A stretch of 44,699 bases of DNA. Source: Asaia bogorensis (lineage in GTDB: Bacteria; Pseudomonadota; Alphaproteobacteria; Acetobacterales; Acetobacteraceae). Below the pieces are notes generated by a model that did no database searches, was not told where the DNA came from, and worked only from the letters and a program-made list of their open reading frames with translations. The position numbers and the translations under genes are program-made. Each line of letters starts with the position of its first letter. Positions within the stretch are counted from its first letter, which is position 1. The DNA lies in contig CAMCDA010000011.1 in NCBI GenBank assembly GCA_945873195.1, forward strand, positions 1 through 44,699. The letters are read 5' to 3'. Positions 1-44,699 of this stretch are shown here, piece by piece.

Positions 1-15
1 CCGCCAAGCTGCTCG

Positions 16-46
16 GCGATGGTCGGGTCGAGCCCGACCAGGACGG
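16..46. repeat. palindromic repeat, family A, copy 1
   Basis: A 31-bp near-palindrome with arms GGTCGGG and CCCGACC. It differs at three positions from the copy at 20110-20140 and has the same orientation. A third copy, inverted, is at 19671-19701. The remaining bases up to the first gene show only a ribosome binding site. What the element belongs to lies off the left edge. Confidence 0.75.
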
Positions 47-140
47 AATGGCATCGAATGCACCCGGGCAGGAACGCCCCAGGACTGGCGGCGGGACCGC
101 CAATCGCGCATGATGGTCCTCAACTATCCAGGAGGGGACC

Positions 141-998
141 ATGCTAAAATACGGCGCATCCATGTTCTTTACCGACTACTCGATGGGGCCAGGGGAACTC
201 GGCCAGACGCTCGAAGCGCGCGGCTATGAGTCCGTCTGGGCACCCGAGCACTCCCATATCCCGGTCACCCGCAAGACCCCCTTCCCCGGCGGCGGCGACC
301 TGCCGAAGAAGTACTACGACGCCATGGACCCGTTCGTGACCCTCACGGCCGCGGCGATGGCGACCAAGACGCTGATGGTCGGCACCGGCATCTGCCTCGT
401 GAACCAGCGCGATCCGATCCAGACGGCCAAGCTCGTGGCCTCCATCGACCAGGTGACCGGCGGCCGCTTCCTGTTCGGCATAGGCAATGGCTGGAACCAG
501 GACGAGATGGAAAACCACGGCACCCCCTATGCCCAACGCCACAAGCTGGTGCGGGAACGGGTGGAGGCCATGAAGGAGATCTGGACCAAGCCCAAGGCCG
601 AGTATCACGGCGAGTTCGTCAACTTCGACCCGATGATGGCCTGGCCCAAGCCCGTCCAGAAGCCGCATCCCCCGGTCATCGTCGGCGGCGCCTTCCCCTA
701 CTCCGCCCGTCGCGCCATCCGCTATGGCGACGGCTGGATCCCGCAGGCAGCGCGCGGGATGTACAAGGAAATCGCGGACATGATCCCCGAGTTCCGCAAG
801 ATGGCGACCGAGGCCGGCCGCGACCCGGCCAGTATCGCCATCACCGTCTGGTTCCCCCGCAAGGACCCCGAAGTGCTCAAGCGCTATATCGACCTCGGGG
901 TCGAGCGGGTGGTGTTCAACCTCGAATCCGAAGCGGCGAACACCATCGTCCCCGTGGTCGATGAGATCGCCGAACTGATGCGCAAGGTGAACGCCTAG
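141..998 (+). CDS. LLM-class (F420/flavin-dependent) oxidoreductase
   Basis: This 285-residue protein looks like a luciferase-like monooxygenase-family TIM barrel of the kind annotated as F420-dependent oxidoreductase. Supporting stretches are the N-terminal barrel strand ending in VWAPEHSHIP, the LMVGTGICLVNQRDPIQTAK segment, the FLFGIGNGWNQDEMENHG loop typical of the family, and the C-terminal ERVVFNLES strand. The length is normal for the shorter LLM proteins. The ATG has a strong site (GGAGGGG) just upstream. Family members oxidise or reduce small organic substrates with FMN or F420; neither cofactor nor substrate can be read from the sequence, and many alphaproteobacterial members probably use flavin. 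It appears to be transcribed alone; a strong hairpin follows the stop. Confidence 0.85.
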   Translation: MLKYGASMFFTDYSMGPGELGQTLEARGYESVWAPEHSHIPVTRKTPFPGGGDLPKKYYDAMDPFVTLTAAAMATKTLMVGTGICLVNQRDPIQTAKLVASIDQVTGGRFLFGIGNGWNQDEMENHGTPYAQRHKLVRERVEAMKEIWTKPKAEYHGEFVNFDPMMAWPKPVQKPHPPVIVGGAFPYSARRAIRYGDGWIPQAARGMYKEIADMIPEFRKMATEAGRDPASIAITVWFPRKDPEVLKRYIDLGVERVVFNLESEAANTIVPVVDEIAELMRKVNA

Positions 999-1017
999 TC
1001 TGTCTCAGGACACGAAA

Positions 1018-1052
1018 TCCCCCGCATCGCGACGCTTGCGCGGTGCGGGGGA
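1018..1052 (+). terminator. stem-loop after the LLM oxidoreductase gene
   Basis: The arms TCCCCCGCA (1018-1026) and TGCGGGGGA (1044-1052) pair over 9 bp around a 17-base loop that can pair further. There is no T-run, so it may be a Rho-linked 3' end or a processing hairpin rather than a classical intrinsic terminator. Confidence 0.4.
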
Positions 1053-1070
1053 CAGGCCCACATTCACCGC

Positions 1071-1664
1071 ATGGCAACACGAGACAAAACGCTGGCCGCC
1101 GTCGCCGATCGCACCTTCCTGACCGGGGATCTGCTGATCGCCATGCCCGCCATGAACGACCCGCGTTTCGCGCGGACCGTGATCTATCTGTGCGCTCACA
1201 CGGCCGAGGGCGCGATGGGCCTGGTGCTCAATCGTCCCGTCGTGAAGCCGACCTTCGAGGACCTGCTGCGCCAATTGAAGGTGGAGCCCCTGCCGCCCGC
1301 GCGCGAAATCCGCCTGTGCGCCGGCGGTCCGGTGGAAAACGGGCGCGGCTTCGTGCTGCATACGACCGACTGGACCGGAGAGGGCAGCCTGGTCGTTAAC
1401 AAGGCAATGGCCCTGACCGCCAGTCTGGACGTCCTGAAAGTGATCGCCGAGGGTCGCGGCCCCCGCGAATGCCTCCTCGCGCTCGGCTATGCCGGCTGGG
1501 GACCCGGGCAGTTGGACAAGGAGATCCAGCAGAATGCCTGGCTGTCCGCCCCGGCGGATGAGACGCTGCTGTTCGACGCTGGGCATGAGACCAAATGGCG
1601 GCGCGCGATGGGCAAGCTCAACATCGATCCGCTGCTGCTGTCGGACGTCGCCGGCCACGCGTAA
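1071..1664 (+). CDS. yqgE: YqgE/AlgH family protein
   Basis: This 197-residue protein matches the YqgE/AlgH (DUF179) family over its whole length. Visible signatures are LTGDLLIAMPAMNDPRFART near the N-terminus, GAMGLVLNRPV, the CAGGPV segment, and YAGWGPGQLDKEIQQNAWL towards the C-terminus. The family is widespread in Proteobacteria, folds as a small alpha/beta protein and has no settled biochemical role; in Pseudomonas AlgH has been linked to alginate regulation. The start gives about 12 residues before the conserved block, as is usual; no strong ribosome binding site is visible. The gene is single, about 70 bases before the MBOAT gene. Confidence 0.93.
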   Translation: MATRDKTLAAVADRTFLTGDLLIAMPAMNDPRFARTVIYLCAHTAEGAMGLVLNRPVVKPTFEDLLRQLKVEPLPPAREIRLCAGGPVENGRGFVLHTTDWTGEGSLVVNKAMALTASLDVLKVIAEGRGPRECLLALGYAGWGPGQLDKEIQQNAWLSAPADETLLFDAGHETKWRRAMGKLNIDPLLLSDVAGHA

Positions 1665-1733
1665 TGGCCCGCCGTTAACGTTTTCTCAGTGATTTGGCGG
1701 TAAGGATCGGGCGGTCCACGATCGAGGGCCGCC

Positions 1734-3200
1734 TTGTCGTTCCAGTCCCACGCGTTCCTGCTGATCTTCCTGCCGCTGGTCCTGGCGGGCGTTGCAGGGC
1801 TGCGCCGAGCGGCGCCTGGGCTGTTGAAGCCGTTCCTGATCACCGCGTCTTTCGGGTTCTACGCGTCCTGGCAGCCGGCCTGCCTGCCGATCTTCCTGGC
1901 TTCCATTGCCGGCAATCGCCTCGCGGCGGAGGCCCTGCATCTGACGGAAGCCCCCGCGCCCCGGCGCGCGATCCTGGGCCTTGCCATCGCCGCCAATCTC
2001 GGCCTGCTGATCTGGTTCCGCTATCTGACCGACTGGCTCGCGCCGATCGGGATCACGCTGCCGGTTGCGCCCTTGCTCATCCCCCTGGGGATCAGCTTCT
2101 TCACCTTCACCCAGATCGGCTACCTGCTGGACTGCCACGCGGGGATCGAGACGCGCCGGTCGCTGGCGGACCAGGTCCTGTTCGTCGCCTTCTTCCCCAG
2201 TCTGATTGCCGGCCCCGTGCTGACGGCGCGGGAGATGATGCCCCAGATTACCGAACTGGAGCGCCGCTCGCCCCGGTTTGAGGACCTCGCCCAGGGCGCC
2301 GGCATCTTCCTGATCGGCCTGCTGAAGAAGACGCTGTTCGCCGATCCACTGGCCCCGCTGGTGGCCGAAGGCCATGCCACCCCGGACGCGCTGGGCCTGT
2401 TCGGCGCCTGGCAGGTGGCGCTGTCCTACTTCCTGCAACTGTATTTCGACTTCTCGGGCTATTCCGACATGACGGTTGGCCTCGGGCGGATGTTCGGGCT
2501 GCGCCTGCCGTGGAATTTCGCCTCGCCCTACCAGGCGCGCGGGGTCATCGAGTATTGGCAACGCTGGCATATCAGCCTGACGCGGTTTTTCATGGCCAGC
2601 CTGCATGCCCCGCTGGCCATGGCGATCCTGCGCTGGCGGCGCGCACGCGGTCTGGGCGTCGACCGAGCGGCGCAGCGCCGGCCGATGGGGTTCCTGGCGA
2701 TGCATGCGGCGCCTCTGGGGGTGACCATGGCGCTGGCAGGAGTCTGGCATGGCGCGAACCTGACGTTCCTGGTCTTCGGGCTGCTGCATGCGGTGTTCCT
2801 GGCGGTGAACCATGCCTGGCGGCTGTATCGGCCGGTCCCGTCCCCGGCACGCTGGCGGCGGGTTGGATCGGTGGGCCTGACCTGCCTGTGCGTGCTGGTC
2901 GGATCAGTCGTTTTCCGCGCGGATTCGGTTGGGTCCGCACTGTCGCTGCTGGCGGGGATGGCGGGCGCGCGCGGGATCGAGCCACTGGCCCTTTCCCCCC
3001 GCACCCTGGCCGAGGGGGCGACCCTGGTGGTGCTCTTCGCGATCGTCTGGGGCGCCCCGAACACGCGCGCGATCATGGAGGACGGGCGGCGCTGGTCCTG
3101 GCGGCCAAGCCTGCCCTGGGCCATCGCGTCCGGCCTCGCGACCACAATCGGCCTGCTGTCCGCCGGCGGCGGCGCCGAATTCCTGTACGCGCGCTTCTGA
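1734..3200 (+). CDS. MBOAT family membrane O-acyltransferase (AlgI-like)
   Basis: This 488-residue polytopic membrane protein resembles AlgI/DltB-type MBOAT O-acyltransferases, which pass acetyl or acyl groups across the inner membrane to cell-surface polymers. The signatures are SFQSHAFLLIFLPLVL at the N-terminus, YFDFSGYSDMTVGLG, the EYWQRWHISLTRFF block with His279, and AGVWHGANLTFLVFGLLHA with His339, the position of the proposed catalytic histidine. A TTG start preceded by GAGGG is the only start that yields the standard N-terminus. Its stop overlaps the start of the SGNH-like gene (TGATG), so the two form a translationally coupled pair, as in AlgI-AlgJ/X systems. The acceptor polymer is unknown, since no polysaccharide synthase is nearby. 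Confidence 0.9.
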   Translation: MSFQSHAFLLIFLPLVLAGVAGLRRAAPGLLKPFLITASFGFYASWQPACLPIFLASIAGNRLAAEALHLTEAPAPRRAILGLAIAANLGLLIWFRYLTDWLAPIGITLPVAPLLIPLGISFFTFTQIGYLLDCHAGIETRRSLADQVLFVAFFPSLIAGPVLTAREMMPQITELERRSPRFEDLAQGAGIFLIGLLKKTLFADPLAPLVAEGHATPDALGLFGAWQVALSYFLQLYFDFSGYSDMTVGLGRMFGLRLPWNFASPYQARGVIEYWQRWHISLTRFFMASLHAPLAMAILRWRRARGLGVDRAAQRRPMGFLAMHAAPLGVTMALAGVWHGANLTFLVFGLLHAVFLAVNHAWRLYRPVPSPARWRRVGSVGLTCLCVLVGSVVFRADSVGSALSLLAGMAGARGIEPLALSPRTLAEGATLVVLFAIVWGAPNTRAIMEDGRRWSWRPSLPWAIASGLATTIGLLSAGGGAEFLYARF

Positions 3201-4294
3201 TGCCGGTGGTCCCCTACCCCACCGCCCGCGCCTACGCCGCCGCTATGGCCGCCGCTGCCCTGGGGAGTTTCCTGGTGTTATGGGCCTGGATCGCGTTCCT
3301 GCCGCTGGCCTATCTCGATCCCGAATATCCGTTCTGGCGCGCCAAGCAGGAGTTGGTGCGATCCTGCGACCTGGGGGACCTGATCATCCTGGGGGATTCC
3401 CGCGCCACGGTTGGGATTTTGCCCTCCCATCTGCCGCTGCGCGCGACCAACCTCGCGGTCGGCGGCGGCAAGCCGGTGGAGGCGATGGCGATCCTGCGGC
3501 GTGTCCTCACCTGCCCCACCCCGCCGCGGTTCGCGCTGATCTCCTTCGATCCCGGCCACTTCATGAAGCCCGATTTGTTCTGGGAGCGTTCGGTGCGGTT
3601 TGGCTGGATGGATCGGGCCGACCTGCGGGAGCTGGCGGAGCTGTCGGCTGCCACCGGGGACTGGTCGGTGCATGAGGCGCGCCAGACCGACGGACTGCCG
3701 CCCGCGGTCCGGGCGGCGCTGTACGGGCTGCGGTTCCCGCCATACTACTTCAACAGCGTCCTGAAATCCGGCGGCTTCCTGCGCTGGGGGACGAATCGCG
3801 CCGGCCTGGCGCAAGGGCTGGCCGCCCGGGGCCAGTATTACTTCGGCACCGCGCCCGGGTCGGACGGCGTCGCCCTGGATGCCGGGTTGGACGCGTTCGC
3901 CCCCGCGCCGGTGCTGGATGCGATGTTCCACCGGGTGCTGGCCCGCCTGGCCGCGAGCGGCATCACCGCCTGGTTCGTGCCGCTGCCGGTCAATGACGCG
4001 ACGTGGCAAGCGATGCGCCCCGAGGTCACCGCCGGGTTCGAGGCCTATCTCGCGGCCAAGGCCCTCCGCCATGACCGGTTCGCGGTACGGCGCGTCGCTG
4101 AACCGCATTGGCCCAACCAATGGTTCGGCGACGCCTTCGCGCATCTGAACCCGGCGGGCGCGGAGCGTTTAAGCCGCGATCTGGCCGCCTGCCTGACATC
4201 CTGGCAGGCCGGTGATCCGGATTGTCCAATGGTGACCAGGATCGCCGACCGCGCCTCAGCGGCTGCAGGCCGCGCCGCCGAGAACGCAGAATGA
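3200..4294 (+). CDS. SGNH/AlgX-like acyltransfer partner protein
   Basis: This 364-residue protein has an N-terminal membrane anchor (about residues 13-36) and an extracytoplasmic SGNH-hydrolase-like domain. Block I is LGDSRA with the candidate nucleophile Ser67; the candidate Asp311/His315 pair lies in FGDAFAHLNPAG, typical of the C-terminal D..H block of AlgJ/AlgX/PatB proteins. In such pairs the MBOAT protein supplies acyl groups and the SGNH partner attaches them to the polymer in the periplasm. The start is set by TGATG overlap with the upstream MBOAT stop; a long upstream open frame is a shadow of that gene. The 3' end overlaps the convergent radical SAM gene by 39 bases. The substrate is unknown. 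Confidence 0.8.
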   Translation: MPVVPYPTARAYAAAMAAAALGSFLVLWAWIAFLPLAYLDPEYPFWRAKQELVRSCDLGDLIILGDSRATVGILPSHLPLRATNLAVGGGKPVEAMAILRRVLTCPTPPRFALISFDPGHFMKPDLFWERSVRFGWMDRADLRELAELSAATGDWSVHEARQTDGLPPAVRAALYGLRFPPYYFNSVLKSGGFLRWGTNRAGLAQGLAARGQYYFGTAPGSDGVALDAGLDAFAPAPVLDAMFHRVLARLAASGITAWFVPLPVNDATWQAMRPEVTAGFEAYLAAKALRHDRFAVRRVAEPHWPNQWFGDAFAHLNPAGAERLSRDLAACLTSWQAGDPDCPMVTRIADRASAAAGRAAENAE

Positions 4295-5209
4295 CGCGCA
4301 GAACGGATGGTTCAGGGCGACGGGGCGCGATGCCTCGGCCAGGGTAGAGCCGAGCTCGAAGGCCGGATCGTAGGCGAGCAGCGTGCAGGCCAGGACGACC
4401 GGCGTGTCCGCCCCGTGGCGCTTCACCACCATTCGGGACGAGGCGCACATCACGTCATCAGGGGATTTGTGCAGGATGCCCCAGCATTCCGCCGTGATCT
4501 CGGGCACGTCGCGGATCGGGTCCATTTCCGGGAACAGCATCAGCCGGACCGGGTCGGCGGCCTCCACCGTTACCCCGTGTTCGGCGAACAGGCGGGCGTA
4601 GCCAGCCCGGACCACGGCCTCGGGTTCCGTCGTGAAGCGGCGGCCGGCGATATCGATCGCAAAGCCGTGAAGGGACAGCCAGGCCAGGCCTTCGATCGTC
4701 GGCTTCCAGCTGCCCGCGCCGCGTTCGGCCTCATGTTCGGCCGCGGTGTAATGATCGAGGGAGACACGCAGCCGCAGTCGGTTGCCATGACGCGCGCGCA
4801 GCTCGAGCAAGGCGGCGCGGTGGTGGCGCATCGGGGTCATGGCGTTGGTCAGCACCAGCGCGTCCAGGCCGCGATCCAGCACATCCGCCAGCATCGGGAT
4901 GATGGCGGGGTTCATGAACGGCTCCCCCCCAGTGAAACCGATCAACCGTGTCGGCAGGTGGTCGCGGGCGATTTCATCCAGGTAGGCGGCGACGTCGGCG
5001 TGGGTCAGGTAGGCCAACCGGTCATTGCGGGGGGACGACTCGATATAGCAATTGGCGCAGGTCAGGTTGCACAGCGTGCCGGTGTTGAACCACAGCGTAT
5101 CGAGCGCGCGCAGCGCAACGGTCGCGCGAGCCTCCCCCTTGGCGGTCAGGAACGGATCGCGGAATTTCGCCGGATCGAGCTCAGGCACGATTTGGATAAT
5201 CTGGTCCAT
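4256..5209 (-). CDS. radical SAM protein with C-terminal cysteine cluster
   Basis: This 317-residue protein carries the radical SAM 4Fe-4S motif CNLTCANC (Cys47, Cys51, Cys54) followed by LIGFTGGEPFMNPAI, the GGE motif that contacts SAM. The C-terminus FCASFCVLGGAACSR adds three cysteines (304, 308, 315), suggesting a second, SPASM/twitch-like Fe-S site at the very end of the chain. Members of this broad group modify peptides, tRNA or cofactors, so a reaction cannot be named. The gene runs against the SGNH gene and overlaps its 3' end by 39 bases. No short precursor-peptide gene was recognised beside it. Confidence 0.85.
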   Translation of the reverse strand: MDQIIQIVPELDPAKFRDPFLTAKGEARATVALRALDTLWFNTGTLCNLTCANCYIESSPRNDRLAYLTHADVAAYLDEIARDHLPTRLIGFTGGEPFMNPAIIPMLADVLDRGLDALVLTNAMTPMRHHRAALLELRARHGNRLRLRVSLDHYTAAEHEAERGAGSWKPTIEGLAWLSLHGFAIDIAGRRFTTEPEAVVRAGYARLFAEHGVTVEAADPVRLMLFPEMDPIRDVPEITAECWGILHKSPDDVMCASSRMVVKRHGADTPVVLACTLLAYDPAFELGSTLAEASRPVALNHPFCASFCVLGGAACSR

Positions 5210-5308
5210 TCACTTTCCGGTGGGCGGGTGCCGCATACTTGGGCCTGCCGCGGGACGCCGCAAGCCGTCTTGCCATCCCTCTCCGTCTGGCCTTCCCGCG
5301 GTTTGGCT

Positions 5309-5974
5309 TCAGACCGGCACCAGCAACCCTGGCTCATCGTTTCGCACGCTGTTGACGGCGGTGGGCACCCGCCAGGTCCTGAATTCGGCGGCCGAGGGGC
5401 CGATCAGGGCATGAGGGTCGCCTGCCGCATCCTCCCCAAGCCATTGGGGCCAGGAGGCGGGTTCGAGCACGACGGGCATGCGTTCGTGGATCGGTTGCAG
5501 GGCCTCGCAGGCGGTGGTCGTGACGATGGCGAAGCTGCGGATGATCGTGCCGTCGGCCCCGCGCCAGCCCTCCCACACGCCGCCGAAGACCAAGGGCTGG
5601 CCGTCGGCGCGCGCGATCGCCCAGGGTTCCTTCTTGCCTGGTTCGACCTCCCGCCATTCGTAGAACGCATCGGCGGGCACGAGGCAGCGGCGGCGGGCAT
5701 AGGCGTCGCGGAACATCGGCGTGGTGGCGATCGTCTCCCCCCGCGCGTTGATGGTCATGCGGATCGTCTTGGGGTCCTTGGCCCAATGCGGCACGAGCCC
5801 CCAGCGCAGCAGGTCCAGCCGGCGTTCGCGTGACTCGGGATGCAAACGGACCACCGGCGCGTCGCGGGTCGGGGCCATGTTCCAGGTCGGCGCCCAGTTC
5901 GGCACCGACCCGGCGGTGTGGAACAGCGCGACGATCGCGTCGGCCGGCAGGAAAGCGGCATAGCGCCCGCACAT
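5309..5974 (-). CDS. yedK: SOS response-associated peptidase family / abasic-site protein YedK (HMCES)
   Basis: This 221-residue protein matches the SRAP family. YedK/HMCES proteins form a covalent crosslink with abasic sites in single-stranded DNA and shield them. All recognised active-site elements are present: Cys2 directly after the initiator Met (MCGRY), Asn32 in the WNMAPT segment, INARGET, Glu106 in FYEW, and His163 in PIHERMPV. Because Cys2 must become the N-terminal residue, the start is fixed despite a weak ribosome binding site. It is a single gene about 100 bases upstream of the radical SAM gene on the same strand; cotranscription is possible but unproven. Confidence 0.95.
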   Translation of the reverse strand: MCGRYAAFLPADAIVALFHTAGSVPNWAPTWNMAPTRDAPVVRLHPESRERRLDLLRWGLVPHWAKDPKTIRMTINARGETIATTPMFRDAYARRRCLVPADAFYEWREVEPGKKEPWAIARADGQPLVFGGVWEGWRGADGTIIRSFAIVTTTACEALQPIHERMPVVLEPASWPQWLGEDAAGDPHALIGPSAAEFRTWRVPTAVNSVRNDEPGLLVPV

Positions 5975-6130
5975 CGGCGCGGGTCAGGCCGAACGGAGGG
6001 GAACGGCGGGGCGGCCGATCGGGCGGGAGGTGGCCAATTTCCGCGTCGACATGGACATCCGATCCTCCCGTTCCGCGGGCATCATGCGTCTATCCGACCG
6101 GGTCACGACGGTCCAGGGGCCGTTCGGGCG

Positions 6131-6646
6131 CTATTGGACCAGGTTCAGGCGCCATTGCTGGGTGTCTCGCTCATCACAATCGAACATGATGACGCGGCTG
6201 TAGCGATCCGCCCCCTCCACCATCTGCAGGCAGCGGGTCGCACCGGTGAACTTGGTCCGCAACTGCGACAGCCCGTCGGGCCCCACCATCTGGATCGACC
6301 ACATCTGCCCGGTGAAATTGCCGCAGGGCGCCATCACCACCTTGTTCCTGGCATCGTCGTTGACGATGTCGAGGCACCGTTTCTCTCCGGTGAACGTTGT
6401 GCGCAGCCGTACATAGCCTTCCCGCAGCTTGCCATAGGGCTCGACCGTCCAGAACTGGCCGGTGAACTTCCCGCATTTCGCGGCGGTGACCTTATCCTTG
6501 GCGGCGTCGTTGACGATGTCGAGGCAGCTACCGGTCCCAGCCAGCGCTTCGATCTGATAGCGGATTTCGCCGGCCGCCTTGGTGTCTTGCGCGCCCGCGA
6601 GGGCCAGCACGCATCCCAGGGCCAGCGCCCCACCCCGTTTTTTCAT
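6131..6646 (-). CDS. secreted RICIN-type beta-trefoil lectin-domain protein
   Basis: This 171-residue protein has a signal peptide (MKKRGGALALGCVLALAG, then a cleavage region near DTKAA) and a mature part that is almost entirely one beta-trefoil. Three repeats are visible, with related CLDIVND, CLDIVND and CLQMVEG openings and Q-x-W-type closings (GQFW, GQMW, QQW), plus paired cysteines within repeats. The start was moved 33 bases inside the longest open frame because the ATG at 6646 has GGGGGA upstream and gives a clean signal peptide. R-type lectin folds often bind galactose-containing sugars, but there is no attached enzyme domain here, so the ligand and role are open. Confidence 0.8.
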   Translation of the reverse strand: MKKRGGALALGCVLALAGAQDTKAAGEIRYQIEALAGTGSCLDIVNDAAKDKVTAAKCGKFTGQFWTVEPYGKLREGYVRLRTTFTGEKRCLDIVNDDARNKVVMAPCGNFTGQMWSIQMVGPDGLSQLRTKFTGATRCLQMVEGADRYSRVIMFDCDERDTQQWRLNLVQ

Positions 6647-6826
6647 GGCATCGATCCCCCAGGTTGATTCGACCCGCAACCTCTCCGCCGACCGGGTGAG
6701 CCGTCAAGCGGGAATTGAATTATTTTTTGAGCATTGATGGATTTTCCGGAAGGACGCCGATCGCCGCCCGCCGACCGTTCCAGGATCGGGCGGGACCCGC
6801 TAGCATGGCGTCAAAGGGAGAATTTC

Positions 6827-7606
6827 ATGCACAAGACAGCAGCCATTACCGGAGCGGCCTCGGGCATCGGTCTCGCGGCGTCACGTCGCCTGCTGGAGGC
6901 GGGATGGACCGTCTTCGGCCTGGATAACGCGCAGGACCGGCTCGACAAGGTCGCGGCCGGTTTCGCCGAACATGGCGGCCGGTTCCGCCCGACGTTGTGT
7001 GACGTGGGCAGCGCCGCCGACGTGACAGCGGTGTTCGGCCGGATCGCCGATACAACTCCGGCCCTGAACGCGGTGATCTGTTGCGCCGGCGTGCTGCGGA
7101 CCGCGCGGATGGAGGACATGCGGATCGAGGATTTCGATCTGGTCATGAACATCAACACCCGCGGCACGTTCCTGACCGCCCAGCAGGCGCTGCCGCTGCT
7201 GCGGGCTGGCGCCACGCCCGAGAATCCCTCCCGCGTGATCCTGCTGTCGTCGCTGGCGGCGCTGCGGCCCAAGGTTGTCAGCGGCGCCTATGCGGCGTCC
7301 AAGGCCGCGGTCACCCAGCTGTGCCGGGTCATGGCGGCCGAGTGGGCGCCGTCGGGCGTGCTGGTCAACGCCCTCGCGCCCGGAACGGTCGATACGCCGA
7401 TGGTCGCCGTACTGGCCGATCCGAGCACGTCGAAAGGCTACCGCCCGTCCGGCGTGTCCCCGGTCGGCCGGATCGCCCAGCCCGAGGACATCGTCGACGT
7501 CATGATGTTCCTGCTGTCCGACGGCGCCCGCTATGTCGCCGGCACCACCATCCCGGTCGATGGCGGGACCGGGGCGGCCTTCATCCCCCCTGGCTCCAAT
7601 TCATGA
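6827..7606 (+). CDS. SDR family oxidoreductase
   Basis: This 259-residue classical short-chain dehydrogenase/reductase has the Rossmann glycine motif TGAASGIG near the N-terminus, a serine in ILLSSLAAL, the catalytic YxxxK as YAASK, and a C-terminal GTTIPVDGGTG typical of the family. The start is decided by AAAGGGAG 6 bases before the ATG; the longer open frame upstream lacks such a site. The stop overlaps the start of the polyamine-type binding protein (ATGA), so the SDR is the first gene of that cassette and may act on the imported compound or a product of it. The 147 bases upstream include an AT-rich stretch around 6712-6735 that could hold the promoter. Confidence 0.92.
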   Translation: MHKTAAITGAASGIGLAASRRLLEAGWTVFGLDNAQDRLDKVAAGFAEHGGRFRPTLCDVGSAADVTAVFGRIADTTPALNAVICCAGVLRTARMEDMRIEDFDLVMNINTRGTFLTAQQALPLLRAGATPENPSRVILLSSLAALRPKVVSGAYAASKAAVTQLCRVMAAEWAPSGVLVNALAPGTVDTPMVAVLADPSTSKGYRPSGVSPVGRIAQPEDIVDVMMFLLSDGARYVAGTTIPVDGGTGAAFIPPGSNS

Positions 7607-8691
7607 AGGCTCTCGCGGCCCTGCTGCTGGCCTGCTGCGTCCTGGCCATGCCGGCCCGGGCGCAGGAGAAGGTCGTCAACGTCTACAACTGGACCGACTA
7701 CATCGATCCGGCGGTGGTGGAGAAATTCACCGCCGAGACCGGCATCCGGGTCCAGTACGACGTCTATGACAGCCTGGAGACGCTGGAGGCAAAGCTGCTG
7801 ACCGGCCGGTCGGGCTATGACATCGTTGTCCCGACCAGTGAGCCAACCTTCTCCCGCCTCATCCGCGCCAAGGCCCTGGCCGAGATCGACCGCGCGAAGG
7901 TGCCTAACTGGACGAACCTCGATCCGGCGCTGATGGCGCGGGTGGAGACCTCCGACCCGGGCAACCGGTTCGGCGCGATCTATCTTTGGGGCACGGTCGG
8001 GATGGGCGTCCTGCCGGACCGGATCAGGGCGTTGGCCCCCGACGCGGCGATGGATGGGTGGAACCTGCTGTTCGAGCCGGCCAATGCCAAGCGGCTGGCG
8101 GGCTGCGGGATCACGATCATGGATTCGGCGATCGACGTGATCCCCTCGGTCCTCCGTTATCTCCGCCGCCCGCCCGCCAGCACGGACGCCGCCGACCTGG
8201 CCCTGGTCGAGAAGACGCTGATGGCGATCCGGCCTTATGTGCGCAACTTTGCCAGTGCCGGCGCGCTGGAAGCCCTGGCGTCCGGCCAGACCTGCCTGGC
8301 CGTGACCTATTCCGGGGATGTGATCCAGGCGCGGGCGCGGGCCAAGGAAGCGGGGCGCGGGGTCGTGGTGGCCTACATCAGCCCGAAGGAGGGCGCTCAG
8401 GTCGCCTTCGACATGCTCGCCATCCCCGCCGACGCGCCGAACAAGGACGCCGCGATGGCCTTCATCGACTTCGTCCTGCGGCCGCCGATGATGGCGGCGA
8501 TCACCACCGTAACCCAGTACCCCAATGCCGTGCCTGCCACCCGCCCATTGCTGGCCTCCGCGCTGGTGGCCGATACCAACATCTTCCCCTCCGAGGCCCA
8601 GATGCGGGACTTCTTCACCCCCGCCGCCGTCCCGCAAGCCGCCGAACGCGCCCGCAACCGCATGTGGGCCCGCTTCAAGGCCGGCAAGTGA
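7603..8691 (+). CDS. polyamine-type ABC transporter substrate-binding protein (PotF/SpuD-like)
   Basis: This 362-residue periplasmic protein has a signal peptide (MKALAALLLACCVLAMPARA, cleaved before Q) and the hallmark start of mature PotF/PotD proteins, VVNVYNWTDYIDPAVVEKF. Further family segments are YDSLETLEAKLLTGRSGYDIVVPT, WGTVGMGV, VTYSGDVIQA and AMAFIDFVLRP. It would capture putrescine, spermidine or a related amine and deliver it to the membrane permease. The ATG overlaps the SDR stop. A palindromic repeat separates it from the ATPase gene. Substrate specificity within the family cannot be settled by eye. Confidence 0.92.
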   Translation: MKALAALLLACCVLAMPARAQEKVVNVYNWTDYIDPAVVEKFTAETGIRVQYDVYDSLETLEAKLLTGRSGYDIVVPTSEPTFSRLIRAKALAEIDRAKVPNWTNLDPALMARVETSDPGNRFGAIYLWGTVGMGVLPDRIRALAPDAAMDGWNLLFEPANAKRLAGCGITIMDSAIDVIPSVLRYLRRPPASTDAADLALVEKTLMAIRPYVRNFASAGALEALASGQTCLAVTYSGDVIQARARAKEAGRGVVVAYISPKEGAQVAFDMLAIPADAPNKDAAMAFIDFVLRPPMMAAITTVTQYPNAVPATRPLLASALVADTNIFPSEAQMRDFFTPAAVPQAAERARNRMWARFKAGK

Positions 8692-8730
8692 ACACCGCCC
8701 CCTCGACGGGGAAGGCCGGCCACCCAGCCG

Positions 8731-8775
8731 CTCTTCCCCCTCCCCCCTTGAGGGGGAGGGCCGAGGTGGGGGGAC
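8731..8775. repeat. GC-rich palindromic repeat, family B, copy 1
   Basis: The stem CCCTCCCCC/GGGGGAGGG around the loop CTTGA is followed by a G-rich tail (GGCCGAGGTGGGGGG). It lies between the binding-protein and ATPase genes of the polyamine-type cassette. Related copies are at 10819-10855, 10880-10919 and 37379-37418. Confidence 0.75.
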
Positions 8776-8812
8776 GCGCCCCCCGGGGCGCCGCCGCTGG
8801 GCATTCCCCCAG

Positions 8813-9913
8813 ATGACCGACACGCTGTTGCGGGTCTCCGCCCTGACCGTCCGCTACGGCGGCACCGAGGCCCTCTCCAACCTCGACCTCTCCGTCAACC
8901 GCGGCGAGCTTTTCGTCCTCCTCGGCGCCTCAGGCTCGGGCAAGTCCACCCTGCTGCGGGCCATCGCCGGCTTCGTCCCTCCGGCCGCGGGGCGGATCGA
9001 GCTGGACGGCATCGACCTCGCCCCCCTGCCCCCGCACCGGCGGCCGGTAAACACGATGTTCCAGTCCTACGCTTTGTTCCCCCACATGACGGTCGCCGCC
9101 AACATCGCCTTCGGCCCCCGCCAGCAGGGCATGCCCCGCGCCGAGGCCCGCGCTTTGGCCGAGGAGATGCTGGCCTTGGTCCGGCTGGAGGGGCTGGGCG
9201 GACGTAAGCCGCACCAACTCTCGGGCGGGCAGCAGCAGCGTGTGGCCCTGGCCCGCAGCCTCGCCCCACGACCACGGCTGCTGCTGCTGGATGAACCGCT
9301 GTCGGCCCTGGATCGAGGCCTGCGGACCGAAACGCGGGAGGAACTGGTCCGGGTCAACCGCCGCCTCGGCACAAGCTTCATCCTGGTCACCCATGACCAG
9401 GAGGAGGCGCTGACCATGGCCGACCGGATCGGCATCGTCCACCAGGGATGCATGGCACAGGTCGGCACCCCAGCCGAGGTTTACGAAGCCCCCGCCAGCC
9501 GGTTCGTCGCCACCTTCATGGGATCGGCGAATATCCTGCCCGGCCGTCCGACCGGCGATGGCTTTGTGGTCGAGGGCCTGGGGGTGACGCTGCGGGTCAC
9601 CCGCCTGGACGAGGCCTCGGATGGGACTGGCGCGGGCGGGGGGCCGATCCCCGCCGGCACCCACTGGGTGGCCATCCGTCCCGAGCGGATCCGGATCGGC
9701 GACGACCCCGCGGCGGCGAACCGGGTGACCGGCACGCTGGCTGAACGGGCCTATGCGGGGGAAAGCCTGGCGCTGGCCGTCCGGCTGGCGGACGGGACCC
9801 TGCTGCGGGTCCGGCAGGCCCTGGGCGACGGGATCGGCGGGACCGCCCTGACCGTGGGTGACCCGATCACCCTGTCCTGGCGGGCCGACGCCTGCATCCC
9901 GTTGACCGCGTGA
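8813..9913 (+). CDS. polyamine-type ABC transporter ATP-binding protein (PotA/PotG-like)
   Basis: This 366-residue ATPase has Walker A GASGSGKST, the Q-loop in TMFQSYALFPHMTV, signature LSGGQQQRVALARSLA, Walker B LLLLDEPLSALD and switch histidine in LVTHDQEEALTMADR. The C-terminal third is a TOBE-like regulatory domain (HWVAIRPERIRIG...), as in PotA and MalK types. It would energise the neighbouring permease. The chosen ATG is the first that leaves the standard N-terminus, but no ribosome binding site is visible; the palindromic repeat 40 bases upstream occupies the intergenic space. No second permease gene follows the one downstream. Confidence 0.93.
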   Translation: MTDTLLRVSALTVRYGGTEALSNLDLSVNRGELFVLLGASGSGKSTLLRAIAGFVPPAAGRIELDGIDLAPLPPHRRPVNTMFQSYALFPHMTVAANIAFGPRQQGMPRAEARALAEEMLALVRLEGLGGRKPHQLSGGQQQRVALARSLAPRPRLLLLDEPLSALDRGLRTETREELVRVNRRLGTSFILVTHDQEEALTMADRIGIVHQGCMAQVGTPAEVYEAPASRFVATFMGSANILPGRPTGDGFVVEGLGVTLRVTRLDEASDGTGAGGGPIPAGTHWVAIRPERIRIGDDPAAANRVTGTLAERAYAGESLALAVRLADGTLLRVRQALGDGIGGTALTVGDPITLSWRADACIPLTA

Positions 9914-9971
9914 GCCTGGCCGCGGGTCCCTGCCGGCGTCCGCCCGAGGCCGGCCGCGTGATGTCTTTCCC

Positions 9972-10856
9972 ATGATCGCTCGGCGCGGGCTGATCCTGGC
10001 GGTGCCCTGGCTCTGGCTGCTGCTGTTCCTGGCGGGGCCGCTGGCCATTGTCGGGGCCATCGCCCTGGCTGAACCGGCCGAGGGGGTGCCGCCCTATGCG
10101 CTGGGGTTCAGCCTGGCGAACCTGGAACTGGTCCTGACCGATCCGCTGTACCGGGACGCCTTGGGCCTGTCGCTGCGGGTCGCGGGGATCGCCACGCTGG
10201 CTTGCCTGCTGATCGGCTATCCCATGGCGCTCGCCATCGCCCGCGCGCCCGAGGCCTGGCGCGATCCCTTGCTGCTGGGGGTCATGCTGCCGTTCTGGAC
10301 CGGGTTCCTGATGCGGCTGAATGCCTGGATCGGGCTGTTGGCCGACCAGGGCTGGATCAATGCCGCGCTGGCCTGGACCGGGGTCGGGCCGATGCGGCTG
10401 CTGTACACGGACACGGCCATGTTCATCGGCATCGTCTACAGCTACCTGCCGTTCATGGTGCTGCCGTTGTATACACAATTGTCGCGGCTGGACCCGGTGC
10501 TGAGCGAGGCCGCGTCGGACCTTGGGGCGTCTCCGCTGCGGGGGTTCCTGCGCGTGACGCTGCCCTTGTCATTGCCCGGGATCGGGGCCGGCTGCGCCCT
10601 GGTCTTCATCCCGGCGGTGGGGGAATTCGTGATCCCCGAGCTTCTGGGCGGCCCCGACGCGGCCTTGATCGGGCGCGTGCTGTGGGGGGAATTCTTCAAC
10701 AACCGCGACTGGCCCACGGCGGCGGCTTTGGCCGTGGTCTTGTTGGTGGCGCTGGTGGGAGTGCCGGGGGTGGTGATGTGGGTTAGCCGGCGGTTCAGGG
10801 GTGCCGCGATCAACTGGCTCCCCTCCCCTCGAGGGAGGGGTTGGGGGAGGGGGTGA
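9972..10856 (+). CDS. polyamine-type ABC transporter permease (PotB/PotH-like)
   Basis: This 294-residue inner-membrane permease has about six membrane segments and the EAA-type coupling loop EAASDLGASPLRGFLRVTLP, followed by FIPAVGEFVIPELLGG, characteristic of PotB/PotH. It should form half of the transmembrane channel. The last 12 or so codons (LPSPRGRGWGRG) lie inside a GC-rich palindromic repeat, so the native C-terminus may have been replaced by repeat sequence. A PotC/PotI-type second permease, normally the next gene, is missing; after the repeats comes a convergent suhB. The system may work as a homodimer, borrow a permease encoded elsewhere, or be inactive. Confidence 0.9.
   Translation: MIARRGLILAVPWLWLLLFLAGPLAIVGAIALAEPAEGVPPYALGFSLANLELVLTDPLYRDALGLSLRVAGIATLACLLIGYPMALAIARAPEAWRDPLLLGVMLPFWTGFLMRLNAWIGLLADQGWINAALAWTGVGPMRLLYTDTAMFIGIVYSYLPFMVLPLYTQLSRLDPVLSEAASDLGASPLRGFLRVTLPLSLPGIGAGCALVFIPAVGEFVIPELLGGPDAALIGRVLWGEFFNNRDWPTAAALAVVLLVALVGVPGVVMWVSRRFRGAAINWLPSPRGRGWGRG
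10819..10855. repeat. GC-rich palindromic repeat, family B, copy 2
   Basis: A CCTCCC/GGGAGG hairpin with a G-rich tail, in the same orientation as copy 1. It encodes the final codons of the permease gene. Confidence 0.65.
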
Positions 10857-10879
10857 TCCACATGACGCCGGTGCCGCTA

Positions 10880-10919
10880 GCCCCCTCCCCCGGCCCCCTC
10901 CTTCAAGGGGAGGGGGAGA
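10880..10919. repeat. GC-rich palindromic repeat, family B, copy 3
   Basis: The arms CCCCCTCC and GGGAGGGGG surround TTCAA; the G-rich tail lies to the left on the complementary strand, so this copy is inverted relative to copy 2. Copies 2 and 3 together fill the space between the convergent permease and suhB genes and could act as a two-way transcription stop. Confidence 0.65.
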
Positions 10920-10966
10920 AGAACCTCGCCTGCTTCACCCCAGCCCTCCACGGGAGGATGAAGACC

Positions 10967-11788
10967 CTACGGCTTCATCCCCTCAAGCGCCGCCTGCCGC
11001 AACACCGGATGCAGATGCGTGTTGGCGGCGACGATATTCCCGGTTTCCAGCGGGTCGCCTTCCTCCACGTCCGTCACATACCCACCGGCCTCGCGCACGA
11101 TCAGCAGCCCGGCGGCCACGTCCCACGGCTTGATCCCGAGTTCCCAATACCCGTCGTACCGCCCCGCCGCGACCCAGGCCAGATCCAGCGCCGCGGCGCC
11201 AAACCGGCGGATGCCCGCCACCCGCGGCATCAGCCCCGCCAGCGTCCGGCTGAACGCGGCCCGCCTTTGCGTGCTGACCGCCCGGAACGGCACGCCCGTA
11301 GCGAACACGGCCTCATGGATATCCTTGCGCGCCGAGACCCGCAGCCGACGCTCATTCACGAACGCCCCGCCGCCCTTCTCCGCCCAGAACATCTCATCCA
11401 CCGCCGGGGCGTAGATCAGCCCGGCCTGGATTTCCGTCCCGCCGCCCTGCAGCTTCCGCTCCAGCGCGATCGAGATCGCCCAGTGCGGGATACCATGCAG
11501 GAAGTTCGTCGTCCCATCCAACGGATCGACGACCCAGCGCCACATCCAGTTGTCGGAGCCGGAGGCACCCGACTCCTCCATCAGGAACGCATAGCCCGGA
11601 CGCGCCTTCGTCAGTTCTTCCTTGATCGTCTGTTCGGCCCGGATATCGGCCTGGGAGACGAAGTCGGAGGGACCCTTGATGGAGACCTGCAATTGCTCCA
11701 CCTCGGAGAAGTCGCGCAGCAGGCGCTTCGACGCCTTCTGCGCGGCGTTCGCCATCACGGTCATATGGGGGGAAAGTCGCATGGCCAT
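10967..11788 (-). CDS. suhB: inositol monophosphatase family protein (SuhB)
   Basis: This 273-residue Mg2+-dependent, Li+-sensitive-type phosphatase has the family metal-binding motifs in order: FLMEESG, WVVDPLDGTTNFLHGIPHW, and ELGIKPWDVAAGLLIVREAGG. Family members hydrolyse inositol phosphates and related sugar phosphates; bacterial SuhB also takes part in rRNA transcription antitermination and assembly. It lies 12 bases downstream of efp on the same strand, an arrangement that suggests cotranscription and a link to translation or ribosome function rather than sugar metabolism. The start MAMRLSPHMTVMANAA gives a normal length. Confidence 0.94.
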   Translation of the reverse strand: MAMRLSPHMTVMANAAQKASKRLLRDFSEVEQLQVSIKGPSDFVSQADIRAEQTIKEELTKARPGYAFLMEESGASGSDNWMWRWVVDPLDGTTNFLHGIPHWAISIALERKLQGGGTEIQAGLIYAPAVDEMFWAEKGGGAFVNERRLRVSARKDIHEAVFATGVPFRAVSTQRRAAFSRTLAGLMPRVAGIRRFGAAALDLAWVAAGRYDGYWELGIKPWDVAAGLLIVREAGGYVTDVEEGDPLETGNIVAANTHLHPVLRQAALEGMKP

Positions 11789-11800
11789 GGGGGTGGTCCC

Positions 11801-12367
11801 TCAGCCCTTCGCCCGCTCCACGTAGGTCGAGTCCTCGGTGCGGACCACGATGCGCTCTCCCGCCTCGATGAACGGGGGCACCATGCACTTCACGCCATTG
11901 GACAGCTTGGCCGGCTTGTAGGAGGACGACGCGGTCTGCCCCTTCACCACCGGATCGGCCTCCACGACTTCAAGCGTCACCTGCGGCGGCAGCTTGATCG
12001 CGACCGGCTCGCCCTCGACCATGTCGACCTCGACGGTCATCTGGTCCTGCAGGAACGGGGCCGCGTCGCCCATCAGGTCGGCGGGGACATGCGCTTCCTC
12101 GAACGTCTCGGGGTCCATCAGCACGAGGTTCGTGCCGTCGGAATAGGAGTAGGTGTACTCCTTCTGCTCGGTCGACAGACGTTCCACGGTATCGGCGGTC
12201 CGCCACCGTTCATTCGTCTTGTTGCCGGTCTTCAGGTCGCGCATCTCGACCTGGATGAAGGCGCCGCCCTTGCCGGGGGTGATGATCTGCTGCTTGAGCA
12301 CGGTCCAACGACGACCGTCATGCTCGATCACCTGGCCGGCGCGAATGAGGTTCGCCTGCTGTTTCAT
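11801..12367 (-). CDS. efp: translation elongation factor P
   Basis: EF-P of 188 residues relieves ribosome stalling at consecutive prolines by binding between the P and E sites. All three beta-barrel domains are present: the N-terminal KOW-like domain with the loop TPGKGGAF, in which Lys33 is the residue that is beta-lysylated in organisms with EpmA, and the C-terminal signature YKPAKLSNG...VPPFIEAGERIVV. The start was placed at MKQQANLIRAG, as in homologues; 67 further upstream codons without stop have unrelated composition. It leads the efp-suhB transcription unit. No EpmA or EpmB gene is in the window. Confidence 0.97.
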   Translation of the reverse strand: MKQQANLIRAGQVIEHDGRRWTVLKQQIITPGKGGAFIQVEMRDLKTGNKTNERWRTADTVERLSTEQKEYTYSYSDGTNLVLMDPETFEEAHVPADLMGDAAPFLQDQMTVEVDMVEGEPVAIKLPPQVTLEVVEADPVVKGQTASSSYKPAKLSNGVKCMVPPFIEAGERIVVRTEDSTYVERAKG

Positions 12368-12782
12368 GGGAAGGGTCTCGATCTGGAAAAGGGTCCGGGC
12401 TTCTAGACCAAAGGGGGTCCCCCGGGCAAGCAACGTGGCGGATAGGGGATCGGAGGCATCGGGGTGCGTCGGTCCTTGGGGAGGCTGGTGCGTCCCGGAC
12501 AGGCCTCGGTCCGGACTGGCGGCAGGCATGTAATGCACGGAGAGGAAGGGAGGAGTCACGAAGGACACGGAGAAATGGGGCGGACACCCTCCCTGCTCCT
12601 CCGTGCAACCTCCCTTCTTCTCCGTGCTTCATCGCGGAGCCGATGGCGGAGAATGACCAGCGCCCAATCCCCCGGACGGACCACCCCCGCGCGCCTCCCC
12701 CAACCTTGCCCCCACCCCGGTTCCCCCTACACTGCCCCGAACCGCCGCCCTCCAAGGCCCAAAACAAAACCAGGAGACGCCG
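12368..12782. other. 415-bp intergenic region upstream of efp and of the CMD gene
   Basis: No gene was seen here. The region separates two divergent units, so it should hold both promoters, but no convincing -35/-10 pair stands out. Its middle contains the inverted repeat described at 12536-12628. Its right part is C-rich and ends with the CAGGAG ribosome binding site of the next gene. Confidence 0.6.
12536..12628. repeat. CACGGAG-type inverted repeat (family D)
   Basis: The arms CACGGAGAGGAAGGGAGG (12536-12553) and CCTCCCTTCTTCTCCGTG (12609-12626) are complementary except for one position. Inside them a second CACGGAG ... CTCCGTG pair is nested. The right arm plus two bases (20 bp) recurs exactly at 37480-37499. 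Confidence 0.7.
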
Positions 12783-13334
12783 ATGCCCCGCATTCCCCCC
12801 GTGCCCGTCGAAACCATGACCCCCGAGCAACGCCGCGTGTTCGACGACATGCTCATCCAACGCAAATCACCCCCGGTCGGCCCCCTCGCGGTCGCCATGC
12901 ACCACCCCCGCCTTGCCGAGACCATGTCCGCCATCGGCCTGGTGCTGCGCTTCAACTCCAGCTTCGAACCGCGGCTGCGGGAATTCGCCATCCTGACCGT
13001 CGGGCGGCACTGGGACAGCCAGTTCGAATGGGCCTCCCACGAGGGCGAGGGCCGCAAGGCCGGCCTTTCGGAGGACTCCATCGCCATCCTGAAAGCCGGC
13101 GGCAACCGCTTCGCCCAGGCCGATGAGCAGGCCATTTACGACTACGCCACTGAACTGCTGACGAAACATTTCGCCTCCGACGCCGCATATCAACGCGTGG
13201 TCGCCCTGTTCGGCGTGCCCGGCGTGGTCGAGTTGACGGGCCTGGTCGGCTATTACTGCATGGTCTCGGTCATGCTGAACGCGGCCGAGGTCGAGGTCCC
13301 GCCCGGCCTGCCGACCCTGCCGCCAAAGGCCTAG
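12783..13334 (+). CDS. carboxymuconolactone decarboxylase family protein
   Basis: This 183-residue helical protein looks like the CMD/AhpD-like family in the variety common in soil Proteobacteria: LREFAILTVGRHWDSQFEWASHEGEGRKAGLSE is the core, followed by a second helical half. The redox CxxC of AhpD is absent: the core has EWASH, with Ser where peroxidase-type members have Cys. It is therefore unlikely to be a thiol peroxidase and may be a decarboxylase-like or purely structural relative. CAGGAG precedes the ATG. The mandelate-racemase-type gene starts 4 bases after its stop, so the two are cotranscribed and probably share a degradation pathway. Confidence 0.88.
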   Translation: MPRIPPVPVETMTPEQRRVFDDMLIQRKSPPVGPLAVAMHHPRLAETMSAIGLVLRFNSSFEPRLREFAILTVGRHWDSQFEWASHEGEGRKAGLSEDSIAILKAGGNRFAQADEQAIYDYATELLTKHFASDAAYQRVVALFGVPGVVELTGLVGYYCMVSVMLNAAEVEVPPGLPTLPPKA

Positions 13335-13338
13335 CGCC

Positions 13339-14430
13339 ATGAAGATCGCATCCGTCGATGTGCGCCTGATGCGGGTGGCGCTCGACCAGCCCTACATGGC
13401 CGCCGGACGGCTGGTGGATGCCAACTGGCATGTCATGGCGGAAGTCACCACAACCGACGGGGTTCGCGGCTTCGGATACATCGTTGCGCTGCGGGAGATG
13501 TTCTGTCGCGCCGTCGCATCCGCCACCCGTGAACTCGGCCAACTGGTCATCGGCATGAGTGTCCTGGAAGCGGAGGCCGCCTGGCACCGCATGACCCGCG
13601 CCGGCGACTGGATCGGCCCCGGCGGCCTGCTGCACTACGCGATCTGCCCGATCGACATCGCGATCTGGGACGCCGCCGGCAAGACCGTCGGCCAGCCGAT
13701 CTGGAAACTGCTGGGCGGCGGGCGGGATCGGTTGGAAGCTTATGCCTCCGACGGGTTCTGGTACAGCCTGACGCTGGATGAACTCGCCGCCTCCGCGCGA
13801 AAAGCGGCGGACCAGGGATTCCGGGCGGTCAAATTGCGGATCGGGAATGAGAAGCAGCCCGAGGGCGAGGTCGCCCGTGTCCGCGCCGTGCGCGACGCGG
13901 TCGGCCCCGACGTCGCGATCATGGTGGATGCGACCGAGACCTGGACGCTCGACCGCGCCATCCGCACCGGCAAGGCCTTGCAGGAGGCCGGGGTAAGCTG
14001 GCTGGAAGACCCGATCCCGCACACGGACATTCCGGGCATGGCCCGCATCGTCGCCGCGTTGGATATCCCGATGGCGACCGGGGAGCGTCTATACAATGTC
14101 ACCGACTTCAAGCGGCTGCTGGAGGCGCGGGCGACCGGCATCGCGCTGATCGACCTCGGCCGGATCGGGGGCGTGACTCCCTGGCGGCATGTGGCGTCGC
14201 TCGCGCATGGATTCGGCGTGCGGGTCGGCGGGCATGTGCTGCCGGAGATCCACATCCATCTCCTCTGCGCCGCCCCGAACGGTCACCGCGTCGAATACGT
14301 CCCCCGTTCGGCGCGCCTGTTGCAAGAGATGCCGGCGATGACGGATGGAATGATGGTGGCGCCGGATCGGCCTGGGTTCGGGCTGGAACTGGACCGCGAA
14401 GCCGTGACGCGGTTCACGGTGACGGATTGA
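13339..14430 (+). CDS. mandelate racemase/muconate lactonizing enzyme family protein
   Basis: This 363-residue enolase-superfamily enzyme uses Mg2+ to stabilise an enediolate. The metal ligands are Asp197 (MVDATE), Glu223 (WLEDP) and Glu249 (ATGER). A His-Asp dyad, Asp272 and His299, and Glu319 match the mandelate-racemase subgroup arrangement and spacing. The other base motif, normally KxK, reads K165-L166-R167, so the second lysine is an arginine. Such proteins are mostly acid-sugar dehydratases or racemases; the arginine argues against simple mandelate racemase activity. It sits between the CMD-like and CocE-like genes in a compact catabolic run. Confidence 0.92.
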   Translation: MKIASVDVRLMRVALDQPYMAAGRLVDANWHVMAEVTTTDGVRGFGYIVALREMFCRAVASATRELGQLVIGMSVLEAEAAWHRMTRAGDWIGPGGLLHYAICPIDIAIWDAAGKTVGQPIWKLLGGGRDRLEAYASDGFWYSLTLDELAASARKAADQGFRAVKLRIGNEKQPEGEVARVRAVRDAVGPDVAIMVDATETWTLDRAIRTGKALQEAGVSWLEDPIPHTDIPGMARIVAALDIPMATGERLYNVTDFKRLLEARATGIALIDLGRIGGVTPWRHVASLAHGFGVRVGGHVLPEIHIHLLCAAPNGHRVEYVPRSARLLQEMPAMTDGMMVAPDRPGFGLELDREAVTRFTVTD

Positions 14431-14456
14431 AGAACGATGACGCAAGGAAACGACCG

Positions 14457-16328
14457 ATGATCGCCCGCCCGCCTCGCCGTCCGCCGGAACATGGCGTCGC
14501 CACCCTACATGATGTCATGGTCACGATGCGCGACGGCGTCCGTCTGGCCACCGACATCTGGCTGCCGGCGGCGGACGGCGCGATCCTGCCCGGCCCCTTC
14601 CCCGTCGTCCTGGAACGCACGCCCTACAACAAGACCCGCGGCCCCGGGAACACGCCCGACGGCGCCTTCTGGGCTTCCCGCGGCTATGTCTTCATCGCCC
14701 AGGACTGCCGCGGCCGGTACAAGTCCGAGGGCGCGTTCATCTCCTACCCGTCCGAGGGCGATGACGGCGTCGACACCATGGCCTGGATCATGACCCAACC
14801 GTGGTGCAACGGCCGCGTCGCCGTCACCGGATCAAGCTACTATGCCTCCACCGCCCAGGCGATCCTGTGCCGCAATCCGCCCGGCCTGGTCGCCGCCGTC
14901 ATCCGCGTTGGCGCGGGTGACTATCACGAGGACGGCGCCTGGTACGGCGGCGCCTTCCTCATGACCCACAACATCAACTACGCGCTCGGCCTTGCCTCGA
15001 TGGGCCGCGAGTCCGAGGCCGATCCCGCCGTCGCCGCCGCCTTCACCAAGGCGCTGGAAACCAAGGAAGCCTTCGCGCTGATGCAACGATCGCCGCTGCG
15101 GCCAGGCGGCTCGGTCATGGCGTTGGCGCCGAGCTATGACGAGTGGTACCAGGAATGGCAGCAGCACGAATTGTATGACGACTACTGGAAGCAGGACGGG
15201 TATCGTTTCGACTACAAGGCAGCGGCCGATGTGCCGGTGCTGCTGATCGGCACCTGGTACGACGCGTTCCTCGGCGGCATGCTGGACGCGTTCACCGGCT
15301 ATGCCGAGGGCAAGGCATCCCCCGTCCACATGATCATGGGCGGCGGCTTCCATTCATCCGTCTATACGATGTCCACCGTCGCGGGCGACGTCGACATGGG
15401 CCCCGCGATGCCGATCGACGTGCCGGGGGCGATCGGGCAGTGGTTCGACCAGTTCGTGAAGGGCATCCCGTCCGGCATCCAACCCGGCCATCTGTTCCAC
15501 GCGTTCCGGCTGGAAGGCGGGGACGGATCGAAGACCCCAGCCGGGAACCTGCGCGCCGGCGGGTCGTGGCAGACCTTCGACGCCTGGCCGCCACGGGATG
15601 CGGTGCCGACGCGGCTGCATCTCGGCCCGGACCTGACGCTGGGAGCCTCCATCCCGCAATCCGGGTCTGTCAGCTACAACTTCGATCCGCGCGATCCGCT
15701 GCCCTCGGTCGGCGGCAATGTCAGTTCCGGGTTGCAGGTCATCCTCGCCGGCCCCGCCGACCAGCGCGGCGATCCCAAGCTGTTGCAGTGCCGCGACACG
15801 CGCCCGCTGTCCGAACGCGCCGACAATCTGTGCTTCCTGACCGAACCGTTGGAGCATGACACGGAAATCTCCGGCCCCATCGCGGTGACATTGTTCGTCT
15901 CATCCACCGCCGTGGACACTGATTTCACCGCCAAGCTGATCGACCAGTATCCGCCCTCTCCGGCCTATCCAGACGGCTATGCGATGAACATCCAGGACGG
16001 CATCGTGCGCGCCCGCCTGCGCGGCTTCACCCAGGCCGGCCCGGGCTACCGCCGTGTCTACGCACATCGGGAAGAACCGCTGACACCGCACGAGATCGTG
16101 GAAGTGACCATCGAGCTATGGTCCGCCAGCGTCCTGGTCCGCGCGGGACACCGCATCCGGCTGGACGTCTCCTCCAGCAGCTTCCCCCGCTTCGACGTGA
16201 ACCCCAACACCGGGGAACGCTTCGCCGACCGCCGCCTGCCCCCGGTCGTTGCCCGCAACACGATCCACATGGGGCCGGCCCATCCGTCCCACGTGGACCT
16301 GCATCTGCGCGGTCAGGCGAGCCGGTAG
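14457..16328 (+). CDS. CocE/NonD family hydrolase
   Basis: This 623-residue serine hydrolase resembles cocaine esterase and X-Pro dipeptidyl-peptidase-like acylases. The alpha/beta-hydrolase domain has the nucleophile Ser127 in GSSYYAS (canonical GxSYxG, last Gly replaced by Ala130), an acid in GTWYDAFLGG and a histidine in GGGFHSS. The C-terminal third is the jelly-roll PepX_C domain (EHDTEISGPIAVTLFVSS..., VRAGHRIRLDVSSS). The ATG at 14457 has AAGGAAA upstream; a TTG start 30 bases earlier overlapping the previous stop is possible but lacks a site. It is the third gene of the catabolic run and overlaps the convergent regulator gene by 16 bases. Likely substrates are esters or amides. Confidence 0.92.
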   Translation: MIARPPRRPPEHGVATLHDVMVTMRDGVRLATDIWLPAADGAILPGPFPVVLERTPYNKTRGPGNTPDGAFWASRGYVFIAQDCRGRYKSEGAFISYPSEGDDGVDTMAWIMTQPWCNGRVAVTGSSYYASTAQAILCRNPPGLVAAVIRVGAGDYHEDGAWYGGAFLMTHNINYALGLASMGRESEADPAVAAAFTKALETKEAFALMQRSPLRPGGSVMALAPSYDEWYQEWQQHELYDDYWKQDGYRFDYKAAADVPVLLIGTWYDAFLGGMLDAFTGYAEGKASPVHMIMGGGFHSSVYTMSTVAGDVDMGPAMPIDVPGAIGQWFDQFVKGIPSGIQPGHLFHAFRLEGGDGSKTPAGNLRAGGSWQTFDAWPPRDAVPTRLHLGPDLTLGASIPQSGSVSYNFDPRDPLPSVGGNVSSGLQVILAGPADQRGDPKLLQCRDTRPLSERADNLCFLTEPLEHDTEISGPIAVTLFVSSTAVDTDFTAKLIDQYPPSPAYPDGYAMNIQDGIVRARLRGFTQAGPGYRRVYAHREEPLTPHEIVEVTIELWSASVLVRAGHRIRLDVSSSSFPRFDVNPNTGERFADRRLPPVVARNTIHMGPAHPSHVDLHLRGQASR

Positions 16329-16984
16329 CCCCCGCCCTCGGTCAGCAGCAGGCGGGCCTCGGAGGGGTTCGCCTCGATCTTCTGGCGCAGCTTGTAGATG
16401 TGGGTTTCCAACGTGTGGGTGGTGACCTGGTCGTTGTAGCCCCAGACCTCGTTCAGCAGCACCTGCCGTTCCACCGGCGCGGCGGCACGGTGCAGATGCA
16501 GCAGGATCGCGGCCTCTTTTTCCGTCAGGCGGATGCGGCGATCGGCCTCGGCCAGCACGCGCTGGGCGGGGTGAAACTGGAAGGGGCCGATCGCGATCGC
16601 CTCCTCCGCGCGTTCCGGCACATCGCGCAGCAGCCGCCGCACCCGCGCCAGCAGCACGCCGAGGCGGAACGGCATGCCCAGCACGTCATCGGCATTGGCC
16701 GCCAACGCCGCTTCCAGCGCCGCCTCGTCCCCATTCGGCACCAGCAGCATCACCGCGGCGTGAGTGTCATCATGCCGACCCTGGCACAGCACGAGGGCGG
16801 GATGGTCGGGCGAATCGGCCTCCAGGATCAGCAGGTCGGCCCCATCATCGGCCAGCAACGCCTCGGCCTCCGCGATCGAGGCCAGCGCGGTCGTTTCCAG
16901 CGCGGGGTCCTGCGCCAGCAACTCGGCCAGCGCCGCCCGCGCGACGGGGTCGCCCATCACGATCACCACCGAACGCGCCGCCAC
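16313..16984 (-). CDS. OmpR-family response regulator with degenerate receiver
   Basis: This 223-residue protein has a receiver-like domain (1-120) and a clear winged-helix OmpR DNA-binding domain (about 130-223: IRLTEKEAAILLHLH, VWGYNDQVTTHTLETHIYKLRQKIE, TEGGGYRLA). The receiver lacks normal phosphorylation residues: the phospho-acceptor position is Glu55 (LLILE) and the conserved Lys of the K-P motif is Met104 (GMPF). It probably works without phosphotransfer, and no histidine kinase is adjacent. A GTG start with GGGGGA upstream gives the usual N-terminus; a 67-codon upstream extension is low-quality. It is divergent from the peptide-type ABC operon 95 bases away, which it might regulate. 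Confidence 0.85.
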   Translation of the reverse strand: MAARSVVIVMGDPVARAALAELLAQDPALETTALASIAEAEALLADDGADLLILEADSPDHPALVLCQGRHDDTHAAVMLLVPNGDEAALEAALAANADDVLGMPFRLGVLLARVRRLLRDVPERAEEAIAIGPFQFHPAQRVLAEADRRIRLTEKEAAILLHLHRAAAPVERQVLLNEVWGYNDQVTTHTLETHIYKLRQKIEANPSEARLLLTEGGGYRLA

Positions 16985-17079
16985 GGCCGTTCCCCCATTC
17001 TGTTCACCACGCCGCCCTAAGCCTAGCGTCCCACGCGGGGTACCCGCTATATCATGGCCCAGCGAACTGGGAGAATGAC

Positions 17080-18660
17080 ATGGCTGGGCAATTCGGAACC
17101 ATCCTCCGCGTTGGCGCGGTGGTCGCGGGCATGTCCGCGAGCAGCGTGGCTGTCGCGCAGGATCTGGCGGTCGCCTCCTCGGCACCGGTCACCAGCATCG
17201 ACCCGCATTACCACACGCTGGCACCGAATGAATCGGCGCATGTCCATCTCTATAATCGGCTGGTGACGCGCGACGCGGCGGGCAAGCTGGTGCCCGACCT
17301 GGCCGTCAGCTGGAAGCTGATCGACGACAACACCTGGGAATTCAAGCTGCGGGAGGCGAAGTTCCACAACGGTGCCCCGCTTGTCGCCGACGACATCGCC
17401 TATTCGATCGCTCGCGTGCCGAAGGTGAAGAACAGCCCGGCATCCTTCCAGATCTACACCCGCGCCGTCGTGGCGCATGAAATCGTTGATCCGCGCACGA
17501 TCCGGTTGAAGACCGCCACGCCCTATCCGCTGCTGCCGATCGATCTGTCGCAGATCTTCATCATCCCGCGCGGCCTGGGCGATGAACCGGCGACCGAGGA
17601 TTTCAACAACGGCAAGAACGCCATCGGCACCGGCCCCTATCGCTTCGTCTCCTACAAGCCAGGGGAACGGATCGAGATGGAGCGGAACGAGACCTATTGG
17701 GGTCCGAAACCGCATTGGAAGAAGTTGAACTATCGCATCGTCTCGAATGACGGCGCGCGCACCGCGTCGTTGCTCGCCGGTGATGCCGGAATCATCGAAT
17801 TCGTGCCGCCGCAGGACCTCCCCAACCTGCGCAAGGACCCGCGGGTGACGATCTCGGAGGTCGTCAGCAACCGCTCGATCTTCCTGTGGTTCGATCATGG
17901 CCGCGACGGCCCGACGCCCTATGTGACCGGCCCGAACGGCGAAACGCTGGCGAAGAACCCGCTGAAGGATCGCCGGGTGCGGCTCGCGCTGTCGATCGCG
18001 ATCAACCGTCCCGCGATCGTGGAGCGGGTGATGGAAAACGCGGCCATCCCGACCGGGCAATATCTGCGTCCGGGCGCCTTCACCTATGTCCCCGACCTCA
18101 AGCCGCATGCCTTCGACGCGGCCAAGGCCAAGGAACTGCTCAAGGAAGCCGGCTTCCCGAACGGGATGCGGATCACGATCCATGGGCCGAACGACCGCTA
18201 TGTGAACGATGCCAAGATCATCCAGGCGGTGGCCCAGATGTGGCAGCGGATCGGCGTGCAGACCACGGTCGAGGCCTTGCCCTGGGCCAACTACGTCGCC
18301 CGCGCCGGCAAGCAGGAATTCTCGGTCTTCCTGTTGGGCTGGGGCGTTTCCAGCGGTGAGGGTCTGAACCCCCTGCGCGCGCAGATCGCCACCTGGAACC
18401 CGCAGCGCGGCCTGGGCACCGCCAATCGCGGCCGCTACTCCAACCCCGCGGTCGATACGCTGATCGACCAGGCGATGGCGACCATGGATGACGGCGCGCG
18501 CGAGAAGATTGTCCAGAACGCGATGCGCCTGGCGATGGAGGACGTGCCGGTGATCCAGTTGCATCTGCAAAAGAATATCTGGGCGACCCGCAAGGGCCTG
18601 ACGTACGAAGCCAGGGTCGATGAATCGACCCAGGCGATGGGCGTGAAGCCGGCGAAATAG
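17080..18660 (+). CDS. peptide-type ABC transporter substrate-binding protein (SBP family 5)
   Basis: This 526-residue periplasmic binding protein of the DppA/OppA class has a signal peptide (residues 1-27, ending SSVAVAQ) and family segments SIDPHYHTLAPNESAHVHLY, WEFKLREAKFHNGAPLVADDI, GTGPYRFVSYKPGERIEMER and DRRVRLALSIAINRPAIVE. Members bind di-/oligopeptides, opines, glutathione, nickel or sugars, so the ligand is uncertain. The ATG has GGGAGA upstream. It heads the five-gene cassette binding protein - permease - permease - ATPase - ATPase that runs to 23033. Confidence 0.94.
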   Translation: MAGQFGTILRVGAVVAGMSASSVAVAQDLAVASSAPVTSIDPHYHTLAPNESAHVHLYNRLVTRDAAGKLVPDLAVSWKLIDDNTWEFKLREAKFHNGAPLVADDIAYSIARVPKVKNSPASFQIYTRAVVAHEIVDPRTIRLKTATPYPLLPIDLSQIFIIPRGLGDEPATEDFNNGKNAIGTGPYRFVSYKPGERIEMERNETYWGPKPHWKKLNYRIVSNDGARTASLLAGDAGIIEFVPPQDLPNLRKDPRVTISEVVSNRSIFLWFDHGRDGPTPYVTGPNGETLAKNPLKDRRVRLALSIAINRPAIVERVMENAAIPTGQYLRPGAFTYVPDLKPHAFDAAKAKELLKEAGFPNGMRITIHGPNDRYVNDAKIIQAVAQMWQRIGVQTTVEALPWANYVARAGKQEFSVFLLGWGVSSGEGLNPLRAQIATWNPQRGLGTANRGRYSNPAVDTLIDQAMATMDDGAREKIVQNAMRLAMEDVPVIQLHLQKNIWATRKGLTYEARVDESTQAMGVKPAK

Positions 18661-18666
18661 CAGCAG

Positions 18667-19641
18667 ATGTTCACCTGGCTCATCCGCCGCCTGATCCAGG
18701 CCGGCTTTGTCGTGCTGGCGATGACCGTGATCGTCTTCATCGGCGTTCACATCATCGGCAATCCGGTCGATATCCTGATCTCACCGGAGGCCGACCAGGC
18801 GGAACGGGCGCGGATCATCGCAGAGATGGGCTTCGATCGTCCCTTGTGGGAGCAGTACTTCATCTTCGTGAAGGACGCGATGCAGGGGAACCTCGGCCGC
18901 AGCTTCGTGTTCAACGAACCCGCGCTGAAACTGATCGCGGGACGGATGCCGGCGACGCTGGAGCTGGCGGTGACGGCGGTGCTGTTTTCCATCTGCTTCG
19001 GCGTGCCGCTGGGGCTGTATGCGGGGTTGAAGCCCGACAGCCTGGCCGGCCGGACGATCATGGCCGGCAGTATCCTGGGCTTTTCGCTGCCCACCTTCTG
19101 GGTCGGGCTGATGCTGATCATGGTCTTCGCCGTTCAGCTCGGCTGGCTGCCGAGCACGGGGCGAGGGGAGACGGCTGAGCTGTTCGGGATTCAGTGGTCG
19201 TTCCTGACCTGGGACGGGCTGCGGCATATGTTCATGCCGGCGTTGAACCTGTCGCTGTTCAACATCTCGTTGGTGCTGCGCCTGACGCGGGCGGGCGTGC
19301 GCGAGACGTTGCCGATGGACTACATCAAGTTCGCCCGCGCCAAGGGCCTGTCGCCCCGGCGGGTGGTCCTGGTGCATGTGTTGAAGAACATCATGATCCC
19401 GGTGGTGACGGTGGTCGGGCTGGAGCTTGGCTCCACCATCGCGTTCGCCGTGGTGACGGAGAGCGTGTTCGCCTGGCCGGGGATGGGCAAGCTGATCATC
19501 GACAGCATCAACGTGCTGGATCGTCCGGTGATCGTTGCATATCTGATGATGATCGTGCTGCTGTTCATCACGATCAACCTGATCGTGGATATTCTTTACA
19601 CGGTGCTGGACCCGCGGGTTCGGCTGGAGACGAAGGCGTGA
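18667..19641 (+). CDS. peptide-type ABC transporter permease (DppB-like)
   Basis: This 324-residue permease has six predicted membrane segments and the DppB/OppB signatures: an N-terminal FTWLIRRLIQAGFVVLAMTV helix, GNLGRSFVFNEP after the first periplasmic loop, and the cytoplasmic coupling loop DYIKFARAKGLSPRRVVLVHVLKN. It starts 6 bases after the binding-protein stop. In intact operons the second permease follows almost directly; here 517 bases containing an antisense GIY-YIG gene and two palindromes intervene. Confidence 0.95.
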   Translation: MFTWLIRRLIQAGFVVLAMTVIVFIGVHIIGNPVDILISPEADQAERARIIAEMGFDRPLWEQYFIFVKDAMQGNLGRSFVFNEPALKLIAGRMPATLELAVTAVLFSICFGVPLGLYAGLKPDSLAGRTIMAGSILGFSLPTFWVGLMLIMVFAVQLGWLPSTGRGETAELFGIQWSFLTWDGLRHMFMPALNLSLFNISLVLRLTRAGVRETLPMDYIKFARAKGLSPRRVVLVHVLKNIMIPVVTVVGLELGSTIAFAVVTESVFAWPGMGKLIIDSINVLDRPVIVAYLMMIVLLFITINLIVDILYTVLDPRVRLETKA

Positions 19642-19670
19642 GGGGGGTTGTGGGCGGAGACGCCCTCCCC

Positions 19671-19701
19671 CCGTCATGGTCGGGCTTGACCCGACCATCG
19701 C
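19671..19701. repeat. palindromic repeat, family A, copy 2 (left end of cassette)
   Basis: A 31-bp near-palindrome (CCGTCATGGTCGGG...CCATCGC). Read in reverse complement, the copy at 20110-20140 matches it with one mismatch. The two copies thus form inverted ends around the GIY-YIG gene. Confidence 0.85.
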
Positions 19702-19742
19702 TCGGGACTCCGACGGGGGCGCAAGCGCACCCATCCATCGCT

Positions 19743-20030
19743 TCAACCAACCGTACCCGCCAGATCATGCCATCCCGGATTGCCCGCCGTGATGAGATCA
19801 AGCTTCCACGCCCGACGCCAACGCTTCAACGACGTCTCCCGCTGGATCGCGGTGGCGATGTCATCGTGCCATTCCGCATAGACCAGGCGGGACAGGTGAT
19901 AGCGGTGGGTGAACCCTCCCGTTCCCGTCCGATGCTGGTGCAGGCGACGCGGCAGGTCGGCGGTCACGCCGATGTAGAGCGTGCCGAAGGCCTGGTTGCA
20001 GACGATGTAGACCCAGCCACCATTCCGCAT
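19743..20030 (-). CDS. small GIY-YIG nuclease family protein
   Basis: This 95-residue protein is a stand-alone GIY-YIG domain of the UvrC/YhbQ-like class. The conserved residues are present: Tyr8 in WVYIV, GTLYIGVT (Gly16, Tyr19), Arg28/Arg29 in ADLPRRLHQH, Glu65 in QRETSLK (metal ligand) and Asn84 in GNPGW. There is no DNA-binding or zinc-finger extension. It lies on the strand opposite to the surrounding transport operon and is bounded by inverted palindromes. Family members cut or nick DNA; the biological role of these short proteins is not established. The ribosome binding site is weak. Confidence 0.9.
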   Translation of the reverse strand: MRNGGWVYIVCNQAFGTLYIGVTADLPRRLHQHRTGTGGFTHRYHLSRLVYAEWHDDIATAIQRETSLKRWRRAWKLDLITAGNPGWHDLAGTVG

Positions 20031-20109
20031 GGCGGGATCGTAGGCTGGAATGGGTTAACGGTTTGTGAGCGTCCTCGACGGGGGGAGGCCATAGACACAC
20101 GAATCTTGG

Positions 20110-20140
20110 GCGATGGTCGGGTCAGGCCCGACCATGACGG
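20110..20140. repeat. palindromic repeat, family A, copy 3 (right end of cassette)
   Basis: A 31-bp near-palindrome (GCGATGGTCGGG...CCATGACGG), inverted relative to the copy at 19671 with one mismatch. It ends 18 bases before the start of the second permease gene. Confidence 0.85.
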
Positions 20141-20158
20141 ACAGGACAGGGGCCACCC

Positions 20159-21064
20159 ATGAGCACCACCACAGCCCCGATCGCCCCGCGGGAGGAAACG
20201 CCCTTCCAGCGGTTCGTCTCCGAATTCGCGGCCTCCAAGCTCGCGCTGGTCGGGCTCGCGGTGTTCACCATCATCGCCCTGCTGGCCATCTTCGCGTCCT
20301 GGATCACCCCGCAGAACCCCTACGATCTCGCACAGCTCGACATCCTTGATGGCCGCCTGCCGCCCGGATCGCCCTCCGCCACCGGCTACACCTTTCTCCT
20401 CGGCACCGACGACCAGGGCCGGGACATGTTCTCGGGCATGCTCTACGGCCTGCGCATCAGCCTTGGCGTCGGCATCGGATCGGCGCTGTTCGCCTGCCTT
20501 GTCGGCACCAGCCTCGGCCTGCTCGCCGCCTATGCCGGCGGCCGGACCGAGAGCATCATCATGCGCGTCGTCGATCTCCAGCTTTCCTTCCCCACCATCC
20601 TGGTGGCGCTGATGATCCTCGCCGCCCTCGGCAAGGGCGTGATGAACGTCGTCTTCGCGCTGGTCATGGTCGAGTGGGCCTATTACGCCCGAACCGTGCG
20701 CGGCACCGCGATGGTCGAACGCCGGCGGGAATACATCGAAGCGGCCGAGTGCCTGGCACTCCCCTACCGCCGAATCATGTTCCGCCATCTGCTGCCGAAC
20801 TGCCTGCCGCCGCTGATCGTCATCGCGACACAGCAGGTCGCCCGCGCCATCGCGCTGGAAGCGACCCTGTCCTTCCTCGGCCTCGGCGTGCCGATCACCG
20901 AGCCGTCGCTCGGCCTGCTGATCGCCAACGGGTATCAATACATGCTGTCGGGCAAATACTGGATCAGCTTCTACCCCGGCATCGCGCTGCTGGTGACGAT
21001 CGTGTCCATCAATCTCGTGGGCGACCAGCTTCGCGATATTCTCAATCCCAGGCTGAAACGATGA
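20159..21064 (+). CDS. peptide-type ABC transporter permease (DppC-like)
   Basis: This 301-residue permease of the DppC/OppC class has an N-terminal cytoplasmic segment (FQRFVSEFAASKLALVGLAVF), HLLGTDDQGRD-like FLLGTDDQGRDMFSGMLYG, six membrane segments and the coupling loop YIEAAECLALPYRRIMFRHLLPN. It pairs with the permease upstream to form the channel. Its stop overlaps the ATPase start by four bases (ATGA). Because the GIY-YIG cassette separates it from the first permease, its expression may depend on read-through or on a promoter within the cassette. Confidence 0.95.
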   Translation: MSTTTAPIAPREETPFQRFVSEFAASKLALVGLAVFTIIALLAIFASWITPQNPYDLAQLDILDGRLPPGSPSATGYTFLLGTDDQGRDMFSGMLYGLRISLGVGIGSALFACLVGTSLGLLAAYAGGRTESIIMRVVDLQLSFPTILVALMILAALGKGVMNVVFALVMVEWAYYARTVRGTAMVERRREYIEAAECLALPYRRIMFRHLLPNCLPPLIVIATQQVARAIALEATLSFLGLGVPITEPSLGLLIANGYQYMLSGKYWISFYPGIALLVTIVSINLVGDQLRDILNPRLKR

Positions 21065-22032
21065 GCGTCACGCTGGAAGTGCGCAACTTGCGCACGCATT
21101 TCTTCACCCGGGCCGGCGTGATCAAGGCGGTGGACGACGTGTCCTTTACCGTCTCCCGCGGCCAGGTCCTCGGTCTGGTCGGGGAGTCCGGATCGGGCAA
21201 ATCAGTCACCGGGTTTTCCATCATCGGGCTGGTCGATCCGCCCGGCCGCCTCGCCGGCGGGTCGATCCTTTACCAGGGCCGCGACCTCGCGAAGATATCC
21301 GAGGAGGAGATGCGGTCGCTGCGCGGCAACCGCATCGCCATGATCTTCCAGGACCCGATGATGACGCTGAACCCCGTTCTGCGCATCGACACCCAGATGA
21401 TCGAGGCCGTACGGGCCCACACCAACGCCTCCAAGACCGAAGCCCGCGCCCGCGCCCGCGATGCGCTCGGCATGGTCGGAATCCCAAGCCCGGAGGAACG
21501 GCTGAACGCCTATCCGCACCAATTCTCGGGCGGCATGCGTCAGCGCGTGGCGATCGCGATCGCGCTGCTGCACAACCCCGACCTGCTGATCGCGGATGAG
21601 CCGACAACGGCGCTGGACGTGACGATCCAGGCGCAGATTTTGGCGGAAGTGCAGAAACTGGCCAGCGAACACGGCACCGCACTGATCTGGATCACCCATG
21701 ACCTGTCGGTGATTTCGGGCCTCGCGGACCGGATTGCGGTCATGTACGCCGGCCGCATTGTCGAATCCGGCGACGCATCCGATGTGCTGGACCGCCCGCT
21801 GCATCCATATACCAACGGCCTGATCGGCAGCGTGCCGAGCCGGAACAAGAAGGGGGAGAAGCTGCGGTCGATCCCCGGGATGACGCCCAGCCTGCTGAAC
21901 CTGCCGGTCGGCTGCGCCTTCCGCACCCGCTGCACCCACGCCGACGCGCGCTGCGAACAAGAACCACCGGAAACGACGCTCGAGGAACGGATGGTGCGCT
22001 GTTTCCACCCGGTTCAGGCGGTGGCGGCATGA
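21061..22032 (+). CDS. peptide-type ABC transporter ATP-binding protein (DppD-like)
   Basis: This 323-residue ATPase has Walker [10 protein letters not shown]-loop [11 protein letters not shown], signature [16 protein letters not shown], Walker [13 protein letters not shown] and the H-loop in [11 protein letters not shown]. The C-terminal segment [19 protein letters not shown] holds the cysteine-rich Fe-S-type motif seen in Dpp/Opp ATPases. Its start overlaps the permease stop and its own stop overlaps the next ATPase start, so the last three genes are tightly coupled. Confidence 0.95.
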
Positions 22033-23033
22033 GCGATCCCATCATCGAACTGCGCGGGATTTCCAAGCGCTTCGGCCCCACGCTGGACGCCGCGGCCCGC
22101 CTGACCCGCGGCATCAAGGCGCGCTTCGGCACGCCCGAGCGCAACCAGATCGTCCACGCCGTCGACAATGTAAGCCTGACCGTCAACCGCGGAGAGGTCG
22201 TGGGACTGGTCGGCGAATCCGGCTGCGGCAAGTCCACGATCGGACGCATGGTCGCCGGCATCATGCCCCCGACCGAGGGCCAGGTGCTGTTCAAGGGGAA
22301 CGAGATCACCGCCATGTCCTCGGAGCAGGCGAAGGACGCCAAGCTCAAGGTCCAGATGATCTTCCAGGACCCCTACGCGTCACTGAACCCTCGCATGCGG
22401 GTGGCCGAGATCGTGGGCGAGGCGCCGCGCTACCACGGCATGATCAAGGGCGATTTCGACGAATATCTCGACGCGCAGTTGCGGCGCGCGGGGTTGGATC
22501 CGGCGTTCAAGCGGCGCTATCCGCACCAGTTCTCGGGCGGGCAGCGCCAGCGCATCGGCATCGCCCGAGCGTTGGCCGTGCAGCCGGAGTTCCTGGTGTG
22601 CGACGAAGCGGTCGCGGCGTTGGATGTGTCGATCCAGGCGCAGATCCTGAACCTGTTCATGGACCTGCGGGCGGAGCTCGACCTGACCTATCTGTTCATC
22701 AGCCATGACCTGGGCGTGGTGGAGCATCTGTCGGACCGGGTGCTGATCATGTACCTGGGCCGCATCGTTGAATCCGCGCCGGCCGATGAGGTGTTCGGGC
22801 GTCCGAACCATCCCTATACCCAGGCGCTGCTGGCCGAGGTCCCGCGGATCGAGGGCCGCAAGCGGCGCTTCACCGCGATCAAGGGCGAAATCCCGAGCCC
22901 GATGAACCCGCCCACCGGCTGCCACTTCCACCCCCGCTGCCCGCACGCCATGCCCCGCTGCGGGCAGGAAGCTCCGGCGCTGCGGGAGATCGCGCCGGGT
23001 CACATCAGCGCCTGCCATCTGAACGACGGGTAG
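22029..23033 (+). CDS. peptide-type ABC transporter ATP-binding protein (DppF-like)
   Basis: This 334-residue ATPase partners the preceding one as the second nucleotide-binding subunit. Motifs are Walker [11 protein letters not shown]-loop [13 protein letters not shown], signature [16 protein letters not shown], Walker [13 protein letters not shown] (Ala replaces the usual Pro after DE), H-loop [11 protein letters not shown] and the C-terminal cysteines [14 protein letters not shown]. It is the last gene of the operon. A perfect 18-bp GGCC-rich palindrome follows the stop, before the convergent amidohydrolase gene. Confidence 0.95.
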
Positions 23034-23037
23034 GTTC

Positions 23038-23055
23038 GGCGGCCGGCCGGCCGCC
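23038..23055. terminator. perfect 18-bp palindrome between convergent genes
   Basis: GGCGGCCGGCCGGCCGCC equals its own reverse complement. It occupies most of the gap between the last transport gene and the amidohydrolase gene. With no T-run on either side, a two-way terminator role is only a guess. Confidence 0.3.
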
Positions 23056-23059
23056 GCCC

Positions 23060-24100
23060 TCACCCGATCAACGCCGGGTTCAGCCGATAGAACCGCGCCG
23101 CGGTGTCATGGAACAGCGCCGCCTTCTCCTCATGCGAGCAAGCCGCCGCGATCCGCTTGAACGCATTCCAGATGGGCACGTATCCGCACAGCCCCTTATC
23201 GACCGGGAAGTTGCTCTCGAACATGCAGCGATCGGCGCCAAAGGTCTCGATGCATGTCTCCATGACCGGCCGCCACGCCTGAGCCAGTTCGCCCGAGGAC
23301 GGCGGCAACACCTGCTCATGAAACGTCCAACCACGCACCGGCATCGCCTGCCCGCCCAGCTTCAGCGTCACGTTCGGACAAGCCGCCAGCGCGCGCAGGC
23401 CGTCCCGCCAATGCGCGAAACTGGCGGCGGGATCAGCGGCATGCGGCCCCACCAGGATCAGCCCGGCACAGTGGTTGGCCAGGATCGGCAGGTCGGGAAA
23501 CGCCCGCGCGAGATCCGCCAGTTCCCCAAGCTGAGGATGATAGAGCGAAGTCTCATACGACAGGCCAAAGCGGCCGAGGCGCCGGATGCCCTGTCGGAAC
23601 ATCGGATCCGCCAGCATCCCGGCGATCGCGGGCGCCGTCGGGCGGCTGGCGATGGCGGGATCCCAGCCGATGATCTGGCGGATACCGCGAAACCGTCCCT
23701 TCCCCGCGGCGACATGCGCTTCCAGCACCGGATCGATGCGCTCCCCGAGCCGGAAATCGCAGAACCCGACAATGCCCGCGCAGATGCCGGGATGGCCATG
23801 GCGCGCCGCGTCCTCGGCCACGCGCGCGACGTATTCGGTTTCGCCGACGGGGCGCATTTCGGGCGGGCCGTCGGCGCGAAAGCCGGTGCCGCACTGGACA
23901 TAGACCGTGCCACGAATGTCATGACCAGCCCGAGCATCCGACAGCAGTTCATCCAGGAAATACCGGCCTGACTCGCGATCCCACAGATGGTGATGCGCGT
24001 CGATGATGGGCAGCGCCGGTTCCAGTGGGTGTTCCCGCAGGCGCGCCAGCCAGTCCTCCCGGACATGCGGATGCGGATAAGCCTTCGGTTCGGTGGCCAT
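23060..24100 (-). CDS. amidohydrolase family protein (amidohydrolase_2 / COG3618-like)
   Basis: This 346-residue TIM-barrel metal-dependent hydrolase starts its barrel with IIDAHHHLWD (the HxH metal motif). Later elements are GIVGFCDF, ILANHCAG with a histidine ligand, and CMFESNFPVDK, where the usual terminal Asp-containing strand is found. Relatives include lactonases and 2-pyrone-4,6-dicarboxylate hydrolase-like enzymes. AGGAGG lies 6 bases before the ATG, a strong site. Convergent with the transport operon, it may act on compounds imported by it. The next gene upstream, on the same strand, ends 33 bases before it. Confidence 0.9.
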   Translation of the reverse strand: MATEPKAYPHPHVREDWLARLREHPLEPALPIIDAHHHLWDRESGRYFLDELLSDARAGHDIRGTVYVQCGTGFRADGPPEMRPVGETEYVARVAEDAARHGHPGICAGIVGFCDFRLGERIDPVLEAHVAAGKGRFRGIRQIIGWDPAIASRPTAPAIAGMLADPMFRQGIRRLGRFGLSYETSLYHPQLGELADLARAFPDLPILANHCAGLILVGPHAADPAASFAHWRDGLRALAACPNVTLKLGGQAMPVRGWTFHEQVLPPSSGELAQAWRPVMETCIETFGADRCMFESNFPVDKGLCGYVPIWNAFKRIAAACSHEEKAALFHDTAARFYRLNPALIG

Positions 24101-24133
24101 GAAGTGTCCTCCTGAGGTGTCTCGGCAGCCGGT

Positions 24134-25216
24134 TCAGGCGCCCAGAAACCAGTCCATGATCTCGGGGTTCCGGTCGCGCGGATAGGCATGCGACAGGTCC
24201 TCGATTTCCCGATAGGTCACCCTTGCCCCCGCGGCCGTCAATGTCCGGTTCGCGGTGCGCCCGACGCTGATCGGAAACATCCAGTCCAGCACCCCATGCG
24301 TCAGCAGGATCGGCAAGCCGCGGATACGCCGGGGCTCGGTCATCGTCAGCAGCAGCGGATGGAAGCTCGCCGCCACGGGCGCCAGATGCGTGAAGGGCGA
24401 GTCCTCGTCCAGCCCGGCCAGCAACGTGAAGGTGCCGCCGTCGCTCATGCCCGTCAGCAGCATGCGGCTTGTATCGACATTCCAGCGCGCCCTTACGCCA
24501 TCGAGGATGCCCGTGAGGTTGGCGACATCGATCGCCGGCTCCATCAGCGACCAGGTGTCGCCCACGGCGGTCGGCGCGATCAGGATGGCGCCCCGGCCGC
24601 GCGCCTCGGCTATCCAGTTCCACAGGAACAGCCGCCCGTGCCCGGCCCCGCCATGCAGCGCCATGATCACCGGGCAGGCCTGGCTGCCATCGTAATATTC
24701 CGGGACATAAACGGAAAACCCGCCCCGCGTGCCCGTTTCATTGTCGGAATGCATCACCCCGCTGTCGGGCGCCGCCTGGCCCAGCCGGTCCAGCAACTCG
24801 GCATCGTCCCGCAGGCCAGGTTCAAGGAAATACTGGCTGACCGTCGGCAGCACCGTTGTCACCGGATACAGCGCCTCCTGCGCCCGGGTCGCGTACCGCA
24901 TGGCGCGATAGGCCCCCAGCATGGCGTTGGAGGAGGTCAAGGCGACGCGGAGCCCCTCGGTCGCCCGCAGGACATGGGACGTGGCAAGGTCAAGCTGATC
25001 GCGGAAATCGACCATCTCCTCGGGCCAGGGAACAGCGCGGAGCTGGTCGCGCGCCTGGATCAATTCGCCGTCCGCATCGCCCAGCCAATCGACCAGATCG
25101 CCGAGCCGCGGCGGGTGCATGTGCCGCGAGATCACCGCCAGTCGGTCCATCATGCCCAGCAGCCTGGGCAGAAGCTGGGTAATCGCCTCCACCATCTCGT
25201 CGCCGGTCGTGCTCAT
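24134..25216 (-). CDS. alpha/beta hydrolase with N-terminal helical extension
   Basis: This 360-residue protein has a helical N-terminal region (about 1-150) without recognised motifs, then an alpha/beta hydrolase domain: oxyanion-hole segment ALHGGAGHG, nucleophile Ser258 in TGMSDGG, acid Asp311 in THGVLDWMFP and His343 in LSHAYP. The catalytic domain resembles PHB-depolymerase/phospholipase-carboxylesterase-like enzymes. The start was set at MSTTGDEMVE, where the protein-like composition begins; the open frame extends 198 codons further without credible sequence. It is followed by the amidohydrolase gene on the same strand and diverges from the methyltransferase gene. Confidence 0.85.
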   Translation of the reverse strand: MSTTGDEMVEAITQLLPRLLGMMDRLAVISRHMHPPRLGDLVDWLGDADGELIQARDQLRAVPWPEEMVDFRDQLDLATSHVLRATEGLRVALTSSNAMLGAYRAMRYATRAQEALYPVTTVLPTVSQYFLEPGLRDDAELLDRLGQAAPDSGVMHSDNETGTRGGFSVYVPEYYDGSQACPVIMALHGGAGHGRLFLWNWIAEARGRGAILIAPTAVGDTWSLMEPAIDVANLTGILDGVRARWNVDTSRMLLTGMSDGGTFTLLAGLDEDSPFTHLAPVAASFHPLLLTMTEPRRIRGLPILLTHGVLDWMFPISVGRTANRTLTAAGARVTYREIEDLSHAYPRDRNPEIMDWFLGA

Positions 25217-25279
25217 TGGCTTGTCCACCCCGTGTTTCCCCCCGACACTAGCGCAGGGATGAAGAAGCGGAGAAGGCGC

Positions 25280-26596
25280 GTGGCGGACGAAACGTTGAAC
25301 CTGGACGCGCGACTGCTGGCGCTTTGGGATCATCTCGGGCTGCGGTCGGCGCATGTCGCCACGCAGGTGCCAGGGGACCTCGCCGGCTTCGCCCGCGCGC
25401 ACCCCCAGCGGATCGGTGGGGCGGCGCTGTGCGTGCCGGTGCGGCTGGACCCAGCCGGGTTCGCCGGGATGGCGGATCGGGTGCTGATGATCGCCGGTGC
25501 CTTCGGTCTGACCAACGCGGTGACCGAACGGGCCATGGCGCGCCTGCCAGGCAGTGAGCGCGTCGTGCTCGAAGCCTATGACGCGCCGGGCTGGGCTGAT
25601 GTCGTGGCCGACCGAGGCGATGCGCTGATCGGCCATTTCACCCGCTTCCTGGACCGGCACGCCGCCACCACCCTGTCCGGCCCCCCGCGCGCCGGAACCC
25701 ATGCCGGAATTTCCTATCGCATCCAGGGCGCCGGCCCCGCTTTGGTGCTGCTGCCGTTCTTCCTCGCGCCATCGCAATGGGACCCGGGCTTGGCGGAACT
25801 GTCTCGGCATTTCACCGTGATCGTCCTGGGCGGGCGCTATCTGGGCGGCGTCGCGGCGCTGGAGGATCGGGCGCGGTCAGACAGCTATTGCCGGCTCGTG
25901 CGCACGCTGGTCGAAACCATGGCTCCCACGGCGGGTGACCGCATCCTGGATGTCGGCTGCGGGTCGGGCGCGCTGGACCGGATGCTCGCCAAATCGGTCG
26001 CCGCCGGCTGCCCGATCACCGCCACAGACCTCAATCCCTTCCTGCTGCGCGAAGCGGCGGCACTGGCCGAGGCGGAGGGGATCGGCGACGCCATCCGCTT
26101 CCAATCCGCGAACGCCGAGGCCCTGCCCTTCCCCTATGCCAGCTTCGATCACGCCTTCACCGTAACGGTGCTGGAGGAATGCGATGCCGACCAGGCCTTG
26201 CGGGAACTGCATCGCGTGGTCCGGCCCGGCGGGCGCGTGGGCGTCATCGTGCGCGCGATCGACCTGCCGCAATGGTGGCACCTCGACCTGCCCGAGGCGA
26301 TCCGACGCAAGGTGGACGTCCCACCGCAATCGGTGGGCGCGCGCGGCGTGGCGGATGCCAGCCTTTACCGACGCATGGCGCGCGCCGGCTTCACGTCCCC
26401 GCGGTGCTTCCCGACCCTGGTAACCTTCGATGCGCCCGACGGTCCGATCTGGCGCTATCGGGAGGATCATGTGCTGTCCCTGCTGACACCGGAGGAAACC
26501 CCGGTCTGGAAAGCCGCCGTTGAACAGGCGCGAGCCGAGGGCCTGCTGTTCATGGCCAATCCGCTGCACGCCGTGGTTGGGACGAAGCCTGCCTGA
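25280..26596 (+). CDS. SAM-dependent methyltransferase fused to hydrolase-like N-terminal half
   Basis: About 438 residues. The C-terminal half is a class I methyltransferase: SAM motif I ILDVGCGSGALD, ITATDLNPFLL, FQSANAEALPF and HRVVRPGGRVGVI. The N-terminal half resembles an alpha/beta hydrolase in the wrong order. First comes a C-terminal-like part (HVATQVPGDLAGFARAHPQR, LPGSERVVLEAYDAPGWADV) with no nucleophile Ser, then an N-terminal-like part (ISYRIQGAGPALVLLPFFLA). GTG at 25280 has GGAGAAGG upstream; ATG at 25259 (adding seven residues) is the alternative. It is divergent from the alpha/beta hydrolase gene with only about 60 bases between. The methyl acceptor is unknown. Confidence 0.8.
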   Translation: MADETLNLDARLLALWDHLGLRSAHVATQVPGDLAGFARAHPQRIGGAALCVPVRLDPAGFAGMADRVLMIAGAFGLTNAVTERAMARLPGSERVVLEAYDAPGWADVVADRGDALIGHFTRFLDRHAATTLSGPPRAGTHAGISYRIQGAGPALVLLPFFLAPSQWDPGLAELSRHFTVIVLGGRYLGGVAALEDRARSDSYCRLVRTLVETMAPTAGDRILDVGCGSGALDRMLAKSVAAGCPITATDLNPFLLREAAALAEAEGIGDAIRFQSANAEALPFPYASFDHAFTVTVLEECDADQALRELHRVVRPGGRVGVIVRAIDLPQWWHLDLPEAIRRKVDVPPQSVGARGVADASLYRRMARAGFTSPRCFPTLVTFDAPDGPIWRYREDHVLSLLTPEETPVWKAAVEQARAEGLLFMANPLHAVVGTKPA

Positions 26597-26634
26597 TACG
26601 GCCGGGGATTGATGTTCTCGGTTCGTCACTGCGG

Positions 26635-26648
26635 TAGGCACTTGCCTA
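26635..26648. promoter_or_regulatory. 14-bp dyad upstream of glnK
   Basis: TAGGCA-CT-TGCCTA is a perfect dyad about 73 bases upstream of the -24 element. The position suits an enhancer-bound activator such as NtrC, but the sequence does not match the usual TGCAC-type NtrC site, so the binding protein is unknown. Confidence 0.3.
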
Positions 26649-26720
26649 AATTCAGTGCAGTCCTGTTGTCATTCATCACGGAACGTATATTACGGAAATG
26701 ATATTCCGGCTTTTTTCGGG

Positions 26721-26736
26721 TTGGCACGATTGTTGA
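26721..26736 (+). promoter_or_regulatory. sigma-54-like promoter of glnK-amtB
   Basis: TTGGCACG-ATT-GTTGAA resembles the -24/-12 consensus (TGGCACG and TTGC) with correct spacing, except that the invariant GC of the -12 box reads GA. It lies about 73 bases before the glnK start, in an AT-rich upstream region. Nitrogen-regulated sigma-54 control is typical for glnK-amtB. Confidence 0.5.
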
Positions 26737-26808
26737 ATGCAAACCTTCCGACCAACCGCTTCTCAACCAGCGGCGGCTCGGAGACAAGGCAATGCAGGAC
26801 ACGCCGAC

Positions 26809-27147
26809 ATGAAACTGATCATGGCCATCATCAAGCCCTTCAAGCTTGACGACGTGCGAGAAGCCCTCACGCCGCTCGGCGTGCAGGGCCTGACCGTTTC
26901 CGAGGTCAAGGGCTTCGGACGGCAAAAAGGACAGACCGAGATCTATCGCGGCGCGGAATATCACGTGAGCTTCCTGCCGAAGATCAAGATCGAGGTCGTG
27001 GTCGGCGACGATCTCGCCGACCAGGTCATCGAGGCGATCGCCAAATCCGCCCACACCGGCAAGATCGGCGACGGCAAGGTGTTCGTCATGGATATCGAGC
27101 GCGCGATGCGGATCCGCACCGGCGAGACCGACGGCGAAGCACTCTAA
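26809..27147 (+). CDS. glnK: nitrogen regulatory protein P-II (GlnK/GlnB)
   Basis: This PII protein has exactly 112 residues, the standard length. It senses 2-oxoglutarate and ATP/ADP and binds AmtB or NtrB. The T-loop has the uridylylation site Tyr51 (RGAEYHVSFLPKIKIE); the B-loop reads TGKIGDGKVFV and the C-loop ERAMRIRTGE. An in-frame ATG 24 codons upstream would add a non-PII leader, so MKLIMAIIKPFKL is the start. amtB begins 25 bases downstream, and the coupled order marks it as the GlnK-type paralogue that controls the ammonium channel. Confidence 0.97.
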   Translation: MKLIMAIIKPFKLDDVREALTPLGVQGLTVSEVKGFGRQKGQTEIYRGAEYHVSFLPKIKIEVVVGDDLADQVIEAIAKSAHTGKIGDGKVFVMDIERAMRIRTGETDGEAL

Positions 27148-27172
27148 ATCAAGACGACAGGGAAACAGAACG

Positions 27173-28528
27173 ATGACGAACTCTCGCCTGGTCAAGGGTG
27201 CGGCCTTGCTGCTGCCCGCCCTTATGGCCACCGTACCGGCCTTTGCCGCGGACGATCCGCCGAAGATCGACGCAGGCGATACCGCCTGGATGCTGACCAG
27301 CACCGCGCTGGTGCTGATGATGACCATTCCCGGCGTCGCGCTGTTCTACGCCGGCATGGTGCGCAAGAAGAACCTGCTCGCGACCATGATGCAGTCCTTT
27401 GTAATCTGCTGCATCGTGACAATCATCTGGGCGGTGGCTGGCTACAGCCTCGCGTTCGGTAACGGCAACGCCTATATCGGCGACCTTTCCCGCGTGCTGC
27501 TGCGCGGCATTACCGATGGTTTCGCCAAGGGAACGGATGTCGCGTTCACCCTGGGCGCCGGCACGGACGGCGCGATCGCGACGACGATCCCCGAGAGCGT
27601 CTTCATGATGTTCCAGCTGACGTTCGCGATCATCACCCCGGCGCTGATCGCCGGCGCGGTCGCCGACCGGATGAAGTTCTCCGCGCTCTGCATCTTCATC
27701 GCGCTGTGGTCGCTGTTCGTCTACGCGCCCATCGCGCATTGGGTCTGGGCGCCGACGGGCTGGATGTTCGCCCTGGGCGTGCTTGATTTCGCGGGCGGCA
27801 CCGTCGTCCACATCAACGCCGGTATCGCCGGCCTGGTCTGCGCGCTCGTGCTGGGCAAGCGGATGGGCTACGGCACCAACAACATGGCCCCCTACAACCT
27901 GACCTATGCCGTCATTGGCGCCTCCCTCCTGTGGGTGGGCTGGTTCGGGTTCAACGCCGGTTCCGCCCTGGCGGCGAACGGGCGCGCTGGCATGGCGATG
28001 GCCGTGACCCAGATCGCGACGGCCGCGGCCGCGCTGTCCTGGATGGTCGCCGAGTGGATCATCAAGGGTAAGCCGTCCGTCCTGGGCGTCATCTCGGGCG
28101 CCGTGGCCGGTCTGGTCGCGATCACCCCCGCCGCGGGCTTCGTCCTGCCGGGTTCCGCGATCATCATCGGGCTCGTGTCTGGCGTGGTCTGCTTCTGGGC
28201 CGCCACCAGCCTCAAGCACCTGCTTGGGTATGACGACAGCCTGGACGCCTTCGGTGTGCACGGTGTGGGCGGTATCGTCGGCGCGCTGCTGGTCGGTGTC
28301 TTCGCCTACGGCCCGCTCTCGGCCACCGAAGCCCTGCCCGACGGCCTTGTAGGCGGCATGGACCAGTTCAAGCTGCAGGTCATCGGCGTCGCGGCCACCG
28401 TCGTTTTCACCGGTGTCATGACGTTCATCCTGCTGATGGTCACCAAGGCCCTGGTCGGACTGCGGGTCGCCGAGGAAGAGGAACGCGAAGGCCTAGATAT
28501 CGTCCTGCACGGCGAGCAGGTCTTCTGA
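27173..28528 (+). CDS. amtB: ammonium transporter AmtB
   Basis: This 451-residue channel has a cleavable signal (MTNSRLVKGAALLLPALMATVPAFA) and eleven membrane helices. Family landmarks are DTAWMLTSTALVLMMTIPGVALFYAGMVRKKN, the first pore histidine in YAPIAHWVW, DFAGGTVVHINAG, and the second pore histidine in GVHGVGGIVGALLVG. It conducts ammonium/ammonia when nitrogen is scarce and is blocked by unmodified GlnK from the gene upstream. AGGGAAA precedes the ATG. A strong stem-loop separates it from the porin gene. Confidence 0.97.
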   Translation: MTNSRLVKGAALLLPALMATVPAFAADDPPKIDAGDTAWMLTSTALVLMMTIPGVALFYAGMVRKKNLLATMMQSFVICCIVTIIWAVAGYSLAFGNGNAYIGDLSRVLLRGITDGFAKGTDVAFTLGAGTDGAIATTIPESVFMMFQLTFAIITPALIAGAVADRMKFSALCIFIALWSLFVYAPIAHWVWAPTGWMFALGVLDFAGGTVVHINAGIAGLVCALVLGKRMGYGTNNMAPYNLTYAVIGASLLWVGWFGFNAGSALAANGRAGMAMAVTQIATAAAALSWMVAEWIIKGKPSVLGVISGAVAGLVAITPAAGFVLPGSAIIIGLVSGVVCFWAATSLKHLLGYDDSLDAFGVHGVGGIVGALLVGVFAYGPLSATEALPDGLVGGMDQFKLQVIGVAATVVFTGVMTFILLMVTKALVGLRVAEEEEREGLDIVLHGEQVF

Positions 28529-28536
28529 TCCAACAC

Positions 28537-28564
28537 CCGGGGCATCCATGACCGGATGCCCCGG
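28537..28564 (+). other. intercistronic stem-loop between amtB and the porin gene
   Basis: CCGGGGCATCC and GGATGCCCCGG pair perfectly over 11 bp with a 6-base loop. No T-run follows, so it may be an RNA-processing or stability element that sets the ratio of amtB to porin message rather than a terminator. Confidence 0.55.
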
Positions 28565-28619
28565 ACCAACCAACCCCTTCACAAGCAAGCAAAAATCAAT
28601 CGTATCGGAGCGTTTCGTG

Positions 28620-29981
28620 ATGTTGCGTCACACAGCCACTCGGCACAGGACCTGGCTCACCGCCACCCTGCTTGCCAGCGTCGCCCTGCCGGCCTTTGCC
28701 CTGTCGGCGTTCGCGCAGGCACCCGCGCCGGCTGCCGCCCCCGCGGCAACGCCCGCCGCGGCCCCCGCGGCCGAACCCGCATCCACCGGTCTGGTGATCG
28801 ATGGGATCAAGCTGTCCGGGCAGGTCCAGGCCGGGTTCATGATGAACCCGTTCCGTCCCAGCACCGGGCTGAACTTCGGCCAGCTGTTCACAGACCGCGC
28901 CAACGCCGCCGCGCTCAATCAGATCCTGCTGACGGCGGAAAAGAAGATCGACCTCGAGAACACCGACTTCCAGTGGGGCTTCAAGCTCCAGGGCATGTTC
29001 GGCACGGATGCCCGGTACACGCAGTATCTCGGCGTGATGAACAATGTCTCCCCGAACTCACGCTATCAGCCGGATATCGTCGAGGCGAACTTCCAGATGC
29101 GCCTGCCGATCTTCTCGGGTGGCATGGACATCAAGGCCGGCATGTACTCGACCCCGCTCGGGGCGGAGTTGATCGATCCGGCGACCAATCTGTTCTACTC
29201 GCACTCCTACATCTTCCAGTTCGGTCTGCCGTTCAAGCACACCGGCCTGCTGACGGTGTCGCATGTGCACCCGATGCTGGACCTGTACGCGGGTGTCGAT
29301 ACCGGCGCGAACACGACCTGGGGTCCCCTGGGTGACAACAACGGGGCGATCGGCGGCATCCTGGGTGCCGGCCTGAACCTGATGGACGGCAAGCTCACCA
29401 TCCTGGGCCTGTCGCATTTCGGCCCCGAGAATGCCACGCGGGCACTCTCCCCGCTCGGCGTCAACGCGAACGGCAAGTGGCGGTACTTCAACGACATCGT
29501 GATCACCTACAAGCCGACTGACGAACTGACATTGATCACCGAGCTGAACTGGGTGCGGGAACAGTACAACGCACTGAACGGCAAGCCGGCAAACGCCTTC
29601 GGCGTCGCGCAGTATGTGTCCTATGCCTTGAACGAACAGCTCACGCTGAATGCCCGGGCGGAGGTCTGGCGCGACGACAACAACTTCTTCGTCGCGTCCT
29701 TCGCCAACAACAGCGACCCGATCCGGTTCCAGCAGGGACTTCCGAGCCGCGGCGCTGTCTACGCCGCACCCGGGACGAACACGACCTATGGGTCGCTGAC
29801 CCTTGGCGTGACCTGGAAGCCGGAGGTACCGATCTCGTTCGCCACCGTGGCGATCCGGCCGGAAATTCGCTGGGACCACGCGCTGACCAGCAACAAGCCG
29901 TTCAACAACAACTCGCTGACCAATACCCGCGGCACGAGCGACAACTTCACGTTCGGTGCCGATATCGTCTTCTCGTTCTGA
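28620..29981 (+). CDS. outer-membrane beta-barrel porin linked to amtB
   Basis: This 453-residue protein has a signal peptide (MLRHTATRHRTWLTATLLASVALPAFALSAFA split over about 32 residues), a short Ala/Pro-rich linker, then a beta-strand-rich barrel. Alternating strands end with the C-terminal Phe (DIVFSF), the usual outer-membrane insertion signal. Strands such as GKWRYFNDIVITYKP and LTLITELNW are typical of the putative beta-barrel porin family found next to amtB in several Proteobacteria. It probably lets small nitrogen compounds cross the outer membrane. GGAG upstream and the signal peptide choose the ATG at 28620 over an earlier open frame. A good terminator follows. Confidence 0.85.
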   Translation: MLRHTATRHRTWLTATLLASVALPAFALSAFAQAPAPAAAPAATPAAAPAAEPASTGLVIDGIKLSGQVQAGFMMNPFRPSTGLNFGQLFTDRANAAALNQILLTAEKKIDLENTDFQWGFKLQGMFGTDARYTQYLGVMNNVSPNSRYQPDIVEANFQMRLPIFSGGMDIKAGMYSTPLGAELIDPATNLFYSHSYIFQFGLPFKHTGLLTVSHVHPMLDLYAGVDTGANTTWGPLGDNNGAIGGILGAGLNLMDGKLTILGLSHFGPENATRALSPLGVNANGKWRYFNDIVITYKPTDELTLITELNWVREQYNALNGKPANAFGVAQYVSYALNEQLTLNARAEVWRDDNNFFVASFANNSDPIRFQQGLPSRGAVYAAPGTNTTYGSLTLGVTWKPEVPISFATVAIRPEIRWDHALTSNKPFNNNSLTNTRGTSDNFTFGADIVFSF

Positions 29982-30001
29982 TCGGACCACACTCAAAACA
30001 A

Positions 30002-30029
30002 AGCGGCCGGGGCAACCTGGCCGCTTTTT
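30002..30029 (+). terminator. intrinsic terminator of glnK-amtB-porin
   Basis: AGCGGCC and GGCCGCT form a stem around a 10-base loop and run into TTTTT, 20 bases after the porin stop. Confidence 0.88.
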
Positions 30030-30048
30030 CGTGCGCGGAGAAGGAAAT

Positions 30049-30278
30049 GGGGCTTTGCCCCAAACCCCACCAGGTGGCTTCGCCCCCTGGACCCCCACCA
30101 AGGGCGACGGCCCTTGGAACCGGACAGTTTGGGGGGAATGCAGGAGGGGCCGACCCGGACCTTGCACGGTCACGGTTGGCCCCTCCTGCATTCCCCTCAA
30201 CAAATGATTTCCAAAGGCCGCCGGCCTTTGGTGGGGTCCAGGGGCAAAGCCCCTGGCGGGGTCCGGGGCGGAGCCCCG
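30049..30278. repeat. mirror-symmetric array of seven hairpins (family C)
   Basis: In order: GGGGC-ttt-GCCCC (30049-30061); CCAGG/CCTGG with inner GGC/GCC (30070-30090); CCAAGGGC-gacg-GCCCTTGG (30098-30117); a long stem with 19-bp arms (30133-30151 and 30178-30196); CCAAAGGCC-gcc-GGCCTTTGG (30211-30231); CCAGGGGC-aaa-GCCCCTGG (30238-30256); CGGGGC-gga-GCCCCG (30264-30278). Hairpins 1-3 reappear as 7-5 in mirrored order with altered bases that keep pairing. The array fills the 302-bp gap between the porin terminator and the DMT transporter gene; no gene was seen in it. Confidence 0.85.
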
Positions 30279-30283
30279 CTCCT

Positions 30284-31189
30284 TCACCGCCGCCCGGACA
30301 AAGCGACTTCGCGGCGCCAGATATACAGCCCAGCGCCGACCAGGGTCAGGACGCCGACCAGGGACCACGCATCCGGATATTCGCCCCAGAACAGAATGCC
30401 AAGGATCGTGGCATAGACGATCGCGCCATACTCAAAGGGCGCGACGACGGTGGTTTCGCCGCTGCGGTATCCCTCGGTCATCAGCAGTTGCGCGACGCCG
30501 GACATGATCCCCGCGGCGACCAGCATGCCGAATTCGGTCGCGGTTGGCGTGACCCATCCGGGCAGCGCGCAGATCGTGGCGAGCACCGCGGTGCCCAGGG
30601 TGAACCAGGCCACGATGGTGACGTTCTTCTCCCCGGCTTCCCCCATCTTGCGGATGGTGATCATCGCGAGTGCCCAGGCAACGACGCCGGCCACGACCAG
30701 AAAAACGGCGAATGGCTGCTGCGCGGCCTCGGCCAGGCTGTTCCAGGGGCGCAGCATGATCAGCACGCCGCCAAGGCCCACGACCACCGCGCTCGCCCGC
30801 CGCCAGCCGACGCGTTCCCCCAGCAACGGCACCGACAGGATGGTCAGGAACAGGGGCATGGCGAAGCCCAAGGCCGTGACCGTGACGATCGGCAGGAATG
30901 CGTAGCCGTAGACGCTGGTGAAGGTGCCGAAGAACCCATACAGCGTGCGCAGGATGTGTCCCGCGGGCCGGCGCGTTTTCATCGCCGCGAAGCCGCCCTG
31001 CCGCCACAGCACGGGCAGCATCGTCAGGAAGGCGATATAGCCGCGGATCATCACGATCTCGAACACCGGCACGGTGACGGTCAGTGTCTTGATCAGCGCG
31101 GCGCCCAGCGTGAACGTGGCGGAGGCCGCGAGGACGCACAGGATCGCGTGCCGGCGCGCGGCGCGTTGGTCGGGTCGGGACGGTTCCAT
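30284..31189 (-). CDS. DMT family (EamA) transporter
   Basis: This 301-residue membrane protein has ten predicted helices arranged as two EamA repeats. The first begins ILCVLAASATFTLGAALIKTL and the second around FAVFLVVAGVVAWALAMITIRKMGE. ERVGWRRASAVVVGLGGVLIML at the repeat junction and GYRSGETTVVAPFEYGAIVYATILG near the C-terminus are typical of the family. Members export amino acids, nucleobases or drugs, or move nucleotide sugars; substrate cannot be assigned. The stop lies directly next to the hairpin array. The following gene on this strand starts 24 bases after it in coordinate terms and may be cotranscribed. Confidence 0.92.
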   Translation of the reverse strand: MEPSRPDQRAARRHAILCVLAASATFTLGAALIKTLTVTVPVFEIVMIRGYIAFLTMLPVLWRQGGFAAMKTRRPAGHILRTLYGFFGTFTSVYGYAFLPIVTVTALGFAMPLFLTILSVPLLGERVGWRRASAVVVGLGGVLIMLRPWNSLAEAAQQPFAVFLVVAGVVAWALAMITIRKMGEAGEKNVTIVAWFTLGTAVLATICALPGWVTPTATEFGMLVAAGIMSGVAQLLMTEGYRSGETTVVAPFEYGAIVYATILGILFWGEYPDAWSLVGVLTLVGAGLYIWRREVALSGRR

Positions 31190-31213
31190 TGCTGGGACCG
31201 TAGCACTGGAATC

Positions 31214-31975
31214 CTACGGGGCGACAATCACCGAGATCTGGTGCCCGATCGGCCCGCCACCGGCCAGGGTACGGCGGCGATGGCTGAAGAACCGCGTGTC
31301 CTCGGCCAGCGTATCGGCACCCGTCACGACAACGCCGGCCACGCCGGCCAGGCGCAGGCGATGGGCGCAATAGCCGGGGAGATCGAACTGCCACCGCGCC
31401 TCCCGCCGGCCATCGGCGAAGAACACGGCATCGGCGGCGTCATGGGCGAGCACGGCATCGCGCAGGTCGGCCGCGACTTCATAGGACTCCTGCCCGATGC
31501 ACGGCCCCACCGCGGCCGTGATGCGGGAAGGGTCGGCGCCGAGGGCCGTCATCGCGTCGATCGTGGCCTCGATGACGCCGATAACCGCGCCGCGCCATCC
31601 GGCATGGGCGGCGCCGACGATGCCGGCATGGTCGTCGGCGAACAGGATGGGCGCGCAATCGGCGGTGACGATGCCCAGCGCGAGGCCGGGCCGATCGGTC
31701 ACCATCGCATCGGCGCGCGGGCCGGCGCCGGGTTCCCAGGTTTCCGTGACGGTCGCGACATCGAGGCCATGGACCTGGGTCAAGCCGAGAAGGCGGGCGG
31801 GATCGGCGCCGAGCGCGCGGGCGGCGCGGGCGCGGTTTTCCAGCACGTGCGCGCGGTCATCCTGCCCCGAGAGGCTGCAATTCAGGCTGGCGAAGGGGCC
31901 GGAGGACACACCGCCGGCCCGGGTGAAGAACCCATGGCGCGCCGCGATGACGCCGGTTGTCAGAGCATCGGTCAT
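31214..31975 (-). CDS. pgeF: YfiH/PgeF (LACC1-like) copper/zinc purine nucleoside phosphorylase family protein
   Basis: This 253-residue protein belongs to the YfiH family, long annotated as polyphenol oxidase or laccase; members are now known as purine nucleoside phosphorylase/adenosine deaminase-like enzymes, and E. coli YfiH (PgeF) also edits peptidoglycan precursors. The zinc-binding triad is visible: His69 in LTQVHG, Cys107 in TADCAPILF and His124 in HAGWRG, plus GPCIGQESYEV and FFSHRR. ATG at 31975 gives the usual N-terminus (TTGVIAARHGFFTRAGGVS); an ATG 20 codons earlier is possible. It precedes the DMT transporter gene on the same strand. Confidence 0.9.
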   Translation of the reverse strand: MTDALTTGVIAARHGFFTRAGGVSSGPFASLNCSLSGQDDRAHVLENRARAARALGADPARLLGLTQVHGLDVATVTETWEPGAGPRADAMVTDRPGLALGIVTADCAPILFADDHAGIVGAAHAGWRGAVIGVIEATIDAMTALGADPSRITAAVGPCIGQESYEVAADLRDAVLAHDAADAVFFADGRREARWQFDLPGYCAHRLRLAGVAGVVVTGADTLAEDTRFFSHRRRTLAGGGPIGHQISVIVAP

Positions 31976-32192
31976 GGGAGGTTCCCCGCGCCAGGATTCC
32001 GTCGTTGCGGACGGGGTGGCAACCGCCGGTTCCAATCCTTGCCCATCCGATCGTGACTCCCGCGGTTATGCCCGCCCGATCTGCGCGGATTCCGCAGCCT
32101 GGGTCAATCGCCGTTCGAAGGCCCCGATTCGGCGGGGATTCAATCGGCCAGCATGGCCCCCTCTTTGCATAAATCCCAAACCTTGCCCATCA

Positions 32193-32208
32193 TGTGATCG
32201 TTACCACA
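32193..32208 (+). promoter_or_regulatory. CRP/FNR-like box upstream of maeB
   Basis: TGTGATCGTTACCACA matches the CRP half-site pattern TGTGA-N6-TCACA with one mismatch. It lies 37 bases before the maeB start, in the 269-bp divergent intergenic region between pgeF and maeB. Being close to the start, it might act as a repressor site or sit in the leader. Confidence 0.35.
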
Positions 32209-32244
32209 TCTGTCGCAATCAAGCCGCTGGTTCGTGAGGAAGTC

Positions 32245-34527
<2,283 letters not shown>

Positions 34528-34552
34528 GGCTAGCCGGCGGCGGGATCGCGGG

Positions 34553-35380
34553 TTACCCGATCAACCGCCGCCGGACCCAGGCCGAGGCGAAGTCGATCAC
34601 CGCGACTGTCACCAGGATCAGCAGGATGATGAACGAGACCTCATCCCACAGTCGTATCTTGATGCGTTCGGCGATCTGCAACCCGATCCCGCCGGCGCCG
34701 ACGACGCCGAGGATGGCGGCGCTGCGGGTGTTCGATTCAAACGCGTATAGGATTTGCGCCAACAGGACAGGGAACACCTGCGGCAGCAGGCCGTAGCGGA
34801 TCGCCATCAGGCGCGATCCCCCGGCGGCGATGATCGATTCCTGCTGGCGACGGTCGGCGTTCTCGATCGCCTCGGCGAACAGCTTGGCCAGCACGCAGAT
34901 TTCCGCCGCGGCGATCGCCATCACCCCGGCCAGCGGCCCCAACCCGACCGCGCGGACGAAGGCCAGCGCCCAGATCAACTGGTCGATCCCCCGCGCCCCA
35001 TCGAACAACCGCCTTATGGAGAAATGGGCGAGCGTGTTCACCACCACGTTCCGCGCGCCGAGGAACCCCAGCGGCAGGGCGATCACCGCGGCGATGACGG
35101 TGCCGAGGAAGGCCATCGCCACGCTCTCGGCCAAGCCCCGCAGGATCTGGTCCCAATGCGTGCCGGGGCTGGGCGGGATCATCTGCCGCAGGATAACGAA
35201 CAGGCCTGAAATCCCCTTTTCCAACCGCGCCGGCGTGATGTCGAACCACCAGCACACGGTGATGAACCAGGCCAGCGCGCCCAATGCCAGCGCGATCCGC
35301 CGAACCTTCCGGCCGGGGGAGGCTCCAAAGGCGGTGGGGTGGCGCAGCCGCAGGGCGGCGATCTGGTCCGCGCTCGCCAT
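34553..35380 (-). CDS. phnE: phosphonate-type ABC transporter permease (PhnE), second copy
   Basis: This 275-residue permease has the PhnE core: VVNTLAHFSIRR region, DQLIWALAFVRAVGLGPLAGVMAIAAAEI, the coupling-loop stretch AGGSRLMAIRYGLLPQVFP, and the C-terminal GAGGIGLQIAERIKIRLWDEV. The start overlaps the stop of the other permease gene (ATGA), giving a heterodimeric permease pair, as in many phnCDEE-type operons. PhnE proteins import phosphonates, phosphite or related oxyanions. It ends the minus-strand unit and converges on maeB. Confidence 0.92.
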   Translation of the reverse strand: MASADQIAALRLRHPTAFGASPGRKVRRIALALGALAWFITVCWWFDITPARLEKGISGLFVILRQMIPPSPGTHWDQILRGLAESVAMAFLGTVIAAVIALPLGFLGARNVVVNTLAHFSIRRLFDGARGIDQLIWALAFVRAVGLGPLAGVMAIAAAEICVLAKLFAEAIENADRRQQESIIAAGGSRLMAIRYGLLPQVFPVLLAQILYAFESNTRSAAILGVVGAGGIGLQIAERIKIRLWDEVSFIILLILVTVAVIDFASAWVRRRLIG

Positions 35381-36255
35381 CAGCCGGCCTGCCCGATCGC
35401 CAGGACGCGCAGCCGTTCCGAAGCCATGTCGATCAGGCTGACCGTGACGATGATCAAGGCGAGGATGGCGCCGATCTCCTGGTAATAATTGAAGCTGATG
35501 ACGGTGTAGAGTTCCTGCCCGATCCCGCCGGCGCCGACGAAGCCGATGACGCTGGCGCCGCGCACATTGATCTCGAACCGCAGCAGGACATAGCTGAGAA
35601 GATTGGGCAGGACCTGCGGCAGGATGGCGTAGCGCACGCCCTGCGCCCAGGTACCGCCGGCCGAACGCACGCCTTCCCACGGGCGCATATCGGCGTTTTC
35701 CACGACCTCGGCGAACAGTTTGCCAAGCGCGCCGGTCGTATGGAGCGCGATGGCCAGGATGCCGGCCAGCGGGCCGATGCCGAAGGTCCAGACCAGGATC
35801 AGCGCGTAGACGAGATCGGGAACCGAACGAAACAGCTCCAGCCAGCGCCGAAACAGCCGATACACCAGCGTGTTGGGGGCCAGGTTACGCGCGGCGGGAA
35901 AGCAGAGCAGCAAGGCCCCAAGCGTCCCGCCCAGGGTCGCCAATGCGGCCATCTGGGCGGTTTCGAACAGCAGCCAGGCCCAGGAGTCGAGCCGATACAT
36001 CCAGTACACCAGGGAGCCTTCCGTGTCGGTGCCGGCGAATAGCGCCTCGAGCTTCAGGGCGGGCAGCAGGCGCAGGAAGTATTCCCCCGCCCGCGGCAAG
36101 CCCTCGGCCAAGGCCGCCGGGGACAGGTCGGACACGATGGCCGAGATCAGGATGCAGGCCGCCAGGACGCCGCCAAGGCCGAAACCCGACAGGAATCTCC
36201 CCCGCCTTCGTGTCTGAAACGCCTGTTCGGCGGCCGTGATGGTCGCCGCGGTCAT
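35380..36255 (-). CDS. phnE: phosphonate-type ABC transporter permease (PhnE), first copy
   Basis: This 291-residue permease is paralogous to the gene after it. It has an N-terminal helix (FGLGGVLAACILISAI), a long periplasmic loop (ALFAGTDTEGSLVYWMYRLDSW), LELFRSVPDLVYALILVWTFGIGPLAGILAIALHTTGALGK split over two helices, the coupling stretch AGGTWAQGVRYAILPQVLPN, and GAGGIGQELYTVISF. It begins 43 bases after the binding-protein stop and is translationally coupled to the second permease. Confidence 0.92.
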   Translation of the reverse strand: MTAATITAAEQAFQTRRRGRFLSGFGLGGVLAACILISAIVSDLSPAALAEGLPRAGEYFLRLLPALKLEALFAGTDTEGSLVYWMYRLDSWAWLLFETAQMAALATLGGTLGALLLCFPAARNLAPNTLVYRLFRRWLELFRSVPDLVYALILVWTFGIGPLAGILAIALHTTGALGKLFAEVVENADMRPWEGVRSAGGTWAQGVRYAILPQVLPNLLSYVLLRFEINVRGASVIGFVGAGGIGQELYTVISFNYYQEIGAILALIIVTVSLIDMASERLRVLAIGQAG

Positions 36256-36298
36256 GCGTGCGCGGACATGATGGCTGGCGGCGCGGTCCGGGGCGCCA

Positions 36299-37273
36299 TC
36301 ATCTCCGGCGGCGGGCGGCGGCCTCGGCCTTCAGCATGTCGATGAAGGGCTGGAAGTCCTCGTGCTTCACCGGCACCCAGCCCTTGCCCTTGCCCATGTC
36401 GATCTGGCGGTAGATGTCGGGATGCGCGAGCGGCAGGGCCAGATGGAAGGCCAGCATGTCGTCCTGGAACGCGATCGGGGTGCTTTTCCGCACCGTCAGC
36501 GGCCCGTTCAGCACGGGGCGGGAGGTCCAGATGACCCGCAGGTCCTTCATGTCGAGCATCTTCTTCTCGACCATCATGCGCAGCGCCCCGCGCGAATAGC
36601 CCTCGGCCGGGTCGCCGATGCCGGAGCTCCAGGCCACGCCCGCGTCATACTGCTTGTTCAGCACGGCGATCACCGCCTGTTCATGCCCGCCGGCGAAGCC
36701 GGTGCGGCTGAAATAGCGGCCGGGTTCGGGGTCGATGCCCATCGCGCGGAACTCCGAGCGCGGCAGCAGGTAGCCCGAGGCGCTGTTCGGATCGGACCAG
36801 GCGAGCGCCCTGCCCTTCATCTCGGCCAGCGTGGTGATGCCGCTATCGGCGCGGGTGTACATCATGGCGACGTAGGAGGTGCTGCCGTCCTGCTCCTGCG
36901 TCACGGACAAGGGGCGGACATCGCCGTTGCTCTCCAGCCAGGCGGAGGCATAGGCGGCGGGGCTCATATACGAGATGTCGATCTGCTTGGCCGCGAAGGC
37001 CTGGATCACGCCACCGTAGTCGGCGGCGACCATCAGCTTGACCGGGACCTGGAACGTCGCCTCCATCAGCTTCTTGTAGTTGTCGACGCGGGCGAGGCGG
37101 TCGGCGTCGTTCTCTCCGCCCAGCAGGCCCATGCGGATCACGGGCACCTGTTCGGCCCAGGCGCGCTTGCCGGTCGCCGGCATGGTGGCGGGTTGGGCGA
37201 GGGCTGTCTGGACAAAGGCTGGGGTCGCCGCCAGGGCCATGGGGCTGGCAAGAAGAACGCGCCGGGTGATCAT
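36299..37273 (-). CDS. phnD: phosphonate-type ABC transporter substrate-binding protein (PhnD)
   Basis: This 324-residue periplasmic protein has a signal peptide with an RR pair (MITRRVLLASPMALAATPAF, cleaved near ALAQ). The mature part carries the PhnD landmarks: IRMGLLGGENDADRLAR, VKLMVAADYGGVIQAFAAKQ, DISYMSPAAYA, WSDPNSASGYLLP and GFAGGHEQAVIAVLNKQYDAG. This family binds phosphonates, phosphite and related oxyanions. AAAGGAG 9 bases before the ATG decides the start; the open frame runs 39 codons further upstream. The 264 bases between it and the Fe-S gene hold palindromic repeats, so it may have its own promoter. Confidence 0.94.
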   Translation of the reverse strand: MITRRVLLASPMALAATPAFVQTALAQPATMPATGKRAWAEQVPVIRMGLLGGENDADRLARVDNYKKLMEATFQVPVKLMVAADYGGVIQAFAAKQIDISYMSPAAYASAWLESNGDVRPLSVTQEQDGSTSYVAMMYTRADSGITTLAEMKGRALAWSDPNSASGYLLPRSEFRAMGIDPEPGRYFSRTGFAGGHEQAVIAVLNKQYDAGVAWSSGIGDPAEGYSRGALRMMVEKKMLDMKDLRVIWTSRPVLNGPLTVRKSTPIAFQDDMLAFHLALPLAHPDIYRQIDMGKGKGWVPVKHEDFQPFIDMLKAEAAARRRR

Positions 37274-37378
37274 GCGGGAAGGCTCCTTTCCCACATGATA
37301 GCGCCGGGGACGCGGACTGCCATCCTGGGTTTTCTGGGGGGATGAGATCCAGGCTCTTGGGGTGGTGCCGCTGCTTAC

Positions 37379-37418
37379 CCCCCACCCCAACCCTCCCCCT
37401 CAAGGGGGGAGGGGGCGT
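37379..37418. repeat. GC-rich palindromic repeat, family B, copy 4
   Basis: CCCTCCCCC and GGGGGGAGGG surround TCAA; the G-rich tail lies on the complementary strand to the left, so orientation matches copy 3. It sits between the Fe-S gene and phnD. The 20-bp family D arm lies 60 bases to its right. Confidence 0.7.
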
Positions 37419-37479
37419 GGTCTCCTAGCCCTTTCCCCTGGCCCCTATCTCCTGGTCCTGGCTCCGGGCCCTCCCGGCG

Positions 37480-37499
37480 CCTCCCTTCTTCTCCGTGCT
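37480..37499. repeat. family D repeat arm
   Basis: CCTCCCTTCTTCTCCGTGCT is identical to 12609-12628. Here only one arm of the inverted repeat is present. Confidence 0.6.
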
Positions 37500-37537
37500 G
37501 AAAATGCTCGGCCTGCCGAGGGCACCGGCCGCGGGTT

Positions 37538-38866
37538 CTACCCTCGGGCAGCCGCCCCCCGAACCGGCACCTTCCCCCCGAACATGTCGGAGACCAGCAC
37601 GTCCCGCACCGTGTCCAGATCCAGGCCGTTCAGCGCGATCATCTCCGCCGTGTCCGCGATGATCGCGTCGACGTCCCCCATCATCGCCAGCCGCTTGTAC
37701 AGATCCTCCATCGGGACCCCCATGCTCTCGCCGATCAGCTCCATGAAGTTGATCAGCTCGAACTCGACCTGGGGCTGGAAGGTGATCAGTTCCCGATGGC
37801 AGCCGTGGAAGACCGAGGCGAATGTGGTCACCCCAGCCTCGGCCGCCGCGGCGAATTCCATCTGACGCAGTTCGGCGCGGAATTTCGGCAGGACCGCCAG
37901 ATGCGTGGCCTGGGTGCTGACGATGGGGACGTCCAGCGTCACGACCTCCAGCCCCGGGATCGCGGACAGCAGCGCCTTCACCGCGGCCATTACGCCCGGC
38001 AGCGCCGCGCGCTCCTGGATCGCCACGCGCTTGTTGACCGGATGGACCAGCATCGGGCGCAGATCGTCCAGCCGGCTCGCCAGGAACTCGGTGATCGGGT
38101 TCAGGGAGAAGGGCATGGTCCCGTAGGACTGCTCATAGGCCGGCAGCGCGACCTCTCCGATCTGGATCTGGCAGCTCGGGCACCATGACAGGACCTGGGA
38201 GGCACCAGGGCGGGACAGGCGCTCGATCGTGTTGTAGCCGACGCGGCCGGCGGTCTTGGCGTCCCCCTGCTTGAACTGCTGGATGCCGCAGCAGCTGCTG
38301 GTCCCGCCCATGACCTCATAGGACACGCCGAGGCGGTCCAGCACCTCCAGCGTCAGCAAGGCGATGTGCGGGGTCTTGATGACGTTGCAGCCGGTGTAGA
38401 AGACGATGTCGGGCGTTGCCGTGTATTCGTCGGTACCCCGCAGCGGCGGGTTGATCCGGCCGATCACCTCCGGCGGCAGCAGCAGGCGGGAGATGGTGCG
38501 CGTCGCCTTGCTCATGCCGTTGAAATACTGATTGGCGGCCTTGCGGACGGCGGCCTCGCCCTGGCGGTTCTTGGCGGCGACGCGGGCCAGATTGACCATC
38601 AGCCGCGGGTTGACCCCGTGGTCACAGGCGGGGATGCAGCGGCCGCTGTTGGTGCAGACCGTGGCCCATCGTTCGGAGTCCGGCGTGCCGGCGCCGCCGG
38701 CCAGCAGGTCGAGCACACCGGTGGCGATGGCAACCGCGTTGGCCTTGTCGAGGCCGGCGGGCTCGGTCATCGGGCAGGCTTCGACGCACTTGCCGCAACG
38801 CGTGCAGGCGTCAAGCATCTGTTCGGTCTGCGATTGCAGGACATCGGTGAAGGAGGCGTCGGCCAC
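37538..38866 (-). CDS. Fe-S protein with HdrB-type CCG domain (heterodisulfide reductase/GlpC-like)
   Basis: This 442-residue protein has an N-terminal ferredoxin-like region and a C-terminal CCG region. Cluster 1 is CTRCGKCVEACP (Cys21, 24, 27, 31). The second ferredoxin motif, CTNSGRCIPAC, has Ser74 in place of one Cys, leaving Cys71, 77 and 81, so a 3Fe-4S or lost cluster is possible. The CCG domain is exact: Cys160-x31-Cys192-Cys193-x35-Cys229-x2-Cys232, as in HdrB-type noncubane clusters. A second CCG domain is degenerate (HGCHREL). It starts with GTG after GAGGAG. It lies between phnC and phnD, an unusual position; relatives transfer electrons to quinones or disulfides. Confidence 0.88.
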   Translation of the reverse strand: MADASFTDVLQSQTEQMLDACTRCGKCVEACPMTEPAGLDKANAVAIATGVLDLLAGGAGTPDSERWATVCTNSGRCIPACDHGVNPRLMVNLARVAAKNRQGEAAVRKAANQYFNGMSKATRTISRLLLPPEVIGRINPPLRGTDEYTATPDIVFYTGCNVIKTPHIALLTLEVLDRLGVSYEVMGGTSSCCGIQQFKQGDAKTAGRVGYNTIERLSRPGASQVLSWCPSCQIQIGEVALPAYEQSYGTMPFSLNPITEFLASRLDDLRPMLVHPVNKRVAIQERAALPGVMAAVKALLSAIPGLEVVTLDVPIVSTQATHLAVLPKFRAELRQMEFAAAAEAGVTTFASVFHGCHRELITFQPQVEFELINFMELIGESMGVPMEDLYKRLAMMGDVDAIIADTAEMIALNGLDLDTVRDVLVSDMFGGKVPVRGAAARG

Positions 38867-38909
38867 GGCGGTACTCCTCGGCGTATTCTTGGTGGTATTT
38901 TCAGGCAGC

Positions 38910-39716
38910 CTAGGCGTGGGCGGCGGTCGAGTGCAATGGCGGAGGCGCGTGGTCGACGGCTTCGAGTTCTTCCTCGGTCACGCCGTAGATGTCGAAGACC
39001 CTCTCGGGCGTCAGGTCGGCGGGGGTGCCGTCCAACACAATGCGGCCGGCGCGCATGGCGATGACGCGGTCGCAGTAGGTCCTCACCTCGTCCAAATGGT
39101 GAAGGTTGGCGAGGACCGTCAGCCCGTGGTCGCGGTTCACCTGCCGCAGCGCCTGCATGACCAGGCGGGCATTGTGCGGGTCGAGGCTGGCGATCGGCTC
39201 ATCCGCCAGCATCAGCCATGGGTTTTGTAGCAGGGCGCGACAGATGGCGACGCGTTGCTGCTGGCCGCCCGAGAGCGTGCCGGCGCGTTGCAGGGCCACG
39301 TCCGCCAGCCCGAACCGGTCGAGCGCGAGCAGGGCGTCGGCGCGGTCGGTGGCGCGGAACAGGCCGAACAGGGAGGGCAGCGCGGGCCGCTGCTCCAGCC
39401 GGCCGACCAGGACGTTTGTCAGGACATCGAGGCGGGGGATCAGGTTGAACTGCTGGAAGATCATGGCGGCGCGGGCGCGCCAGTGCCGCAAGAGCTTGCC
39501 ATGCAGGGCGGTGACGTCGATGGTGCCATGGCGGATCGTGCCGCCGTCGGGCTCGACGAGGCGGTTGATGAGGCGCAGCAGGGTGGATTTCCCGGCGCCG
39601 GATGGGCCGATGACGCCGACGAATTGCCCGGGGGGGATGTCGGCGGTGACGCCGTCGACGGCGGTGACGGCGCCGAAGCGCTTGGTCAGGCCGGTGATGC
39701 GGAGGGTTTCAGGCAT
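38910..39716 (-). CDS. phnC: phosphonate-type ABC transporter ATP-binding protein (PhnC)
   Basis: This 268-residue ATPase has Walker A GPSGAGKST, Q-loop IFQQFNLIPRLDVLTNVLVG, signature LSGGQQQRVAICRALL, Walker B LMLADEPIASLD and the H-loop region LANLHHLDEVRTYCDR, in which HH replaces the more usual HQ. The FQQFNLI...VLTNVL pattern is characteristic of PhnC. It is the first gene of the minus-strand unit; the Fe-S gene starts 43 bases after its stop. No C-P lyase, phosphonatase or phosphite dehydrogenase gene is in the window, so the imported compound is not settled. Confidence 0.93.
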   Translation of the reverse strand: MPETLRITGLTKRFGAVTAVDGVTADIPPGQFVGVIGPSGAGKSTLLRLINRLVEPDGGTIRHGTIDVTALHGKLLRHWRARAAMIFQQFNLIPRLDVLTNVLVGRLEQRPALPSLFGLFRATDRADALLALDRFGLADVALQRAGTLSGGQQQRVAICRALLQNPWLMLADEPIASLDPHNARLVMQALRQVNRDHGLTVLANLHHLDEVRTYCDRVIAMRAGRIVLDGTPADLTPERVFDIYGVTEEELEAVDHAPPPLHSTAAHA

Positions 39717-39750
39717 GGGGGGTTTGGGGGGCTGACGGTGTTCCCGCCGT

Positions 39751-39780
39751 CCTGCCCCCTCCCGCCATGGTGGGGGCAGG
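39751..39780 (-). terminator. stem-loop between the aldo/keto reductase gene and phnC
   Basis: CCTGCCCCC and GGGGGCAGG pair over 9 bp around a 12-base loop. The position suits the 3' end of the aldo/keto reductase message. No T-run is seen. Confidence 0.35.
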
Positions 39781-39812
39781 CCGCCGATCCACCGGAAACC
39801 CCCGCACCGCGC

Positions 39813-40766
39813 CTATCGCGGCTTCGACGCCGCGTCGATCTGCTGGATCGCGGCGGCGTCCAGCGTCACCTCGGCCGCCCCCATCAGTTCCTTCAACTGG
39901 TCGAGGTTCGTCGCCGACGCGATCGGCGCCGTCACCGACGGGCGCGCGATCAGCCACGCGATCGCCACCTGGCCCGGCTTCACGTTGTAGCGCTTCGCCA
40001 CGTCATCCAGCGCCGCGACAACCCCGAACCCGTAATCGTTCAGATACTTCTCGACCCGCGCCCCGCGCAGCCGGCCTTCCATGTCCGCCTTCGACCGGTA
40101 CTTGCCCGTCAGGAACCCGCTGGCCAGGGAGTAGTAGCCGATGACACCAATCTTCTCCCGCAGGCACAATTCCTCCAGCGGCCCCTCGAACTCGGTCCGC
40201 TCCACCAGGGAATATTGCGGTTGCAGGCTCTGGTAGCGCGGCAGGCCCTTCTCGGTGCTGATCTTCAACGACTCCGCCATCCGTTCGGCCGAGAAATTGG
40301 ACGCGCCGATTTCCCGCACCTTCCCCTGCTTGATCAGGTCGGCATAGGCGGACAGCGTCTCCTCGATCGGCGTTTCCGGATCGTCGCGGTGCGACTGGTA
40401 CAGGTCGATGTAGTCGGTCTGCAGCCGGCGCAGCGAATCCTCGACGGCCTGCATCATGTATTTACGCGACAGGCCCTTCTTCCCCGGCGCCATCTCGATC
40501 CCGAGCTTGGTCGCCAGCACGATCTTCTCCCGCCCGCCGCGGGCCTTGAGCCAGTTGCCGATGATCACCTCGGACTCACCGCCCGTGTTGCCCGGATGCC
40601 AGCGCGAATACACATCCGCCGTGTCGATGAAGTTGAAGCCCGCGCCGACGAATCCGTCGAGCAGCGAAAACGACGTCTTCTCATCGGCGGTCCAGCCGAA
40701 CACATTGCCCCCGAAGGTGATCGGGTAGACATGCAGCGACGACTGGCCGAGTTGGCGCTTTTCCAT
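39813..40766 (-). CDS. aldo/keto reductase
   Basis: This roughly 317-residue NADPH-dependent aldo/keto reductase of the YajO/Tas-like group has the (beta/alpha)8 active-site residues in order: Asp and Tyr in FIDTADVYSRW, Lys in VLATKLG, His in LYQSHRDD, with SNFSAERM and a C-terminal IASATNLDQL cofactor segment. Two ATGs lie close together: GGAGG abuts the first (40772) with no spacing but sits 6 bases before the second, so the second is chosen. It reduces carbonyl compounds of unknown identity. A good terminator for the upstream deacylase gene separates it from that gene, so it is likely an independent unit. Confidence 0.94.
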   Translation of the reverse strand: MEKRQLGQSSLHVYPITFGGNVFGWTADEKTSFSLLDGFVGAGFNFIDTADVYSRWHPGNTGGESEVIIGNWLKARGGREKIVLATKLGIEMAPGKKGLSRKYMMQAVEDSLRRLQTDYIDLYQSHRDDPETPIEETLSAYADLIKQGKVREIGASNFSAERMAESLKISTEKGLPRYQSLQPQYSLVERTEFEGPLEELCLREKIGVIGYYSLASGFLTGKYRSKADMEGRLRGARVEKYLNDYGFGVVAALDDVAKRYNVKPGQVAIAWLIARPSVTAPIASATNLDQLKELMGAAEVTLDAAAIQQIDAASKPR

Positions 40767-40793
40767 CTTCATCCTCCGGCGGCTTCAGAAATG

Positions 40794-40826
40794 AAAAAGG
40801 CGGGGGCACGCCAAGGCGCCCCCGCC
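40794..40826 (-). terminator. intrinsic terminator of the N-acyl-D-amino-acid deacylase-like gene
   Basis: Read on the minus strand, GGCGGGGGC and GCCCCCGCC form a 9-bp stem with a short loop, followed by TTTTT, 25 bases after the gene stop. Confidence 0.88.
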
Positions 40827-40850
40827 CGTTCCGTGGTGACGAGTGTAGCC

Positions 40851-42566
40851 TTATCGGCCGGCGCGGACCAGACGGCCCGGCAGGGCGCCCGTGTACTGGC
40901 CGTTCTGATAGGTCTCGACGCCCGACACGAAGGTGTGGCGATAGCCGTCGACCCGCTGCACCAGCCGCCGCCCGCCCTTCGGCAGATCGTAGCGGACCTC
41001 CGGCGCGTGCAGTTGCAGGGACGCGAAGTCGATCACGTTGATGTCCGCCTTCATGCCGGGCGCCAGCACGCCGCGGTCCTTCAGGCCGAAGAACTTCGCC
41101 GTCGCGCTGGTCTGGCGTTGCACCAGGGATTCGACCGACAGCTTGTCGCCGCGGCTGCGGTCCCGGCCCCAATGGATCAGCATCCAGGACGGCACCGAGG
41201 CATCGACGATGGACGAACAATGCGCGCCACCATCCGACAGGCCGAGGATGGTGGTATCATCCGTCAGCATCTCCCGGATCACGTCGTGGTTGCCGCCGTT
41301 GTAGCCGACGATCGGGAAGTACAGGAACTTGTCCGCCCCGGTGGCGAGGTAGTCATAGGCGATCTCGTCCGGCGAACGGTTCGAACGCGCCGACATCGCG
41401 CCAATGCTCTCCTCCGGCGCCGGCTCGTAGTTCGGCGGGCTGCCCATCGGGAACATGCGGTCCCAACTGGTCGTGATGTACTGGCGGAACTGCGACAGGC
41501 GCTTCAACAGATCTGGCGAGGGTGATTCCGCCAGCATCTTGGCGCGGAACGCCGGGTCCCGCATGCGCTTGATGCGCTCCTCGGCCGGCAGCTTCAGCAG
41601 GTCGTTCCAGGACGGGCGGATCGAGAACGGGTTCAGCGCCGTGTCGATGCCGAGCATCACACCGACGGGACGGCCGGCGATCTGGGCGGTGACCATCGCA
41701 CCCTGCGAACGGGCTTCATGCACGCCCGCCATCAGGCGGCGCCAGCGTTCGGCGTCGTTCGGGCGGTCGGTCAGCAGGAACCACACCGGACGACCGGTTT
41801 CCTTGGCGATCTTGGTCATCCAGCCGAGTTCCTCGGCCTCATCATCGAAATCGCTGTTCACGCCATAGGCGCCGTAGCCAAGGCCCTTGAACGCCATGCC
41901 GATGCCGACAAGCTCATCAACCTCGGAATAGCGGCTGGGCACCATCTCACCGGTCGGGGTCTTGTGGGAGTTGGTGCGCGACGTCGTGAAGCCGAAGGCG
42001 CCGGCTTCCAGGCCCGCGCGGACCGCGTCCCGCATTTCGGCGATGTCGTCGCCCGTCGCGGCTTCGCGGTTGATGGCGCGGTCGCCCATGACGTAGACGC
42101 GCAGCGGGTGGTGCGCCATCTGTGCGCCGATATCAATCGTGCGCTTCTGCTGTTCCAGCGCGTCGAGGTACTGGGGGAACGTCTCCCAGTTCCATTTCAG
42201 GCCTTCGTCGAGCACGACGCCCGGGATTTCCTCGATCGATTCCATCAGGCCGATCAGGGCCGAGTGATCGCGCTTATGCACGGGCGCGAAGCCCACGCCG
42301 CAATTGCCGAACAGGATCGTCGTGACCCCGTGCCAGGATGACGGAGCAAGCTCCGAATCCCAGGTCGCCTGGCCGTCGTAATGGGTATGGGCGTCGACCC
42401 AGCCCGGCGTGATCAGCAGGCCGTTGGCGTCGACCTCCCGCTTGCCGGGGCCGGCTTTGCCGCCGACCGAGACGATCTTGCCGTCTTCAAGCGCGATATC
42501 GCCCGTGTATCCTGCTTTCCCGGTTCCATCGACGATGGTGCCACCGCGGATTACGGTGTCATGCAT
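40851..42566 (-). CDS. N-acyl-D-amino-acid deacylase family amidohydrolase
   Basis: This 571-residue amidohydrolase of the D-aminoacylase/dihydroorotase-like family has VIRGGTIVDGTGKAGYTGDIAL at the N-terminus, the HxH metal motif in PGWVDAHTHYDG, GNCGVGFAP, GLEAGAFGFTTSRT, a late metal ligand in LGLSDGGAHCS, and a C-terminal small beta-domain (GVLAPGMKADINVIDF). Members remove acyl groups from N-acyl-D-amino acids or hydrolyse related amides. GGGAG precedes the ATG. It is divergent from the TauD-type gene, 138 bases apart, so the two may be co-regulated. Confidence 0.9.
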   Translation of the reverse strand: MHDTVIRGGTIVDGTGKAGYTGDIALEDGKIVSVGGKAGPGKREVDANGLLITPGWVDAHTHYDGQATWDSELAPSSWHGVTTILFGNCGVGFAPVHKRDHSALIGLMESIEEIPGVVLDEGLKWNWETFPQYLDALEQQKRTIDIGAQMAHHPLRVYVMGDRAINREAATGDDIAEMRDAVRAGLEAGAFGFTTSRTNSHKTPTGEMVPSRYSEVDELVGIGMAFKGLGYGAYGVNSDFDDEAEELGWMTKIAKETGRPVWFLLTDRPNDAERWRRLMAGVHEARSQGAMVTAQIAGRPVGVMLGIDTALNPFSIRPSWNDLLKLPAEERIKRMRDPAFRAKMLAESPSPDLLKRLSQFRQYITTSWDRMFPMGSPPNYEPAPEESIGAMSARSNRSPDEIAYDYLATGADKFLYFPIVGYNGGNHDVIREMLTDDTTILGLSDGGAHCSSIVDASVPSWMLIHWGRDRSRGDKLSVESLVQRQTSATAKFFGLKDRGVLAPGMKADINVIDFASLQLHAPEVRYDLPKGGRRLVQRVDGYRHTFVSGVETYQNGQYTGALPGRLVRAGR

Positions 42567-42704
42567 GGCTCACTCCCGTGATCGGTTTCGAATTGCCGCC
42601 ATGGGACCCTGTGTTTCACTTCAGGTCAAGTTTTACGACAGTCGCGGGTCTTGACGGGGGGGCGTCCGGGGTGCCTGCTGACGGGATATAAGTCGGAGGA
42701 AACC

Positions 42705-43553
42705 ATGCGGATCCGTCCCACGGACTCCAAGGTTGGGGTCGAGGTCAGCGATGTCGATGTCCGCACGATCAGCGACGCCGATTTCGCGAAGGTGTATCAG
42801 GCGTGGCTGGACCGGAACGTTCTGATCGTCACCGGGCAGGAACTGACGATTCCCGAGTTCCTGGCCTATAGCCGCCGCTTCGGCATCGTCGAGCCGCATC
42901 CGTCCAAAAGCACCCGCCACCCGGACTATCCCGACATCACGTTGCTGGGCATCAACAAGTTCAACGCCGATGGCGAGCTGAACATGGCGATCTACCGCCG
43001 CGGGGCCGAGGGCTGGCACACCGATGGCGCCTATGACGACGAACCGTTCAAGGCGACTCAGCTTTATGGCCTGGCGGTCCCCGATCGCGGCGGCAACACG
43101 CTGTTCGCCAGCGGCTACGCGGCGTACGAGGCGATGCCGCAACGCCTGAAGGATCGGCTGGAAGGCGTGCGCGGTGGCTTCACCTATGGCGGGCGGCGAC
43201 AGTCGAACGCCCTGCTGAACCCGGAGGACCGGACTCAGGCCCCCGCCATGCACCCGATCATCCGCGTCCACCCCGAGACGAAGGGGAAGTCGATGTATTT
43301 CGATCCCGGCAAGATCGTCTTCATCGAGGGCGCGGAGAAGCAGGAAAGCGATGACCTGATCAACGAGCTTGAGACGTACATGGTGCAGCCGGACGCGGAG
43401 TACCACCATAAGTGGTCGGTGGGGGACATCGTGATCTGGGACAACCGGTGTTCGTATCACAAGGCCGCGGGGGATTATCCGCCGGACCAGGACCGGATCC
43501 ATTGGCGGGTCTCGATCAAGGCGCAGCCGACGGCGACGCGGTTGGGGGGATAG
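42705..43553 (+). CDS. TauD/TfdA family Fe(II)/2-oxoglutarate dioxygenase
   Basis: This 282-residue dioxygenase has the iron facial triad HxD...H: His and Asp in GWHTDGAYDDEP and the second His in CSYHKAAGDYPP, followed by the 2-oxoglutarate-binding Arg in IHWRVSIK. DRNVLIVTGQELTIPEFLAYSRRFG is the usual N-terminal region. Members oxidise taurine, 2,4-D or other substrates by hydroxylation. GGAGGA directly upstream chooses the ATG at 42705 over an open frame 18 codons longer. Substrate is unknown; there is no sulfonate transporter beside it. Confidence 0.93.
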   Translation: MRIRPTDSKVGVEVSDVDVRTISDADFAKVYQAWLDRNVLIVTGQELTIPEFLAYSRRFGIVEPHPSKSTRHPDYPDITLLGINKFNADGELNMAIYRRGAEGWHTDGAYDDEPFKATQLYGLAVPDRGGNTLFASGYAAYEAMPQRLKDRLEGVRGGFTYGGRRQSNALLNPEDRTQAPAMHPIIRVHPETKGKSMYFDPGKIVFIEGAEKQESDDLINELETYMVQPDAEYHHKWSVGDIVIWDNRCSYHKAAGDYPPDQDRIHWRVSIKAQPTATRLGG

Positions 43554-43581
43554 GAGTCGCCCGGCGCTACCCTGGATCGAA

Positions 43582-43619
43582 TTGACATCGGTGACCCCAA
43601 GTTGATATCAATGGGGTCA
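43582..43619 (+). promoter_or_regulatory. promoter and palindromic operator of the toxin-antitoxin pair
   Basis: TTGACA (43582-43587) and a weak -10 (ATATCA, 43605-43610) are 17 bases apart. Overlapping the -10 is a double palindrome: arms TGACCCCA (43592-43599) and TGGGGTCA (43612-43619) around the perfect palindrome TTGATATCAA (43602-43611). This suits autoregulation by the antitoxin or the complex. Confidence 0.6.
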
Positions 43620-43641
43620 TTCGATCAGGAATGGTAGCGCC

Positions 43642-43881
43642 GTGGGTTCCCTCAACGTCCGAAACCTCTCTGACGATACCCACAAGGCCCTTCGCATCCA
43701 GGCCGCTCGCCATGGCCGCAGTATGGAGGCGGAGGTCCGGGCCATCCTGGATGAGGCGCTGAAGCCCAGGAAAAAGCCTGGTCTTGGCTCGATGCTCGCC
43801 GCGATCGGGCGGGATTTCGACGGTGTCGATCTGGACCTGACGCGGGACACGGCGCCGGCCGAACCCGCGTCGTTTGAATGA
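43642..43881 (+). CDS. FitA-like ribbon-helix-helix antitoxin
   Basis: This 79-residue protein has an N-terminal ribbon-helix-helix DNA-binding domain (LNVRNLSDDTHKALRIQAA, then GRSMEAEVRAILDEAL) as in FitA/VapB-type antitoxins, followed by a short tail that would wrap the toxin. The start is GTG (read as Met), 22 bases after the palindromic operator. The stop overlaps the toxin start by four bases (ATGA), the usual coupling in type II systems. It would neutralise the PIN-domain toxin and bind the operator to repress the pair. Confidence 0.9.
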   Translation: MGSLNVRNLSDDTHKALRIQAARHGRSMEAEVRAILDEALKPRKKPGLGSMLAAIGRDFDGVDLDLTRDTAPAEPASFE

Positions 43882-44309
43882 TCATCCTTGATACGAACAT
43901 CCTGTCCGAACCCATGCGAGCGGACGCAAACCCGGCCGTCGCGGATTGGCTGGACCGACAACCGGCGGACATCCTTTACCTCACGACGGTGACCGTAGCG
44001 GAGTTGTTCCTGGGCACCGAACTGATGCCGCTCGGTGGACGGCGATCCAGGCTGGAAGCGCGGATAGCGGAGGTCGTCAGTACCTTTGGAGAGGAACGGA
44101 TTCTTCCCTTCGATGCCCGAGCCGCCCGCCTTTTCGCGATGATCATCGCCCGGGCGCGTGGCGAGGGTCGGTCAATCGGGGTGGCGGATGGCCAGATCGC
44201 GGCCGTCGCCGCCGTCCACGGCTTTTCCGTTGCTACGCGGGACACCGCGCCATTCATCGCCGCCGGTGTCCCCGTGATCGATCCGTGGGACCTCGGGAAG
44301 ACGGAATAG
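43878..44309 (+). CDS. PIN-domain toxin, FitB/VapC type
   Basis: This 143-residue PIN ribonuclease has the four acidic metal-binding residues: Asp5 (ILDTNILSE), Glu42 (TVAELFLG), Asp104 (VADGQIAAVA) and Asp122 (ATRDTAPF). The length and C-terminal VPVIDPWD match FitB/VapC toxins, which cleave RNA, often tRNA or rRNA, to slow growth. It is translationally coupled to the antitoxin gene. The pair is probably intact and functional. Confidence 0.92.
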   Translation: MIILDTNILSEPMRADANPAVADWLDRQPADILYLTTVTVAELFLGTELMPLGGRRSRLEARIAEVVSTFGEERILPFDARAARLFAMIIARARGEGRSIGVADGQIAAVAAVHGFSVATRDTAPFIAAGVPVIDPWDLGKTE

Positions 44310-44341
44310 ACCGTCTGCCTGTCGGCCCCGCCCGGCCTTCC

Positions 44342-44581
44342 CTATGCCGCCAGCGCGGCCCGCTCCAACCCGTCCACCGGCCGGACCACATAACCCACCA
44401 GCCGCCCGGCCGTGATTTCCAACGTCCGCACCCCGCCCGAGGCGACGGGCAGCACCGCGTTCCCATCCGTCCAGCGAACCGGCGCGCCGCCGTGCCGCTC
44501 CAACCCCCACCAGCCGGCCGACAGGGCGGGATGGTCAAGCGGCAGGTCCTCGCCGGGTGCGAACCAAAGTTGTGGGATCAA
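44342..44581 (-). CDS. short hypothetical protein, unrecognised
   Basis: A possible 79-residue protein (TTG start, overlapping the stop of the upstream frame as TTGA) with the segments DHPALSAGWWGLERHG, PVRWTDGNAVLPVASGG and LEITAGRLVGYVV. The GW..E....RWT..A pattern reminds me of short beta-sandwich tails in surface-polysaccharide proteins of alphaproteobacteria, but I cannot name a family. The open frame extends upstream to 44656, so the start is uncertain; the segment could also be the end of the upstream protein in a shifted frame. Confidence 0.4.
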   Translation of the reverse strand: MIPQLWFAPGEDLPLDHPALSAGWWGLERHGGAPVRWTDGNAVLPVASGGVRTLEITAGRLVGYVVRPVDGLERAALAA

Positions 44582-44699
44582 GCGGCGGCGTTCGATGACG
44601 CTTCTGGCTGGTTGAGATTGGCGGGTGCCGACGGCCTGTCGGCCAGCGCCGCCCAATAAGCGTCCCAGTCCCGGTTCAGACGATTGATCCGCAACGCAA
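44578..44699 (-). CDS. C-terminal fragment of a gene running off the right edge
   Basis: About 39 codons in a frame with coding-like composition (LRINRLNRDWDAYWAALADRP and further) end at a TGA that overlaps the next TTG. The start lies outside the window. Family not recognised. Confidence 0.45.
   Translation of the reverse strand, partial: ALRINRLNRDWDAYWAALADRPSAPANLNQPEASSNAAA

What the first reader, a model, noticed from the sequence alone, without database searches (positions are those of the whole stretch)
19671..20140. GIY-YIG nuclease gene bounded by inverted 31-bp palindromes, sitting antisense inside a peptide-transport operon
The two permease genes of a Dpp-type operon normally touch. 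Here 517 bases separate them, containing a 95-residue GIY-YIG protein on the opposite strand. Its bounds are two near-palindromic 31-mers that are each other's reverse complement with one mismatch. A further copy of the 31-mer lies at 16-46. This looks like a repeat-plus-nuclease unit, comparable in logic to REP elements with their RAYT transposases but with a GIY-YIG enzyme in place of a Y1 transposase. The nuclease has all catalytic residues. It could be a new type of self-propagating repeat or a domesticated one.
Basis: partly seen in the sequence, partly recalled or inferred. Interest (0 to 1): 0.8.

Follow-up and report, generated by a model that had tools for sequence, protein, structure and literature searches.

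The report
Nuclease gene bounded by REP palindromes
A tiny DNA-cutting enzyme gene is framed by two copies of a hairpin-forming repeat that also occurs many times elsewhere in the same genome, and relatives in many bacteria show the same pairing, which suggests that this enzyme is the missing partner of a large family of bacterial repeats.

Summary
A 95-aa GIY-YIG nuclease (19743-20030, minus strand) lies between two inverted 31-mers (one mismatch) inside a dppB-dppC operon. The 31-mer is a CGTC-tagged REP, a family reported in 2013 to 'apparently lack a dedicated transposase'. The genome holds 31 close copies, among them eight outward-tagged dimers, and two such nucleases, both REP-flanked. 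Homologues behave alike: 134 of 170 loci have an inverted repeat around the gene above all in-locus controls; an outward REP pair flanks 50 of 104 homologues against 1 of 108 other genes. Four REP types are commoner in genomes with the matching nuclease lineage. Relatives have empty junctions at two sites. In Mesorhizobium, 77-89% identical units sit in unrelated places, alike from the CGTC tag inward on both ends; no target duplication was found. Caveats: 27 of 41 genus copies sit at three shared sites, 36 of 170 loci lack a clear repeat pair, REP-rich genomes without the nuclease exist, and mobility by the nuclease is inferred. A Neisseria homologue (52% identical) among CGTC repeats suggests the Ssn single-strand nuclease family (recalled; paper not held).

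The parts
19671..19701 (+). CGTC-tagged REP at the 3' side of the nuclease gene; tag 19672-19675, stem 19676-19684/19690-19698, loop CTTGA
19743..20030 (-). GIY-YIG nuclease, 95 aa (P0001)
   Evidence: PF01541 54.6 bits; AlphaFold2 model pLDDT 92.7; nearest solved folds UPF0213 1zg2 and Slx1
20110..20140 (-). CGTC-tagged REP at the 5' side of the nuclease gene, tag outward at 20136-20139
19672..20139 (.). whole unit, tag to tag, 468 bp
   Evidence: inferred from homologous units elsewhere that are alike from the tag inward
16..46 (-). solo REP copy of the same type, 2 mismatches
18667..19641 (+). DppB/OppB-type permease (host gene)
   Evidence: PF00528 135.7 bits
20159..21064 (+). DppC/OppC-type permease (host gene)
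   Evidence: PF00528 110.1 bits

Best explanation
It is a REP-nuclease unit: a small GIY-YIG endonuclease bounded by two outward-tagged copies of its cognate CGTC REP. The genome-wide REPs and REP dimers carry the same ends but no gene, as REPINs are to RAYT transposases. Most likely the nuclease recognises the REP hairpin with its unpaired 5' CGTC tag when the DNA is single-stranded (replication, repair, uptake) and cuts at or near the tag; host repair or recombination then lets REP-ended DNA settle elsewhere. Shown: the architecture, its recurrence, repeat types that go with nuclease lineages at genome level, ends at the tag in moved units, empty sites, purifying selection. Inferred: that the nuclease binds and cuts the REP, that the substrate is single-stranded, and that cutting causes the spread.
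For: Inverted repeat around the gene above every in-locus control in 134 of 170 loci, a measure that does not look for the tag; 101 of those 134 arms hold an outward tag [CT]GTC[AG], 45 an inward one, 15 neither (subsets). Outward REP pair in 50 of 104 homologue loci vs 1 of 108 other genes in the same loci and 0 of 309 predicted genes in 388 kb of the own genome. Tagged hairpins 3.15/kb in flanks vs 0.17/kb elsewhere (65 loci) and 3.64 vs 0.24 (107 loci). Both nucleases of the own genome are REP-flanked, each with its own stem. REP copy number is higher in genomes with the matching nuclease lineage for the four types tried (AUC 0.95-0.98, p 0.0009 to 5e-6, 32 genomes; relatedness not corrected; type 2 by flanking REP alone AUC 0.99). 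Class-wide, nuclease (E <= 1e-15) and REP model co-occur in 66 genomes, nuclease only 25, REP only 37, neither 161, of 289 (odds ratio 11.5). Empty junctions at dppB-dppC in 8 genomes and at a second site in 5 of 24. Six Mesorhizobium units, 77-89% identical, in unrelated contexts, two in one genome, alike from tCGTCAT inward on both ends (the latter with a seventh); likewise L021 against L029/L093. Boundary direct repeats of 3 or more in 2 of 82 units, 1.8 expected. dN/dS 0.04-0.25 in 12 pairs.
Against: 27 of 41 genus nucleases sit at three shared sites, so vertical inheritance explains much of the REP-nuclease match; for pairs in different contexts nuclease and REP similarity are uncorrelated (rho -0.04, 555 pairs). 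In tree-independent pairs REP abundance went with the nuclease in about 10, against it in 0 and undecided in about 6 of 16 pairs pooled over four types, with thresholds I set after seeing the counts; no type is significant alone. One clade for the six dpp-junction nucleases is not rejected (p 0.224). REP-rich genomes without a nuclease hit exist (19 of 68 with 10 or more REPs; G010 with 212 type-2 REPs) and 25 of 91 nuclease genomes gave no REP-model hit. 36 of 170 loci show no clear repeat pair. Only 2 of 10 dimer arms clearly share inner sequence with the unit. A REP-dimer empty-site test was inconclusive. A hydrolytic nuclease has no known strand-transfer activity (recalled).
Confidence: 0.68

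Rival explanations
1. The nuclease is an Ssn-type site-specific single-strand nuclease that uses REPs as recognition sites to regulate DNA uptake or genome exchange; the REPs were or are spread by something else, and the flanking pair serves regulation or termination of the nuclease gene.
For: The N. gonorrhoeae homologue (52% identical) lies among CGTCATTCCC..GGGAAT repeats; Ssn/NTS is recalled as acting on transformation. Purifying selection and inheritance at fixed sites suit a host function.
Against: Units occur in unrelated contexts with ends at the tag; REP-rich genomes without a nuclease hit are the minority, 19 of 68.
Confidence: 0.22
2. A homing-endonuclease-like selfish gene that re-enters the same intergenic sites by cutting empty alleles; the REPs are by-standers.
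For: The same sites are occupied in some species of the genus and empty in others, with 4 changes of state on the best gene tree at each of two sites.
Against: Units also lie in many unrelated contexts; REPs bound most of them, and the empty junctions as printed show no REP.
Confidence: 0.06
3. Ordinary intergenic REPs that happen to flank a small gene.
For: REPs are known to prefer gene ends (PMC3733652, passages); only 16 control genes had 60 nt or more of intergenic DNA on both sides.
Against: Control genes 1 of 108 and 0 of 309; 1 of those 16 against 50 of 104 homologues, p 0.002.
Confidence: 0.02

Closest known systems
CGTC-tagged REPs (Di Nocera et al. 2013, PMC3733652)
   Same: CGTC/TGTC unpaired tag, AT-first stem of 8-9 bp, loop 4-5, CC(A) tail, head-to-head dimers, common in Alphaproteobacteria
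   Different: That paper found no dedicated enzyme and its main text does not contain a word beginning with 'GIY'; here a GIY-YIG nuclease goes with them
REPIN-RAYT systems / REPtrons (GTAG REPs)
   Same: Low-copy enzyme gene flanked by its repeats, many short dimers, several repeat-enzyme pairs per genome (REPtrons); mostly vertical inheritance (recalled)
   Different: Enzyme is GIY-YIG, not a Y1 HUH transposase; tag is CGTC, not GTAG
Ssn site-specific single-strand nucleases with NTS repeats (Neisseria; recalled, paper not held)
   Same: Homologous GIY-YIG protein, repeats of the CGTC type around and beyond the gene
UPF0213 / Slx1 / UvrC GIY-YIG nucleases
   Same: Fold and active site
   Different: Remote in sequence (26% to 1zg2); the one outgroup read here, from phage RHph_Y65, has no tagged hairpins or inverted repeats

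Membership tests
CGTC-tagged REP | unpaired CGTC (TGTC, CCTC) tag at one end | tested here: met
   seen directly in the window REPs; in arms found without regard to the tag, 101 of 134 hold it outward. The 82 REPs were selected with [CTG][GC]TC[AC], so their T and C prove nothing; first two letters C61/T19/G2 and G80/C2
CGTC-tagged REP | stem 8-9 bp beginning AT, loop 4-5 | tested here: met
   window REP ATGGTCGGG / CTTGA / CCCGACCAT; in homologues AT first in 76 of 82, but these were selected for pairing and for A or C
CGTC-tagged REP | high copy, mostly head-to-head dimers | tested here: met
   31 copies, eight outward-tagged dimers beside the unit itself; 5 of 5 dimers of the CGTC(A/C)TGG kind in the 388-kb sample outward-tagged
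REPIN-RAYT | Y1 HUH tyrosine transposase | tested here: not met
   Pfam finds GIY-YIG (and a weak T5orf172) only
REPIN-RAYT | GTAG tag | tested here: not met
   tag is CGTC
REPIN-RAYT | repeat type matched to the enzyme lineage | tested here: inconclusive
   met at genome level for four types; not significant after tree-independent pairing of any one type; no correlation for pairs in different contexts
Ssn nuclease family (recalled) | homology to the Neisseria GIY-YIG protein | tested here: met
   51.8% identity over 84 aa to the N. gonorrhoeae protein; that this gene is Ssn is recalled
Ssn nuclease family (recalled) | site-specific cleavage of single-stranded DNA | not testable with these tools
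   needs purified protein
GIY-YIG homing endonuclease | sits at its own recognition site, one kind of target | tested here: not met
   many unrelated contexts, mostly bounded by repeats

The most novel reading that the evidence does not exclude
The GIY-YIG protein is itself the mobilising enzyme of a new class of hairpin-ended, duplication-free mobile elements: it cuts single-stranded REP hairpins at the CGTC tag, and the CGTC REPs of Alphaproteobacteria, Neisseria, Bacteroidota, Chloroflexota and others are its non-autonomous offspring. This would be a GIY-YIG counterpart of IS200/RAYT single-strand transposition.
Probability: 0.35. Interest if true: 0.92.

Novelty: new variant of a known kind. 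Interest (0 to 1): 0.75.

Why it matters
CGTC REPs have been found in all orders of Alphaproteobacteria (PMC3733652), and the paper that defined them left open what mobilises them. A partner enzyme that goes with them makes that question directly testable, joins the Neisseria repeats and the REP field into one picture, and offers a second, independent enzymatic solution to the REPIN-RAYT way of life.

Tried and rejected
Mantel test of nuclease against REP similarity for loci in different contexts: nil. AU test for separate origins of the dpp-junction copies: not significant. REP-dimer empty sites in G014 and seven others: no synteny across the dimers, inconclusive. REP dimers as internal deletions of the nuclease unit: 2 of 10 arms with clear inner similarity (at most 6 of 500 shuffles), the rest not. 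Relic of the unit in the G017 junction: 4 of 300 shuffles, weak; in G024 and G022 none. Covariation of the REP stem is biased because I chose sequences by pairing. Pfam T5orf172 (20.2 bits) set aside as weaker than PF01541. Literature: ten searches; seven returned nothing; one search listed five papers that by title and abstract start concern restriction enzymes (not opened); one search listed twelve, of which I opened PMC3733652; one search listed PMC9465073, which holds both words incidentally (passages). So nothing I saw ties GIY-YIG to REPs, within that library. The Ssn paper is not held; what I say of it is recalled.

Full report
What is there. The window is contig C11 of a 5.45-Mb, 400-contig assembly. 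Between a DppB-type permease (18667-19641) and a DppC-type permease (20159-21064) lie 517 bases holding a 95-aa GIY-YIG protein on the opposite strand (19743-20030) and two inverted 31-mers with one mismatch at 19671-19701 and 20110-20140. A third copy lies at 16-46. Shuffles of the window never gave a match.

What the repeat is. It is a hairpin with 9-bp stem and 5-base loop, preceded by unpaired CGTC. This meets the description of CGTC-tagged REPs in PMC3733652 (abstract, twelve passages and sections 6, 14 and 16 seen; [quoted passage not shown] In the own genome 31 places match at up to one mismatch, including eight outward-tagged dimers besides the unit. In a 388-kb sample, five of five dimers of this kind have 57-60 bases between the hairpins and outward tags, the REPIN layout.

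What goes with the protein. The own genome has two homologues. The second (contig 54, 58% identical) is flanked by its own inverted REP pair with a different stem. Of 59 genomes (own and relatives) 34 hold homologues, 67 matches. They make 66 loci (two matches are pieces of one broken gene); one (L118) had no script hit and was dropped. In the 65 left, tagged hairpins are 18 times denser within 300 bp of the gene than beyond, with tags mostly facing outward (upstream 42 loci outward, 9 inward; downstream 46 and 16), and 34 of 65 have the outward pair. A further 107 loci (27 new ones from 289 genomes of the class; the best 80 of 578 confirmed named relatives) gave an outward pair in 52 of 107. 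Pooled, the inverted-repeat score beats all in-locus controls in 134 of 170 loci; 36 do not, among them L032, L013, L028, L035, L098, L101 and L022. At least four loci of the second set repeat the first (L167, L188, L214, L246, judged from identical sequence or contig length). Hosts with a repeat pair above controls include Bradyrhizobium, Mesorhizobium, Caulobacter, Bacteroidota (L185, L209, L237), Chloroflexota (L217), Omnitrophota (L186, L219) and a Uhrbacteria bin (L241); some are metagenome bins whose names may be wrong. Control genes: outward pair in 1 of 108 in the same loci and 0 of 309 in the own genome, against 50 of 104 homologues with both flanks; only 16 controls have 60 nt or more of intergenic DNA on both sides, 1 with a pair (p 0.002).

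Matching of repeat and nuclease. Four REP types were counted in 32 genomes of the genus. Type 1 (window type): carriers 431, 31, 14; others at most 35. Type 2: carriers 508, 380, 219, 165, 153, 10; others up to 212. Type 3: carriers 31-117; others up to 48. Type 4: carriers 1-58; others up to 8 (tests). Carriers were named by flanking REP, except that for type 2 I added two genomes (G011, G026) by nuclease clade after seeing the counts; without them the AUC is 0.99. Much of the match is shared descent: 27 of 41 genus nucleases sit at three shared sites, and G025 and G008 share three nuclease-REP pairs at shared sites. For pairs in different contexts there is no correlation. In tree-independent pairs the direction was the same in 0.9, 2.9, 2.9 and 3.0 of 1, 4, 7 and 4 pairs and never opposite, but no type reaches significance and the thresholds were set after seeing the counts.

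Empty, REP-only and full sites. At dppB-dppC eight relatives have a gap of at most 60 bp (G022, G007, G029, G003, G016, G017, G004, G001), G024 has 118 bp without a nuclease hit, and G014, G019, G009 and G012 (with stops) hold a nuclease; in G011 and G031 it lies beside dppC on a contig that ends there; G027 is undecided. At a second shared site (the place of the contig-54 copy), of 24 genomes with both flanks on one locus 11 hold the unit, 5 have at most 35 bp (11 bp in G009 and G029) and 8 are intermediate; G001 there holds only a REP dimer. On the best gene tree each site needs 4 changes of state. Whether the dpp copies are separate insertions is open: they fall into three clades, but one clade is not rejected (p 0.224).

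Defined ends. Mesorhizobium loci carry units in unrelated flanks; six of them, two in one genome (L220, L221), are 77-89% identical over the gene with similarity confined to 350 bp on either side. With a seventh (L223, one flank short) the alignment is conserved from tCGTCAT inward on both sides and unlike outside. L021 and L029/L093 share a unit (nuclease 81-84% identical) but no context by blastn beyond short chance-level matches. Of 82 units with both tags found, 2 have a boundary direct repeat of 3 or more, 1.8 expected, taking the first base of the tag as the end; so no target duplication was detected.

The protein. dN/dS is 0.04-0.25 in 12 pairs (NG86). AlphaFold2 gives a confident GIY-YIG fold; the nearest solved folds are UPF0213 and Slx1, the latter a structure-specific nuclease. 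A Neisseria gonorrhoeae homologue, 52% identical, sits among CGTCATTCCC..GGGAAT repeats; PMC3733652 says that the Neisserial CGTC-1 elements are the dRS3 repeats. I recall a 2025 report of GIY-YIG 'Ssn' nucleases that cut single-stranded DNA at such repeats in Neisseria and affect transformation; it is not held here. If so, the nuclease-repeat partnership is biochemically known in one genus, and this window holds a relative.

How it most likely works. The unit resembles REPIN-RAYT in logic, with hairpin plus tetranucleotide tag as substrate and a GIY-YIG enzyme as cutter. Recognition and cutting of the REP by this protein, its single-stranded substrate and a role in spread are inferences. The rival that the enzyme serves DNA exchange or genome care while REPs spread otherwise remains open. 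It is not a member of the RAYT family: enzyme fold and tag differ.

Noticed in passing
L137 13640-13760 (own genome C7): A different ~110-bp repeat whose match gives many dozens of hits in G014 and G024.
   Followed up: no
L120 4822-4900, L124 17090-17170 (own genome C1): A second, shorter REP-dimer type (CGTCATCCCGG...) with 25-26 bases between hairpins; neither of the two nucleases found in this genome is flanked by it.
   Followed up: no
L299 (Azospirillum lipoferum AZO_p3): A homologue with REP pairs on both sides sits between sufB and sufC, another operon with the unit inside.
   Followed up: partly
L073 (G012) and L117 (G038): Decayed nuclease copies: stops in the dpp-junction copy of G012, a broken copy in G038 still with an outward REP on each side.
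   Followed up: partly
L220, L221, L223, L235, L236, L243, L244: Mesorhizobium units have long, imperfect palindromic ends that begin with the same CGTCAT tag.
   Followed up: partly
L288 (G016): At the second shared site REP-like ends enclose another repetitive sequence, perhaps a nested element (by reading).
   Followed up: no
L246 / G019: L246 has the contig length and place of G019:C29 and is titled Rhodospirillales bacterium 69-11, which hints at the lineage of the window's genus.
   Followed up: no
NZ_CP119140.1, NZ_AP026896.1: PLSDB 'plasmid' records of 2.17 and 4.94 Mb that look like chromosomes by size.
   Followed up: no
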